Positions 1 through 49,012 of a stretch of DNA of 49,012 bases are shown piece by piece. The first letter of the stretch is position 1. Every line of letters starts with the position of its first letter. Under the pieces are notes generated by a model, which made no database searches, was not told where the DNA came from, and saw only the letters and a program-made list of their open reading frames with translations. The DNA comes from Deltaproteobacteria bacterium (GTDB taxonomy: Bacteria; Bdellovibrionota_B; Oligoflexia; Oligoflexales; CAIYRB01): positions 1 to 49,012 of the forward strand of contig VGTI01000031.1 in the NCBI GenBank assembly GCA_016874735.1. Reading direction: 5' to 3'. Both the position numbers and the translations under genes were made by a program.

Positions 1-130
1 GTGCACGACATCAAGTCGTTGCTCTAGGGATGGCGATACGGGGTCGTTGGACATAAGGGGCCTCCTGGGTTGAGGCCGCTTACCAAATCACAAGGGCGGT
101 AGGTGTCTTAAAAGTTAGATAGAATCACCT

Positions 131-286
131 AGTTGAGCTGCAAATGGTCACCAAAAGCGCCCCCTAAGACCTCGCCAGCAGGCGAAAGAGCCACTTTATG
201 GTGACCAATTTGGCATCAACTCGATAGTTTTCGACCCTGTTTTGTTTAGTGCAAAGCCTGTTTGGTGACCAAATGGGGCTCAACTT
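131..286. repeat. Three copies of a 26-base repeat centred on GGTNACC
   Basis: Copy A at 131-156 reads AGTTGAGC then CAAATGGTCACCAAAA. Copies B (196-221) and C (261-286) are the same element on the other strand, with core GGTGACC at 200-206 and 264-270. A and C agree at AGTTGAGC and at TGGTCACCAAA, with four differences between; B is more diverged. One copy pointing one way and two the other, about 54 and 64 bases apart, suggests binding sites for a recombinase, transposase or regulator. The function is not known. Confidence 0.55.
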
Positions 287-519
287 TTATATCTCGCACG
301 GGAACAGCGGGTCACACTAGAGGCGGAGCGAGCTCTTTCGCGATGATTAAAAGCATCGCCGGACTAGCGTATTCAGCACACATATCATAATGCAGTTGCT
401 TAGCTGCTCCTGATAACGCTGTTACCCACCATTCGACCACATATTGGGCCTCCCGAGTTCCGGTATCGGAAATCTGGCGCAAATCTTTAGCAAACTAGTC
501 GCGCAACCACAAGCTACCC

Positions 520-573
520 GGGTCAGTTTACGTGAGCATGGATGGGTCAATTTATGTGAGCGGCGTAGCTCAC
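520..573. repeat. Direct repeat GGGTCARTTTAYGTGAGC, IS-end-like
   Basis: Two 18-base copies lie at 520-537 and 544-561, differing at two positions. The second copy continues into an inverted GCTCAC (568-573), giving GTGAGC-6-GCTCAC. Multiple short repeats starting GGGTCA and ending GTGAGC resemble the ends of IS21-type insertion sequences, recalled from general familiarity and not from a search. No istA/istB-like gene is nearby, so this would be a remnant end. Confidence 0.35.
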
Positions 574-917
574 CAGAAACGGACCATTTTGATTCTCAAC
601 GATTGGAATAGTTTCCAAAATATGTGCACTTTTTAGTCAGCTTAGTGGCAACAGCTTGGACAGTACGATGTATCAGGTAAATCATCGACGCCAAAAATAT
701 TACAACCGTCCGTGAGGCGATCTTTAAACATCATGCTTCATCGCACTCGCGAATTAGCTGATAAAATATTACGACCATACTCGGTCACGCAGCTCCAACT
801 ACTCCCATCTTACAAAGCAACCACGACCCTTTCCTTTTTTGGTCTTCATCTTGCTTTAGGCGAGTGCCTTATCGGCCGCCTACCTCGGCGGTGTCAGACG
901 ACCAAGTGGAGCTATAT

Positions 918-1760
918 ATGCACAAAGGGAAGCTGAAGACCTTGCTTAACAAGTTTGAGGAATACCTGATCGTCGATCACGGCCTAGCCGAAACCACCGT
1001 GGAGGGCTATATGCGCAGTCTGAGTATTGCACTAAGACGCATGCGCAAATTCTGTCCGACCGTACGCGACATCAAGCGGCATATTCTCTGGATGTACTCA
1101 GAAAAATACAGTTATCACCATATAGTCAATACCAGTTTGGCCATCGAGCATTACTGCAAGCTGCGAGGCTTTGTCATTCGCTTAGGTCGCCCGAGAAAAC
1201 CCAAACGAGTCATCAAGGATACGCTAAGCGAGTCGGAAATTTCACGGATGATTCAAGCTACAAAAAACTCGCGCGAGAAGGCAATGATCTGCTTGCTCGC
1301 ATACTCTGGCATGAGAAATCGCGAGATCTGCAACCTCCGGCTTGTTGATGTTGACTTAGGGTCTAACCGAATCACCGTGAAAGCAGGTAAAAACAATAAG
1401 GACCGGATCATTAACATATCGGCAGAATGCACCCTCGAATTAATCGAGTACCTAAAAAAATATCCGCGCAATAAGGAAGATTATTTATTTTCGACACTGG
1501 TGAAGAATAATCAGCTAAGTCCAGGGGACCTCAGAAAGACTCTGCGCACGGTGGCTAAACGCGAACTCGGCAAGCGAAGGGTGTACCCACACTTGGTTCG
1601 TCACAGCTTGGCGACTAATTTATTAAATAGGGGTGCTAGCTTAATCATGATTCGCGACCAACTGGGCCACGCTTTCATTGAGTCCACGATGGTGTATGTT
1701 AACTCAACAGCGTTTAGAAATCGGTCCGAGTACGAGTTCTTTAAACCAGCGTATATGTAG
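918..1760 (+). CDS. Tyrosine recombinase / phage-type integrase
   Basis: This encodes a 280-residue site-specific recombinase of the tyrosine family, which cuts and rejoins DNA at attachment sites. Residues 1 to about 95 form a SAM-like N-terminal core-binding domain. The catalytic domain follows, with Arg133 (in YSGMRNREICNL), Lys158 (GKNNK), His225 and Arg228 (HLVRH), His251 (LGHA) and the nucleophile Tyr260 (MVYVN), so all expected residues are present. An in-frame ATG at 864 would add 18 residues without family support, so 918 was chosen. The extra helix that marks integron IntI recombinases was not recognised. It is the only intact recombinase in the accessory region and the best candidate for moving the elements bounded by GroEL-tail repeats. 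A hairpin at 1838-1862 follows it. Confidence 0.9.
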   Translation: MHKGKLKTLLNKFEEYLIVDHGLAETTVEGYMRSLSIALRRMRKFCPTVRDIKRHILWMYSEKYSYHHIVNTSLAIEHYCKLRGFVIRLGRPRKPKRVIKDTLSESEISRMIQATKNSREKAMICLLAYSGMRNREICNLRLVDVDLGSNRITVKAGKNNKDRIINISAECTLELIEYLKKYPRNKEDYLFSTLVKNNQLSPGDLRKTLRTVAKRELGKRRVYPHLVRHSLATNLLNRGASLIMIRDQLGHAFIESTMVYVNSTAFRNRSEYEFFKPAYM

Positions 1761-2351
1761 AGGTTCCATAAACAAGAACTTATCATAATTCTCAGCGCAA
1801 TGACCTGGCTATCCAACGCGAGCTAGGGAATACAAAAGCCGCAGCCATCGGTGCGCTGCGGCCCCGGCAACTTAATATGTATGCTCAATGATTAGCAGAG
1901 CGATTTTTGCAGCTGCAGCGATCAATTCTGCCGCGATCGCAAAAAAGCGCACCAGTAAGTCGCGACACTTCGTGCCCTTGACGCGAAGCTTGATTGTGAG
2001 CGAGAAGTCGTCACAATTCTGATGATGATTTCTAGCAGGCATATCGAGTCCTCCCTCCCTCGCTTAGATCGGGCCGATAAGCCAGCGAGAGGGAGGCGAG
2101 AGATGCTGCGAGGCATCATGGCGACGGCAATGGACGACTTTTCGCGGAAATCATAAACTAGCCACGACTTGCGCTGCTGGTTCGCGATCGCCGAAACTGC
2201 TATTTGTATTCGTACATATCGTGGGTATCTAGTTGGTAACAGCTCACCCAAATATCTCACGACTCCCCGCCCGGACGCCGGCTTGATGAAAAGACTGAAA
2301 AAATATTAAAATATACTGGGATCTTGTTTCCAGTTCCAAGCGAGGATGAGC
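1761..2351. other. Intergenic region without convincing gene
   Basis: Minus-strand open frames here have no recognisable family and an arginine/serine-rich composition typical of chance frames. The stretch contains a perfect 8-base hairpin (1838-1862) and a second inverted repeat, 2054-2064 against 2084-2096, whose stem has a two-base bulge. Nothing else was recognised. Confidence 0.5.
1838..1862 (+). terminator. Hairpin after the recombinase gene
   Basis: GCCGCAGC (1838-1845) and GCTGCGGC (1855-1862) form a perfect 8-base stem with a 9-base loop, 78 bases after the recombinase stop. There is no T-run, so it may be a weak or factor-dependent terminator, or an element end. Confidence 0.4.
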
Positions 2352-3392
2352 ATGAAGACTTGGCAGTTAACAGACTTTCGCAGCGGCGATGCCTGGATGG
2401 CCTTTCGACTAGACGCCCAAGTCCAAAATCAAGCAGTCGACATTTATATGTTGATGGACCTGCCCAGCGGCAAGTTGCTCGGATTTCAGGCTGTTGACAC
2501 TGACGTCGCCAAGGACCGTCATGCGCAAGCATTGCTGGACAGCGCTTTTGACGTCAAAGGTCAGTGGCCTAAGCGCATCATCCTCGCGAAAGCCGATCCG
2601 GCGGAAGATCCACTGCGGAAGGCCGCGGCCGTGCGCGACATCCGTCTCGAGTGTGTTCCCGAACCACAGCTTGAAGATTTAATCGCACCAGTCAAGCAGT
2701 CATACGGGCAGCGTTGCTTCTCTCCCTCGTCGATGCCCTATGCCGCTCTAGACGAAGACATTGATGAAATGGACCGCGAGAGCGTTAAGCAAATGATCCC
2801 GGAAACCTACGATCCATGCTGGTGTGCCTCGGGCAAGAAGTTTAAGTTCTGCTGCAAGCCCATCTTCAAGGACATTGTCGGCGCCATGGCCTTCGCCGAG
2901 GAAGGCCGTAAAGACGAAGCACTCAGACACATCGAAGAAGCGAAAAAGATCGTGGGCGAAACGCCTGAGGTCCTTTGTCGCGAAGCTATCGTCTGGTCTC
3001 ATTTCGACAAGGACAAATCAACTGCCATTCTGGAACGCGCGCTAGCAGCAAATCCTAGCCATCCACGCGCCAACTACATCCGTGGCATCGACCTGATGGA
3101 CGCCGGCAATCACCACGGCGCCATCGAGGCGTACAAAAGAGCGATCGATTGCTACCCAAAGACCGCTCGCTACCATCTGAATGAGGCCTACAACAATCTG
3201 GGCACTGCGTATTTCGAATCTGGTGACCCTATGAAGGCAAAGGCTGCGTGGGAGCAGGCACTCGTACTGATGCCATCGGACAAAACAGTGCGGCGCAACC
3301 TCATCGAGTTCATCTACGGAAATGCGCAATTGTCCGGAGCTCAGCGCGCGGTGAGTCCATTCGTAGAGAAGTTCTTCGACAGGGTACGTTGA
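2352..3392 (+). CDS. SEC-C motif and TPR-repeat protein
   Basis: This encodes a 346-residue cytoplasmic protein. Residues 1 to about 120 form an unassigned N-terminal domain. A SEC-C zinc-binding motif follows at about 156-168 (PCWCASGKKFKFCC), and the C-terminal half carries tetratricopeptide-like helices (for example ANPSHPRANYIRGIDLMDAG and AYNNLGTAYFESGDPMKAKA). SEC-C motifs bind zinc and occur in SecA and many small accessory proteins; TPR repeats bind protein partners. The start at 2352 is preferred over 2346 because GAGG at 2342-2345 then has a proper 6-base spacing. No partner gene is adjacent. It may be cargo of the mobile element or an older chromosomal gene; the function is unknown. 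Confidence 0.75.
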   Translation: MKTWQLTDFRSGDAWMAFRLDAQVQNQAVDIYMLMDLPSGKLLGFQAVDTDVAKDRHAQALLDSAFDVKGQWPKRIILAKADPAEDPLRKAAAVRDIRLECVPEPQLEDLIAPVKQSYGQRCFSPSSMPYAALDEDIDEMDRESVKQMIPETYDPCWCASGKKFKFCCKPIFKDIVGAMAFAEEGRKDEALRHIEEAKKIVGETPEVLCREAIVWSHFDKDKSTAILERALAANPSHPRANYIRGIDLMDAGNHHGAIEAYKRAIDCYPKTARYHLNEAYNNLGTAYFESGDPMKAKAAWEQALVLMPSDKTVRRNLIEFIYGNAQLSGAQRAVSPFVEKFFDRVR

Positions 3393-3421
3393 CCGGCATA
3401 TACGAGCACTTTATTACGCCG

Positions 3422-3439
3422 GTTTACTGATCAGTAAAC
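3422..3439. repeat. Perfect 18-base palindrome
   Basis: GTTTACTGATCAGTAAAC is identical to its reverse complement. It lies 30 bases after the SEC-C/TPR gene and 208 bases before the first AbiE pair. It has no loop or T-run, so a protein-binding site is more likely than a terminator. Confidence 0.5.
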
Positions 3440-3647
3440 ACTGGCTGGCGGACGTTGAGGCGTCCATCGACGCCGCTGAGTCGACTGATCAGGATCGCGA
3501 CTCCTAGGGCACGCGGATGTGATGTCGGTCCCGCCGGCCGCCAGTGTCACTTATGGCTTCGACTTGCCGCTGGCGGCTTGCTAAGTTGCGACATCCAAGG
3601 TAGAAATAATATGTGGTTTTTCTGAAAAAAAGTCTATATGTGTATCA

Positions 3648-4253
3648 ATGCAATCTATTGAAAATAAAGTAATAAGTCGCATATACGGCCGAAAGAGGGG
3701 GTGGGTCTTTACCCCAAACGACTTCCTCGATCTTGGAAGCCGAGCTATTATCGATAAAGCGCTATCGAATCTGGCGCAACGCGGAACTGTAAGGCGTCTA
3801 ACAAGGGGACTGTATGACTACCCACGGCTACATCCCAAACTTGGCATCCTGCCACCTTTTCCCGAGCAGGTAGCTGCCGCGATCGCGGCAAAGGACCAAT
3901 CCAAATTTCAACCAAGCGGTGCCTATGCCGCAAACCTCCTCGGATTGACCGAGCAGGTTCCCGCAAAGATCGTTTTTCTCACTGATGGCATGAACCGAAC
4001 GGTCACCATCGGCAAGACAAAAATCACTTTCAAGAAAACCACACCCAAGAACATGGCTACCTCGGGCCGAATCACAGGACTGGTGATCCAAGCCATCCGT
4101 TACCTCGGAAAAGCGCACGTTAATCAGCAAACCATCGACCAGTTACGCAGTCGACTGTCCAATACCGACAAAATGCAGCTCCTGAAGGATATCCGCTACG
4201 CGCCCGCATGGATTGGCTCGATTATCCGTCACATCGCTGAACCTAAGGACTAA
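3648..4253 (+). CDS. Type IV antitoxin, AbiEi-like (DUF6088)
   Basis: This encodes a 201-residue protein that resembles the DUF6088 branch of AbiEi antitoxins. The N-terminal part (about 1-65) is a winged-helix DNA-binding domain with the typical run NLAQRGTVRRLTRGLYDYPR; the remainder is the antitoxin domain. AbiEi proteins repress their own operon and offset the toxicity of the paired AbiEii nucleotidyltransferase without forming a stable complex, as established for the family. The stop is followed after three bases by the ATG of the toxin gene, so the two are co-transcribed. The 250 bases upstream contain an 18-base palindrome and a long inverted repeat that could serve in autoregulation. 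Confidence 0.85.
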   Translation: MQSIENKVISRIYGRKRGWVFTPNDFLDLGSRAIIDKALSNLAQRGTVRRLTRGLYDYPRLHPKLGILPPFPEQVAAAIAAKDQSKFQPSGAYAANLLGLTEQVPAKIVFLTDGMNRTVTIGKTKITFKKTTPKNMATSGRITGLVIQAIRYLGKAHVNQQTIDQLRSRLSNTDKMQLLKDIRYAPAWIGSIIRHIAEPKD

Positions 4254-4256
4254 AGA

Positions 4257-5279
4257 ATGGATCAATTCGCTCAGCTCGCTCCTGACGAGCGCCGTGCCTA
4301 CTTTGAAGCAGCCGCAGCTAATCTCGGGAACATGAGCGCCGAGATCATCCAAAAAGATTTTTGGGTTTGCTGGACACTTAAAAATCTCTTCGGTCTCGAC
4401 GACATCGGCGCCCATCTCACCTTCAAGGGGGGCACATCTCTGTCCAAGGTCTACGGAATCATCAAACGCTTCTCTGAGGACATCGACGTAGCAATCGAAC
4501 GAGACTACCTCGGGTTCGGGGATCTAAAAGGCCCGGAACACGCAGCCGGAACAAAGGAGCGAGAGCGGCGACTACAGAGCCTCAAGGTCAGTTGTCAGGA
4601 TACTGTCAAGGGTCAGATACTCACAGCATTTTCTGCACGCTGTGAATCACTCCTTAAGCCTAACAGCTGGAGCCTCGCCATTGACGCAAACGACTCCGAT
4701 CGCCAGACTCTGCTATTCACCTTCCCCAACGCGATCGACACCGGCCTCCAAGCCTACGTGCGGCCTGTAGTTAAGATCGAACTCGGTGCCCGGTCGGACC
4801 ACTGGCCTGCGCAACAAGCAAGTATCAAGCCTTACCTACACGATGCCTTTCCAGCAGCGTTGAGCGAGCCGTCGTCTACAATCCGTGTCTTGGCAGCAGA
4901 AAGAACTTTTTGGGAAAAGGCGACGATCCTGCACATGCTCCATCATTGGCCGGCCACCAAGCTCCTCCCGATCCGAATGTCACGCCACTATTGCGACTTT
5001 TACATGCTGCTTGGATCTATCGTTAAAGACCTCGCGCTGAAAGACGACGCCCTTCTGACGCGCGTTGCCGAGCACAAATCCGTATTCTTTCGTGCCGCAT
5101 CTGCAAAATATGAAGAGGCGAAACGTGGAACCCTCCGCCTCGCGCCACCGGACCACCGATGTACCGCTCTCAGAACAGACTATGCGGCAATGTCGTCGAT
5201 GTTCTTTGATACGATTCCAGACTTAGAGGTGATCATCGCGACCATCTCGGCGTTTGAACAGAGTTTCAACGGGGACTGA
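4257..5279 (+). CDS. AbiEii/AbiGii-family nucleotidyltransferase toxin
   Basis: This encodes a 340-residue nucleotidyltransferase-fold toxin. The signature is FKGGTSLSK (about 57-64) followed by FSEDIDVAI (72-80), which provides the GG/S motif and the two metal-binding aspartates (75 and 77). A conserved ERTFWEKATILH stretch lies near the middle. AbiEii toxins transfer nucleotides to RNA (tRNA in characterised members) and were found as phage abortive-infection proteins. The upstream gene is its AbiEi partner. All catalytic features look intact. It is the first of two AbiE pairs in the array. Confidence 0.88.
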   Translation: MDQFAQLAPDERRAYFEAAAANLGNMSAEIIQKDFWVCWTLKNLFGLDDIGAHLTFKGGTSLSKVYGIIKRFSEDIDVAIERDYLGFGDLKGPEHAAGTKERERRLQSLKVSCQDTVKGQILTAFSARCESLLKPNSWSLAIDANDSDRQTLLFTFPNAIDTGLQAYVRPVVKIELGARSDHWPAQQASIKPYLHDAFPAALSEPSSTIRVLAAERTFWEKATILHMLHHWPATKLLPIRMSRHYCDFYMLLGSIVKDLALKDDALLTRVAEHKSVFFRAASAKYEEAKRGTLRLAPPDHRCTALRTDYAAMSSMFFDTIPDLEVIIATISAFEQSFNGD

Positions 5280-5366
5280 ACACGGAATGGATCGAAGGGT
5301 TGTTACGGCGAATACCTGAAAGGCATAGGCTGCCGGCCTGAGGCACTCATACCAATTGGTTGGGCC

Positions 5367-5397
5367 GCCGGTTCCGGCCGCGAAGGCCAGAACTGGC
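5367..5397. terminator. Strong hairpin between convergent genes
   Basis: GCCGGTTCCGGCC (5367-5379) pairs with GGCCAGAACTGGC (5385-5397) over 13 positions with one wobble and one mismatch; the loop is 5 bases. It lies between the plus-strand toxin gene and the minus-strand gene ending at 5434, where a two-way terminator is expected. No clear T-run flanks it. Confidence 0.5.
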
Positions 5398-5433
5398 AAG
5401 CCCTTAAGCTCGCATCATGACATTCATGTGGCC

Positions 5434-5790
5434 CTATTTCGTGAGACTCCCCGCTAGCAGCATGCCAAGTAATTCGTCACGACTTAGACCACGCTGCTCT
5501 TTGGAGACTTTGCTAAACAACAATTCCAACCGATCCTTATTCGTGAGCGTACCCTCACAAATTGTCGCAATATGATGCTCCGTAAGCAGCTCCAGAGCGT
5601 AGCTCAGCAGATCATCGGCCTTAACACGCCGGCCACGCCGATGCTTATTGGCTTGCTGGAGCAACTGTTCCAGTTTGAGTTTGGTGGTGGTGCGAATTCT
5701 GATTGGCGTTGAGGCTACATTTGCCTCCGGCTTGCGTCTCTTTTTTGAAACGCCATTGCCCACATTGCCAACTTCAGATGTAACCGTCAT
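5434..5790 (-). CDS. Small basic protein, possible ribbon-helix-helix DNA binder
   Basis: This encodes a 118-residue basic protein of unrecognised family. After a lysine/arginine-rich start, residues about 34-80 read TPIRIRTTTKLKLEQLLQQA and then a helical segment DDLLSYALELL, which resembles the strand-helix-helix layout of ribbon-helix-helix regulators and relaxosome accessory proteins. The C-terminus is a second helical region. An ATG at 5880 would add 30 residues, but 5790 is chosen because the extra segment lacks protein-like composition. Ten-base tandem repeats (5891-5910) lie upstream and could be its operator. Its place at the right end of the recombinase-carrying element would fit a regulator or accessory recombination protein; that is inference. 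Confidence 0.55.
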   Translation of the reverse strand: MTVTSEVGNVGNGVSKKRRKPEANVASTPIRIRTTTKLKLEQLLQQANKHRRGRRVKADDLLSYALELLTEHHIATICEGTLTNKDRLELLFSKVSKEQRGLSRDELLGMLLAGSLTK

Positions 5791-5890
5791 TTCCGTTCCG
5801 CCCAAAATGATCGCGATTGTTGAGCGCGGTAATCGCTCGACCGCGGTCGAAGGCTGGGAACAGACGTTTCTAGAGAGCAACCAAATAGAG

Positions 5891-5967
5891 GTGGGCCAAA
5901 GTGGGCCAAATTCTATACACGAGAATACTCATCAATACCGGTCGTGGGCAAAACTGAGGGGCAAAAT
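5891..5967. repeat. Tandem and spaced copies of GGGCMAAA
   Basis: GTGGGCCAAA occurs twice in perfect tandem (5891-5900, 5901-5910). Related copies GTGGGCAAAA (5944-5953) and GGGGCAAAAT (5958-5967) follow in the same orientation. They sit just left of the first GroEL-tail repeat and upstream of the minus-strand gene starting at 5790. They may be operator sites for that gene or arm-type sites for recombination. Confidence 0.45.
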
Positions 5968-5978
5968 TGAAAGATAAC

Positions 5979-6061
5979 TACCTGTAAATACTAACCCATA
6001 CTTCTCAGTACCAAACCTGCTGTTACCTCCTTACACATGGGCGGCATGGGCGGGATGATGT
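5979..6061 (+). repeat. GroEL-tail repeat R1 (junction E0/E1)
   Basis: This is an 83-base repeat. The left part starts TACCTGTAAATACTAACC and continues to GTACCAAA at 6015. A variable middle follows. The right part (6039-6061) includes GGCGGCATGGGCGGGATG and ends ATGATGT. Read in frame, the right part encodes HMGGMGGMM and then TGA, matching the GroEL C-terminal tail. It shares both ends with R2 and R3 at almost the same total length. It is interpreted as a hybrid attachment site where the right end of one element meets the groEL tail carried by the next. Confidence 0.75.
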
Positions 6062-6068
6062 GATAGCC

Positions 6069-6082
6069 CCCTGATTTCAGGG
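6069..6082 (+). terminator. Hairpin just after GroEL tail in R1
   Basis: CCCTGA and TCAGGG form a perfect short stem eight bases after the TGA of the encoded GroEL tail. A hairpin of different sequence but the same position follows R2 (9273-9286), which suggests selection for the structure. Confidence 0.5.
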
Positions 6083-6120
6083 AGTTATTCATCATTTTCT
6101 GCGTAAATTTATCCCAGTGG

Positions 6121-6154
6121 ACGGGAGCCTATCAGAAGGTAGGCTCCCGTTTTT
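6121..6154 (+). terminator. Rho-independent terminator of element E1 left end
   Basis: An 11-base perfect stem (ACGGGAGCCTA with TAGGCTCCCGT), an 8-base loop and a T-run at 6150-6154 form a classic intrinsic terminator. It follows the GroEL-tail repeat R1 and would end transcripts reading through a reconstituted groEL gene. Confidence 0.85.
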
Positions 6155-6317
6155 ATTTCACAATTTGGAAACTTCGATCGCTCAGTATGTGCGGCAGGAA
6201 GTAATCTGTACGGTTTATTTTGGATCTTAAAACAGACTAAATACATCTTTTTTTTGGATTGAAATGAACCAAGGCTTGGTTCATAATAATCGACAAAACA
6301 GATGCAATAGGTCTGAA

Positions 6318-7088
6318 ATGGCATCAAAGATAAACCAAATCCTTGCCAAGTGGCTTCCTGGGGACGTGCATACCCTCAAGTGGTTTAAAGAAAATGGCGT
6401 TAGCCAGCGGGTTGCCTTCGGCTATTCAGAGAGTCGCTCCATTCAAAAGATCGGTGTCGGCGCATTTAGCCTGCCGGATGCTGAACTGTCTTGGCTAGGT
6501 GCTATAAGAGCAATGCAGCAGGAACTCCAGCTCCCCATCCATGTGGGAGCCCGAACCGCATTGGAGCTTCATGGTGCAGCCCATTACATTGAGCCAGACA
6601 CAAACCCCATGATTACCGTTATCGGCTCCAGAAAATTTAACGTCCCGAGTTGGGTTCGGATGAATGACTGGCATGCAAAACTCTGTTTCAAACAATCTTG
6701 TTTGATCAATGGCGAACAATCTCTCACAGCGTTTAGCGCTAATAGACTTGAAATCAAGATCTCGACCCGCGAGCAGGCTATCTTAGAGCTGCTCGACGAC
6801 CTTGACCTTACTCACGGCTTTGAAACAGCAGAGAATTATCTCTTACCGCTGATGACTCTGAGACCTACACTAGTCCAGGATCTACTAACTCGTTGCAATT
6901 CCATCAGAGTGAAACGCGTATTTTTGTATCTGGCAGACAAGATGAATCTACCTTTCTTCTCCAAGCTCAGCCTTGACGCGATCGAACTGGGGTCCGGCAA
7001 ACGGGTCGTCGTCAAAGGTGGGAAGTTTGACACAAAGTATAAGATCACCGTACCGAGGGAAGATACGGAGGATAGGTTTGATTTCTGA
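6318..7088 (+). CDS. Type IV antitoxin, AbiEi family
   Basis: This encodes a 256-residue antitoxin of the AbiEi family. The opening (SKINQILAKWLPGDV, then LKWFKENGVS) and the later GVGAFSLPDAELSWLGAIRA and GARTALELHGAAHY match the N-terminal winged-helix and following domain of AbiEi proteins closely. An upstream in-frame ATG at 6264 exists, but family alignment and AGG at 6309-6311 ahead of 6318 favour the shorter form. The gene overlaps the downstream toxin gene by 11 bases, so the pair is translationally coupled. AbiEi proteins bind inverted repeats in their own promoter; none was clearly identified here. This pair is unrelated in close sequence to the AbiE pair at 3648-5279. Confidence 0.88.
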   Translation: MASKINQILAKWLPGDVHTLKWFKENGVSQRVAFGYSESRSIQKIGVGAFSLPDAELSWLGAIRAMQQELQLPIHVGARTALELHGAAHYIEPDTNPMITVIGSRKFNVPSWVRMNDWHAKLCFKQSCLINGEQSLTAFSANRLEIKISTREQAILELLDDLDLTHGFETAENYLLPLMTLRPTLVQDLLTRCNSIRVKRVFLYLADKMNLPFFSKLSLDAIELGSGKRVVVKGGKFDTKYKITVPREDTEDRFDF

Positions 7089-7989
7089 GATCTATGAAAA
7101 TCAAGTTGATCTCCTCTTGGAAGTCTTACCTATTGTGGCGAGACACCCTGAGTTTGCCATCAAGGGTGGGACGGCCCTTAATCTATTCTGTCTGGATATG
7201 CCCCGTTTATCTGTTGATATCGATCTTTGCTATTTGCCGATCAAAGACCGCTCTGAATCATACTCTGACATTCATCGCATCCTGGACCAGATGAAAGACC
7301 AGATTGAACGAACGTTTGGGTTTAAAGCGCAACCGAATCATCCACTCGACGGTAAGCGGGAAGCACGGATAGTGGTCGCGACCGGAAGCGCTAACATTAA
7401 GATTGAGCCCAATTATGTCCTTCGTGGCAGTTTATTTGCTCCGATACAGATGGAGATTTCTGAGATTGTGCAAGCCCGATTTGAAAAAAATGCCACCGCA
7501 CTCGTTCTCGACCAAAGTGATCTCTATGGTGGCAAATTCTGTGCTGCACTAGATAGACAGCACCCACGCGATCTATTTGACGTCCATCACTACTTCTTGA
7601 GGAACTCAATAAACACTCAGGTGAAAGACGCCTTTATCTTCTATCTTCTGTCGCATAATCGACCCACACATGAGCTCCTGGATGCTCGGGAGTTAAATAT
7701 CGCGGAAATTTACGAAAGTGATTTTCTCGGAATGACCGATCGAGAGATTTCTGTTTCAGATCTCACACAGGCCCGAACGAAATTAAAATTTGAACTATTG
7801 TCGGCGCTCGATGACCGTGATCGCCGCTTCCTAACTACCTTTACAAAAAACGACCCTGACTGGAGCTGCTACAATCAGCCTAAAATTAAGGACTATCCCT
7901 CAATTCGCTGGAAACTCCATAACCTCGGTAAGATCAGCGAAAGAAAGCGAGTTGAACAAACAAAACTGCTCGCCGACATTTTGAAATAA
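7078..7989 (+). CDS. AbiEii-family nucleotidyltransferase toxin (TTG start)
   Basis: This encodes a 303-residue nucleotidyltransferase-fold toxin. The motif IKGGTALNLF (about 28-37) is followed by LSVDIDLCY with metal-binding Asp47 and Asp49. Later segments DLYGGKFCAALDRQHPRD and LFDVHHY are typical of the AbiEii/AbiGii family. TTG at 7078 is chosen because GGAGG at 7067-7071 lies at ideal spacing and the first residues fit the family; the in-frame ATG at 6973 would sit deep inside the antitoxin gene. Family members act by adding nucleotides to RNA. It is paired with the AbiEi gene upstream and appears intact. Confidence 0.88.
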   Translation: MISEIYENQVDLLLEVLPIVARHPEFAIKGGTALNLFCLDMPRLSVDIDLCYLPIKDRSESYSDIHRILDQMKDQIERTFGFKAQPNHPLDGKREARIVVATGSANIKIEPNYVLRGSLFAPIQMEISEIVQARFEKNATALVLDQSDLYGGKFCAALDRQHPRDLFDVHHYFLRNSINTQVKDAFIFYLLSHNRPTHELLDARELNIAEIYESDFLGMTDREISVSDLTQARTKLKFELLSALDDRDRRFLTTFTKNDPDWSCYNQPKIKDYPSIRWKLHNLGKISERKRVEQTKLLADILK

Positions 7990-8013
7990 GTTAAATTATA
8001 TCCATCTGAAATC

Positions 8014-8451
8014 GTGGAAAAAATGTTTAAGTTTACAGAACTGCGCTCCACAAAACTAATAAAAGCGAAACTGCTCAGCCCACGTAAGCTATATAGATGG
8101 GTAGCGAGGATATTTAGCTGCTATCTCACCTACGAGTGGTTTCTGTTCACCACACAGTCTGATGTTGCTCATATCAGATTTACGTTTAGGATCATGACCG
8201 AGCAAATTCCAAAGGTCTTTGTACTTTTTGTCATAGGGCTATGGCTTTCGTCTACAGCATGGGGCTGGAGACACAAAAAAACGGTGTACCTACTCTTATT
8301 ACCGTCACTCCTTATGTCTCCACAAATCGCGGGTTTTCCGTTCACCATCATGGGATGGCTATCATTTGCGGTAGCCCTCTGGGCTTATATTACAGTTTAC
8401 AATGCTGAAAGGACAAACCATGTATTGGTGGCCACCCAATCTAATGGCTGA
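8014..8451 (+). CDS. Small inner-membrane protein, unknown
   Basis: This encodes a 145-residue protein starting with GTG at 8014 (ATG at 8023 is an alternative). After a basic N-terminal segment it has about three or four hydrophobic helices, including VFVLFVIGLWLSSTAWGW, VYLLLLPSLLMS and MGWLSFAVALWAYITVY. No family was recognised. It starts 24 bases after the AbiEii gene and overlaps the next, broken gene by 32 bases, so it may be co-transcribed with either. A membrane protein beside a DUF6973-like gene might be a partner or protector, but nothing in the sequence proves this. Confidence 0.6.
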   Translation: MEKMFKFTELRSTKLIKAKLLSPRKLYRWVARIFSCYLTYEWFLFTTQSDVAHIRFTFRIMTEQIPKVFVLFVIGLWLSSTAWGWRHKKTVYLLLLPSLLMSPQIAGFPFTIMGWLSFAVALWAYITVYNAERTNHVLVATQSNG

Positions 8452-9055
8452 GGCAACAAAAGAGGCATACATATATTTCGATACGAAGATTCGCCCCCTA
8501 CCTAAAGACGAAAATGGTCAAATAGATGCTACAGTAGCAGGGTTCGTTGATAATGACGTTGACGCGTTTCGCCATGCATACGTGAGTGGAGTTTTCACCC
8601 AAGAATATAACGAACAAACGGCAAATATTTTAGGCTGGCTCAATGAAGGGACATCGATACTTTCACCGTTCGGAAGTACCAATATGGACCTATGAAATAA
8701 CAGCATCGGCCGTAAACTGGGCTCAAAGGCAAAAACAAGGGAACAGCTCGCAGACTCAGTAAGGCAAGCCCTAAAATCCGGGGAATTGATCATAAGGTTA
8801 GACGACTCAAGAAAGTTTACTGAAAGTGTGCCCAAAAAACCCTCTGGCGATCATTCGGTGATTGTCCTTAAAAAGGACAACAAGGGAGTTAATGAGCATT
8901 TTTACGATTTTGATTCATCAAAGGTCCTATCAAGAGCCGAATTTATCGCAGAAATTCAGGCTGACCACTATCCAGGCTACGGGATTAGAGGCATAAGAGG
9001 CGTTGATTATCCTTTTTCAAAGAGGGATGGCGATCCACTCAACAACCTGGGCTAA
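8420..9055 (+). pseudogene. DUF6973-like protein broken by in-frame TGA
   Basis: The reading frame runs from ATG 8420 (AAAGGA at 8408-8413) to TAA at 9055 but has a TGA at 8693-8695. Translation on both sides fits one protein of about 211 residues: DNDVDAFRHAYVSGVF, then STNMDL-stop-NNSIGRKLG, then a C-terminal half with HSVIVLKKDNKGVNEHFYDF. In DUF6973-type proteins the region reads MDLxNN with an aromatic residue at x, so TGG to TGA is the likely change. The family name is from memory and should be confirmed. No alternative start lies close behind the stop. The gene probably encodes only a truncated 91-residue product. Confidence 0.7.
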
Positions 9056-9104
9056 ACTTAATCGGCATACGTGGCAGCGGGGTCAGCACCCCCATCCGCG
9101 CCCC

Positions 9105-9122
9105 AATTGCGCCGCAATTTTT
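9105..9122 (+). terminator. Short hairpin with T-run after E1 cargo
   Basis: AATTGC and GCAATT flank a 3-base loop, followed by further T residues to 9122. It lies 50 bases after the broken DUF6973-like gene and would end the E1 operon. The stem is short, so strength is uncertain. Confidence 0.5.
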
Positions 9123-9185
9123 GTGCTACCAGATACCACTCCCTACCAAACGCAAAAAACTTTTCGGCAAAATTTTTGTCTCAAC

Positions 9186-9267
9186 TACCCGTAAATACTA
9201 GCCCATACTTCTCTGTACCAAAAATCATTCACCTGCGGTCCACCGGGCGGCATGGGCGGGATGATGT
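9186..9267 (+). repeat. GroEL-tail repeat R2 (junction E1/E2)
   Basis: This is an 82-base copy. The left part starts TACCCGTAAATACTAGCC and runs to GTACCAAA at 9222. The right part (9245-9267) includes GGCGGCATGGGCGGGATG and, in frame, encodes GPPGGMGGMM followed by TAA. The left part differs from R1 at only three positions over 37 bases. GCCCAT in the left part is complementary to ATGGGC in the right part. It is interpreted as an attachment-site hybrid at the groEL 3' end. Confidence 0.75.
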
Positions 9268-9272
9268 AAGAT

Positions 9273-9286
9273 CCTGTAGTTACAGG
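9273..9286 (+). terminator. Hairpin just after GroEL tail in R2
   Basis: CCTGTA and TACAGG form a perfect stem four bases after the TAA. It takes the place of the CCCTGA/TCAGGG hairpin after R1, with changes on both arms that keep pairing. Confidence 0.5.
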
Positions 9287-9311
9287 GCTTTATAGCTCAC
9301 CTAAGCTAAAC

Positions 9312-9350
9312 AATTGGGCTCCTACCGCAAGGTAGGGGCCCAATTTGTTT
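9312..9350 (+). terminator. Rho-independent terminator of element E2 left end
   Basis: A 15-base stem (9312-9326 with 9331-9345, one G-U pair), a GCAA tetraloop and a T-rich tail make a strong intrinsic terminator. It matches in position, and partly in sequence (CTCCTACC with GGTAGG), the terminator after R1. Confidence 0.88.
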
Positions 9351-9381
9351 GATCTAAGACACCAAAAACCGCCAGTGACCT

Positions 9382-9415
9382 AAATGCCGTGCATTTGGTC
9401 TAACTTATTAGACCA
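9382..9415. promoter_or_regulatory. Inverted-repeat operator candidates
   Basis: Two inverted repeats stand ahead of the HTH gene at 9469: AAATGC-CGT-GCATTT (9382-9396) and TGGTCTAA-CTTA-TTAGACCA (9396-9415). Both are perfect. The adjacent HTH protein is the natural candidate to bind them and repress its own operon. No clear promoter hexamers were fixed. Confidence 0.5.
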
Positions 9416-9468
9416 TTATGGTATTGAGTTTTTACTCAAAAAGACCGATAAACGACATAGGAGGGGGC

Positions 9469-10029
9469 ATGAAGTTACTAAGCAAGATTCGCAACTCAAA
9501 AAATCTAGGTGAGCGCGATGCCGCGCGATCTGCCGGTATTGCGCGTGCAACTTTGCGATCACTTGAAGCTGAACCGCGAAGTAGCAGGCCTGATATCTTG
9601 GATCAGGTGCTTCACCTATACTCACGTCAGGCAATCTTAGCCTTAGTCCCGATCGAACCAGCTGCCAGCGAACAATCGATCGTAGCTATCTCAATTGCCG
9701 TCGTTAATCAGGGCTTTGAATCCTGGAAGATTTATTTGATGGACTTCGTCGATGAGTTCAGGCGTTCACTCGATGCGAGACTTGTCCTACTGCCTCCAGT
9801 CAAAGCATTAGACCCCAGACTCAGAGCGCTCATGGCCTCAACTACCGCTGCACTTTGCGCCGAATCAGGGATTGATGTCCCCGAGTGGGCAAGACCAAGC
9901 TATTTCTTGGATGAACCGTGGTTTTTGTCCGGCATGGAGTCGCTAAAGGCCATGGCTATAATTGAATCGCCTGTTGAATTCCGACGCAACAATATCTTCG
10001 TTCATGACAACTTTCTCCAGAGGGCCTAA
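9469..10029 (+). CDS. HTH protein, probable antitoxin/regulator of NTase pair
   Basis: This encodes a 186-residue protein. Residues about 5-45 (RDAARSAGIARATLRSLEAE) look like a helix-turn-helix. The rest (including WKIYLMDFVDEFRRSLDARL and PEWARPSYFLDEPWFLSGME) is a conserved-looking domain that I cannot name. ATG 9469 has AGGAGG just upstream and is preferred over 9418. The stop codon overlaps the start of the next gene (TAATG), so the two form an operon. An HTH protein ahead of a small nucleotidyltransferase is a frequent toxin-antitoxin layout, with the HTH member as antitoxin and autorepressor; that role is inferred from context. Confidence 0.7.
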   Translation: MKLLSKIRNSKNLGERDAARSAGIARATLRSLEAEPRSSRPDILDQVLHLYSRQAILALVPIEPAASEQSIVAISIAVVNQGFESWKIYLMDFVDEFRRSLDARLVLLPPVKALDPRLRALMASTTAALCAESGIDVPEWARPSYFLDEPWFLSGMESLKAMAIIESPVEFRRNNIFVHDNFLQRA

Positions 10030-10538
10030 TGCTCACAGCCGAGCAAATAAAATCATCTTTCAACGCGCTCAATGAAGAATTGCGCCGTCAGGGCCACAAG
10101 GGCGAAATCGGCATCGTTGGGGGCTCCGTCATGTGCCTGATTTATAATGCTAGGGCTGCCACTCGTGATGTAGATGCTATTTTTGAGCCAAGTCACATCA
10201 TTAGACAAGCCGCAGCCAAAATTGCTGGTGACTTGGGCTTGCCTACGGATTGGCTCAATGACGGCGCGAAGGCCTACCTCGTTAAGGACTTTGCGCGGCA
10301 GGACTACCTACAATTGTCTAATTTACTAGTTTGGGCACCGGAACCAAAGTACATGCTCGCCATGAAATGTATCAGCGCGAGGTGGGATTCCTCCGATAGT
10401 GATGACGTAATTTTTTTGACCAACTACCTGGGGATCAGGACATCCCAAGTCATATTTGACATCATTCAATCTTACTACCCAAACTCAATGATCCCACCGA
10501 AAACAAAGTTTTTTATCGAAGAGTTACTGCAGGAGTGA
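10029..10538 (+). CDS. DUF6036-type nucleotidyltransferase, probable toxin
   Basis: This encodes a 169-residue protein with a minimal nucleotidyltransferase fold. The signature is IVGGSVMCL (about 29-37) followed by ATRDVDAIF with the paired aspartates (about 47 and 49); SNLLVWAPEPKYMLAMK continues the family pattern. Proteins of this type (DUF6036) are predicted toxins in two-gene modules with a DNA-binding partner, which here overlaps by one base upstream. It is intact despite the transposon remnant that begins at its 3' end. Substrate unknown. Confidence 0.75.
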   Translation: MLTAEQIKSSFNALNEELRRQGHKGEIGIVGGSVMCLIYNARAATRDVDAIFEPSHIIRQAAAKIAGDLGLPTDWLNDGAKAYLVKDFARQDYLQLSNLLVWAPEPKYMLAMKCISARWDSSDSDDVIFLTNYLGIRTSQVIFDIIQSYYPNSMIPPKTKFFIEELLQE

Positions 10539-11520
10539 CAACTCATCGATGCATTGATTAGTCTCCTACTAATCTGTGCCGCATGGGACCGATCACGTTG
10601 CTCGTCACTATACATCTCCGCTTTCACCCCAGTCAGCAGCTCATAGGGAGTTAAGCCTTTAAGTGCCATCCGGGGGATGACCTCGTTTTGCTGCTTAATG
10701 TAGAAGCTTACAGCACGCCGCAACTCGTCCACGTTCCGAATGATTTTGTGATTTAAACAATTGCTCTTTAGCGACTTAAAAAAGACCTAAATCATCGTAT
10801 TTGCGTGACGAATCTCGCGCCGGGCTATGCGCCTAAGCACCCGAGGCTTTGAGGCAGCATCTGTTGGAATAGCGTGAGCGCCGGTGTTCTCCGCCCTAAC
10901 GGTTGGGGACATATGCCAGCTGAGCACCGCACGATAGCGATTATCAGGTACCACCTGCAGACATTGGACACTACCGTCAGCTAGGCGCACTTTGGTAACG
11001 TCAAGATGCCAATACTCATGAGGGTGTTTAGCGTGGAGGCCGCGATATTTTTTGGTGTGGCGCCGTGCCTTGAGACGCGGACGTATCCATTTATTTTTAG
11101 AAACGTATTTGTACCACGTTTGGATGCTGCAGCTCAGAGTGCCGCGGCGTCTCGCAAGTAGCGCTACAGAACAAATAGGCATATGGGAGAATTTAGGGCT
11201 TTGCACCATCTCCCTCATAAGCCGTACTTCATCCGCACTGAGTTGCCTAGGATGACGTCGCAAACACGAACCGCTTGGGGACACCGGACAACGCTGCGCC
11301 ACCTTAGCGATTCTTTTAAGCAGAGTCTTAGGCACCGCTCCAGACTCGAGCAGTTAGCCATCGGCTGAAAGCCACTAAAACTCGCTTCGCTATGCCAAGT
11401 GAGCAAGTGTAGTCTGAGCTTGTCATGAGGATTCGGCGCATACCGTTGGCTCCCGAAATTCCCCTAAGGCGAAGCCCTAATTCCAGATGTTTTTCGGCAC
11501 GTGGGGGACTAAACTTGAAC
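10530..11520 (-). pseudogene. Decayed DDE (rve-type) transposase gene
   Basis: The minus strand shows pieces of one integrase-core transposase. An N-terminal piece in a different frame lies near 11215-11490. A core piece (10787 to about 11335) carries HEYWHLDVTKVRLADGSVQC with the first Asp and VVPDNRYRAVLSW with the second. The C-terminal part (10535-10790) reads KSLKSNCLNH, RRAVSFYIKQQNEVIP and GLTPYELLTG and ends with a Cys-pair tail SCHSC. A frameshift splits the N-terminus, a TAG interrupts the frame at about 10790, and the stretch between the second Asp and HANTMI is shortened. The gene cannot make an active transposase. It entered between the nucleotidyltransferase and Fic modules. Confidence 0.8.
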
Positions 11521-11522
11521 AC

Positions 11523-11859
11523 AATTTTCTACCCCATCCTGATAAATTACCAATATTTACAATTATTTAGATAAAAATGCTCGGCACAGCTCGCATCCCG
11601 AAGTAGGAGGACCAATGCTAGGCTGTTTTGCCGAAGAATTTGGCGTAGGATTACGATATTTCTGCTTTACTCTTGGCGCGATTGCTGGAATTTGACCGAG
11701 GCACGCATAGCCCCAGTATGAGGCGAATTGGGTAGCAGTCCCATTAAATGGGTACTGTACAGCGTTCCACACCCCATTCAACTTGACTGCCAAGAGTGGG
11801 TACAATACCCTATTAATAGGTACTGAATATATCTTTGGTACCTATTAACGAGGTGTTCA
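11523..11859. promoter_or_regulatory. Fic promoter region with repeated GGTAC operator elements
   Basis: No gene is seen in this stretch. Its right half carries GGGTA-CAA-TACCC (11798-11810), the perfect palindrome CCTATTAATAGG (11809-11820), and a further half-site GGTACCTATTAAC (11837-11849) next to the Fic ribosome site. A possible promoter is TTGACT (11783-11788), 17 bases, TACCCT (11806-11811), so the palindromes would overlap the -10 region. Autoregulation by the Fic protein or another regulator is likely. Confidence 0.5.
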
Positions 11860-12918
11860 GTGAAGTCTTTCGAGGACGATTTTCTACAGAGACACCCCAT
11901 CAACCAGACGCTCATTAAGACCATTCGGCTGCTCGGAGAGTTTCGTGGCAAAGAGGACCTTTTCCGTGTCCAATCACCGCAGACCCTCGAAACCCTGAGA
12001 CAAAATGCAGTGATCCAAAGTACCGAGTCTTCCAACCGAATTGAGGGGGTCGTTCTTCAAGACTATCGGCAGCTGAAAGCGCTGGTTGAAAGCAAGATTC
12101 AACCGATCACACGGCCGCAGCAGGAGATTGCTGGCTACAGGGACGTGCTGCAAACGATTCACGATTCACACGCCGATATTCCCCATACAGCTCGAATCGT
12201 GCTGCAACTCCACCGCGATCTGTTCAAATACACAGCTGCCCCAGGCGGAACCTGGAAAAACACCGACAACGCCATCACTGAAACTGCTGCCGACGGCACA
12301 AGGACGGTGCGTTTTCAGCCTGTGTCAGCCTGGCAGACGCCAAGCGCCATGGAAGCGCTGCACGAGCAATTTCGTCGCGCTTTGGAACCACCGAACTCGG
12401 TCGAGCCCCTTATCGCGCTCGGCGCCTATATCCTCGACTTTCTCTGCATTCATCCCTTCCTGGACGGAAATGGGAGGATTGCGCGCCTCTTGACATTGCT
12501 GATGCTCTATCAAGCCGGTTTCAATGTCGGACGATACAGCAGCCTCGAGAAAGTCGTCGAAGATACCAAGGATGGATATTACGACGCATTATACAAGTCG
12601 TCACAGGGCTGGCACGACGGGAAGCACGACCTGACGCCGTGGCTCGAATATTTTCTTGGCGTCATGCTGCTCACAGCTTACCGAGAATTTGAGAACCGCG
12701 TCGGATCGGTTGAAACCGCCAAGGGTGCTAAGGCAGCAATCGTCATAGCCGCCATTGAGAGACTTCCAGTGAGGTTTACAATCGGTGATGTTGCGAAGAA
12801 ATGCCCCACCGTCGGCATCGACCACGTTAGGAAGATCCTGCGCGCCGAACGCGATGCAGGCAGACTCGTAGCAGAAGGACGCGGACCTAACGCGGGATGG
12901 GTTAAAAAGAGCGAGTAG
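11860..12918 (+). CDS. Fic family protein (predicted AMP-transferase)
   Basis: This encodes a 352-residue Fic/DOC protein. The catalytic motif HPFLDGNGRIAR is complete at 198-209. An N-terminal inhibitory helix with the (S/T)xxxE(G/N) pattern is present as SSNRIEG at 57-63, so this is a class II self-inhibited enzyme. The C-terminal 70 residues (RFTIGDVAKKC to the end) look like a winged helix. Fic proteins transfer AMP or related groups from nucleotides to protein targets. The start is GTG 11860, with GAGG at 11850-11853. Class II Fic proteins with a C-terminal DNA-binding domain need no separate antitoxin, which fits its single-gene layout. Confidence 0.92.
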   Translation: MKSFEDDFLQRHPINQTLIKTIRLLGEFRGKEDLFRVQSPQTLETLRQNAVIQSTESSNRIEGVVLQDYRQLKALVESKIQPITRPQQEIAGYRDVLQTIHDSHADIPHTARIVLQLHRDLFKYTAAPGGTWKNTDNAITETAADGTRTVRFQPVSAWQTPSAMEALHEQFRRALEPPNSVEPLIALGAYILDFLCIHPFLDGNGRIARLLTLLMLYQAGFNVGRYSSLEKVVEDTKDGYYDALYKSSQGWHDGKHDLTPWLEYFLGVMLLTAYREFENRVGSVETAKGAKAAIVIAAIERLPVRFTIGDVAKKCPTVGIDHVRKILRAERDAGRLVAEGRGPNAGWVKKSE

Positions 12919-13085
12919 AACATTTGCAGGTCTATCAACTAGCCAAAACATAAATGGGCGCCTCGCCACTGCAGAGCATTAATCAAGCGGACCACTTCGA
13001 CACGACTGCGACACGATTTTTATGCCTCTCGCTACCAATCAGCACCAAGAAATGGGAGGACTTACCCGTAAAGTTAAGTCCTAAG

Positions 13086-13167
13086 TACCCTTAAATACGA
13101 ACCAATACTAATTGGCACCAACTCTGGCGTGGACCATTTGCAACTGGCGGCATGGGCGGGATGATGT
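13086..13167 (+). repeat. GroEL-tail repeat R3 (junction E2/E3)
   Basis: This 82-base copy has exactly the length of R2. The left part (TACCCTTAAATACGAACC) is more diverged than in R1 and R2. The right part keeps GGCGGCATGGGCGGGATG unchanged and encodes TGGMGGMM followed by TAG. Unlike R1 and R2 it is not followed by a hairpin and terminator; the promoter of the next gene pair follows at once. Confidence 0.72.
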
Positions 13168-13189
13168 AGAGCAGCAACACCACTCTAAC

Positions 13190-13218
13190 TTGATCCAAGT
13201 GACGCGCAATGTTATAAC
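13190..13218 (+). promoter_or_regulatory. Sigma70-type promoter of mazEF pair
   Basis: TTGATC (13190-13195), a 17-base spacer and TATAAC (13213-13218) form a good housekeeping promoter. GTTAT and ATAAC (13211-13228) make an inverted repeat over the -10 region, and GTGAT recurs at 13231 and 13252; either could be the antitoxin operator. Confidence 0.65.
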
Positions 13219-13269
13219 TTGTAATAACCGTGATACATGAGATCACCAACGTGATGGAATTCTACAATC

Positions 13270-13515
13270 ATGAGTGAAACAACGAAGTTAAGAAAAGTCG
13301 GCAACTCAGCGGGCGTCAGTCTACCCAAACAGGTGATCGAAGCGCTTCAGCTGCATCTGGGCGAAGAGTTGCAGCTTACCATTCGAGGGGACTGCCTGAT
13401 CATTCGCAAAGTTCAAACTCTGAAAGATCTACTGGCATCCGTACCAGAGAATGAGACGAGCGAAGAATGGAAGACAGGACATGCGACGGGCCAAGAGGTG
13501 ATCGACGATGAGTAA
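13270..13515 (+). CDS. AbrB/MazE-family antitoxin
   Basis: This encodes an 81-residue antitoxin. The N-terminal half (KLRKVGNSAGVSLPKQVIEA) is the swapped-hairpin AbrB/MazE DNA-binding domain; the acidic C-terminal tail (ENETSEEWKTGHATGQEVID) would wrap around the toxin. Such antitoxins block the MazF active site and repress the operon. The gene overlaps the toxin gene by 8 bases. It is intact and is the only cargo pair of the smallest element in the array. Confidence 0.9.
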   Translation: MSETTKLRKVGNSAGVSLPKQVIEALQLHLGEELQLTIRGDCLIIRKVQTLKDLLASVPENETSEEWKTGHATGQEVIDDE

Positions 13516-13855
13516 AAAGAAACCTGTTTACCATCCAGAACGAGGTGATATCTGCTATCTGGATATGGATCCCATCCTAGGTGTTGAGCAAGATAAAAGA
13601 CGACCAGTTCTTGTGTTGTCTGACGGTGAATTCAATCGCAAACTTGGACTTGCCTTTTTCTGTCCCATTACATCGACGCCACCCCGACACGGATTTCATA
13701 TTAAGCTCACCAATCACATGATGACTAAAGGTGTTGTCATTATCGAGCAGCTTAAAAGTCTGGACTATGTTGTGCGCCATGCATCTTTTGTTGAGCGAGC
13801 TTCTGATGAGGTTACTGTCGCAGCAAGCGCAATTCTCCTACAAATAATAAAATAA
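13508..13855 (+). CDS. MazF/PemK-family endoribonuclease toxin
   Basis: This encodes a 115-residue toxin of the MazF/PemK/ChpB family, which cuts mRNA at short sequence motifs. Hallmarks are RGDICYLDMDPILGVEQ, the basic KRRPVLVLS strand with the conserved Arg, the FCPITSTP strand with the conserved Ser/Thr, and GVVIIEQLKSLD in the later sheet. Length and motif order match the family. The antitoxin gene overlaps it upstream. Confidence 0.92.
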   Translation: MSKKKPVYHPERGDICYLDMDPILGVEQDKRRPVLVLSDGEFNRKLGLAFFCPITSTPPRHGFHIKLTNHMMTKGVVIIEQLKSLDYVVRHASFVERASDEVTVAASAILLQIIK

Positions 13856-14227
13856 ACTCATATGTGTTGACATGAGACCTACAGGTTTCACCGGGAACGC
13901 CCAAAAACAAATGCAGATTTTAGAGGATTCGCTCGAAGGACTTCGAGTTAGTAGGCTAAAAAGGCGGAATAGGCGGGATGATTTGGGTTAGAAAATTTGC
14001 CCACTTATGCAAGGCGAGCGATCCATGATGGGTTACATTGTAAGATAAATAAAGATTCTTTTAGCTTTAGAATCTGGGTGTTCGTACCGATACATAGAAA
14101 TATGTATCTCGCAGTTCGTATATAGATTCGGGGTCTGGGAAACAGCCAAGTGGAAGGCCGCGATCCAGATCAACTGGTTAGTCGGTACGGGGTCTTCAAC
14201 TAGAGAATCACCTAGAGGATCTTAGTC
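13856..14227. other. Intergenic region with decayed R4 and hairpins
   Basis: No gene is seen in this 370-base stretch. It contains a perfect hairpin CTCGAAG-GA-CTTCGAG (13932-13947), the decayed R4 tail (13963-13983) and the inverted repeat AGATTCT/AGAATCT (14053-14075). It is the border between accessory DNA on the left and what looks like ordinary chromosome on the right. Confidence 0.5.
13963..13983 (+). repeat. Decayed GroEL-tail repeat R4
   Basis: GGCGGAATAGGCGGGATGAT matches the right half of R1-R3 except for three changes. In frame it would encode GGIGGMI and the stop codon is lost. The left half of the repeat is not recognisable. It is the most diverged copy and the farthest from the recombinase, as expected for the oldest junction. 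Confidence 0.5.
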
Positions 14228-15235
14228 ATGTTTATCGCAACTAAGCGTTCTAGAACAACTAATGCTCAGAGTAGTAGCCGTAGGCAAAGCATCCGCAGCG
14301 CTCTCGTTGTAGCTGCGTTAGCCATGGGCACACTGGCCTGCGGCCAGGCCGAAGATTCTGCGCTTGATTCTGTGAGCGAAATTCTCTCATTCGATAATCT
14401 CGTGCAATTGTTTACTGAAATGAGAAAAGGGATTTCACCCGAAGAGATGGCGAAAATCGATGCCGCTCCCTTATTCGAAGATCTCAATGCTACCATCAGA
14501 AATCTGCCAACCACTCAAGTCAAAATTGCCGGGGCAGTGATTAAAAACAGCCGCGCTTTTGCCACTCAAAACGCGACGATTCTGAAACAGTATGCTGCAC
14601 GCTTTCAAACCATTGGTGCCCTCAGGGCATCGGCAGGTGGCAAAGAAAAAGCGTTGAGTCCTGCACAACTGGCTGCGGGCTTTCAGCAAGCTATGAACTT
14701 GGCCGCCTTTCTAGAGTCGAATGGCGGAGCTTTGCAACTTGATGACACAGAAGGTTTGAGCCTCTTGGCAGCTAAAGCATCCACGATTCCTAATATTAAT
14801 AAGGCATGCCGCGAGAACATCAGCGCTCTCGCCCTTTTAGCTCAAGATCCTAGAGCAGTAGATTGTCCCGCGATGGCCCTTCCCGACCGAACTAGGAATT
14901 GCACGCCGCGTGGCCGCAAGTGGAACCTTCCTTCCGCTATTGTTAGTCAAGAGTGCCCAAAGGGTAAGTTTACTTTCAACTGGCGCACTAGAAAAATCAC
15001 TCATTATGAACCAGCACCAGAAAACAATGGCGAAAATAGCGGCTCTGACAATTCCAGCTACGGTACCTCCCAAGGTGGCGCTCAGAGTCACGCTGAAGCT
15101 GGTGCGAACGGTGCCTGGGCTTCGGCTCAGGGTGGCAAGGCTTCGGCTAAGACCTCGGGGAGAGGTGGCAACTTTAAAAGCCAGTCTTGTTATAACCCGA
15201 ATGGGGGCTGTACAGCAGAGGCATCTTCGCCCTAA
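14228..15235 (+). CDS. Predicted lipoprotein, unknown function
   Basis: This encodes a 335-residue exported protein. A long basic N-region and a hydrophobic stretch (LVVAALAMGTLACG) end in a lipobox, so Cys at about 38 would be lipidated. The middle is helical, with no recognised domain. The C-terminal third is rich in Gly, Ser and Asn (about 265-330), with low-complexity character like a flexible or surface region. AGAGGATC upstream gives a ribosome site. It is the first gene on the right of the element array. No homologue family was recognised. Confidence 0.7.
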   Translation: MFIATKRSRTTNAQSSSRRQSIRSALVVAALAMGTLACGQAEDSALDSVSEILSFDNLVQLFTEMRKGISPEEMAKIDAAPLFEDLNATIRNLPTTQVKIAGAVIKNSRAFATQNATILKQYAARFQTIGALRASAGGKEKALSPAQLAAGFQQAMNLAAFLESNGGALQLDDTEGLSLLAAKASTIPNINKACRENISALALLAQDPRAVDCPAMALPDRTRNCTPRGRKWNLPSAIVSQECPKGKFTFNWRTRKITHYEPAPENNGENSGSDNSSYGTSQGGAQSHAEAGANGAWASAQGGKASAKTSGRGGNFKSQSCYNPNGGCTAEASSP

Positions 15236-15367
15236 TGACTTCAGCAGTATCGCCGGCTTATTCGCCAACCGTCCGGGAGGCAAACTTTGATTCTGTACCT
15301 TGATAAATCAACGTTACCTGGGATATAGGGGGCAGGCTGCACTGATGCGCCTTATGAGACCGACTCC

Positions 15368-15859
15368 ATGACAGACACAAAATCTCAAGTTGCTGGTAAA
15401 GTTAACGTGGCGGTAGGGCATCCAGATGCTTGCGTGAAGGTGACGAAAAAGGGCGCCGTTCCCCTGCGCGATGCAGTGGCGATCCTGCGTGCGTGGCGGA
15501 AAAGGCATCCCACCGCTCTGCAGCTCGATGGGAACCCAACGGGCCGGAATAACCTCAAACCTTGGTTTCACATTAGACTAGAGGGATTCTCCTCCCCGCG
15601 GCATGATTTTCTTACGAAACACTCGCGAGAGCTTATAGAGGGTCACCATTATAATGGGATTTGGAATTTTCATGGCGATGCAAAGGTCGAGGCTATTGAC
15701 GGTCTGCTAGCGCTAGTCGCAGCGGGCGGCGACCCACTAGATTTTTTGGTGCCCTCAGCCACCTACGAAGCCAAAGCCGCGCATATTGGCGAGCAGAACC
15801 CGAAATTCACCCTGAATGAAGTAACGGGTGTTAAGGGCTTTTACTTGTATAAAGATTGA
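15368..15859 (+). CDS. Hypothetical protein
   Basis: This encodes a 163-residue soluble protein with no recognised family. It has a conserved-looking core, LRAWRKRHPTALQLDGNPTG, followed by LKPWFHIRLEGFSSPRHDFL and a GHHYNGIWNFHGDAKVEAID stretch. It has no signal peptide or membrane segment. The stop lies 28 bases before the YchJ-like gene, so they may be co-transcribed. The start is weakly supported: no good ribosome site precedes it. Confidence 0.6.
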   Translation: MTDTKSQVAGKVNVAVGHPDACVKVTKKGAVPLRDAVAILRAWRKRHPTALQLDGNPTGRNNLKPWFHIRLEGFSSPRHDFLTKHSRELIEGHHYNGIWNFHGDAKVEAIDGLLALVAAGGDPLDFLVPSATYEAKAAHIGEQNPKFTLNEVTGVKGFYLYKD

Positions 15860-15887
15860 GTCGCAGCATCGCCGTAGGAGTGTCGTC

Positions 15888-16364
15888 ATGGTATCGCCCA
15901 CCACAACTGATCTTTGTCCCTGCGGCAGTAGCCACACCTTTGGCCAATGCTGCGGCCCGTATTTACGGGAAGGTAAAAATGCCGCCGATCCAACTGTACT
16001 GATGCGCAGTAGATATACAGCGTTCTGCCTTGGTGACGTTGCCTATCTTAAGGCCACGTGGCATCCCGACACCTGTCCCGACGATCTCGACGCCGACGAA
16101 CCTTCCAACTGGGTTAGTTTAGAAATACTTGACGCCCATGTCGATGGCGACGAGGGTGAAGTCGAATTCCGGGCCTGCCTCATCTTTAATAATAAACTCG
16201 AGACCCTGCACGAAATCAGCCAATTTGACCTCATCGATGGCCGTTGGCTTTATCACTCCGGTGAGTTTCAAAATGAGGGTGATAAACCGAAGGCTATAGC
16301 TAAAAGCGCCCCTTGTCCCTGTGGCAGCGGCAAGGTGTTTAGTCAGTGTCATTTCCAACGCTGA
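15888..16364 (+). CDS. YchJ-like SEC-C protein (UPF0225)
   Basis: This encodes a 158-residue protein with a SEC-C motif at each end (LCPCGSSHTFGQCCG near the N-terminus and PCPCGSGKVFSQCHF at the C-terminus) flanking the NTF2-like YchJ domain (LMRSRYTAFCLGDVAYLKATW). This is the standard layout of the YchJ/UPF0225 family; its function is not well established. TAGGAG at 15875-15880 supports ATG 15888 over an upstream in-frame start. It stands between an unknown gene and a DEAD-box helicase gene on the same strand. Confidence 0.88.
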   Translation: MVSPTTTDLCPCGSSHTFGQCCGPYLREGKNAADPTVLMRSRYTAFCLGDVAYLKATWHPDTCPDDLDADEPSNWVSLEILDAHVDGDEGEVEFRACLIFNNKLETLHEISQFDLIDGRWLYHSGEFQNEGDKPKAIAKSAPCPCGSGKVFSQCHFQR

Positions 16365-16441
16365 GTCATAAGCATTCGTTATAACTAAGCCGCTGATACC
16401 CCTTCATTTTTAAACCCTTGTATCCTAAGACTGGACAACTC

Positions 16442-17557
16442 ATGACTTACTTTTCAGACTTTCGCCTGCTTTCCACCCTACAGGCCTCGTTAGCAGAACA
16501 GGGACTCAAGGCAACAACCGAAATCCAGAGCCGCGTGCTGCCGGTCCTACTCGCTGGCACATCAGTAGTCGGCGTATCGGAGACTGGCAGCGGTAAAACG
16601 CTGGCCTACATTCTGCCAGTTTTGCATCAGTTGAAGACCCTTGAAAACGACGGCGATAAAATCACCAAAGACAGCCGTCCGCGCGCCGTAGTGATCGTAC
16701 CAACTCGTGAATTAGGTGAACAGGTTGCACGTAACTTCAAACCATTCACACACTCGACCCGGATTCGCGTACGGAGCCTGCTTGGCGGCAGTACCCTCGA
16801 GGTCGCCAAGAAGAATATCCAAGGTCCATTTGAAGTCCTAGTTGCCACCCCCGGACGCCTGATCAAACTGCTCGATCGTGGCCTACTGAGTCTAGGCGAC
16901 GTCCGCGTTTTGGTATTTGATGAAGCCGATCAAATGCTGGATCAAGGATTTTTGCCCGATGCAAAAAAGATTGCGGCCGCATGTCCCTCGGGAAAACAGC
17001 TTGTCATGTTTTCGGCCACCGTGTCTGCTGAAGTGCAGACACTCATGAAGACCCTATTTACCGATGCAACGGTGATTCGCACTAGCGGCAGCAACCAAGT
17101 AGTTGCGACATTGACTACGTGCAATAAACTAGTATCTGACAGCGATCGATTTAGTTTACTCGAATCCGTCCTGCGTGAAAACGTGAGTGGCGGCACCATG
17201 ATCTTCACCAATACCCGCAAACAGTGCGACTTACTTGCGGCAGAGTTGGCGAAAGTGCAACGCAACTGTGTTGTTTATCGCGGTTCCATGGATAAAGTCG
17301 AGCGCCGTGCCAATCTCAAGGCATTCCGCACGGGCCAAATAGGCCTACTCATTTCAACGGACCTGGCTTCCCGTGGCCTTGATGTGGAACACGTTGGACG
17401 AGTCATCAATTACCACATGCCTTACCAGATGGATAACTACCTGCACCGCGCAGGACGTACTGCTAGAGCTGGACGACGAGGGCTGGTGATCAATTTTGTT
17501 GGGGAACGAGACAAAGTTTTGATCGAGCAACTAAAGACAACAAAAAATCACCAATAG
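16442..17557 (+). CDS. DEAD-box ATP-dependent RNA helicase
   Basis: This encodes a 371-residue RNA helicase with the two RecA-like domains and little extension. Visible motifs are Walker A SETGSGKT, PTRELGEQ, TPGR, the DEAD box in VFDEADQ, SAT in FSATVS, TNTRKQ, STDLASRGLD and the arginine fingers in HRAGRTARAG. It unwinds short RNA duplexes, for example in ribosome assembly or mRNA turnover. An upstream TTG at 16418 could add 8 residues, but ATG 16442 is preferred. The Walker A is preceded by VSE instead of the usual AQT. The C-terminus ends shortly after domain 2, so no RNA-specificity domain is seen. Confidence 0.88.
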   Translation: MTYFSDFRLLSTLQASLAEQGLKATTEIQSRVLPVLLAGTSVVGVSETGSGKTLAYILPVLHQLKTLENDGDKITKDSRPRAVVIVPTRELGEQVARNFKPFTHSTRIRVRSLLGGSTLEVAKKNIQGPFEVLVATPGRLIKLLDRGLLSLGDVRVLVFDEADQMLDQGFLPDAKKIAAACPSGKQLVMFSATVSAEVQTLMKTLFTDATVIRTSGSNQVVATLTTCNKLVSDSDRFSLLESVLRENVSGGTMIFTNTRKQCDLLAAELAKVQRNCVVYRGSMDKVERRANLKAFRTGQIGLLISTDLASRGLDVEHVGRVINYHMPYQMDNYLHRAGRTARAGRRGLVINFVGERDKVLIEQLKTTKNHQ

Positions 17558-17578
17558 TCATGCAAGCGAGGCTATCAT

Positions 17579-18079
17579 TTGAGCCTGGACCTGAAAAACT
17601 CCCTACTCAGACAAATTACGGAGCATTTGGATGGGGAACTCATGGCGCTCCGCACAGTCGCCGCCGCAGCGCACGATGCAGCAACACATGCCGAAAACAG
17701 GCCAGAAAACAAATATGATACGCGCGGCCTGGAGGCTTCCTATCTGGCCGGGGCTCAAGAGGCACGTGCCTCGCAGCTGCAAGCCACATCAGAACTTATA
17801 AAATCGATAACTCCGCGTCCTTTTTTAAACGAGGATGCAGTCGGCCTGACTGCGCTAGTCAAGCTGAGCACAGAAGACGTCGCAACCTGGTACTTTATCT
17901 TACAGGTTGCCGGCGGTTACACGCTCCATAGTGACCACGATTCACTAATTGGTACGATCATGTCGATTACACCACAGACACCTCTGGGACGCGCTATAAT
18001 CGGCAAGCGCGTTGGCGACGAAATCACTCTGCGCACCAATAAGGGTGAAAAACACTACGAACTTAGCCAGCTCCTCTAG
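17579..18079 (+). CDS. GreA/GreB-like transcription factor
   Basis: This encodes a 166-residue protein whose C-terminal part (ITPQTPLGRAIIGKRVGDEI) is the GreA/GreB FKBP-like domain. The N-terminal part holds ENKYDTRGLEASYLAGAQEA, a hallmark of a Gre-like subfamily distinct from classical GreA. Gre factors enter the RNA polymerase secondary channel and stimulate transcript cleavage. Whether this subfamily does so is not known; the classical coiled-coil tip acids are not obvious. The TTG start at 17579 is supported by GAGG at 17568-17571 with 7-base spacing. It follows the helicase gene by 21 bases and is probably in its operon. Confidence 0.8.
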   Translation: MSLDLKNSLLRQITEHLDGELMALRTVAAAAHDAATHAENRPENKYDTRGLEASYLAGAQEARASQLQATSELIKSITPRPFLNEDAVGLTALVKLSTEDVATWYFILQVAGGYTLHSDHDSLIGTIMSITPQTPLGRAIIGKRVGDEITLRTNKGEKHYELSQLL

Positions 18080-18101
18080 GCGTGCTTTTAGGGCTTCATA
18101 A

Positions 18102-18764
18102 GTGACAAAGATGAATCGGCGACATTTCATTACGGCGCAAAAGGCTGACGATCGCACATTTAGAGATCTGCTCGAGCAGATCAAGTTGGGAGACGAGATT
18201 CATGACAAAGAGTTTGATCGTTTTCTCCACAGTGAGGCTCGTGCTTACTCGAAGACTTATTGGACTCCGATAGCCGTGGCACGCCGTGCCGCAGAACTTT
18301 TGGTTGAGGGACCTCAGACACGCATATTAGACGTCGGCTCAGGCGCTGGGAAATTTTGTCTGATCGCTGCTCTTACAACTAAAGCCCACTACACTGGCAT
18401 CGAGAAAAACTCCAAGTTAGTAACTATGGCAAAGACCATGGCCCAGCGCTGCGGCTTGTCTCACGTATCTTTTATTTGCGGCGACGCATTAGCGGCGGAC
18501 TGGCGCCAGTGGAACGCTTATTATCTATTTAATCCGTTCGCTGCCGCATTTGAATCCAACACCAAAAGTATCCATGCACACGCCATTGCTGGGGACCGCC
18601 ACACCGCTATGGTCAACCTAGCCATGGATAAATTAGAGCAGACCCCGTCAGGAACTAAAGCCGCAATTTACTGGGGCATGGGCGACCACCTGCCACCGTC
18701 TTGGGCCCATGATTATAGCGAGCCTTTTGGCAGTGGTAGCCTGGAACTCTGGATTAAGCGGTAG
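18102..18764 (+). CDS. SAM-dependent methyltransferase
   Basis: This encodes a 220-residue class I methyltransferase. Motif I is ILDVGSGAGKFCLIAAL, followed by TGIEKNSKLVTMAK with the acidic residue that binds the SAM ribose, and FICGDALAADW. The segment YYLFNPFAAAFE occupies the place of the catalytic NPP-like motif. The substrate is unknown. The start is uncertain: GTG 18102 or ATG 18111. It lies 22 bases after the Gre-like gene. Confidence 0.78.
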   Translation: MTKMNRRHFITAQKADDRTFRDLLEQIKLGDEIHDKEFDRFLHSEARAYSKTYWTPIAVARRAAELLVEGPQTRILDVGSGAGKFCLIAALTTKAHYTGIEKNSKLVTMAKTMAQRCGLSHVSFICGDALAADWRQWNAYYLFNPFAAAFESNTKSIHAHAIAGDRHTAMVNLAMDKLEQTPSGTKAAIYWGMGDHLPPSWAHDYSEPFGSGSLELWIKR

Positions 18765-18913
18765 ACCTGTACTGGCTAAAAATTGTTAGACAGTGCACAA
18801 CCTATAGTCATCCCGAGCGGCAATAAATACCCAACAAAACTTGATCAATCTACGGACCATTTATTGCGAGATATTTCCGAAAACGCCCCGCAAATGGTTT
18901 AAGGAGACATAGC

Positions 18914-19939
18914 ATGTCCAACAATTTAGGACTTCTATCGTTGTTGATCACAGGGTGCGCTGGCGGTAACGCAGGACAAATTGCAAGCGCAGCTTTAGAA
19001 CCAGGAACAATCGATATTCTCGGTGCCATCAGTCGCGCTCAGAGCGGTACTGGGTTCACTGACAGTTTGACCGAGTTCAAGAAAAAAACTGTAGGTGGCT
19101 GGGTCGAGAGCGCCAAGGCTGGTTTGATTGAAAGTGTTTTGGATTTCAACGGTCGGAAATTTGCGGGACTAAAAAGCCAGATCAAATTTGATGCAGAATT
19201 GAATTGGATTATCGACTCTTTTAGCGAACGATACACTAGCGTGGGAACCATTTTGCGAGCCTACGGTGTGCCCAAGGATCTACAAGTGGCACCTGGCGAC
19301 GTAGATGATTACTTGCGCCTGGCAACAGCTGGCATCCAATACAGCAAAAATGGCAAGTTCCCTTACGACGGTGACATGGACGGACAGCTTTATCTCCGCG
19401 CCTTAAACGCTGGATTAGTGTTCTCGGCCGCAGCAAAAGATACTAAACATGAAGCATTAGCCTCAACTGCCACGATAGGCTACGTTTATGCTATTCACGG
19501 CCTACTTTACAAGGAGGCGTCCGCCGAGGCTAACTTAGCCTTGAATGGTGATGCAGCCATTTTGACCGATTCTAGTGATGTGAAGGAGCGTGTCAAAGAA
19601 AATCATTTGTCACTCCTAAGTTGCAACAGAAACAAAAAATCACTGAAAGATGAGGTCTGTGGCGCAACTAGCAAAAAACCTTCGCCGACTGCTAAAGATG
19701 AGCAAGGTGCAGGTACAGGTCCCACTGTCAAAACTGCCCCGACCTCAAATCCCGACGAAGCGACAATCACTAACTTAGGTTTAATACAGACTGTGGACTA
19801 TACCGCTCCGACCCTTTCTCTGGCAGAAGTCGAAGGTGAGACCAACACACAGCCCGAAACTCTCGCGCCAGTTCCTAAGACCAGCAAGAAAACTCCAGAG
19901 GAATGCCAAAAAAAAGGTGCGATTACTAAAAAAACCTAA
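18914..19939 (+). CDS. Predicted lipoprotein, unknown function
   Basis: This encodes a 341-residue exported protein with a short signal (LGLLSLLITGCAGG) whose lipobox places the lipidated Cys at about 15. The body is helical without a recognised domain; the last 90 residues are rich in Thr, Pro and Lys and probably disordered. AAGGAG at 18901-18906 gives a strong ribosome site for ATG 18914. Some segments (SLTEFKKKTVGGWVESAKAG) look conserved, but no family is known to me. Confidence 0.72.
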   Translation: MSNNLGLLSLLITGCAGGNAGQIASAALEPGTIDILGAISRAQSGTGFTDSLTEFKKKTVGGWVESAKAGLIESVLDFNGRKFAGLKSQIKFDAELNWIIDSFSERYTSVGTILRAYGVPKDLQVAPGDVDDYLRLATAGIQYSKNGKFPYDGDMDGQLYLRALNAGLVFSAAAKDTKHEALASTATIGYVYAIHGLLYKEASAEANLALNGDAAILTDSSDVKERVKENHLSLLSCNRNKKSLKDEVCGATSKKPSPTAKDEQGAGTGPTVKTAPTSNPDEATITNLGLIQTVDYTAPTLSLAEVEGETNTQPETLAPVPKTSKKTPEECQKKGAITKKT

Positions 19940-19976
19940 AACGTCCGCCCATCTGATTGATTATTTTTTACAACCG

Positions 19977-20681
19977 TCACCGGCTAACCAGTGACTTTAC
20001 GCCCGCAATGAGCTGTGGTGTGTCGAGAATGCCGACGTGCGCTTTATCGGCAGCACCGTCAAAATTTACAAGGATATTCTCAGCGCCACTGATCGGCGCC
20101 GATCGCAACCACGGATCTTTGGCCTGATAGAAATTTTGCCACTTTTTTGCCAGCTGCGCGATGTAGCGCATGGTTGTATCGTCAAAGTCCTTGGGAGAGT
20201 CGACACATCCAGGAGCTCGATTGAAGACCTGGCTGACAAAAGCTTCAGGCGTGCAGGTGACGCGACTGATTGGATCGATGGTAATCAGTCCTTCGAAATT
20301 CCAACTAGCAGACAGCAGACTAATAAATTTCATGGCCGCCCAGCCCCCATAGGAATGACCGATGACGGATATAGTCGCAATTTCAGTCGATTGGCGTAAA
20401 GCATCCACCCTACTTGCAAAGTCAGCAATCGATATCTTGAATGGTTTATTCGGAGCGATGGATTCAACTACCCGGATGGAATCAGGGTCCACGGTATAGC
20501 AAGTCATGTAGAGCACCTGCTCCTTATAACTTCCGGGCAACACTGTCGGGTTAGTACTTTTCTGCAAACTATCTATCTTGCTACCAACAGGTGTGGCATC
20601 GACATCAAACATCTTTTCACAGCCGATAAATCCCCCGAAGTAAATGACTACAAGCATTACGAAGGCACAAAGATATCGCAC
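19977..20681 (-). CDS. Alpha/beta-hydrolase-fold lipoprotein
   Basis: This encodes a 234-residue exported protein. The N-terminus (AFVMLVVIYFGGFIGC) is a lipoprotein signal. The nucleophile elbow GHSYGGW provides the Ser; LITIDPISR could supply the Asp and KAHVGILD the His, in the right order for an alpha/beta hydrolase. Several cysteines (CYT, VTC, APGC) may form disulfides. The substrate is unknown. The GTG start at 20681 has GGAGG 14 bases upstream, a longer spacing than usual, so the true start may differ by a few codons. It converges with the lipoprotein gene ending at 19939. Confidence 0.72.
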   Translation of the reverse strand: MRYLCAFVMLVVIYFGGFIGCEKMFDVDATPVGSKIDSLQKSTNPTVLPGSYKEQVLYMTCYTVDPDSIRVVESIAPNKPFKISIADFASRVDALRQSTEIATISVIGHSYGGWAAMKFISLLSASWNFEGLITIDPISRVTCTPEAFVSQVFNRAPGCVDSPKDFDDTTMRYIAQLAKKWQNFYQAKDPWLRSAPISGAENILVNFDGAADKAHVGILDTPQLIAGVKSLVSR

Positions 20682-20880
20682 AATACTCTGTACGACCTCC
20701 TAAACCCTCTAGTGTTTTTCGTGAAGTTTGGGATGGCATCGGCAGAAGGATCACCAACCTTTAAAGAAATATAATTACACTAATCATTACGGCCACTAAC
20801 GTCGCAACTCGTTTGCAAAACCCCACTGCGTGCAGATACCCGTAGCGCGAGAGATTTACCGTTGAACGTGGATTGCTGGG

Positions 20881-21123
20881 TTAGGTATTAGTTGTGATGG
20901 ATAGGGATTTGGTTAATATTTTACGCACACCTATGATGGCACCAGTGCATGCGATCGTTTGCCAGGAGGAGTCCTGAGACAACCTTATCAGCCCGGCTGC
21001 GGTAAAAAGATCTAAAAATATGGGTACCGCCTGCCTTAGTCCAAGACCTCGGGCCATTGCCAATGCGCCGGCAATAACTCCACCTACAGCGGGTAACGCG
21101 ACCAGGCTCGTTTGGTAATTCAT
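20881..21123 (-). CDS. Small membrane protein next to DUF1622 gene
   Basis: This encodes an 80-residue protein with two or three hydrophobic segments (VALPAVGGVIAGALAMA, AVPIFLDLFTAAGLI, TIACTGAIIGV). It overlaps the end of the DUF1622 gene by 4 bases, so the two are co-translated. No family was recognised. The pair may form one small inner-membrane complex, inferred only from the overlap and similar size. Confidence 0.6.
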   Translation of the reverse strand: MNYQTSLVALPAVGGVIAGALAMARGLGLRQAVPIFLDLFTAAGLIRLSQDSSWQTIACTGAIIGVRKILTKSLSITTNT

Positions 21124-21482
21124 ACTGTGGGTGAACTTTCGTGTGCTACTTCTTCTCGTTCGGCAGCGATTTCGCGGCTCAGAAAGAAGTTGAGCGCCGT
21201 ACGGATCGCGGCCACGGCTGCCAGTTTACCAATTTCCTCAAAAGACGGAGCCACAGCGGTTCGGAGTAGATCCGAGGCCAACTGAAATTCAAGTCCTAGC
21301 GCTAGAAATCGGCCGAGATCGAGCCTTACGGCGGTAAAACTACCCGCCGATCTCCGCCCCAGAATCCCAACAAGGAATTTAAAAAAACCGATGGCTGCAC
21401 CGAGAAATATGACAAGCGCAGCTGCAGCCTCAACAAGGCGCAAGAGAAAGAATACTGCATCATGTAACCAGATTTCGCTCAT
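21120..21482 (-). CDS. DUF1622 inner-membrane protein
   Basis: This encodes a 120-residue membrane protein of the DUF1622 family. Two hydrophobic helices (FFLLRLVEAAAALVIFLGAA and the following GFFKFLVGIL) precede the family signature DLGRFLALGLEFQLASDLL, then EEIGKLAAVAAIRTALNFFL. Function unknown; the family is common in bacterial inner membranes. The ATG at 21482 is preferred over an upstream TTG at 21494. It overlaps the small membrane gene downstream. Confidence 0.85.
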   Translation of the reverse strand: MSEIWLHDAVFFLLRLVEAAAALVIFLGAAIGFFKFLVGILGRRSAGSFTAVRLDLGRFLALGLEFQLASDLLRTAVAPSFEEIGKLAAVAAIRTALNFFLSREIAAEREEVAHESSPTV

Positions 21483-21719
21483 TAGTAGACCCAAAAAAAT
21501 TTACAATGCTTGCCATAGCGTATTCGTATCGTTGTTGCCATCGCGCATCTCCTTATGCTGATCATTGCAAAAATTCAAGTAAATTAGTTTATTGCACGAA
21601 CGTCTATTAAGGCACCATCGCATTTACGCAGGCCATTTTTTTTTGGATTCACTCACTGAATCTCTGGTACATTATTTTTAACAATCATAGTTTACGCTAG
21701 ACACAAGGATTGTGGCCCT

Positions 21720-22145
21720 ATGGAACCGAACAGATCTTTGTTGTTACCTGCCGTCGCTCTCTCTGCATGGACTTTCGTCATGTGGACTTGGATGTATGTC
21801 ACACGCATCCCTGCTATACGTCGTATGGGTATGAAGTTGGACGCTACAATCCCGCGAGGCGAGCAGATGGCAATGCTACCTGCCAAAGTTAGGTGGAAAG
21901 CCGACAACTATAATCATCTCTTTGAACAACCGACGATATTTTACCCGACAGTCATTATTGCAGCACTTTTATCCACAACTGACTCTATGGATCTGGCGCT
22001 GGCCTGGACTTATGTCGGTACGTGAGTGGTCCACAGCCTGTTCCAGGCCCTGGTGAACAAGATCGAAATAAGGTTCGCCATTTTTTTTGTTTCTTCGATT
22101 TCCCTATTAATCCTGCTTTTGCGCACAGGTATGGCACTGCTCTAA
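21720..22145 (+). pseudogene. MAPEG-family membrane protein broken by in-frame TGA
   Basis: The frame from ATG 21720 to TAA 22145 (141 codons) encodes a MAPEG protein: an N-terminal helix, RGEQMAMLPAKVRWKADNYN, then the typical EQPTIFYPTVIIAALL, then WTYVGT-stop-VVHSLFQALVN and a last helix. The stop (TGA at 22023-22025) stands where the family has Arg in YVGxRxxHS, so CGA to TGA is the likely change. Eukaryotic MAPEG members handle glutathione and eicosanoids; bacterial roles are mostly unknown. The remaining 101-residue product lacks the last transmembrane helix. Confidence 0.75.
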
Positions 22146-22146
22146 A

Positions 22147-22905
22147 GTGAAAATCATGCAAAAACGCTACCTACAGCTTGAGCGTGATCTAAAGAACTTA
22201 GCCGACGCAGGCCAAAAGAATATCCTGCAAACCTTTTTTAAGACTGGTCCCGGTCAGTACGCTGCAGAAGATATTTTTCTCGGTGTCACAGTGCCCCAAC
22301 AGCGCAAACTTATCAAAAATTATTTGGACCTCACCATAGCAGAGATGAAATCGCTGCTTAGATCTCCCTACCATGAATGTCGGATGTCGGCCCTGCTCAT
22401 ACTTGTTGCCCAATTTAAACGTGAAGATCTCCCCTATAGGTTGAAGGCTTATACCTTGTATCTGCGCAGTACCCGACACATCAACAACTGGGACTTAGTT
22501 GATGCGACCGCCCCGCACATTGTCGGCGCATACCTCAGAACGTCAGACAAAAGCCCGATGCCCGTACTAGGCAAGCTAGCCGCATCGTCCTGGCTTTGGG
22601 ATCGGCGTATAGCCGTGGTTTCAACCCTAAACTACATCAAATCCGGCGACCCGCGCCCTACCCTAGCCTTGGCCAGGAAGCTGATGAATGACGACCATGA
22701 TCTCATGCAAAAGGCGATTGGTTGGATGCTGCGCGAAGTCGGCAAACATTGTTCCCTAAACGCCTTAGAGACCTACCTAGAAGCCTATGGAGCCGTGATG
22801 CCGCGTACGACGCTTAGGTACGCGATTGAACGCTTGCCTGAGACACGAAAACGCTACTTCATGTCACTAAGAAAAAAATCCGACAAGATTGGACGCAACA
22901 GGTAA
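22147..22905 (+). CDS. AlkD-like DNA alkylation repair protein
   Basis: This encodes a 252-residue all-helical HEAT-like repeat protein. The hallmark is TRHINNWDLVDATAPHIVG, with the Trp-Asp pair seen in AlkD active sites, followed by WLWDRRIAVVSTL and MQKAIGWMLREVGKH. AlkD glycosylases remove positively charged alkylated bases such as 3- and 7-alkylpurines without flipping the base. All visible family residues are present. Start is GTG 22147 or ATG 22156; neither has a clear ribosome site, and the gene starts right after the broken MAPEG frame. Confidence 0.88.
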   Translation: MKIMQKRYLQLERDLKNLADAGQKNILQTFFKTGPGQYAAEDIFLGVTVPQQRKLIKNYLDLTIAEMKSLLRSPYHECRMSALLILVAQFKREDLPYRLKAYTLYLRSTRHINNWDLVDATAPHIVGAYLRTSDKSPMPVLGKLAASSWLWDRRIAVVSTLNYIKSGDPRPTLALARKLMNDDHDLMQKAIGWMLREVGKHCSLNALETYLEAYGAVMPRTTLRYAIERLPETRKRYFMSLRKKSDKIGRNR

Positions 22906-22910
22906 TTTGC

Positions 22911-24059
22911 TCAAGCCGCCTTGCTAACCTGTTTTCTTATCTCAGTCGGCGCTGCCTGACCGGGCAAAGCCAAGCGCCAAATTTTCGCAGTCGTCTTCCA
23001 GTACTGCCCAAGTAGAGTGCCCGTATTGTAGGGAAGTCCGTACTCTGCTGCCAAGGCCCGCACTTGCGGTGCCACTTGGGGATAGCGATTACTGGGCATG
23101 TCAGGAAACAGATGATGTTCAATTTGGTAATTCAGCGACCCCGATATGATCGTCATGAGACGCCCACCACTGAAGTTGCTTGAGCCAAGCATCTGGCGCA
23201 TATACCACTCAGCGCGAGTCTCGTTCTCCACCTGTTCCTCGGTAAAGAGGTAAGAACCAGTAGGAAAGTGACCACAAAAAATAACCATGTTGGACCATAT
23301 ACTACGCATCACGGTAGCCACGAAGTTCGCTGCTGCGACAACTGGAAAGAACGGTCCTGCGAGCAATGGAAAAAGAACATAATCCTTGAGACCTTGACGC
23401 AACATTTTGCGCAGCGTCGTTCTAATGGTTGGCCTCATCTGTGCCAGGGTCGTTCTCCCTTCGGCGACATCTTCAATACGCCAACTTTGCATCGATAAAA
23501 GCCATTCAAAAAAAACCATTAGTACGACGTTGAAAAATGGCTGTATCAGGTGACGTGGACGCCACGGCTGCGCAGCGTCAACACGCAGAAATCCATACCC
23601 GACGTCGTGATCTTTCCCGAGTACATTTGTCCAGGTATGATGCACCACATTATGTGTCTGTTTCCAATGTTCGGCAACACAGTGTGTATCCCACTCCCAA
23701 GTAGTGGAATTGATCTGAGGATCGCGCATCCAGTCCCACTGCGCATGCAAGATGTTGTGTCCTATTTCCATATTTTCAAGAATTTTCGCCACCGCCAACG
23801 CCACGATTCCGAGCGATATGACGCTTGCAAACACTACCCAGGACCCAACGGCTAATCCCGCCATCGGCAAAAATGGTAAACTGGCGTATATCATCAATCT
23901 TCCTGCCACGAGCATCAGACGCTGTATTTTAATGAGGCGCCTTATATATCTTGCATCATCATCACCAAGGCTACGCGTCACTTCGTACTTGATGCGATCC
24001 ATCTGACGGCCGAATTCCGCTATCTGACTATCACTGAGGTTTACAGGTAGACCTGACAT
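22911..24059 (-). CDS. Membrane fatty-acid desaturase
   Basis: This encodes a 382-residue di-iron desaturase. The histidine boxes are GHNILHAQWDW, HNVVHHTWTN and QIEHHLFP; the last, with Gln before the His pair, is typical of front-end or linoleoyl-type acyl desaturases. Hydrophobic segments flank the boxes. It introduces a double bond into acyl chains of membrane lipids using oxygen and reduced iron-sulfur protein. ATG 24059 is preferred because GGAGGAG lies just upstream; the frame is open further but without support. The reductase gene ends 25 bases upstream on the same strand and would supply electrons. Confidence 0.9.
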   Translation of the reverse strand: MSGLPVNLSDSQIAEFGRQMDRIKYEVTRSLGDDDARYIRRLIKIQRLMLVAGRLMIYASLPFLPMAGLAVGSWVVFASVISLGIVALAVAKILENMEIGHNILHAQWDWMRDPQINSTTWEWDTHCVAEHWKQTHNVVHHTWTNVLGKDHDVGYGFLRVDAAQPWRPRHLIQPFFNVVLMVFFEWLLSMQSWRIEDVAEGRTTLAQMRPTIRTTLRKMLRQGLKDYVLFPLLAGPFFPVVAAANFVATVMRSIWSNMVIFCGHFPTGSYLFTEEQVENETRAEWYMRQMLGSSNFSGGRLMTIISGSLNYQIEHHLFPDMPSNRYPQVAPQVRALAAEYGLPYNTGTLLGQYWKTTAKIWRLALPGQAAPTEIRKQVSKAA

Positions 24060-24084
24060 CGTCTCTCCTCCATTAAAGGTGTCA

Positions 24085-25194
24085 CTAAACATCGAACTCG
24101 GAGTCGCCAGACACCGCAGTGACACAAATTTGCACCGTCTCACCCGGAGAGCATTGGCGCACCGCACCGGTCCGAAGATCGCGCACTGTCCCTGCAATCA
24201 GAGTGGCATTACAACCGTGGCAAATCCCCATCCGACATCCGTGTGGCAAGTTGATCCCAGCTGCCTCGGCAACCTGCAGAATCGACGACTGACCGTCAGA
24301 TGAGATTTCCTTTTGGCTTCGCTGCAGCTTTATCACCCCACCTTTGGCGTCGCCGGGAAGCGGCGCTAGTTTGGCGTGAAAGGCCTCGATACAAAGTCGT
24401 GACTCAACCTGACACTCGCGCCAAATTTGTAAAGCGGCCTCATTTAGGCCGGTAGGACCACAAACCCAAGATTCCCTATCCTGCCAATCTGGACATATCG
24501 CAGTGAGAGCGCCGCGTGTTAAATGGAGATCTGCTGGCTGATCGGAGATACCAGGAATTCCCCGACGTTTGTTCTCGGTATAAATCTCGATGAGGCGATA
24601 GTTTGGCAGACTCCTGTGCATGGCTCGAAGCTCTTGCCCAAAGATGACATCCCAGGCATGGCGCGCATAGTGTATGTGTACTATGCTCATCGCCGATCGT
24701 CTTATAGCCAAACTACGCAGCATCGCCATGACAGGAGTAATGCCGCTGCCACCGGTGACAAACAGGGGGCGGACTGGGCCAGCTTCGGGCATCACGAATA
24801 GGCCTTGCGGAAGACCCACTGGAATCAAGTCACCGACCTTGACCTCGGTGGTGAGGTGGCGCGATACAAAACCACCTTCCGAGGCCTTTACGGTGATTGC
24901 TATCTGTCCGCCCCCGGCCTCTGGGGCTGACGAGAGAGAATAAGTGCGAGTATGCCTAGCCCCATTAATGGTCACACCAACGCGAATATGCTGCCCAGGT
25001 CGATGGATACGCCAGTTACGTCCAGGCTGAAGCACCAGGGTGCGCGCTGTTTTTGTCTCATCGATGACAGCAACGACTTTTGCATGCAGTTGGTGATCGG
25101 CCCAGAGCGGGTTGAGAAGTTCGATGTAGTGAGACGAAGTTAGGGGGGTGAAATAACTATCCAAAACCCACTTCATTTTTTGGCCTAAGCTCAT
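24085..25194 (-). CDS. Ferredoxin reductase with C-terminal 2Fe-2S domain
   Basis: This encodes a 369-residue electron-transfer protein. An FAD-binding barrel (RTYSLSSAPE, then GGFVSRHL) is followed by an NAD-binding domain (FVTGGSGITPVMAML, later VCGPTGLNE). A C-terminal plant-type ferredoxin domain has the cluster cysteines in GCRMGICHGC and a fourth in RQC. It passes electrons from NAD(P)H to the desaturase encoded downstream. Mycobacteria have a comparable desaturase/reductase pair (DesA3 with Rv3230c). GAGGG precedes ATG 25194. The two genes form a clear operon. Confidence 0.9.
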   Translation of the reverse strand: MSLGQKMKWVLDSYFTPLTSSHYIELLNPLWADHQLHAKVVAVIDETKTARTLVLQPGRNWRIHRPGQHIRVGVTINGARHTRTYSLSSAPEAGGGQIAITVKASEGGFVSRHLTTEVKVGDLIPVGLPQGLFVMPEAGPVRPLFVTGGSGITPVMAMLRSLAIRRSAMSIVHIHYARHAWDVIFGQELRAMHRSLPNYRLIEIYTENKRRGIPGISDQPADLHLTRGALTAICPDWQDRESWVCGPTGLNEAALQIWRECQVESRLCIEAFHAKLAPLPGDAKGGVIKLQRSQKEISSDGQSSILQVAEAAGINLPHGCRMGICHGCNATLIAGTVRDLRTGAVRQCSPGETVQICVTAVSGDSEFDV

Positions 25195-25261
25195 AAATCC
25201 CTCACGAAAACCGCTTCTTGTTGGGGATTTATCGGACTCACCTGGTCCGCACTTGAGCCAT

Positions 25262-25290
25262 TTGTCACATTATTTTGTTTACAATGTAAT
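25262..25290 (+). promoter_or_regulatory. Sigma70-type promoter upstream of dbpA
   Basis: TTGTCA (25262-25267), a 17-base spacer and TGTAAT (25285-25290) form a plausible promoter for the plus-strand helicase gene at 25384. It would also start the following hflX cluster. The leader would be close to 90 bases long. Confidence 0.5.
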
Positions 25291-25383
25291 TCTAGACCCT
25301 TACAACAAATCCCTGACCTTACCTGAGCTTTGTGATACAGGTATGCGGCGCTCGCCACACCTCCGCCCAGGAGCTATAGACAT

Positions 25384-26805
25384 ATGACTACCGAAACCGT
25401 CTCGCCCGTTACGGCACGAGGATTCCAACGCTTGAATTTATCGCCGGCAATGAGTGCAGTTCTCGAGGAATTAGGTTACGAGCAACCAACTCCGATTCAA
25501 GCTAAAAGTATCCCTCTGCTTCTTGCCGGGCGCGACCTTGTAGCTCAAGCCCAGACCGGCAGTGGCAAAACACTCGCCTTCTCCTTACCAATTCTGGAGA
25601 GAATACGGATCGAGGGCCGTTTCCTTCAAGCTATGATCCTTTGCCCGACGAGGGAGCTTTGCACCCAGGTCGCACGGGAGATCCGTAAGCTTGGCCGCCG
25701 CCTTCCGGGGCTGCAGGTGATGATCCTCTCAGGTGGGCAACCCGCAAGATCACAATTACTGCCGTTGGAAAAAGGCGTCCATATCATAGTCGGGACTCCG
25801 GGTCGCGTATTGGACCATTTACGGCGGGGCAGTCTGAATCCTTGGCGCCTGCGCTGTATCGTCTTGGACGAAGCAGATAGGATGCTCGACATGGGATTTG
25901 AGGAAGATATGGAGCAAATCTTCGCCACCCTACCCAAAGTTAAGCAGACCGTTTTCTTTTCCGCCACTTACCCGCAAACCATCGCAGCCATGAGCGAAGC
26001 ACGTCAGTCAGACCCCGTACGCATCTCGATTAGCCAAGGCACCCCAACCGTCGCTGCCCCTGAAGTGAAGCAAGAGCTTTACGAGATCCCTGCAGGTCGT
26101 AAATGGCAGGCACTCCAAGCACTACTCAACCGTGAGACAGTCAACGCGGCGATTGTTTTCTGCAACCAGAAAGCAACCGCTGGAGAGATTGCACAAAATC
26201 TTAAGGACGCAGGGTTCAGTGCGGATGCGCTTCATGGCGATCTCCTGCAACCCGACCGCGACCGTGTGCTAGCCAAGTTTCGCAACCAAAGTATTCGCGT
26301 TTTGGTTGCCACTGATGTGGCTGCCCGTGGTATCGACGTAGCCGACTTAGATTTGGTGTGCAACTTCGACCTACCCGTGAAACCCGAGACCTACATCCAT
26401 CGGATCGGACGTACAGGTCGCGCTGGCAAAAAAGGCCATGCCGTTTCTTTGGTCAACCCCAGTGAAACTCACAAAGTTGAAGCTATCGAAGCTCTCGTGG
26501 GGCGAACGATCCCACGGTTGAAATTGGACTCGAAAGAGTCCCCTCGCCCAGCAGCATTGGCAACAGCTTCGATGGTCACGCTTTATATCTCTGGCGGTCG
26601 GAAAGCCAAGGTACGTCCGGGCGATATCCTTGGCGCATTAACGGGCGAGGCCGGGGGACTCAGTGGCTCTGCCATCGGCAAAATTGAAATTCATGATTAT
26701 TTTTCGTATGTTGCCATCCAGAAAGACATAGCGGAGAAGGCCCTGGCAAGCCTGCGATGCGGCAGTATTAAAGGGCGTAAGTTCAATGTAGAACTCGTCC
26801 GCTAA
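25384..26805 (+). CDS. dbpA: DEAD-box RNA helicase DbpA
   Basis: This encodes a 473-residue DEAD-box helicase with all motifs (AQTGSGKT, PTRELCTQ, TPGRVLDHL, VLDEADRMLDMGF, FSATYP, ATDVAARGIDV, HRIGRTGRAG). The C-terminal 75 residues (VTLYISGGRKAKVRPGDILG onward) match the DbpA RNA-binding domain, which in E. coli recognises hairpin 92 of 23S rRNA. Its role is therefore likely in large-subunit ribosome assembly. It is followed after 46 bases by hflX, another ribosome-related gene. Confidence 0.88.
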   Translation: MTTETVSPVTARGFQRLNLSPAMSAVLEELGYEQPTPIQAKSIPLLLAGRDLVAQAQTGSGKTLAFSLPILERIRIEGRFLQAMILCPTRELCTQVAREIRKLGRRLPGLQVMILSGGQPARSQLLPLEKGVHIIVGTPGRVLDHLRRGSLNPWRLRCIVLDEADRMLDMGFEEDMEQIFATLPKVKQTVFFSATYPQTIAAMSEARQSDPVRISISQGTPTVAAPEVKQELYEIPAGRKWQALQALLNRETVNAAIVFCNQKATAGEIAQNLKDAGFSADALHGDLLQPDRDRVLAKFRNQSIRVLVATDVAARGIDVADLDLVCNFDLPVKPETYIHRIGRTGRAGKKGHAVSLVNPSETHKVEAIEALVGRTIPRLKLDSKESPRPAALATASMVTLYISGGRKAKVRPGDILGALTGEAGGLSGSAIGKIEIHDYFSYVAIQKDIAEKALASLRCGSIKGRKFNVELVR

Positions 26806-26851
26806 GTCGTATGACCGGAGACTAACTGCTCGCTCCCATCAAGGAACCTCG

Positions 26852-28228
26852 ATGACCCAATCTACAGCCCAAAAACCAAAGACCCCCGTGATACTCGCAT
26901 CAGTGCAGTTACCGGCAGTCACGGACGCTGAACATCAGGCTTCCGTTGATGAGCTGGAAAGACTTTGCTCGACCTTGGGCTTGGTAACCGTCGGTCGGGT
27001 GTCACAAAAGCGCAAAACTTTAGCTACCGGCACCATTTTAGGCGAAGGTAAACTTCGTGAACTCGCTACCTGGACTGGCGGCTCCGGTGTGGTGCGCGGT
27101 TTCCGCAAAGGCGGCGACGATGACGACGCCACTGATGACATTGCCGCCGCTAGCTACGCCAGCGATGACGATGACTCCTCTGACGACCATGATCAACTAG
27201 CTGACCTAGTCGTATTTGACTGTGAGATGACTCCTACCCAGCTCCGCAACCTAGAGGAAGCAACTGGCGTCGAGGTACTTGATCGCAGCGGTGTCATTTT
27301 AGAGATTTTTAGTCGCCACGCCCGCAGTCGCGAAGCTCGACTTCAGGTCGAAATTGCCAAGCTTGCTTATATGGCGCCGCGCCTACGCGAATCCCACGTA
27401 GGTGGCGACCGACAGGGCGGTGGCATCGGTGCCAAAGGCGCCGGCGAAAGCGCGCATGAACTCGACCGTCGCCGCGTCCGCGACCGCATAGCAGAGCTAC
27501 GCCAGCAGCTCGAATCCATTCGCCACGAGCAAGCCACTAGGCGCGCGCATCGCCAAGAAGCACCATGTGTGGCTCTAGTTGGCTACACCAATGCCGGCAA
27601 ATCCTCATTGATGCGCGCCCTTACCGGCAGCGAAGTCCTAGTGGAAAATAAATTATTTGCCACTCTTGATACTACCGTGCGAGCACTCCAGCCTGAGTCA
27701 GTTCCGCGCATTTTGATTTCTGACACAGTAGGTTTCATCAAGAAACTACCGCATGACTTAGTGGCATCCTTTCGCTCGACTCTGGACGAGGCCTTATCGG
27801 CATCCCTACTGCTCTTTACTGTTGATGCATCTGATGCAAACTTCAGATCCCAAATTGAAGTCACACGGCAAGTCTTGGAAGAAATTGGAGCAACAAATAC
27901 AGCTAGTCGACTTATATTGAATAAATGTGATCAAATCACAGAGGACCAGAGAGCTGCCTTAGCTAGCGAATTCCCAACTGCTATTTTCATCTCCACACGC
28001 AGACCAGATGACGTCAGGCGCATCCGCGAGATTATTCTCAGTTACTTCGAACGGGACATGTCAGATCGCGAGATACTCATCCCATACGGCAAAGGCAAGG
28101 TCCTTGGCATGATCCGTGAGCGCGCTCGTGTGATTGGGGAATCCTATGAAAACGAAGGCACAAAGATATCAGTTCGGGCGGAAAGTTCGGTTTTTGACTG
28201 GATCGAAAAGCAACTAAACGACAAGTAG
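26852..28228 (+). CDS. hflX: GTPase HflX
   Basis: This encodes a 458-residue ribosome-binding GTPase. The N-terminal HflX domain includes TGTILGEGKLREL and later EVLDRSGVILEIFSRHARSR, and the glycine-rich linker GGDRQGGGIGAKGAGES. The G domain has GYTNAGKSS (244-252), DTVGFIKKLPHDLVASFRST and NKCD. HflX splits stalled ribosomes under stress. The oddity is an insertion of about 45 residues at 75-117, rich in Asp (GGDDDDATDD, SDDDDSSDDHD), between the GKG-type loop and the VVFD strand. AAGGA precedes ATG 26852. Confidence 0.92.
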   Translation: MTQSTAQKPKTPVILASVQLPAVTDAEHQASVDELERLCSTLGLVTVGRVSQKRKTLATGTILGEGKLRELATWTGGSGVVRGFRKGGDDDDATDDIAAASYASDDDDSSDDHDQLADLVVFDCEMTPTQLRNLEEATGVEVLDRSGVILEIFSRHARSREARLQVEIAKLAYMAPRLRESHVGGDRQGGGIGAKGAGESAHELDRRRVRDRIAELRQQLESIRHEQATRRAHRQEAPCVALVGYTNAGKSSLMRALTGSEVLVENKLFATLDTTVRALQPESVPRILISDTVGFIKKLPHDLVASFRSTLDEALSASLLLFTVDASDANFRSQIEVTRQVLEEIGATNTASRLILNKCDQITEDQRAALASEFPTAIFISTRRPDDVRRIREIILSYFERDMSDREILIPYGKGKVLGMIRERARVIGESYENEGTKISVRAESSVFDWIEKQLNDK

Positions 28229-28237
28229 CAAACCAAT

Positions 28238-29053
28238 ATGGCCGTACTCATTACTGCAAAAGAAAATACCGCACTTTTAAATAAGAAAAATGCGGGGGGT
28301 GGCATGGTTGAGATATCTCTCAACCTTGATCAGACGAAGACCCCTGTCACCGTAGGGTCAGAGTGCTGGACAGTTGGTGCTTTTGATTACCCTTATCCTG
28401 AGGTCTGTAAAAACAACACTATTTACATGTGGGATGGTGACGACTTTGCTCCGGTGGCGCGGTTTACCAACTCCCTTATTAAACTTGTGCCCACATCTTG
28501 GGGACCCCCAACATTCCAAATTGATGGCATCAAAATGCTCCCCACGGCGCACACCTGCCCTTTTGCGGACGCTGAACGTAAGGTTGGGCTTATCGCCCCC
28601 CGTGGCAAAATTATACTGGACACCTGCGGTGGCCTTGGATACTTCGCCGCTCATTGTGTGAAGAGCGGCGCCAAGAAAATTCTCTCAACTGAAAAAAATG
28701 CTGATGTGATGTGGCTACGCGAAGTCAATCCTTGGTCGCCAAAGGCCGGTGGATCCCTCGATCTCAGACACGGTGATATCGCTTTAGATATAACAAAAAT
28801 GCCAAGTGGATGGTTCGATGCAGCGTTGCATGATCCACCTCGATTTGGCATCGCGGGTGAACTTTACTCGCAGGTATTCTACGACCACCTCGCCAGAGTG
28901 CTCAAACCTAAAGGACTTTTATTTCATTATACAGGCTCGCCTAACAAACTTACCAGTGGGCGTGACGTGCCGCAAGAAGTGTCGCAGCGACTGCAGCGCG
29001 CTGGTTTCAACACGCGCCTTGAAGGCGACGGCGTGTTTGCTAGTAAGAAGTAA
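28238..29053 (+). CDS. SAM-dependent methyltransferase (COG2521-like)
   Basis: This encodes a 271-residue methyltransferase. Motif I is ILDTCGGLGYFAAHCV, the acidic loop is STEKNADVMWL, and LHDPPRFGIAGELYSQVFYD carries a DPPR motif like that of archaeal-type COG2521 proteins. The N-terminal 90 residues form a beta-rich domain. The substrate is unknown. It starts 9 bases after hflX and ends 9 bases before the RIO kinase gene, so the three belong to one operon. The start could instead be ATG 28304, but the family-like N-terminus favours 28238. Confidence 0.72.
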   Translation: MAVLITAKENTALLNKKNAGGGMVEISLNLDQTKTPVTVGSECWTVGAFDYPYPEVCKNNTIYMWDGDDFAPVARFTNSLIKLVPTSWGPPTFQIDGIKMLPTAHTCPFADAERKVGLIAPRGKIILDTCGGLGYFAAHCVKSGAKKILSTEKNADVMWLREVNPWSPKAGGSLDLRHGDIALDITKMPSGWFDAALHDPPRFGIAGELYSQVFYDHLARVLKPKGLLFHYTGSPNKLTSGRDVPQEVSQRLQRAGFNTRLEGDGVFASKK

Positions 29054-29062
29054 AATCGATCA

Positions 29063-29902
29063 ATGAAAACGCCAAATCAATTAATACCGCTTATTCACGC
29101 GAATCTCATTGACGAGGTGGTTGGGCAATTACAAAGCGGCAAAGAAGCTGCAGTATATGTCGTCCTTGCAAATGGCGCATACTGCTGCGCGAAAGTTTAC
29201 AAAGAAGCCAACAACCGAACCTTTAAACAAAAGACCCAATACACCGAAGGCCGTAGAGTAAGAGGTAGCCGACAGGCTCGCGCTATGGAAAAAAATAGCC
29301 GCTATGGTCGCGAGGAACGCGAAAGTGAGTGGCAAAATAAAGAAGTGGAAGCGCTGGGCGCGCTTTCAAACGCCGGGGTATTGGTGCCAAAAGTCTACGC
29401 CTATTATGAGGGCGTATTACTACTGGAAATGATCCTCGATGACGAGGGCGACCCAGCTCCCCGACTGAATGATGTGGTGACCACGCGTGATCAGGCGTTA
29501 GAATATCACCAAACTCTCATGAGACAGATCGTGATGATGTTGTGCGCGGGATTAGTCCATGGCGATTTATCAGAATTTAACGTATTAAAGTCGTCCAAGG
29601 GCCTAGTAATTATTGATTTCCCTCAAGTGGTGCAGGCCACAGCAAACAACGCGTTTGCTATCCTCCAGCGCGACATTAAGCAAGTGACTCATTACTGTGG
29701 GCGCTTCGCTCCGGAAGTCTTAAAGACAGACTATGCGAGAGAAATATGGCAGCTTTATCAGAATGGCAAGCTGCGACCAGACTCACCCATCACTGGCAAA
29801 TTCGCGCAAAGTTCAAAGCCAATTAACATCGGCGCAATTTTGGACGAGATTGACGACGCTCGGGAAGACGCGTTGAAAAATCATCGATCCAAACAATCAT
29901 AA
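29063..29902 (+). CDS. RIO-family protein kinase
   Basis: This encodes a 279-residue RIO kinase. It shows a glycine-poor ATP loop (QSGKEAAVYVVLANG), the lysine strand CCAKVYKE, a RIO insert (KQKTQYTEGRRVRGSRQARA), the catalytic loop VHGDLSEFNVL and the metal motif IIDFPQVV (DFPQ replaces DFG, as in RIO kinases). The RIO1 group is universal in eukaryotes and archaea, where it serves small-subunit ribosome maturation; bacterial members are less studied. Its place after dbpA and hflX suggests a ribosome-related role, which is inference. Confidence 0.88.
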   Translation: MKTPNQLIPLIHANLIDEVVGQLQSGKEAAVYVVLANGAYCCAKVYKEANNRTFKQKTQYTEGRRVRGSRQARAMEKNSRYGREERESEWQNKEVEALGALSNAGVLVPKVYAYYEGVLLLEMILDDEGDPAPRLNDVVTTRDQALEYHQTLMRQIVMMLCAGLVHGDLSEFNVLKSSKGLVIIDFPQVVQATANNAFAILQRDIKQVTHYCGRFAPEVLKTDYAREIWQLYQNGKLRPDSPITGKFAQSSKPINIGAILDEIDDAREDALKNHRSKQS

Positions 29903-29918
29903 GAGAAGGATAAACAAA

Positions 29919-30359
29919 GTGATCAGAAAAGCCGCGTATGAATTGTTTGGTTTGATATTCCTAGTGATCTCTGGCAATGCCAGCGCCAGACCGTGCTCCT
30001 CTGTCCACGACGGAAGCTGCTGGTCCACGACCAATTACGGTAGTAAGCCCGTCGATATCTACTGCAGGACAGAGTCGTGGACCCTGATATCACTCACCGC
30101 ATTACCGCCGGGAGCCCAGGACACAACGCAGTTTGACACGGGGTACGGCGATGGTCTCGGGTTCCCAGAGCCGGGCATCGCGATCAGCTGTGCGGCACGT
30201 TTGAGTAACGGCCAGAGGGCTCAGTTGGCTTTTCGCTCACACGGCTGGGGCGACCGAGTCGCAATCCGCGTAGAAAGAGATCAGTTAATTGTCACATCTA
30301 CAGAGCATTGGCACCGGGTCCTACCCCACGTGGTAACAGCTGAATTTTCAGGGCATTGA
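29919..30359 (+). CDS. Secreted hypothetical protein
   Basis: This encodes a 146-residue protein with a signal peptide (LFGLIFLVISGNASA) cleaved near residue 24, then a Cys-rich start (RPCSSVHDGSCWSTTNYG) and a beta-rich domain. No family was recognised. The GTG start at 29919 has GAGAAGGA upstream. It is the last gene of the dbpA-hflX run and overlaps the convergent SpoU gene by 12 bases. Confidence 0.65.
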   Translation: MIRKAAYELFGLIFLVISGNASARPCSSVHDGSCWSTTNYGSKPVDIYCRTESWTLISLTALPPGAQDTTQFDTGYGDGLGFPEPGIAISCAARLSNGQRAQLAFRSHGWGDRVAIRVERDQLIVTSTEHWHRVLPHVVTAEFSGH

Positions 30360-31115
30360 TCGCCGCCACTCATAGAGAGCGATGGCGGTTGCAATTGTGG
30401 CATTCAGCGACTCAACACCAGGCTGCATGGAAATTGAAATCCGCTGACCCAGGGCCAAGTGACCAGGTACTCCTGGTCCCTCAACACCCGGTAAGAGAGC
30501 AAAGCGCTCGGGGAATGACATCTTTTCGAGAGGCATCCCACCTGCGTCTAGCACGAAAAGTGGCGCTCCAGTGACGTTTAATTCCCGAATCGAAGGTCCT
30601 CTTTCAAAGGTGGCTTTGAGCAAGCCGGTGCCGGCCGCCCGCATGGATTTGGGGTGAAAGGGATGAGCTGCCTCCTTGAGCAAAACAAAGCGCCTCACCC
30701 CAAAAGCAACTCCGGATCTGACGATTGCGCCTAGATTGTCTGGATTTTGCAGGGCCAAAAATAGGCTACATCCAGGCGGCCATTGAGAGTTATCAGACCA
30801 AAGCGGCATCTCAGGCACACCAACGACCAAAAGCGGTGAATGGGTGCCAAATTGGTTCAAAGCCTCAAAAAGCTTGGGCGCCAGACAAATCCACGCAACG
30901 TCGAGGGGCGGAGCCTCCCACCCCTCCGGTGTGATCCAGGCTCTAACCGCCGCGGGATGGTGCGCTGCAACCTCTGGTATAATTTTATCACCCGCGATCA
31001 AGGCCTGGCCTTGGTCTTGAATGCCTCGGGAACTAAGCAACTTCAACAAGCTCTTGAAGGTGTCGTTCTGCTCGCTTGCGATGACTTTTGGCTTCCAGGC
31101 GCGGCCACGAGCCAT
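30348..31115 (-). CDS. SpoU/TrmH-family RNA 2'-O-methyltransferase
   Basis: This encodes a 255-residue knotted methyltransferase of the SPOUT class. Three family motifs are visible: NPDNLGAIVRSGVAFGV, LLPGVEGPGVP and SISMQPGVESLNATIATAIA. The N-terminal 90 residues form the substrate-binding domain. It methylates the 2'-OH of a ribose in rRNA or tRNA; the exact target cannot be read from sequence. It is convergent with the secreted-protein gene. Confidence 0.9.
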   Translation of the reverse strand: MARGRAWKPKVIASEQNDTFKSLLKLLSSRGIQDQGQALIAGDKIIPEVAAHHPAAVRAWITPEGWEAPPLDVAWICLAPKLFEALNQFGTHSPLLVVGVPEMPLWSDNSQWPPGCSLFLALQNPDNLGAIVRSGVAFGVRRFVLLKEAAHPFHPKSMRAAGTGLLKATFERGPSIRELNVTGAPLFVLDAGGMPLEKMSFPERFALLPGVEGPGVPGHLALGQRISISMQPGVESLNATIATAIALYEWRRSMP

Positions 31116-31272
31116 GCTACGCTCCTAAGTTGGCAATAACATATAGATCGGAAATATTGCAGATATTTACGGGTATTTCAATCCGGAATTATGAATCCAC
31201 AGTAGCGTGTGTTAGAGATACAGCCGCTGATGACCCCAAGCGCAAGTCACGTAAAACCTAGGCGTAAACGAC

Positions 31273-32868
31273 ATGCCCAAGCACAATCCATCGAAGCCGC
31301 AAGTGGACCTAAAAGATGACGCGCACAGTGGACATATTGCACTGAGCGCTTACGCGCGCATTTTGGAACTCATGAGTGTGGGAGGCCATACTACGAGAGG
31401 CCTCACCCCATCGGACATCAATGAACCATTTATTCGTGAGGCGAAAGGACTAAAGAATCTATTACTGACCATGTCATCAGTGGCACCGGCTATTCCAGAT
31501 ACCAGTGACGAGGAATGGAATCCTCTGTCGCAAAGGCCACATGCCTTGCTACCAGCCGCCTACTTAGATGAGCTAGGCTCCGCAATCACCGCCCTGAAGA
31601 CGGCGGTGGATGAGTTCACCATTCTGTCGCACGAGCTTATGCACGTGGCATTATGGGAGCCCTTCTTTGCCGGGTATTGGCGTCCACGGAGCAAAAGCGA
31701 CTTTCGCACGTTTTCATTGATGGCGGAGGGTTTTTGCTACTTTTTCAGTGACATCGTCATCGGTGGCGCTGTCCGCGTCCGATTACCAGACGGTGAGTTT
31801 GCGCTTGAAAGGCAGACGGCAAGTAATGCCCGTTTTCATCCGGTACGCGCCTTCAAAGCTGCCGCGATTACAAGTCATCGAGACATTTTGGACATCTACT
31901 TGGACGGATTCAACGGCAAGCAGACGGCTCTGTGGCAGCCCCGTGGTAAGAATGACTTCGCAGCATCACTAGCTGCTCAGGCTTATGATTTTTACAAAGG
32001 AACCTTAGGCTATTTGAGTGCCATGCATGGCGCGTTGAGTGCTTTTGGATATGTGTCAGAATTCTTTAGACGCTACTGCTCCATAGAGGGACTACCATCG
32101 TTTCTGAACCAGAACCAGGCACCACAGTCACCAAACACGGCATTAAAAAGATATTTCACTGACTTTTTTGAATCTGGTCTGGATCAGTTGGACGGACTGA
32201 CGCCACAACAAATAACGCGGATTAGAGAGCGACGGGCGCTTCAAATGCGAGCCTACTACGCACTGCAAGTGCGATGGTTGCTCACCGAAAATCACGTTAC
32301 AACCACTCAACCTCTCGTTACTTTGAAATGCGAGCCTCTGGCTCAAGAGATTAGTCGCTACTTAGACGGCCTGGAAGAAGCGCTGCACGAATTAGCCCGA
32401 CAACCACATGCCAGCCAGGTTCACCGGCTCGCGGCGCTTGATGCGCGTTACTCAGCTAAAGTGCGCGCAATCTTTGTCCGCATGGATGCCTGGGCGGGGT
32501 TGCGCTGGTTAATCGCGCCGAAGCGAGCAGACGGTTGTATTAATATCCGTCGTTCAAAGAGTACAAGTGATCAAGCCGCTAAGCGATATGTTTGCAACAC
32601 AGCCACTTTCTTAGTGGAGGAATTGACGGCTAGGCTGACACTAAGCAGCAACACCAAAAATAGGGTTAAAATCCTCCAGCTGATCAAAACAGTCTCTGAA
32701 CTCGGTAGCACCGCTGTTCACGGACCTAGCGCCAAGATACTCAGTGCGGAAAAAGCCCTGCAGCGAGAACTTGGAAAAAAGGACATCCTTGAACTCTGGT
32801 CCCTACCCTTAGCTAGCTTCGATCCGGTGCGTAACAAATTCCGTGAACTATTGTTTTCCTACCAGTGA
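31273..32868 (+). CDS. Large hypothetical protein with HELMH motif
   Basis: This encodes a 531-residue soluble protein of no recognised family. Residues about 115-135 read FTILSHELMHVALWEPFFAG; HELMH fits the HExxH zinc-protease pattern, and a Glu (LMAEGFCYFF) lies about 30 residues later where a third ligand would be expected. The rest is helical, without known repeats. A metallopeptidase role is possible but unproven. No signal peptide is present. Start ATG 31273 has only a weak ribosome site. Confidence 0.6.
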   Translation: MPKHNPSKPQVDLKDDAHSGHIALSAYARILELMSVGGHTTRGLTPSDINEPFIREAKGLKNLLLTMSSVAPAIPDTSDEEWNPLSQRPHALLPAAYLDELGSAITALKTAVDEFTILSHELMHVALWEPFFAGYWRPRSKSDFRTFSLMAEGFCYFFSDIVIGGAVRVRLPDGEFALERQTASNARFHPVRAFKAAAITSHRDILDIYLDGFNGKQTALWQPRGKNDFAASLAAQAYDFYKGTLGYLSAMHGALSAFGYVSEFFRRYCSIEGLPSFLNQNQAPQSPNTALKRYFTDFFESGLDQLDGLTPQQITRIRERRALQMRAYYALQVRWLLTENHVTTTQPLVTLKCEPLAQEISRYLDGLEEALHELARQPHASQVHRLAALDARYSAKVRAIFVRMDAWAGLRWLIAPKRADGCINIRRSKSTSDQAAKRYVCNTATFLVEELTARLTLSSNTKNRVKILQLIKTVSELGSTAVHGPSAKILSAEKALQRELGKKDILELWSLPLASFDPVRNKFRELLFSYQ

Positions 32869-32904
32869 GCCATTGCTATTGACTACGCACTGTAACTGCT
32901 GTGC

Positions 32905-32928
32905 TATAATTGATCACAAAAAATGGAG
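32905..32928 (+). promoter_or_regulatory. Extended -10 promoter and start choice of Hsp70-like gene
   Basis: TATAAT at 32905-32910, preceded by TGC, is an extended -10 element. The ATG at 32923 lies so close that its transcript would be nearly leaderless, whereas GGAG at 32925-32928 is spaced 6 bases from a TTG at 32935. Confidence 0.5.
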
Positions 32929-32934
32929 TCCACC

Positions 32935-34203
32935 TTGCCCCGCTGTTATGCCATTGATTTCGGTACTTCCAATTCCCTTTTGGCCGCCGCTGACGGTGAC
33001 AAAGTCATTCCACCGATAAGCCTGGATCCTGCTGCAAACGACCCCACAGTTCTTAAAAGCGTACTGTATACACCGACGGCTGGTCAGTGGTACTTCGGTG
33101 CTGAAGCGGTCAATCAGTACGGCATCCACCAAGCCGAAGGACGCTTATTTCGTTCTTTGAAAAAATACCTACCTGACCCAGGCTTTTCGGGCACGCATGT
33201 GCACAGCCGCTATTACAACCTACCAGAACTCATCTCCGTGTTTCTTCGTGAGCTGCGCGAACGTGCTAATGCCTTTTTTGAACAGGATGTCACCTCCGTC
33301 ATCTTAGGGCGACCAGCAGTCTTTGCCAGCGAAGGGGACAAAGATCAACTTGCCGAAAAACGCCTAACCACGGCAGCACAGTTGGCAGGTTTTAAGGAGG
33401 TTTTCTACTGTCCTGAGCCGGTTGCGGCCGCGTACGAATTCCGCCATCAACTAGACCGCAAACGGCTAGTGCTGATAGCCGACTTTGGCGGAGGTACATC
33501 CGATTTCACCGTCCTCCACATGGATCGCCATCGCTTTAAAGATAGTGACATTTTAGCGACGCACGGCATTTCAATCGCTGGAGACCGATTTGATGGCGCG
33601 ATCATGAAGCACATGATTGCCCCACACTTCGGATCTGAGGTCGTTTACCGGATGCCCATGGGTAGCAATGATTTGCACCTGCCACGGCAACTAATCAACA
33701 AAATGTGCTCGGCAGCGGACATCTCATTTCTGTCGCGCGGGGATATTCTAAACTTACTCAAAGAGGCGCAGAAGTGGTCCATTACGCCCGTAAATGCGCA
33801 GCGCATGGACCGCTTGTTCGTTCTGATTGAGGAGCACCTTGGGTACAAACTCTTCCGCTCAATCGAACAATCAAAGATCGATCTCTCCGGAAATGACTCC
33901 GCTGTATTTAATTTTGATTATCCGGGGATTGGTCTTGAAGAAGAACTGGAAGGAAGTCATTTTAGATCAGTTAGCTCAGACATCGTGGGACAAATCATTA
34001 CCGCTCTCGATGAGACCCTACACCTCGCCGGTGTTAAGGCGGCCGACATCGAAATAGTCTGTTGCACCGGTGGCACTGCCAAAATCCCCGAGCTACGTAG
34101 CGAATTAGAACGTCGCTTTGGCAGCCAAGCCCTCAGACAACATCGGCATTTTCATTCCGTTGTTGGAGGGCTGGCAGAGAGGGCGGTTGCATTAGGCATT
34201 TGA
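32935..34203 (+). CDS. Hsp70-like protein of the YegD type
   Basis: This encodes a 422-residue actin/Hsp70-fold ATPase. Phosphate-1 is YAIDFGTSNSLLAAA, the later VILGRPAVF and CPEPVAAAYEF match the fold, phosphate-2 is IADFGGGTSDFTVLHMD, and the adenosine motif is VCCTGGTAKIPELR. It lacks the Hsp70 substrate-binding domain, as does E. coli YegD. TTG 32935 is chosen because GGAG is well spaced and the protein then begins just before the first strand; ATG 32923 would add MEST. A chaperone role is assumed from the fold only. Confidence 0.82.
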   Translation: MPRCYAIDFGTSNSLLAAADGDKVIPPISLDPAANDPTVLKSVLYTPTAGQWYFGAEAVNQYGIHQAEGRLFRSLKKYLPDPGFSGTHVHSRYYNLPELISVFLRELRERANAFFEQDVTSVILGRPAVFASEGDKDQLAEKRLTTAAQLAGFKEVFYCPEPVAAAYEFRHQLDRKRLVLIADFGGGTSDFTVLHMDRHRFKDSDILATHGISIAGDRFDGAIMKHMIAPHFGSEVVYRMPMGSNDLHLPRQLINKMCSAADISFLSRGDILNLLKEAQKWSITPVNAQRMDRLFVLIEEHLGYKLFRSIEQSKIDLSGNDSAVFNFDYPGIGLEEELEGSHFRSVSSDIVGQIITALDETLHLAGVKAADIEIVCCTGGTAKIPELRSELERRFGSQALRQHRHFHSVVGGLAERAVALGI

Positions 34204-34226
34204 ATCCAGGGGCGCCGGGCACCTTT

Positions 34227-35852
34227 CTACATTTTGCTCGGCAGCCAGGTCTTAAGGTACTTGGCTAAGCCGTCTTTGACCCCCGGCTCCAATGTCTGAT
34301 CATCTTCATCAATGACTTTAGTGGCAAGCTGCTCGTCCGAGGCCTTTTCCTTACCTTTCGCTGCTAGCTTGCGGAAGACGTCAGGGGCACAGTACTTACC
34401 ATCTGGTGATTTACGAGTCGCGATAGCTTTAGCGATGAAAGTACCCTGCAGTGATGAGGAGGTGGGAAAGGGACGAATTTCATCTTCCTTCACGCCCAGG
34501 CGGCAATGGCTGGTAAACAACTCGTCACGTGCAGCATTACTAGACCAACGATCGAATGGATAGTCTTGACTGTAGCGATCAGCGTTATCCGCTATGCTGT
34601 GGCCTCGCTCTGCGCGCACCTCGAAGCGGCGTTCCTCCGACTGATCGACACCCGTGGGATGAAAAAAGCTGATGGCATGCCGAAAGAATAGCCGCTGATC
34701 AGCTGCATCAGATGCAACCACCGGCGATGATGTTACAAACTCGCCTAGCAATGTGGCATTTGCCTCAGGGTTATAAGTCCAGGTATCGGATCCGTAGAGA
34801 CGCATCACGACAATACCACCTTCGGTTTTGCCACTACCCTCAACACCCTCGACGCTTTTATTTAAACTGAGGAACGCCTGGCGGTAATCTGCTTTTGGTT
34901 TATCTAGTGTATGGAAATGCGCCTTTATCGCAGCGCTACCGGCCACCGTCCAAACAAATCGCGGGCCCCGAGGGTTGGCGACTTCGCGGCCATCTGGAGT
35001 AAACTCCGCTAGGTGATCAGCTTGAAGCTCCCGGGGGTCGAATTCATAGGGCAATTTAAGCTTTTTGGAGAAATAAATTGCTGTGTAAAGAAAACGCGAA
35101 AAGGCTCCTACGCCTGACTCGACATTATTTTCAAAGGACAGTCGGTTACTAAGTGGCTTCTCAAAGAAATTATTGTAAATCCGATCCTTTCCGACACTTT
35201 GACCACCCACGTCGTGCTGGGTAATCAGGACCTGGCTTTCATTGCGACCATCAAGAAAAAACTTTGCCGCTACAGCCGGAGTGAAGCGATCAGCCACGCT
35301 AGGGGGAACCGCGCTAGAAAAACGTCCAAGCACATGGTCGTTACCCTCAGCAAACTGTCCAGTATACAGCTTTTTGGCGGCGTCGGTCGGTACGTACTTC
35401 AATTTAGCAAACACCCCGTACCGATGCGTAAGCCTGATGTAGCTCTTCAAGATATCTGGCACCTTCTCGCTGGGGCGCACCTCGGAGCCACCATCGAAAG
35501 TTGACCACCCCGTAAAAATCCGCCAAAAACGCTCAGCCGAACCGTTACCGAAGACAAAAACAGCGGCACCAGCTGCAGCAGGAGTGACTCTATCGTCGTC
35601 CTGCTTAGTCGCCACTATGTGATCCCATAGGGTTGCCAGCTTATCGGCCGCCTTAGACGATTCCGCCCGATTGAGATCATTGATCCTAGCCCGAATCGCA
35701 TCAAACGAAGCTACCTGGGCTTTCAGGTCGGAGCCAGCCTCCACGGCATTGGCGCGGACCTCAGCACCTTTGTTATTGGCTGAGCGGCAGCTGTTTCCAG
35801 CCATCAAGCTTAAACCTAGTGCTATTACCAGCTGGGACTGACTAAGACGCAT
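34227..35852 (-). CDS. Large predicted lipoprotein, unknown function
   Basis: This encodes a 541-residue exported protein. The signal LVIALGLSLMAGNSCRS ends in a non-standard lipobox (GNSC). The body contains no recognised domain; DNGSAERFWRIFTGWSTF-type aromatic stretches and RFSSAVPPSVADRFTPAVAA look structured and the second half holds FFRHAISFFHPTG. Several histidine-containing motifs are scattered. AAGGA lies upstream of ATG 35852. Its end is close to the convergent Hsp70-like gene. Confidence 0.65.
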   Translation of the reverse strand: MRLSQSQLVIALGLSLMAGNSCRSANNKGAEVRANAVEAGSDLKAQVASFDAIRARINDLNRAESSKAADKLATLWDHIVATKQDDDRVTPAAAGAAVFVFGNGSAERFWRIFTGWSTFDGGSEVRPSEKVPDILKSYIRLTHRYGVFAKLKYVPTDAAKKLYTGQFAEGNDHVLGRFSSAVPPSVADRFTPAVAAKFFLDGRNESQVLITQHDVGGQSVGKDRIYNNFFEKPLSNRLSFENNVESGVGAFSRFLYTAIYFSKKLKLPYEFDPRELQADHLAEFTPDGREVANPRGPRFVWTVAGSAAIKAHFHTLDKPKADYRQAFLSLNKSVEGVEGSGKTEGGIVVMRLYGSDTWTYNPEANATLLGEFVTSSPVVASDAADQRLFFRHAISFFHPTGVDQSEERRFEVRAERGHSIADNADRYSQDYPFDRWSSNAARDELFTSHCRLGVKEDEIRPFPTSSSLQGTFIAKAIATRKSPDGKYCAPDVFRKLAAKGKEKASDEQLATKVIDEDDQTLEPGVKDGLAKYLKTWLPSKM

Positions 35853-36006
35853 GTCACATCCTTTTCTCGCGGGGTGTCATTTTGTCTGTGGGGCGCACTT
35901 TTGGGCAATGGATGTCGGCTATCATAGCATTGCCAGGGCCTAAACGACAAAATTTACAGTCGTCCAAACTTTTTGCTATGGTCTGGCGACCGATGCCGGC
36001 CGACAG

Positions 36007-36753
36007 CTACCAGTATATACCGCTACGGGCAGCTACTTTTTTGCTCAATTTGCGCTGCATAGTGGCATGTATCGCGGCAGTCTTGTGCTGAACCCATTCG
36101 TGATCGTCAAGGAGTTGGGTCGATGTTGGACCTAAATCTAGCGGCGGCAGGAATTCGATCGACCACTTAGCGGGTAGTGGCAGGATATTAACTGGCAATG
36201 GAACTACGAGATGGGCAACAAATCTAGTCAAATCGATATTACCAAGATTGAAGTTGGTCTCCTCGGCACCCACCACTAAGCATGGGATAATCGGAGCACC
36301 TGTAGCGATCGCTAAGCGCAAAAATCCTGTGTGAAAAGGCCGCATCTCGTAACGGTGCCAGCTAGACTTAAAGTTGCCGAGCTCACCCTCCGGGAACACA
36401 ATCAGCAATTCATCATGCTCGAGTGTCTCCACGGCCCTGGCCATTTTGGCTTCAGTGAATCCAACCGCTCGCGCAACTACTCGAAGCGCCTGAAACATGT
36501 CGAAATACGCGCGGTGAGCAACCATCTTGTAAGGTCGCTTGGCATACTTACGTACTAGGTGCCCAATCATCATGGCATCAAAGCCTGCGAAACCAGAGTG
36601 ATTAGCGATCAAGATGGCACGTCCCGACGACGGCAAGCGCTTAACACCATGAACCCGCAATCGAAAATAACGAGCTAACAACTCAGCTAATTGATAGCGC
36701 GACCATTCAATCGCTGGGTGATGCAGGATATCAATTAATTCCTCGTCACGCAT
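36007..36753 (-). CDS. PlsC-family acyltransferase
   Basis: This encodes a 248-residue lysophospholipid-type acyltransferase. The catalytic HX4D motif is in ANHSGFAGFD, and the glycerol-phosphate-binding motif is FPEGELGNFKSSW. It transfers acyl chains in membrane lipid synthesis or remodelling. The ATG at 36753 overlaps the stop of the SOUL gene (TGATG); GTG 36756 is an alternative. The two genes form an operon. Confidence 0.88.
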   Translation of the reverse strand: MRDEELIDILHHPAIEWSRYQLAELLARYFRLRVHGVKRLPSSGRAILIANHSGFAGFDAMMIGHLVRKYAKRPYKMVAHRAYFDMFQALRVVARAVGFTEAKMARAVETLEHDELLIVFPEGELGNFKSSWHRYEMRPFHTGFLRLAIATGAPIIPCLVVGAEETNFNLGNIDLTRFVAHLVVPLPVNILPLPAKWSIEFLPPLDLGPTSTQLLDDHEWVQHKTAAIHATMQRKLSKKVAARSGIYW

Positions 36754-37382
36754 CACTGTGTCTCGATTAAGATTTCATTGCGACGGAGAAACCAAGGCTT
36801 CCAAGGTGGGTTGTAACGAGCGTAGATGACGCGGTCCTGCAACTTGACGTTTTCTTTTGCCGCAAGAGATCTGAGACTCTCTGTCTTCTCCTCGACTAAA
36901 GTCGCGGAGTTTAAGCCGCTGAATCGCAATGCCGCATAGGTTGCCCCCGGTATCTGCCGTAGCTGCACCGCTGGGTCTAGTGGCTCGGGCAATGTTGCCA
37001 TTGTGTACGATGAGGGCATCGTAAATGAAATAGTCCATTTGCCAGTACCCGAAGCAACCTGAGAGACGGGTGCCGTCATACTAATCTTTTCGGATGTTGA
37101 ATGCCCTGCTGCCGCAGTTACCGGTGCAGTCATCTCCATAGACACCTTAGATTTGTTACCACCAAAAATATAGTTGGCGAGTCGTCGAAAACCGACACTT
37201 GAACTACTGTCGAATTCCCCATCAACAACCGTCTCAGCCACTATCGTTGGCTGATATCGTCGTAGCTCGAACGCGCCATAGTCGCGGACAACTTCATACT
37301 TGGGTTCTTCGATTTTGCTCATGACACACCCTTCTGCGGTAACCAATATCAATCCAGTAATCAGTAGCCTTATGAACCACAT
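36753..37382 (-). CDS. SOUL-family heme-binding lipoprotein
   Basis: This encodes a 209-residue exported SOUL/HBP protein. A lipoprotein signal (LLITGLILVTAEGC) precedes the family core KYEVVRDYGAFELRRYQP, FRRLANYIFGGNKSK, MEMTAPV and ISMTAPV, ending VIYARYNPPWKPWFLRRNE. Family members bind heme or tetrapyrroles. ATG 37382 has GAGG seven bases upstream and gives a short n-region, so it is preferred over 37412. The PlsC-like gene overlaps its stop. Confidence 0.88.
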   Translation of the reverse strand: MWFIRLLITGLILVTAEGCVMSKIEEPKYEVVRDYGAFELRRYQPTIVAETVVDGEFDSSSSVGFRRLANYIFGGNKSKVSMEMTAPVTAAAGHSTSEKISMTAPVSQVASGTGKWTISFTMPSSYTMATLPEPLDPAVQLRQIPGATYAALRFSGLNSATLVEEKTESLRSLAAKENVKLQDRVIYARYNPPWKPWFLRRNEILIETQ

Positions 37383-37535
37383 CCTGAGACCTCGTTGGCT
37401 ATGCTGTGCCATCGGCTGATATCAACCGTCACCAGCTATCTATAGCTGCCACCAAGTCTAATCCAATCACGAGCCCTTGGCTATTTTGCTGAGCCTGCGT
37501 TCAGGAGTTTCTTAAAATTGATCTTCATGGTGTAT

Positions 37536-38273
37536 TCAATGTCCGTGGATTTGCTTGCAATCCGTCGGCCCCGCAACCTTTGCTAGGCACGATTTCATGA
37601 CGTTGTCGAAGCCGAAAATAAGTCCCTGTAAGAGTCTTTGCACCGTTTTCACGGTAAGTGCATTGTCGACTTGTTCTTCTGGCCGCGCTGATTCAACGAC
37701 GCCGCTACAAGCTGCCTCGTTGCGCAGTAGATGACTCACAGCACCCGATGCTTGCTTAAGTAGCTCAGTGGGTGACTGCTCTTGGGACTGTAACTGCAAT
37801 GCTGGCTCACGCCGCTCACTACCGATTAAAGCAAGTTTTTTATTTGTCTCCGCCTCTTCGTTATCGGCACCAACAACCACCGTCACTCGCTCAATCAGAG
37901 ATACGCCAGTTATGATCGCCGTAGCTGTGGTGACCAAGGATTTTTGATAGACCAGATTGGCCTTAAGCTCGTCGTCGGACTTGGGCATACCTTCAATAAG
38001 ATCCGAGACCTTTGCCAAGACATCGAGTGCGCCGCTGAGCGCCAAGGCCTTCACCTCCTCTGCTTTCGTCTCCACTTTTTGCTGCTCTGCACGTGCCTTT
38101 AGCTCTTTGTCTTCAGCAGTCATTTCAGTTTGTACCGGCAAGGCCTCCTGGGAGGCGGCCGCCGCTTGACGGAGGCTTCCCGAAGCACCGCCGAAATGCG
38201 ACGCCTTACACGCAAGGCCAGTGAGGCTCAGAAGGACAAGGATCTTCGTGGAAGTGCCAAATAATTTGAGCAT
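37536..38273 (-). CDS. Predicted lipoprotein with coiled-coil start
   Basis: This encodes a 245-residue exported protein. The signal ILVLLSLTGLACKAS has a good lipobox. Residues about 45-80 (AEDKELKARAEQQKVETKAE) form a charged coiled coil. The rest is helical with four Cys residues in the C-terminal half. No family was recognised. AGAGGA precedes ATG 38273. It is probably anchored in the outer membrane. Confidence 0.68.
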   Translation of the reverse strand: MLKLFGTSTKILVLLSLTGLACKASHFGGASGSLRQAAAASQEALPVQTEMTAEDKELKARAEQQKVETKAEEVKALALSGALDVLAKVSDLIEGMPKSDDELKANLVYQKSLVTTATAIITGVSLIERVTVVVGADNEEAETNKKLALIGSERREPALQLQSQEQSPTELLKQASGAVSHLLRNEAACSGVVESARPEEQVDNALTVKTVQRLLQGLIFGFDNVMKSCLAKVAGPTDCKQIHGH

Positions 38274-38420
38274 GAGTTCCTCTTTTCATCCATTCTCGAG
38301 TTGCGGTATTCAGAATCTATTTAAATTCTTTTCGGGCATATCGGCCCCAGACTTGAGGCATTCTTGTAGTATCCTGTTATAATTAGATAAACTCCGCATG
38401 ATTTCGACGTGAGGATAGCG

Positions 38421-39257
38421 ATGCCCGTAGTTACCGTGGTGGTCTCGACCAAAAACGAGGAGGCTAACTTACGCTCCTGCCTCGAAAGCATCAAAAACCA
38501 GAAGTTTCGGGACTTTGAGCTCGTTGTTGTCGATAACAACTCCCGCGACCGCACCAAAGAGATAGCTTTAGAGTTCACGCCTAACGTCTACAACGTTGGG
38601 CCAGAGCGCAGTGCCCAACGCAACTACGGGATCCGGTCAGGGTCGGGCTCCTTTGCCTTGTATCTGGATGCAGACATGACGCTAGCGCCCAACGTGCTAG
38701 AGACATGCGTCGCTATGATGGATAAGGACCCGAGCCTCGTCGGCCTTTACATACCTGAGAAGGTGATCGGCCACGGCTTTTGGATTAAGGTACGGCGATT
38801 CGAGCGCAGCTTTTATGACGGCACTGTGATAGATGCCGTGCGCTTCGTGCGACGCAAAGACTTCGATGCTATCGGTGGATTTGATGAATCTTTGACAGGT
38901 ACCGAAGACTGGGACATCGACATCCGCATGCGCAATCATGGTCCGGTGGCGGTGGCACCATGTGAACTTTACCATAATGAAGGGCATTTCGACCTGCCCG
39001 GATATTTGAAAAAGAAATCTTACTATGCCAAGTCATTTGACGCTTACGTCAATAAATGGGGGCGCGATCACAGCACTATCCGCAAACAATTAGGATTTAA
39101 TTACCGCTACCTCGTAGTTTATGCTGAAAACGGCAAGATTTGGCAACTATTGGCACATCCAGTACTTACAGCCGCCATGTATCTGCTGCGATTTTGTATC
39201 GGTGTACTTTACGTCACGCGCCGCCATAGCAAGGAAATCACTAATGGGATCGGCTAA
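38421..39257 (+). CDS. Family 2 glycosyltransferase
   Basis: This encodes a 278-residue GT-A fold enzyme. The nucleotide-binding start PVVTVVVSTKNEEANLRSC, the VVVDNNSRDRT strand, the metal motif YLDADMTL and the later GGFDESLTGTEDWDIDIRM fit GT2 proteins. A C-terminal hydrophobic segment (VLTAAMYLLRFCIGVLYV) may bind the membrane. It transfers a sugar from a nucleotide or polyprenol donor to a glycan or lipid; the acceptor is unknown. GAGG at 38411-38414 supports ATG 38421. Confidence 0.87.
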   Translation: MPVVTVVVSTKNEEANLRSCLESIKNQKFRDFELVVVDNNSRDRTKEIALEFTPNVYNVGPERSAQRNYGIRSGSGSFALYLDADMTLAPNVLETCVAMMDKDPSLVGLYIPEKVIGHGFWIKVRRFERSFYDGTVIDAVRFVRRKDFDAIGGFDESLTGTEDWDIDIRMRNHGPVAVAPCELYHNEGHFDLPGYLKKKSYYAKSFDAYVNKWGRDHSTIRKQLGFNYRYLVVYAENGKIWQLLAHPVLTAAMYLLRFCIGVLYVTRRHSKEITNGIG

Positions 39258-39326
39258 GATCGAAATCCCCCATAGTCAGAAGCTGTATTGCGCACGGCAT
39301 CTTAAACTGAGGATCCCAATAACAGC

Positions 39327-40640
39327 ATGTCCCTAATAAAAGGCCTAACAGGACTGACTAAAGAGCAGAGGTGGGGACTCATAGTCGCCTGTTTAGGGTG
39401 GATGTTCGACACCTTTGACCAGAGGCTATTTATCCTCGCGCGAACTCCAGCGATGGCATCACTACTCGCGCCAACGGCAGGACCTCTAGCGGTGGCGCAA
39501 GCCGGGACTAGTATGACAGCATTGTTTATTGCCGGTTGGGCCACGGGCGGCGTCATATGCGGCATCTACGGCGATAAACTTGGCCGTGTTCGCACGATGG
39601 GTTTAACAATCGCAGTGTACTCCTTGTTTACGGGGCTGTCCGGAGTAGCAACCAGTGTCTGGGACTTTGGCTTATATAGATTTCTCACCGGGCTAGGTGT
39701 GGGCGGTGAATTTGCCGCCGGCGCCGCACTTATTGCTGAAATACTGCCAGCAGCAAAGCGACCCTATGCTCTAGGATTAATGCAAGGTACGGCTATGGTC
39801 GGCACGCTGCTTGGAACGATAGCTTCATTAATCTTCGAGGCATCGACGCGCTACGGAGGCACCGAGGGCTGGCGCATACTCTTTGCCATTGGCGTTCTGC
39901 CAGCATTGCTGCTCATTTTGCTACGCCTGCGCGTCAAAGAATCAGAGGCCTGGCTGAGGGCTAAAGCTGAGGCAGCTCGTCACCACGAGGCGATTGGCAG
40001 CCTACGAGAACTATTCAGCACGCCATGGAAGACAGCTACCATGGTCGGCATTACCCTAGGATTTGCCGGTCAGCTCGGTGTGTGGGCCATCGGCACCTGG
40101 ACACCTGAATTGATGCGACTAGTACTGGATAAGGTCCAACACGTAAGCGCCGCAGAGAAATCCCAAATCGTTGGTACCGGCCTCATTCTGAAGGATGTTG
40201 CCTCTCTCGTTGGCATCGCTCTGTTTACCTGGGGAGCGCAACGCTTTGGGCGCAGATCCGCATTCGCGGCGAGTTTTATCGCCTCTCTGATTGCCGTCAT
40301 CATCTGCTTTGGCGGCATGAGCGAAACCACACATATTTGGTGGATGATGCCTCTACTCGGCTTAACAATTTGGTCCCCCTTAGCCGGGTATGCCTTATAT
40401 TTTCCAGAGCTATTCCCGACCCGCCTAAGGTCCAGTGGCATTGGCCTTTGCTACAATAGCGCCCGCTATCTGACAGCAGCCGGTGTCCTGGGTATGGCAC
40501 CGATCCTGTCGTCATTGGCTGCCTATGGTGTCGCCGAGCCACTGCGTCTTACGGCGATTGCACTGTCCTTTGTTTACATCATGGGTCTTGTTGCCTTGCG
40601 ATGGGCGCCAGAGACTGCGCATCGGCCACTACCGAATTAG
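39327..40640 (+). CDS. MFS transporter
   Basis: This encodes a 437-residue major-facilitator transporter with 12 predicted helices. The signature loop between helices 2 and 3 is GDKLGRVRTM, helix 4 has YRFLTGLGVGGEFAAGAALI, and a matching loop in the second half is GAQRFGRRSA. The opening GWMFDTFDQRLFIL resembles organic-acid or sugar-acid proton symporters. The substrate is unknown. It is not clearly co-transcribed with the glycosyltransferase gene, 69 bases upstream. Confidence 0.87.
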   Translation: MSLIKGLTGLTKEQRWGLIVACLGWMFDTFDQRLFILARTPAMASLLAPTAGPLAVAQAGTSMTALFIAGWATGGVICGIYGDKLGRVRTMGLTIAVYSLFTGLSGVATSVWDFGLYRFLTGLGVGGEFAAGAALIAEILPAAKRPYALGLMQGTAMVGTLLGTIASLIFEASTRYGGTEGWRILFAIGVLPALLLILLRLRVKESEAWLRAKAEAARHHEAIGSLRELFSTPWKTATMVGITLGFAGQLGVWAIGTWTPELMRLVLDKVQHVSAAEKSQIVGTGLILKDVASLVGIALFTWGAQRFGRRSAFAASFIASLIAVIICFGGMSETTHIWWMMPLLGLTIWSPLAGYALYFPELFPTRLRSSGIGLCYNSARYLTAAGVLGMAPILSSLAAYGVAEPLRLTAIALSFVYIMGLVALRWAPETAHRPLPN

Positions 40641-40815
40641 CTAAGACATCAAAATTATTGTCTTTATGCAGAAAAAAATAAAAGACAAGGCGTATAGCGA
40701 CCGAGGCGTAAAGAAAGCTAAATTTATGTAGTTGACGAATCGGCTGGGCAAGTTAGGATTTTTGGGCTACTCGACGCCGCGAGCACTAGTAAAATTCCAC
40801 ACGATTAGATGAGTG

Positions 40816-40839
40816 GGCAAGGATACTGGCAAGGATACT
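40816..40839 (+). repeat. 12-base tandem duplication upstream of deacetylase gene
   Basis: GGCAAGGATACT occurs twice in tandem just before the ATG at 40851. Each copy contains AAGGA, a ribosome-site-like string. It adds a QGYW repeat if translation begins at 40809. Confidence 0.55.
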
Positions 40840-40850
40840 GGGACGGAACT

Positions 40851-41711
40851 ATGGCCTTCAAATCTGGACTTGAAAAATTGAAGTTAAGCTGTGGGCCTCT
40901 GGCCTTCGCCATGGCTGTTGGTTGCCAATCAGCGCCTAAGGGAAGTAGCTCTGAGCTCGCAGAGACACTCCACGGAAGCAAAGACTTCACCTATTGCACT
41001 ATAGGGGACTGTTCGATCACCAACTCAGCGCAGCTACTGCACGACCTCGGCGTACCTTTGACTGTACACCATGAATGCGTCGCACCCGACCATTATGCCA
41101 TGACCTTTGATGACGTCCCGTCCGCACAATTGCCAATTATGCTAGACATCCTTCGACAAGAGCATGTGGCAGCGACTTTCTTTGTGATTGGGAGTAAAGT
41201 GGATTCCGAAGAGAAGCGAGCCCTCCTGCGGACCGCGTTTAACGACGGTCATCAGATATCCAATCATAGCTTCACCCATCCAGACCTGACCAAGCTGACA
41301 CCAAGAGAAGTGAGTGAGCAGGCAAATAAGACCCGCGACGTTATACTGCGCACCGTGGGTCACAGTGAGCGAGCTGTACAAGGTGCCCATTACCTGCGGC
41401 CTCCCTACGGACTTATCGATGGCACCGTCCAGCAGAGTCTACTGAGTGGCGGATTTACGACACTCAGGTGGAATGCAGATCGGGCCGATTGGTCACTGAC
41501 CGAGAAAGACACGGCTACTGTCATCAGCCGCGTGCAACAGCAACTCGACCTGGTCAAAGCCAAGAGAACAAGCGGCATCAACACCTCGCTTCTCGACCTT
41601 AATCATGACTACGCGGCAGTCACTACTAAGGTGCTGCCACAAATGATTCAAATGGTCCGCAGTGCTGGCTACCGTTTCGTCACAGTTCATGAGTGTCTCG
41701 GTAGCAGGTAA
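40851..41711 (+). CDS. Polysaccharide deacetylase (NodB-type) lipoprotein
   Basis: This encodes a 286-residue exported deacetylase. A lipoprotein signal ending in LAFAMAVGC precedes the NodB domain: AMTFDDVPS (catalytic Asp and metal Asp), ISNHSFTHPD (metal HxxxH), LRPPYG, and LDLNHDY near the end with the late His. It removes acetyl groups from peptidoglycan, chitin-like or other N-acetylated glycans. ATG 40851 places a proper signal; ATG 40809 would precede it by 14 residues. Confidence 0.85.
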   Translation: MAFKSGLEKLKLSCGPLAFAMAVGCQSAPKGSSSELAETLHGSKDFTYCTIGDCSITNSAQLLHDLGVPLTVHHECVAPDHYAMTFDDVPSAQLPIMLDILRQEHVAATFFVIGSKVDSEEKRALLRTAFNDGHQISNHSFTHPDLTKLTPREVSEQANKTRDVILRTVGHSERAVQGAHYLRPPYGLIDGTVQQSLLSGGFTTLRWNADRADWSLTEKDTATVISRVQQQLDLVKAKRTSGINTSLLDLNHDYAAVTTKVLPQMIQMVRSAGYRFVTVHECLGSR

Positions 41712-41718
41712 ATTCAGA

Positions 41719-42690
41719 CTAATTGACAGACCCAGTGGTTAAGAATCGCCAAATCTGCTGGTCAGCCCCCGTGAAACGGGGCCAATCGTGGGGATTTGCA
41801 CCAGTCTTTACCTTCCAAGGGCAGAACGCCACCGCAGTAGTCTTCGGGCAATTCGGTACCAAGTAGCAGGTAGCCGGCTCTTGCGCCGTCAGTTGCTGAT
41901 TTGTAGCCAGTGGACAACCAGAGTCCTGGGTCATCTTGGCCAAGGTTTGCTGGGCACTTCGAAAATTATCCCGGTCATCTTGGATCAGCATGCTAGGGAC
42001 ATTGACCTTACGCCAAGCGGCCCCAACTGCTGGAATGGCCACGGCGACAGCGCCCTTGATCTTGTCACCCCGAATACTCGTCAGATAGTTGGCGAACGTA
42101 CCACCGTTACTCACCCCGATCGTATAGACTTTACGTAGATCGACACAGAAGTCCTGGATCGCTTGCTGGTACAACTGGTCAAAGAACTGCACGTCGCGGC
42201 CGTTGTCCCGACGCTCCCAGGTCAAATTCGTGCCTTGAATATGCCTTGGATGGATCCAAACGGCATCGTTAGCGGTTAACGCCTCGAGATTTGGCGCATG
42301 ATTAAAGTCAGGTGTGGCACGCGTCTTCTCTACCGACGAAGCGGCTCCGTACCACCAGAATACCAACGCCAGCGGTTTACCCGGGGTAACTTGAGCCGGG
42401 GCTACCCGAAGATAGGCACGCGCCTGGGTGGCTACGGTTAACTTGAGGTCTTCCACGCCGCGCCCTACCGTCGGTTTACCACACCCTGGGGATTTTACGG
42501 CATCTGGATAAGTGGGGGGTGGTGGTACAGAAGTAACCGGTTTTTGTTTAGGTCGGTCCTTAGCGTCGAGCTCACTTGTCGTTACCCTTGGAGGCTCGGG
42601 GTTACCCTCCTTATCGGTCGAGCGGCAACTCGCAGCCGCGTACGTCAACAGTGTAAAGAGCATGATCGCCGCAGTCCTAAACTGAGTCAT
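41719..42690 (-). CDS. PHB-depolymerase-like esterase lipoprotein
   Basis: This encodes a 323-residue exported esterase. The signal AAIMLFTLLTYAAASCRS is a lipoprotein signal, followed by a Pro/Lys-rich linker to about 70. The catalytic elbow is IGVSNGGTF, with late LIQDDRDNF and NPHDWPRF for Asp and His. Cys pairs (GCGKP, DFCVDL, SGCPLA, ATCYLVPNC) suggest disulfides. The family includes poly(3-hydroxybutyrate) depolymerases and feruloyl esterases. A second member lies at 47759-48697. Confidence 0.75.
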   Translation of the reverse strand: MTQFRTAAIMLFTLLTYAAASCRSTDKEGNPEPPRVTTSELDAKDRPKQKPVTSVPPPPTYPDAVKSPGCGKPTVGRGVEDLKLTVATQARAYLRVAPAQVTPGKPLALVFWWYGAASSVEKTRATPDFNHAPNLEALTANDAVWIHPRHIQGTNLTWERRDNGRDVQFFDQLYQQAIQDFCVDLRKVYTIGVSNGGTFANYLTSIRGDKIKGAVAVAIPAVGAAWRKVNVPSMLIQDDRDNFRSAQQTLAKMTQDSGCPLATNQQLTAQEPATCYLVPNCPKTTAVAFCPWKVKTGANPHDWPRFTGADQQIWRFLTTGSVN

Positions 42691-42847
42691 GGTGCCACCC
42701 TGTAGAAGTTTGACCGGGCTACCCTAGGTCTTGGAAATATCTGTAATGATAGCAGACTTCATAGCAGCCTAAAATCTCTGCCACGACCTTGCGACCATCT
42801 ACTACCGGGTATAGTATGAGCGGCATAACCATTCTCGAGGCAACTCT

Positions 42848-43894
42848 ATGACCATATGTTTAGCAACAACGGTAACGGCAAGAAGGGCCTACGACCTAGT
42901 GAATGAGTTGCAGGCATACTTTGTATCTAAACTTGATGCCCTACCCGAGCCGGTACAGGGGTCACGTTTTAATCCGGCTAGCTGGCTGAGAGCCGGTGGC
43001 AAATTTGGTGGGGGCACGCGATTCATCGCTACCGATGAACAGCTATTTAATCGCGCCTCGGTCAACGTGTCGCAGATTCAATACGAAAACGATGCTACAA
43101 AAAAAATGGCTTCGGCAACGGCGCTATCGACTATCGTCCACCCACGTCGCCCAGATATGCCATCGATGCACATGCATATAAGCTGGACCGAGATGAAGGA
43201 TGGTAGTGGCTACTGGCGCGTGATGGGGGATCTAAATCCAGCCTTACCAGATGCTGATGATAAATCCCTATTTGAACAGGCATTCGTTGATGCAGTCGGA
43301 CGTGAGCTCTGCACTTACGGAATGGCGCAGGGAGCGGAATACTTTTATATCCCGGCACTTAAGCGCCATCGCGGTGTTGCGCACTTTTATCTGGAGGCCC
43401 ACACGAGCGGCGTCTTCGATGCTGATCTAACCATGGCCGGGCGCTTTGGCCGCACCGTCATCGAAACTTATCACAAGATCAGTCTCAGTCACTTGGGGTC
43501 ACCGAGCACTCTCACCCCGAGTGACTGGGCTGCTCAGTTGGCTTACCATAGTATTTATTTTCTCCAAGTGTTGACACTGGACCGTGGGACGACATCGGGA
43601 CTGCTTGTACATGCAGAAAATGACGTCGGCATTTTGGGTTCGCTTCCCTCGCATGTAGACAAGGCGCTACTCCGCTCGTGCGTACCCCAGTTGCCAAAGC
43701 TCCAGCAGACACTGCTCTCAAACTTACTTGATGTCCTGCCTGACGCTCCCAAAAGCCTTGTCGACGATGCGGTCAAGGCTAAACTAGCAACCGTTGTGCG
43801 CCAGTTTTATCAGGAACATCCGGAGGCTCAAGAATTGATGGCTAGGGCCGACAGACTTGCCCCTACGCAGCAGAATCATCGCGGAGCAGAGTAG
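42848..43894 (+). CDS. hemF: Oxygen-dependent coproporphyrinogen III oxidase HemF
   Basis: This encodes a 348-residue HemF, which converts coproporphyrinogen III to protoporphyrinogen IX in heme synthesis using oxygen. Visible family parts are FGGGTRFIATDEQLFNRASV, SVNVSQIQY, STIVHPRRPDMPSMHMHISW, ALKRHRGVAHFYLEAH and FGRTVIETYHKI. It is longer and more diverged than E. coli HemF (about 300 residues), with an extra C-terminal segment. GAGG lies seven bases before ATG 42848. The 3' end overlaps the convergent GH31 gene by 32 bases. Confidence 0.85.
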   Translation: MTICLATTVTARRAYDLVNELQAYFVSKLDALPEPVQGSRFNPASWLRAGGKFGGGTRFIATDEQLFNRASVNVSQIQYENDATKKMASATALSTIVHPRRPDMPSMHMHISWTEMKDGSGYWRVMGDLNPALPDADDKSLFEQAFVDAVGRELCTYGMAQGAEYFYIPALKRHRGVAHFYLEAHTSGVFDADLTMAGRFGRTVIETYHKISLSHLGSPSTLTPSDWAAQLAYHSIYFLQVLTLDRGTTSGLLVHAENDVGILGSLPSHVDKALLRSCVPQLPKLQQTLLSNLLDVLPDAPKSLVDDAVKAKLATVVRQFYQEHPEAQELMARADRLAPTQQNHRGAE

Positions 43895-46115
43895 TTAATC
43901 GCGGTAACCACTCTGGCTGTGGTGCCGCAACATCTCGCTCGTGAAAAAATACGGCAGGCTTGCCAATCGGAGCTTGAACGCGGTGCCACCCCTGGCGGAA
44001 GAGCTGCCCGGAAACGATATGACGCCAGTGTCCTGGTGGCAGGTAGCAACTCACCGTATCACGACGCGGCCGCACAACTGGACACACCAAGAGATCGGAG
44101 CCCAGCATGAATTCCCGATCGAGCGTGCGTGCCCCCGCATCATCGGGATACATCATGGTAACGGCACGAACTAGAGGCATCCCCGACGCTGCCGCTTCGC
44201 CCATCAGTGTTTGCCGGTACTCCGTCAGAGCCGCATAAATTTTGCTGAACTTGGTAAAATGTGCCAACGATTCGCTGTCATCGTAAACCTGAGCGTTCAG
44301 GCGCGGGATATTGCCCTCATGGGTACGCAACACAGCGCTGAACGCATTGAGTTCCGTCCAACGTTGGAGTAACTCCCGCGACCGATGAAACTTCAGGAGC
44401 GGATTATCAATCGTGGTATAGCCACCGGTATCACTATGATTCAAACTAAACCCGGTAAAGCCACCCGTCAGTAGTCCCGTGAGTGCCGACTGCAATCCGT
44501 CGTAACCATCCCATGACACCAACTGATCACCCAACCAAAAGAGTCGAGCCAAGCCTGGGCTACGGGAATAAGCGGAGCGACTAAAGATGAGGCTATCTTG
44601 CCAAAGCCCCTCATCTTCGAGTGCTTCGCGATTTACCTTAACCCACTCTTCTGGATACTGGTTATGGTAAGATTTGGCGCTCTTTGATTTAAGTTTAGCG
44701 TCGTAGGGCAGGGCCTCCCCAAAGTCAGCCATCCATCCGCTGGCCCCCGTCACCATAACTTGCTCGCGGAGCACGTTTTTGAACCAATGCCTTGCATCTG
44801 TATCAGTTAAGTCGATCAGCGCTGCCGCAAAACTCGTATTTTGGATCATGTAGGGCTCACCAGCATCGTTCATTACTAGGTAGCCTGACGCTTTGGCATC
44901 GCTAAATAAATTTCGCTTTACCACTGGTTTGGCACTGGGGTCCGCCAAAAAAGGATTAACGTAAGTAAGAAGTCTAACTCCTTGCGTTCTCAGTTCTGCA
45001 GCAAAAGCAGCGAGGCCTGGGTAACTCCCTTCATCTAACTCCCAATTCCACCAAAGCTGCGAGCCGAAAGTGGTCTGCCGCCTTCCGACCCAGTCTTGGA
45101 TCCACAAAGCGCTGATGGCCACGCCTGCCGTCCGTAGTTTTTGGTACACAGACCTAACCCGATCCAGGCCACCCTGTACGCCAACGATAGCACCACGGCC
45201 CACCCACTCCGGTAGCGCCTCCATCCGGCCGCTCCAACGGGTGTACACCTCTACCAGCTGTTTGTAGTCGCGACCAACTGCTAACCGCAGTGCCATATGT
45301 GGTGCAAACACACGAATATTGCTTTGGGACGGCCTCCTTAAGTCAAACTGCGCATACTCGTATTGATCAAGATATATGCCATAACCGGCACTAGACAGGT
45401 ATGCAGGCACAGTGGCGTAGCTACTTGACCAGTCACCCGCTACACCGGTGCCCTGCGTAGCATTGACGGCCCAAGACAGCGGCTGCCTCCCACGCCCAAC
45501 CCCCTGCTCCTCCGTAATAACTGGTATTAATGATCCCTTCAGATCAAATCGCGTAAACTGCATCCCAAATCCGTGGACTCGCTCACCCATTGGCGCGGCA
45601 TAGCGCAGCGTGACGCGATTAAAACTGCGTGGCATCGCGCTGTGACCAGACACATCGACCGCGAGGCGCTCGTCGTCTACCAGGTGAATCCTGATAGTCC
45701 AACTACCGGCGCAGCCCTTGCCACGAACGGTACCTGACAACAAAACTTCATCGTCTTCATCTTGCCAGTCTGAAATGAAAACCTGGTCGCACGTCACGAG
45801 CGAGTGATCCTTCACGGTAATGGAACCCCGCGCTTCGGTGATATGCTCTCTCCCAACGGAAAATGCGACAAAGGGCTCACCAGGAACCGTGTGCCAAATC
45901 CTGCGCGCGGCAAAACTTCGATGGCTTACAACCAGAGACTCAGCCCCACTTACGTCTCCACGCCACGCGACGATAAATGGACCAACTTCGCCTCTCAGCT
46001 CTTGCTGCATGGAGCCACTAACAACAAGATGTTGAGCATTTGCCGTTTGGGACACAAAGAACATCAACACGGCAAACGATAGCTTGTTGACCAAAGTGCT
46101 TGGTGCTAACTTCAT
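43863..46115 (-). CDS. Secreted GH31 glycosidase, sulfoquinovosidase-like
   Basis: This encodes a 750-residue glycoside hydrolase of family 31. A signal peptide (SFAVLMFFVSQTANA) targets it to the periplasm. The nucleophile Asp464 is in GWMADFGEALP, the acid/base Asp530 in WLGDQLVSWDG, and HSDTGGYTT and RTHEGN follow. The whole C-terminal half resembles E. coli YihQ sulfoquinovosidase. The position matching its sulfonate-binding Arg (in FGKR-type sequence before WNW) is Gln353 here, while the following Trp and the Tyr of GGY are kept. The substrate may therefore not be sulfoquinovoside. ATG 46115 is chosen over 46181 because it gives a clean signal and has GGGGAAG upstream. Confidence 0.85.
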   Translation of the reverse strand: MKLAPSTLVNKLSFAVLMFFVSQTANAQHLVVSGSMQQELRGEVGPFIVAWRGDVSGAESLVVSHRSFAARRIWHTVPGEPFVAFSVGREHITEARGSITVKDHSLVTCDQVFISDWQDEDDEVLLSGTVRGKGCAGSWTIRIHLVDDERLAVDVSGHSAMPRSFNRVTLRYAAPMGERVHGFGMQFTRFDLKGSLIPVITEEQGVGRGRQPLSWAVNATQGTGVAGDWSSSYATVPAYLSSAGYGIYLDQYEYAQFDLRRPSQSNIRVFAPHMALRLAVGRDYKQLVEVYTRWSGRMEALPEWVGRGAIVGVQGGLDRVRSVYQKLRTAGVAISALWIQDWVGRRQTTFGSQLWWNWELDEGSYPGLAAFAAELRTQGVRLLTYVNPFLADPSAKPVVKRNLFSDAKASGYLVMNDAGEPYMIQNTSFAAALIDLTDTDARHWFKNVLREQVMVTGASGWMADFGEALPYDAKLKSKSAKSYHNQYPEEWVKVNREALEDEGLWQDSLIFSRSAYSRSPGLARLFWLGDQLVSWDGYDGLQSALTGLLTGGFTGFSLNHSDTGGYTTIDNPLLKFHRSRELLQRWTELNAFSAVLRTHEGNIPRLNAQVYDDSESLAHFTKFSKIYAALTEYRQTLMGEAAASGMPLVRAVTMMYPDDAGARTLDREFMLGSDLLVCPVVRPRRDTVSCYLPPGHWRHIVSGQLFRQGWHRVQAPIGKPAVFFHERDVAAPQPEWLPRLTTLLRDDSAA

Positions 46116-46157
46116 CGACTTCCCCCAATTATGGGCGACACTAAGGAGTAGCTCAGT

Positions 46158-46643
46158 ATGACACATCCAAACTTTCAGCACTCTCGCCGTATCATCTTAT
46201 CTAAAATCTATCGCCTTGGGTTTAGCTTAGTCGTAGCGGCTTCGTGTACTCTGGCACACGCTGACTCTGATGAGTCAACTGATAGCTTAAGCATTGCGAT
46301 CGAAGGCACTGTGACGGCTCTGGTTGGCACGGACTGGGAGCAGCCTGGCCATTTTGGCACACTACACATTGACGATCACAATGTCTCCGGAGACGACGGT
46401 TGTAACCTCTTCAGTGGCATTGACAGCGGTGCCGAGGCTACTGGTTTTGTCTTCGCCCCTAGTGGCGCGATTAAGACAGGTGCGCTTTGGCACTTAGTCA
46501 CGACCCTCAGAGCTTGTTGGCCTCAGCGCCTTCCGACTATCGACCTCCCATCGAAAGAATGGGCTAGCTACGAGCTGGAGGGTGACCGATTGACCATCAA
46601 GCTTCGTGACGGCCAATCCATAGCGTTGACTAAAAAGATCTGA
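46158..46643 (+). CDS. Exported META/HslJ-like protein
   Basis: This encodes a 161-residue exported protein. The signal (LGFSLVVAASCTLAHA) is followed by a small beta-rich domain: ALVGTDWEQPGHFGTLHIDD, DDGCNLFSGID and RLTIKLRDGQSIALTKK. The order and the GCNLFSG string resemble META/HslJ domains, but the match is partial. AAGGAG at 46143-46148 gives a ribosome site. It is divergent from the GH31 gene and shares its 42-base promoter gap. Confidence 0.6.
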   Translation: MTHPNFQHSRRIILSKIYRLGFSLVVAASCTLAHADSDESTDSLSIAIEGTVTALVGTDWEQPGHFGTLHIDDHNVSGDDGCNLFSGIDSGAEATGFVFAPSGAIKTGALWHLVTTLRACWPQRLPTIDLPSKEWASYELEGDRLTIKLRDGQSIALTKKI

Positions 46644-46671
46644 TCAAACCATCGTTTGAGTTTGCTCACCG

Positions 46672-47577
46672 TCAGTCGTCAATCCGGCCTAACCGAAGAC
46701 TCGCAACAACAGTGCGGATCCAGTCGAGGTAGGCCGGAACCAAAGTATACACACCGCCACGATCGCAAGAAGGCAAACCGCGCGACGTCACTCCTGCGAG
46801 TAACAAGCGACCTGACGCACTTTTGACGAAGGCCGGACCACCGCTGTCACCGTTACAAGTATCGGGAAGTCCCTCCGCACCGGCATAAAACTCGGTCGTA
46901 GTGCGTCCACCGATATCCTCGGAGTGCTCACTAAAATCCTGCGGGTCTGCGCCCAGATGCTCAAAGTACTTAGTCTCCGCCATGTGGAGGTTGTGCTTTA
47001 CGTAGCGTTTTTCGCGCCGCGCTTGCTTACCGTACCCCATGATCACAATCGGAGCCGCATCGGCGAAGGCGGCGTCGAGATCGCTCGCGGCAAGCAGGGA
47101 CGCTGTTATGACGCCAGGTATAGGATCGCGCAGCTGCCACACGGCAATGTCCCTGGCATTGCCAGGCTTCACGATCCCAGAGTCGTCCTCGTCATCATCG
47201 CCAGCACCGTGGCTGTAACCGGACTCAATGGTAATCGCTGCGACTTCGTGACGGACAGCCCGTGAAGATTCGGGATCGTTGTCAGAAGCGACCACTGCGA
47301 CCGACTCCGGGAGTGAAGGCAAACCATCAGGTCCGAGAGAGCAGTGAGCGGCAGTAAGGAGAAACTCGGGAGTGAGCATCACACCCGTGCAAAAAGACTC
47401 GTAGGCACCATCCGGCCCCACTTCTTGCAGGGAAACAGCTGGATATTTACGCGCGTCTACCTCATGACCTCGCACGATTTTGACCGCACTAGTTTGCTGA
47501 CTATGACCACAGCTCAGTGCAAGGCCCATCGAAGTCACGACATAAACGAGACGGCACAAGTAACCCGAGGTTTTCAT
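46672..47577 (-). CDS. Trypsin-like serine protease (S1), lipoprotein
   Basis: This encodes a 301-residue exported protease. The N-terminal signal VVTSMGLALSCG ends in a lipobox. The catalytic triad is His in LLTAAHCS, Asp in NARDIAVWQL and Ser in CNGDSGGPAF; IVRGHEVDARKYP is the usual activation-site start. An acidic insert GAGDDDEDDSG lies between His and Asp. It would act at the cell surface or periplasm. GGGAG lies upstream of ATG 47577. Confidence 0.9.
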   Translation of the reverse strand: MKTSGYLCRLVYVVTSMGLALSCGHSQQTSAVKIVRGHEVDARKYPAVSLQEVGPDGAYESFCTGVMLTPEFLLTAAHCSLGPDGLPSLPESVAVVASDNDPESSRAVRHEVAAITIESGYSHGAGDDDEDDSGIVKPGNARDIAVWQLRDPIPGVITASLLAASDLDAAFADAAPIVIMGYGKQARREKRYVKHNLHMAETKYFEHLGADPQDFSEHSEDIGGRTTTEFYAGAEGLPDTCNGDSGGPAFVKSASGRLLLAGVTSRGLPSCDRGGVYTLVPAYLDWIRTVVASLRLGRIDD

Positions 47578-47698
47578 TCAGCTCTCTCCCATCGACCACC
47601 GCCACACCTGCATAACGGTGGATATTTAGCCGTGAATAATTGATATAAAAACCCATGTCCAGACATATTGTCAATTAGTTAGCCTGTATTTTATTATC

Positions 47699-47721
47699 TG
47701 CATAAAATTTTATTTTATGCA
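47699..47721. repeat. Perfect 10-base inverted repeat TGCATAAAAT
   Basis: TGCATAAAAT (47699-47708) and ATTTTATGCA (47712-47721) are separated by three T residues; a further TTATGCAT follows at 47726-47733. It lies between the end of the esterase gene and the start of the protease gene, both on the minus strand. It may be an operator or a terminator stem; no T-run follows on the minus strand. Confidence 0.5.
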
Positions 47722-47758
47722 TGTTTATGCATTTGCGTTAGGACGCTTTTGAGACTCC

Positions 47759-48697
47759 TCACGTGGTCGTTATGAACTTCCAAACATCAGGCAAGGTAAA
47801 TTCCGGCCAGTGATGGTTGCCGTTCCAAGGACAGACCCACACTGGCAGTTTGGGGGCACACCCCTCGAGAAGCTGACAGGTATCAGATTTCAACTGATCG
47901 ATACTGGGAGGCACCTTACAACCGTTGGCGCGCGCATAGGCATTAACAGTACTCGGAGCATTGCCGTAGAACCCCACGTTCTGATCTTGCTTACCGTGGA
48001 TGACCATAACTGGCATCTTGGTGCCACCGCCGCCGCCAGCGACAGTAATCACACCGCGAATGGCAGAGTTACGGGCACTTGCCAGAGCGTTTACGAAGTA
48101 CGAACCGTTACTGAATCCATGCACAAAAACGCGTGCCTTATCGACACAGAGCTCATCTCCAGAGGCCCTCACAAGCTCGTCGAAAAAAAGCACATCCCGG
48201 CTGTTACCACCACCGCTCCAGGATCCACCCGCAGCATTTGCGTAAATAAATATCGCAGCATCTTGAGAAGACTCCTCAAGTGTCGTCCACTTGTGATCAC
48301 GACGCGGCGAGGTCCCGTCCAGCCCTAAACCGTGGTAGCCAATGATCAGGATGTGGCGCCGGTTGGGATCATAGTTAGGGCTCAGGTAGCGTAGAAAGGT
48401 TCGTTGCGCGCCATTGACACTAACGGAACCGTCGTGCAAGCCCAGGGCTGTCGGGGACTTGCCGCAGCCAGCTGAACCTGGGCCCGCATTGGCAGCCTGT
48501 TGACCGGGAATGCCAACCTGACCCGGTGGGTACGAGCGTCCACTGTTGGTGCCTCGCTGTGAGGCCTCGCTAGCACCTTGGGACCGCTCCACTGGATTAA
48601 TGCGGTTGTGGACAGCCGTACTTTGGCAACCCGAGACCAGAAAACCCACCCACAGCAAAGACGGGACTAGCGAGACCCGGCGGGGCTTACCATACAT
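47759..48697 (-). CDS. PHB-depolymerase-like esterase lipoprotein (paralogue)
   Basis: This encodes a 312-residue exported esterase related to the product of 41719-42690. The signal LVPSLLWVGFLVSGCQS ends in a lipobox, and a Gly/Ser/Gln-rich linker runs to about 80. The core has ILIIGYHGLGLDG, the nucleophile elbow HGFSNGSYF, VIHGKQDQNV with the likely Asp, and NHHWPEF with the likely His; the CPWNGNHHWPEF end parallels the other copy. GAGG precedes ATG 48697. The target ester is unknown. Confidence 0.77.
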   Translation of the reverse strand: MYGKPRRVSLVPSLLWVGFLVSGCQSTAVHNRINPVERSQGASEASQRGTNSGRSYPPGQVGIPGQQAANAGPGSAGCGKSPTALGLHDGSVSVNGAQRTFLRYLSPNYDPNRRHILIIGYHGLGLDGTSPRRDHKWTTLEESSQDAAIFIYANAAGGSWSGGGNSRDVLFFDELVRASGDELCVDKARVFVHGFSNGSYFVNALASARNSAIRGVITVAGGGGGTKMPVMVIHGKQDQNVGFYGNAPSTVNAYARANGCKVPPSIDQLKSDTCQLLEGCAPKLPVWVCPWNGNHHWPEFTLPDVWKFITTT

Positions 48698-48935
48698 AGC
48701 ATCACCTCAGCTCGACGGTTGGTGGCTCAAAAACTCACCCTAAAAAATGTAAACAGATGAAATTCTTTGTAAATTTAACAGCCCACGAGCAGTTGATCTA
48801 GCGCTTTTTTGCTGGAATTTTCACCACACCGTACGAGTCGGGATCAGTTACCTCTAAATTTTTTCTGAATTTTGCCGATAAGCAATTGTGATGTCTGGAA
48901 CCTACGCCCGATGTCGCGTTTATAGGACCTAACCA

Positions 48936-49012
48936 TTGCCATTAACTAAACTCAACAAGGTTGCATTAGTTGTATTAGCCATCGCACTGAGCGCCTGTGG
49001 CTCTCAAGTGGG
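48936..49012 (+). CDS. Partial lipoprotein gene running off the window
   Basis: A frame from TTG 48936 encodes LPLTKLNKVALVVLAIALSA followed by CGSQV, a textbook lipoprotein signal with the lipobox Cys. TAGGA at 48922-48926 stands nine bases upstream. The gene continues beyond 49012, so nothing can be said of its mature domain. The TTG start is inferred because no ATG precedes the signal in frame. Confidence 0.6.
   Translation, partial: MPLTKLNKVALVVLAIALSACGSQV

Follow-up and report, generated by a model that had tools for sequence, protein, structure and literature searches.

The stretch of DNA analysed here (the window; 49,012 bp; accession number VGTI01000031.1) is one complete contig (C31) of the 166 contigs in the genome of a deltaproteobacterium (G000). 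Three copies of the end of a groEL gene (R1, R2 and R3) were found on its forward strand, along with a degenerate fourth copy (R4) that could be a chance match, and these are accompanied by a gene for a XerA-like tyrosine recombinase (IntA) and by genes encoding AbiE, Fic and MazF/PemK-like proteins (Table 1). A search of the window against Rfam gave no matches.

Table 1. Coordinates of the groEL tail copies, associated motifs and genes in the window
Feature	Position	Strand	Evidence or remarks
IntA, XerA-like tyrosine recombinase, 280 aa	918–1757	+	Pfam PF00589; closest solved relative XerA 5hxy
Right-end motif before R1, four TAC triplets with 10-bp spacing (−61, −51, −41, −31 from core)	5976–6015	+	Repeat family D2
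R1 att core, groEL tail copy (GGMGGMM codons)	6040–6062	+	18-base matches; empty/occupied comparison for core limits
R1 stop codon TGA	6061–6063	+	
R1 first hairpin CCCTG-ATTT-CAGGG	6069–6082	+	5 perfect pairs, 4-base loop
R1 intrinsic terminator, 15-pair stem, then T-run	6119–6152	+	Fold, paired changes
AbiEi antitoxin after R1	6264–7088	+	Pfam, PADLOC
AbiEii toxin after R1	about 7081–7989	+	Pfam, PADLOC
Right-end motif before R2 (TAC at −60, −50, −40, −30)	9183–9222	+	
R2 att core, groEL tail copy	9246–9268	+	
R2 stop codon TAA	9267–9269	+	
R2 first hairpin CCTGT-AGTT-ACAGG	9273–9286	+	5 perfect pairs, 4-base loop
R2 intrinsic terminator, 15-pair stem, then T-rich sequence	9312–9345	+	
Unassigned protein and weak DUF6036 nucleotidyltransferase match after R2	9418–10538	+	Likely toxin-antitoxin pair, by inference
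Fic-domain protein	11860–12918	+	
Right-end motif before R3, diverged	13083–13122	+	
R3 att core, TAG type, exact tail	13146–13168	+	Not followed by a strong hairpin or terminator; fold z −1.7
Small upstream ORF and MazF/PemK-like toxin	13270–13855	+	
R4 degenerate tail copy, 3 mismatches	13963–13983	+	No right-end motif; could be chance

R1 and R2 were found to share one layout, in which the tail is followed by a short hairpin and then by an intrinsic terminator. The 3' region of R1 folds with an energy of −39.6 kcal/mol (z −5.3) and that of R2 with −40.7 kcal/mol (z −6.6), and in neither case did any of 200 shuffles fold as well. When both strands of the window were scanned explicitly for a hairpin near the start point and a terminator within 125 nt, the pair was found at 0.036% of the 13,968 start points, and R1 and R2 both passed. 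An earlier note on this DNA, made from the sequence alone, had described a short hairpin after each of the two stop codons, different in sequence but the same in place, and then a strong terminator. All of these were located, the terminators within a few bases of the positions given, though the six pairs assigned to the first hairpins were slightly off, as each has five perfect pairs and a loop of four bases.

The stems were then compared by aligning R1 and R2 with the groEL end of G000 and with that of G001, a genome of the same genus. Every one of the 60 cells in the terminator stem is paired, and the pairing was destroyed when one arm was slid against its partner as a control. As all 15 terminator pairs are kept and four of them have changed on both sides, and as R1 differs from the others on both sides in three of the five pairs of the first hairpin (where the alignment was built by structure), the note was right that changes on the two arms compensate for each other. 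A promoter-like site (6259–6287) was also detected by the window scan downstream of the R1 terminator, close to where the AbiEi gene starts, but is only suggestive as such sites were no commoner than in shuffled sequence.

A single intact groEL gene is present in the genome that includes the window, on contig C38, and the exact 18-base tail occurs nine times genome-wide, one copy being that of the intact gene itself. From its core to the end of its terminator (9246–9346), R2 matches the C38 groEL 3' end with 99% identity over 101 bp, and the first hairpin of R2 is identical to the one that follows the intact gene. In G001, the 3'-UTR is 73% similar and includes the same hairpin. Hairpins and terminators were indeed found downstream of intact groEL in relatives, where the earlier note had held that their absence would count against its reading. 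R1 and R2 are themselves tails inside an array and are currently not joined to groEL. The UTR common to R2 and the intact gene may have arisen from two elements of one type, from a displaced native copy or by gene conversion. Such sharing is not predicted by a crossover confined to the core unless two elements of the same type, or a later exchange, were involved.

No groEL coding sequence precedes the tail copies, and a conserved element end is found there instead. Approximately 100–150 bp upstream of most tail copies are conserved, including four TAC triplets that end ~30 bp before the core, and within the genus the spacing between this right end and the core is nearly constant at most of the 15 sites. 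Cores preceded by a right end are also present in several further families of the order. Across sites, a TTA at +26 to +28 shows weak conservation. Rather than being fragments of groEL, the tails are the att core (~23 bp) of integrative elements whose target is the 3' end of the gene. R1, R2 and R3 delimit att-flanked segments that stand in tandem without an integrase, which is the arrangement produced by CIME accretion. In the fragmented assembly, the window array is not joined to groEL. The DNA to the right of it is located on contigs without groEL in the genomes G002 and G005, where no core was found nearby, suggesting that the array may lie at a second locus.

A comparison of G002 with G005 revealed the groEL site in its empty and occupied forms. 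The only tail copy in G002 is that of groEL itself, and this genome therefore represents the empty site. Positions 1–2539 of the G002 sequence (L101) matched G005 contig C49 with 96.6% identity, this match stopping at the end of the core. Positions 2512–2936 matched G005 contig C19 with 91.8% identity, beginning at the start of the core. The two matches overlap by ~28 bp, which is the duplicated core, putting its size at about 23–28 bp; codon differences between the copies do not fix the exact crossover point within it. In C49, groEL reads through the core to its stop codon, leaving the product unchanged, and runs on into a different hairpin and terminator. In C19, the right end of an element is followed by the original 3'-UTR and flank, which start exactly at the tail, and the stop codon of this displaced tail has decayed from TAA to CAC. 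As C49 and C19 are separate contigs, the insertion is deduced from its two edges. The tail copies, the exact split of the locus at the core and the replacement of the UTR are direct observations and, judged from sequence comparison, this split is the signature of site-specific integration, in which the gene regains its end and exchanges its old 3'-UTR, which is displaced, for a new one.

It had been proposed in the earlier note that each element supplies groEL with a new tail and a transcript end. The principle is upheld by G005, with its new 3'-UTR and displaced original. However, R1 and R2 sit in the array and are not joined to groEL, which is on C38. The tail is also not new in the protein, as it is the recombination core and the end of GroEL is unchanged while the 3'-UTR is swapped. 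Nor does a predicted transcript end come with every copy; R3 and other TAG-type copies have none, and a search after R3 and R4 for hairpins like those of R1 and R2 found none.

A 466-residue tyrosine integrase, IntB, was first seen on contig C369 of genome G004. Matches to IntB were detected in 9 of 58 genomes sampled from the phylum, all nine belonging to the order, and at each of the 10 loci examined (represented by 11 match rows, as one gene is split in two) the gene adjoins a groEL-tail core. It lies 114–499 bp from the core and always points toward it, and in six of the nine genomes it is found directly after an intact groEL. This linkage of IntB with the core was observed directly, and IntB is the probable catalyst at groEL-tail cores. 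It shares only 22–24% identity with satellite-phage integrases, and no close relative was found in phage, plasmid and viral collections. No match to IntB at E ≤ 1e-40 was found in G000, hence the window array may now be immobile or may rely on another recombinase.

IntA was the initial candidate for the groEL-tail recombinase and was demoted to a rival once IntB proved to be linked to the core. Of ~8 IntA loci, only two are on contigs with a core site, with a further fragment in G005, and IntA was not assigned to core sites as it is so rarely found on the same contig as one. Against the integron integrase profile (cut-off 265 bits), IntB scored 27 bits and IntA 82 bits, placing both outside the IntI type. 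A scan of named genomes with IntA identified only two relevant metagenome-assembled genomes. One relative is a metagenome-assembled genome from Lac Pavin sediment.

The cargo of the elements is dominated overall by AbiE, DUF6036, Fic, MazF and TumE proteins, and those in relatives carry AbiE, TumE and AAA_14/DUF4143 proteins. The IntB element on C369 of G004 also includes genes for a TraD/TrwB-type coupling protein, TraC, TraE, TrbI and a secretion ATPase, and so has the conjugation genes that characterise an ICE, together with AbiEii. No match to a relaxase family was found among the ten proteins scanned, which are a subset of the ORFs on this incomplete contig. No conjugation genes were found near the window array.

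In view of the empty and occupied sites, R1, R2 and R3 very probably represent the attachment sites of arrayed ICE/CIME-type islands, which enter groEL at its 3' end and replace its UTR and terminator. The recombination core would be the last ~23 bp of groEL. The left end of an element would carry a groEL-like 3'-UTR with hairpin and intrinsic terminator, and at its right end the conserved sequence with the four TAC triplets, spaced by 10 bp, would directly precede a further copy of the core. Upon integration, groEL would gain the 3'-UTR and terminator of the element, and the previous tail and 3'-UTR would be pushed to the far side of the insert. As the core is the end of groEL, the end of the GroEL protein would remain intact. 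An array could then grow by repeated insertion, and every tail in it, whether displaced or brought in by an element, would have a hairpin and a terminator of its own after it. This terminator probably acts as an insulator between groE, a strongly expressed operon, and the inserted toxin genes. It would stop groE transcription ahead of those genes and protect groEL against transcription coming from IntB, which runs toward it. We infer both this insulating role and the actual transcript ends.

Several other explanations were considered. If the tails were relics of groEL duplications or decayed pseudogenes with nothing left but the final codons and the terminator, the GGMGGMM coding of the tail and the 99% identity between the UTR of R2 and that of the real gene would be expected. 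However, similarity begins sharply at the core, the sequence before the tails is a conserved non-coding right end with no groEL code, the genome has only one groEL, and the G002/G005 pair reveals an insertion at the core, making a relic origin hardly credible. The window array might alternatively consist of integron-like cassettes run by the XerA-like IntA, as a full-length IntA gene lies near the array and several of the segments are small toxin-antitoxin cassettes with a common end site. This is very unlikely given the low score of IntA against the integron profile, its presence with a core at so few of its loci whereas IntB is beside the core at every locus, and the use of the groEL end as a target, as with ordinary integrative elements.

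The hairpins could also be DNA palindromes that are bound by a recombinase or excisionase as part of the left att site, termination being secondary or incidental. Their similar placement beside the core and the weakly conserved TTA would fit this role. However, the stem sequence varies while the pairing is kept, a pattern that fits RNA and would be unexpected in a sequence-specific binding site. In addition, the second hairpin takes the form of a terminator with a T-run, and such structures also follow intact groEL genes that are free of elements, for example that of G002. Binding as the main function is therefore unlikely. A further possibility, compatible with islands that insert at the groEL end, is that the elements use the groEL 3'-UTR as a portable regulatory module. 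The swap of hairpin and terminator would then alter how stable the groE transcript is or how its 3' end is processed, and gain or loss of an island would re-tune the main chaperone as the lineage spread through the whole order carrying defence genes. This is speculative and was considered rather unlikely.

The 3' end of groEL is already known as the target of staphylococcal chromosomal islands (PICIs such as SeCISE48), where the att site overlaps the last 18 bp and leaves the gene unaltered (PMC8125051). The elements described here are similar in that they integrate at the groEL 3' end with an att site overlapping the last codons, as seen in G002 and G005. However, they occur in another bacterial group, their integrase is only distantly similar to those of satellite phages (see above), and one of them includes conjugation genes. 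GroEL1 is the attachment gene of the mycobacteriophage Bxb1, and integration by serine integrases is cited as interrupting chromosomal genes (PMC2884959). The target is thus also a groEL gene, but Bxb1 uses a serine integrase, whereas the end of the gene is restored here.

Prophage e14, located at icd in E. coli K-12, provides a parallel for the supply of a gene end together with a terminator. The icd and icdC ends share 87% identity over 216 bp, and intrinsic terminators with different stems are found at both the e14-borne icd end and the displaced icdC. In both systems, the target gene receives a 3' end and a terminator from the element, and the displaced native end retains the terminator it had. 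Moreover, the features of an e14/icd-type insertion, namely an empty site split at a duplicated core, a restored gene end and an integrase beside the att site, were all found here, the last as IntB in relatives only. The e14 case differs in having icd as the target, ~165 bp of coding homology and one insertion, whereas the groEL-end elements form an array. CIMEs are integrase-less, att-flanked islands that are arrayed at one target gene by repeated site-specific integration, a process known as accretion (PMC5704250). The window array resembles such ICE/CIME tandem accretion, for example of ICESt1-related elements, in its att-flanked tandem islands that lack an integrase, but differs in that the target is groEL, the att side carries a full 3'-UTR and terminator, and several of the cassettes are small.

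The trick itself is therefore already known, and the fresh case is the combination of these features in another bacterial group with an integrase lineage of its own; the literature searched contained no description of islands at the groEL end from this group. In this poorly studied group, and separately from the staphylococcal case, islands carrying defence genes have repeatedly used the groEL 3' end as their landing place, and as in e14/icd the elements bring a terminator besides the missing codons. Supply of a terminator makes sense where toxin genes come to lie behind one of the most transcribed operons of the cell. The dedicated integrase family is testable, and the site signature of right end, core and UTR should allow such islands to be found easily in other genomes.

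The junctions appear to be of two kinds. A structured 3'-UTR (fold z ≤ −2) follows 14 of 16 sites of the TAA/TGA/CAC type versus 1 of 13 of the TAG/TAC/TGG type (Fisher p 2e-5, a descriptive value, as the sites were divided by stop codon once the sequences had been seen). R3 is of the TAG/TAC/TGG kind, and sites of this kind may be insertions elsewhere or may belong to elements without a UTR. The simple integration model does not account for TAG-type junctions. One site of this kind, on contig C1, abuts an SDR gene that is missing its start. An element may have entered this gene there through a resemblance to the core; intact SDR homologues are only 58–60% alike in protein.

The genome of G007, a member of another family, was found to carry eight exact tail copies (the att core, which copies the groEL 3' end), and 10 when one mismatch was permitted. 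As most of these are accompanied by the same right-end motif as elsewhere (four TAC triplets at 10-bp spacing), the sequences indicate that G007 has another large set of groEL-tail sites.

IntA, the XerA-like tyrosine recombinase of the window, was nearly restricted to the window's genus among the genomes searched. A 67-residue IntA fragment directly after groEL in the close relative G005 shares 100% identity with the window IntA, though the full-length IntA of G005 itself shares only 75%, suggesting that IntA was recently transferred.

The groEL tail of the same-genus species G001 includes several silent changes within the core. No exact tail copies, IntA or IntB (the 466-residue integrase adjoining groEL-tail cores in relatives) were found in G001, whose groEL end may have ceased to serve as a target for these elements.

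The SDR gene abutted by the C1 tail copy is missing its start, and this copy may represent an insertion outside groEL. On contigs C84, C116 and C36, the core of each tail copy runs directly into a common ~75-nt sequence (85-100% identity over ~97 nt, core included), probably a further repeat element starting at the core. Two of these contigs terminate at the shared sequence.

Coordinates of the features discussed (L, stretches of genome contigs in their own coordinates; C, contigs)
Feature	Location
Tail copies, G007	C13, C35, C67, C149, C206, C210, C270, C300 (L177-L184)
IntA	window 918-1757; G000 (window's genome) C134 (L064 3065-3907); G004 C369; G005 C104; others
groEL tail, G001	L099 2253-2276
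Tail copy with element right end, adjoining SDR gene	L063 4163-4183 = G000 C1:268163-268183
Tail copies sharing one downstream sequence (C84, C116, C36)	L033 1-97; L035 5667-5763; L065 2137-2238
Small protein, 110-148 residues	window 5434-5880 (-); L105 1443-1778; L106 753-1115; L102 1510-1860
Very large protein family, no known function	L097 58-5895 (-); L032 about 4575-5395; L106 8377-8862; L099 3637-3906
DUF6973-like gene, broken	window 8402-9055
DUF6973-like gene, intact, G005	L103 5028-5663

A small protein was repeatedly found beside element ends or IntB, and is a candidate excisionase or mobilisation factor; the first two copies tabulated were tested and had no Pfam match. Members of a very large protein family (1945 aa in G005) also recur near groEL-end islands in several species. 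The DUF6973-like gene of the window is interrupted by a stop or frameshift, and is intact in G005, where it lies ahead of the equivalent element end.

Follow-up and report, generated by a model that had tools for sequence, protein, structure and literature searches.

A predicted exported YihQ-like GH31 enzyme with glutamine at the sulfonate-binding arginine position, and its many glutamine-bearing relatives

The YihQ-type sulfoquinovosidases of known structure, namely those of E. coli (YihQ; 5AED, 5AEE, 5OHT), A. tumefaciens (5OHS, 5OHY) and E. rectale (6PNR), together with BmSQase (8R56), have the same three-domain GH31 fold as the enzyme described here. Arg301, Trp304 and Tyr508 of YihQ are residues which we take to form the sulfonate pocket. 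Several surveys detect sulfoquinovosidases through similarity to YihQ. Enzymes of this type release the plant sulfosugar sulfoquinovose, and a kcat/KM of 6.4e5 per M per s is tabulated for YihQ (PMC11968277). Production of sulfoquinovose is estimated in one published account at approximately 10 billion tons per year (PMC10755693).

The window, that is, the whole 49,012 nucleotide stretch of DNA that was analysed, carries an intact GH31 open reading frame of 750 amino acids on its minus strand. It begins with an ATG at 46115, has zero internal stops and closes with a stop codon ending at 43863; a GGGGGA seen by eye lies 5 nt upstream of the ATG. Pfam recognized the N-terminal, barrel and C-terminal domains of GH31, and both catalytic aspartates are present. 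The features of the gene are as follows, the individual residues being placed by alignment.

43863 to 46115, minus strand: YihQ-like GH31 glycoside hydrolase, 750 aa, Gln-type (Q262 Q288 Q301 W304 Y508 in YihQ numbering)
46035 to 46115, minus strand: predicted signal peptide, residues 1-27, Ala-Asn-Ala then Gln28 (sequence, own hydrophobicity rule)
45174 to 45176, minus strand: Gln314, YihQ Gln262, kept
45096 to 45098, minus strand: Gln340, YihQ Gln288, kept
45057 to 45059, minus strand: codon CAG, Gln353, at the position of the sulfonate-binding Arg301 of YihQ
45048 to 45050, minus strand: Trp356, YihQ Trp304, kept
44724 to 44726, minus strand: Asp464, catalytic nucleophile (YihQ Asp405)
44526 to 44528, minus strand: Asp530, acid/base (YihQ Asp472)
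44418 to 44420, minus strand: Tyr566, YihQ Tyr508, kept

A phmmer search of the PDB placed six entries named as sulfoquinovosidases or YihQ at the top (8r56, 5aed, 5aee, 6pnr, 5ohy and 5ohs, 378-416 bits), the next GH31 being YicI at 129 bits. Fold comparison gave the same picture, with nine sulfoquinovosidase entries nearest (Z 53.5-56.4, rmsd 1.6-2.0 over 652-670 residues) and the next GH31 at Z 39.4. The window enzyme is thus nearer in both sequence and fold to the YihQ-type sulfoquinovosidases than to ordinary GH31 alpha-glucosidases or alpha-xylosidases, which bears out the initial annotation of the gene as YihQ-like. It also scores 717 bits against the NCBIfam equivalog NF007746 (PRK10426, 'alpha-glucosidase'), whose cut-off is 553, so that automatic annotation treats it as an equivalent of YihQ; the model is blind to export, to loss of the arginine and to gene context.

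At the sulfonate site, Gln353 of the window enzyme aligns with Arg301 of YihQ, as the initial annotation had claimed. The local alignment (FGSQLWWNW against FGKRVMWNW) is free of gaps, and therefore no shifted arginine substitutes for Arg301. The other pocket residues, W356 and Y566, are in place, as are Q314 and Q340 at the positions where Gln262 and Gln288 (or Lys/Glu) are expected. Arginine occupies position 301 in all three of the solved sulfoquinovosidase sequences that were aligned (8r56, 5aed and 5aee), and plasmid-borne sulfo-ED enzymes carry it as well.

The N-terminus of the window protein, MKLAPSTLVNKLSFAVLMFFVSQTANA-Q, resembles a signal peptide by our own hydrophobicity rule, in agreement with the export predicted earlier, and residues 1-36 have pLDDT values below 50. 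The earlier observation that sulfoglycolysis genes are lacking nearby also held: none of 41 proteins from sulfosugar clusters, used as queries, had a homologue in the 49 kb window at E 1e-4. Neither an SQ dehydrogenase nor an SqvD-like isomerase was found in the genome itself, under searches whose positive controls gave signal; that result covers these two markers, a YihS search having run without such a control. Catabolic genes for sulfoquinovose, adjoining or elsewhere in the genome, usually accompany a sulfoquinovosidase without strictly defining it, and here they were found neither in the window nor, for the two markers, in the genome.

Glutamine at position 301 proved to be widespread. 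Among 140 YihQ-like homologues, the window protein included, which represent about ten phylum-level groups, 103 have Gln, 36 Arg and one Phe. The named genomes were scanned with two peptide patterns, one of which restricts the site to Gln or Arg, and a sampling artefact was rejected as the source of the majority since glutamine also leads in the motif-independent subset (44 Gln, 21 Arg and 1 Phe in 66 proteins, among them L213, which derives from a pattern-found genome). A lone mutation or sequencing error was likewise rejected, because a syntenic orthologue with 62% identity and 101 more homologues also have glutamine, encoded by CAA in 34 and CAG in 68 of these. Signal-like starts were seen by our own rule in 79 of the 103 Gln proteins and 12 of the 36 Arg proteins; they were absent from 17 and 10, respectively, while in 7 and 14 the start was too short to judge. 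The corresponding fractions in the motif-independent subset are 36/44 and 6/21. Glutamine at 301 is therefore no oddity but the norm in a large group whose members are mostly exported. Export as the cause of glutamine was not upheld, the relationship being one of association only, and three of the four Gln proteins in the cytosolic clade have no signal-like start. Among the literature matches listed, no report of a Gln-type clade was evident from title, start of abstract or number of matches, in a search whose scope stopped short of the core papers on YihQ structure, sulfoquinovosidase evolution and GH31 subfamilies. The initial annotation was silent on the glutamine in 103 of the 140 homologues.

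Position 301 stands apart from its surroundings. In 46 hand-picked columns (motif, pocket and neighbours), compared between the 99 Gln-type members that lie outside the cytosolic clade and the 21 cytosolic Arg-type proteins, only column 353/301 exceeded 80% conservation in each group while the conserved residue differed between the two; across residues 100-729 just two further columns separate the groups likewise, both by Phe/Tyr. Trp304 is kept in 99/99 and Tyr508 in 95/99 of these Gln-type proteins. Three columns beside the pocket motifs show a majority shift: YihQ 303 is Trp in 83/99 Gln-type proteins but Phe, Met or Tyr in the cytosolic Arg-type, 500 is mostly Leu as opposed to Tyr, and 501 is Asn in 79/99 as opposed to His in 15/21. 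On a FastTree phylogeny from which the motif columns were omitted, there were at least 11 changes between the Gln and Arg states, a count that does not depend on the root (L195 and L023, used as outgroups, gave long branches).

Gln-type genes were found inside two clear sulfosugar clusters and one probable one. In the sulfo-ED-like cluster (L086) the gene adjoins an SDR that shares 57% identity with the sulfo-ED SQ dehydrogenase found at L120, and its neighbours include an aldehyde dehydrogenase that matches its counterparts in five sulfo-ED control loci at 53-59% identity, two enzymes resembling L-sulfolactate dehydrogenase and SerA, respectively, and a fragment of a lactonase; export of this enzyme is suggested by its place in the tree, since its N-terminus is lost at a contig end. 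The sulfo-TK cluster (L183, L214 and L232) contains DUF4867, TauE, both transketolase halves, RpiB, an SqvD-like isomerase and MFS_2, and the L214 enzyme belongs to the cytosolic clade. The probable cluster (L047) has UxaA/SuyB-like, GntR, SerA-like, Ldh_2, solute-binding, fucose-isomerase-like and PFK genes. Ten loci (L040, L052, L056, L058, L064, L069, L073, L075, L082 and L093) with weak matches of 23-42% (homologues of ABC permeases, generic SDR, PfkB, dehydratase, transporter and aldehyde dehydrogenase) were not counted, nor were three with single matches (L048, L068 and L105). For most Gln-type genes the neighbourhood lacks sulfosugar genes, and a cluster was present at just 2 of 80 loci with flanks of up to 10 kb, by a test in which 9 of 35 control loci, including the Arg-type L121, L199 and L201, also went unmatched even though the source loci of the queries were in the control set. 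An all-against-all comparison of 898 ORFs at 77 loci, made for a shared neighbourhood as a clue to substrate, found no family other than the enzyme in more than eight loci.

Cluster membership by itself is no proof of what a GH31 inside does. Equally, with Gln-type relatives in sulfosugar clusters, the swap from Arg to Gln alone is no proof of a change of substrate, and the proposal in the initial annotation that the enzyme has shifted to another alpha-glycoside does not follow from the missing arginine, given also the kept Trp304 and Tyr508 and the repeated changes of state. Such a shift can be put in a fuller form, in which the exported Gln-type enzymes, that of the window included, have turned to an alpha-glucoside that bears no charge, such as alpha-glucosyl glycerol, glucosyl diacylglycerol or the ends of oligosaccharides, and the few cluster-borne ones kept or regained sulfoquinovose. 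The disappearance of the motif's single positive charge, the empty searches of the window and, for two markers, of the genome, the lack of a common neighbourhood at most loci and the shifts at 303, 500 and 501 would all fit; a plain CH2OH, however, would hardly need the tryptophan and tyrosine that are so widely kept, and the toggling of Gln and Arg inside clades and the genes within sulfosugar clusters also argue against it. We regard it as unlikely, though for the window's own genome it keeps a fair probability.

A substrate with another polar group at C6 seems improbable. Some organisms make alpha-glucuronosyl (diacyl)glycerol instead of sulfolipid, and a glutamine would fit its carboxylate or an amide; this is chemically plausible and most pocket columns are unchanged, but a Pfam scan of the 19 other ORFs of the window found no uronate gene. 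We consider it very improbable that the enzyme is a weakened or inactive relic that retains the fold. Homologues from the same order (L010) and the same class (L012) are indeed interrupted by internal stops, and the gene's occurrence within the genus is patchy, yet the reading frame in the window is intact, the catalytic residues are kept in the syntenic orthologue, and 61 columns are invariant among 30 members.

The reading that we prefer, at roughly even odds (about 0.5), is that the window gene encodes a predicted exported enzyme of the alpha-sulfoquinovosidase type in which neutral groups hold the sulfonate; the sulfoquinovoside activity, the mode of sulfonate binding and the physiological role are what we infer. 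It would be a periplasmic, retaining alpha-glycosidase in which, to judge from the alignment with YihQ, Asp464 would attack the anomeric carbon and Asp530 would protonate the aglycone oxygen. The sugar would be gluco-configured, probably with a sulfonate at C6, which the amide of Gln353, Trp356, Tyr566 and perhaps a water might hold in place of an arginine salt bridge. A precedent is described for the sulfoacetaldehyde reductase IsfD, which binds sulfonate through Tyr and Gln with a bridging water and no basic residue (PMC12133307). Sulfoquinovosyl glycerol or sulfoquinovosyl diacylglycerol, met outside the cytoplasm, would be likely substrates, and the host may consume the lipid or glycerol part and leave the sulfosugar. 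Extended to the Gln-type clade as a whole, the proposal becomes more tentative and falls somewhat short of an even chance: the clade may be a second branch of the GH31 sulfoquinovosidases, one that is exported, is spread over about ten phylum-level groups, goes by the name 'alpha-glucosidase', recognizes the sulfonate with no charged residue, does not require the arginine and lets bacteria that lack sulfoglycolysis attack sulfolipid outside the cell.

If Gln-type enzymes do act on sulfoquinovosides, much exported activity of this kind is hidden under an alpha-glucosidase annotation, and the arginine by which the family is recognized is not diagnostic. If they are inactive on these substrates, surveys count among their YihQ matches a large group of enzymes with some other role. 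The gene is present in named isolates, among them Evansella vedderi DSM 9768 (L073) and Pseudomaricurvus alkylphenolicus KCTC 32386 (L105).

The window enzyme and the YihQ-type sulfoquinovosidases have in common the nucleophile, the acid/base, Gln262, Gln288, Trp304, Tyr508 and most of the other active-site columns examined, at 31-34% identity over the aligned length. They differ in that glutamine replaces the sulfonate-binding arginine, in that the window gene stands alone, and in approximately 40 additional N-terminal residues, of which 27 are a likely signal peptide. In an unrelated, published sulfoquinovosidase family, clades with one altered sulfonate-site residue also occur in sulfosugar-type gene clusters; there the contact is made by a backbone amide, and the authors' models keep the sulfonate site intact, whereas in the window enzyme the change affects the very side chain responsible for the salt bridge.

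The gene at the centre of this analysis is intact, and both genes that flank it lie on the opposite strand:

GH31 gene of the window and its neighbours
43863-46115, minus strand: YihQ-like GH31 gene, 750 codons, ATG at 46115, read from the sequence
42848-43894, plus strand: divergent coproporphyrinogen-III-oxidase-like gene (Pfam 84 bits, above cut-off; NCBIfam 92 bits against a cut-off of 297)
Other flank of GH31, strand opposite to it: META-domain-like gene, under the Pfam cut-off

A purine-rich stretch lies 5 nt upstream of the GH31 ATG, and Pfam places three GH31 domains in the product. Its closest solved relatives by sequence are sulfoquinovosidases (8r56, 5aed/5aee, 6pnr, 5ohy and 5ohs; 378-416 bits), with YicI far below at 129 bits. 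An AlphaFold2 model (pLDDT 90.1, pTM 0.90, 29-row alignment; residues 1-36 below pLDDT 50) matched nine sulfoquinovosidase entries at Z 53.5-56.4, the next GH31 scoring 39.4. Gln353 aligns to YihQ Arg301 in a gap-free stretch, and by the same alignment YihQ Q262, Q288, W304, Y508, D405 and D472 are identical residues in the window enzyme. The N-terminus is signal-peptide-like by a rough sequence rule. Sulfosugar-cluster proteins (41 queries) found no match in the 49-kb window at E 1e-4. The initial annotation, a YihQ-like GH31 with Gln for the sulfonate-binding Arg, a signal peptide and no sulfoglycolysis genes nearby, was factually correct but gave no strand.

The GH31 gene and the coproporphyrinogen-oxidase-like gene overlap tail to tail by 32 nt, an arrangement retained in a same-genus genome (locus L038). 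Gene order and neighbours are also kept there: identity is 62% for GH31, 71-82% for five neighbours and 45% for the META-like one. GH31 therefore stands alone and has been passed on together with its position. Queries for SQ dehydrogenase (E 1e-30) and a SqvD-like isomerase (E 1e-15) were negative in the window's own genome and positive in the controls, while the YihS query matched no genome searched, own or control, and so had no positive control. That genome holds no second YihQ-like gene, the sole other match at E 1 being distant (26%). Two related lipoprotein-like esterases, both weakly similar to extracellular PHB depolymerases, bracket the GH31 region (41719-42690 and 47759-48697, both minus strand). 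YihQ-like homologues from the same order (L010) and the same class (L012) each have one internal stop and are probably decaying copies.

Homologues were taken from a named-genome scan (80 loci), from same-genus to same-phylum and other genomes, from four further groups, in which 47 of 296, 5 of 251, 2 of 321 and 11 of 296 genomes matched at E 1e-80, and from named references. Of 151 distinct site-spanning proteins, 11 with other GH31 motifs were set aside. The remaining 140 have Gln (103, window included), Arg (36) or Phe (1) at the site; the motif-independent part (n = 66) gave 44, 21 and 1. According to record titles, Gln carriers, mainly metagenome bins, belong to Spirochaetota, Actinobacteria, Chloroflexi, Proteobacteria, Myxococcota, Cyanobacteria (Calothrix), Bacteroidota, Planctomycetota, Bacillota, Sericytochromatia and Oligoflexia-type bacteria. 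A signal-like start was found by a rough rule in 79 of 103 Gln-type and 12 of 36 Arg-type proteins. A tree that omitted the motif columns requires at least 11 changes between Gln and Arg (137 of 139 tips scored). The initial observation is confirmed and extended from one enzyme to a widespread, mostly exported group; it does not support the proposal that Gln implies a new substrate.

One actinobacterial genome, G145, holds an Arg-type copy as well as a Gln-type one (L040 7837-9333 and 9719-12115; L047 9884-12145), with an apparent sulfatase, judged from its protein start alone, near the Arg-type copy. A Myxococcota bin has three Arg-type copies (L063, L070 and L213), two with Met for Gln262. 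Exported Gln-type proteins pass the cut-off of the NCBIfam 'alpha-glucosidase' equivalog model NF007746 (PRK10426), and automatic annotation consequently names them YihQ equivalents.

Sulfosugar genes were sought within at most 10 kb of 80 loci (79 plus the window), some of them Arg-type and many on shorter contigs. Some query matched at 12 of the 80, and two, both Gln-type, were counted as sulfosugar clusters; 26 of 35 control loci had at least one match, weak transporter matches and the query loci themselves included.

Neighbours of three Gln-type GH31 genes
L086 (Rhodocyclaceae bin, 6.6-kb contig, GH31 truncated at the N-terminus): aldehyde dehydrogenase, 53-59% identical to the corresponding enzymes at five sulfo-ED control loci; Ldh_2-family enzyme, its best NCBIfam match being L-sulfolactate dehydrogenase at 186 bits, where the cut-off is 500; SDR, sharing 57% identity with the L120 SQ dehydrogenase (sulfo-ED); SerA-like dehydrogenase; lactonase fragment
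L047 (actinobacterial bin, GH31 with signal-like start, divergent from its listed neighbours): UxaA/SuyB-like gene, GntR regulator, SerA-like, Ldh_2, solute-binding protein, fucose-isomerase-like, PFK
L183/L214/L232 (one genome, phylum of a Leptospirales bin; GH31 of the cytosolic clade, no signal peptide): SqvD-like isomerase, both transketolase halves, RpiB, aldehyde dehydrogenase, TauE, sulfate-symporter family, MFS_2, DUF4867

L047 is a probable rather than a certain sulfosugar cluster, since genes of the UxaA family can function in uronate pathways as well. Excerpts of PMC9594981 (see also PMC11968277) place DUF4867 (SqvB) in most sulfo-EMP2, sulfo-TAL and sulfo-TK clusters. Among other Gln enzymes of the cytosolic clade, two (L215, L217) adjoin MFS_2 sugar transporters and one (L216) still has the regulator and the metallo-lactamase found in the L220 sulfo-TK cluster. 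The genome of one Gln carrier, the Chloroflexi bin G149, contains a SqvD-like gene (26% identity) at a site away from GH31. In Evansella vedderi (L073 12543-22046) the Gln-type gene adjoins what appear, from protein starts only, to be cell-wall sugar recycling genes (kinase, NamZ-like, ABC transporter, NagZ-like). A fumarylacetoacetate-hydrolase-family gene lies near the actinobacterial Gln-type GH31 genes at L047 (12158-12982) and L048, 72% identical between the two.

In order to see what else changes with Gln, 99 Gln-type proteins outside the cytosolic clade were compared with 21 Arg-type proteins within it, the groups being hand-picked from the tree. Among 46 columns selected from the motifs, the pocket and adjoining positions, 353/301 was the sole one >80% conserved in both groups yet different; residues 100-729 held two more such columns, both Phe/Tyr. 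Trp304 is kept in all 99 Gln-type proteins and Tyr508 in 95, the remainder having Phe; Arg-type proteins outside the cytosolic clade retain Tyr508 in just 9 of 15. We favor, at a probability of about one half, a sulfoquinovosidase-type activity whose sulfonate pocket is neutral. An uncharged alpha-glucoside as substrate is less likely. Retaining the remainder of the sulfonate pocket would hardly be necessary for an enzyme that had switched to a plain CH2OH at C6, which is an argument and not a proof. On the other side, as read from the alignments, majority shifts from Arg-type to Gln-type at YihQ positions 303 (Phe, Met or Tyr to mostly Trp), 500 (Tyr to Leu) and 501 (His to Asn) count against an unaltered pocket.

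By homology with known enzymes, Asp464 and Asp530 carry out catalysis. In a neutral-pocket sulfoquinovosidase, the amide of Gln353 would bind the sulfonate together with Trp356, Tyr566 and water. A host lacking sulfoglycolysis could use the diacylglycerol or glycerol, feed its neighbours or have another route. Known sulfoquinovosidases are described in extracts of PMC11968277 as retaining enzymes acting by double displacement, and IsfD, in extracts of PMC12133307, binds sulfonate through water by Tyr and Gln, with no basic residue. The window enzyme is a variant that probably works like a YihQ-type sulfoquinovosidase, and it is not classed as canonical because the Arg was tested for and is missing.
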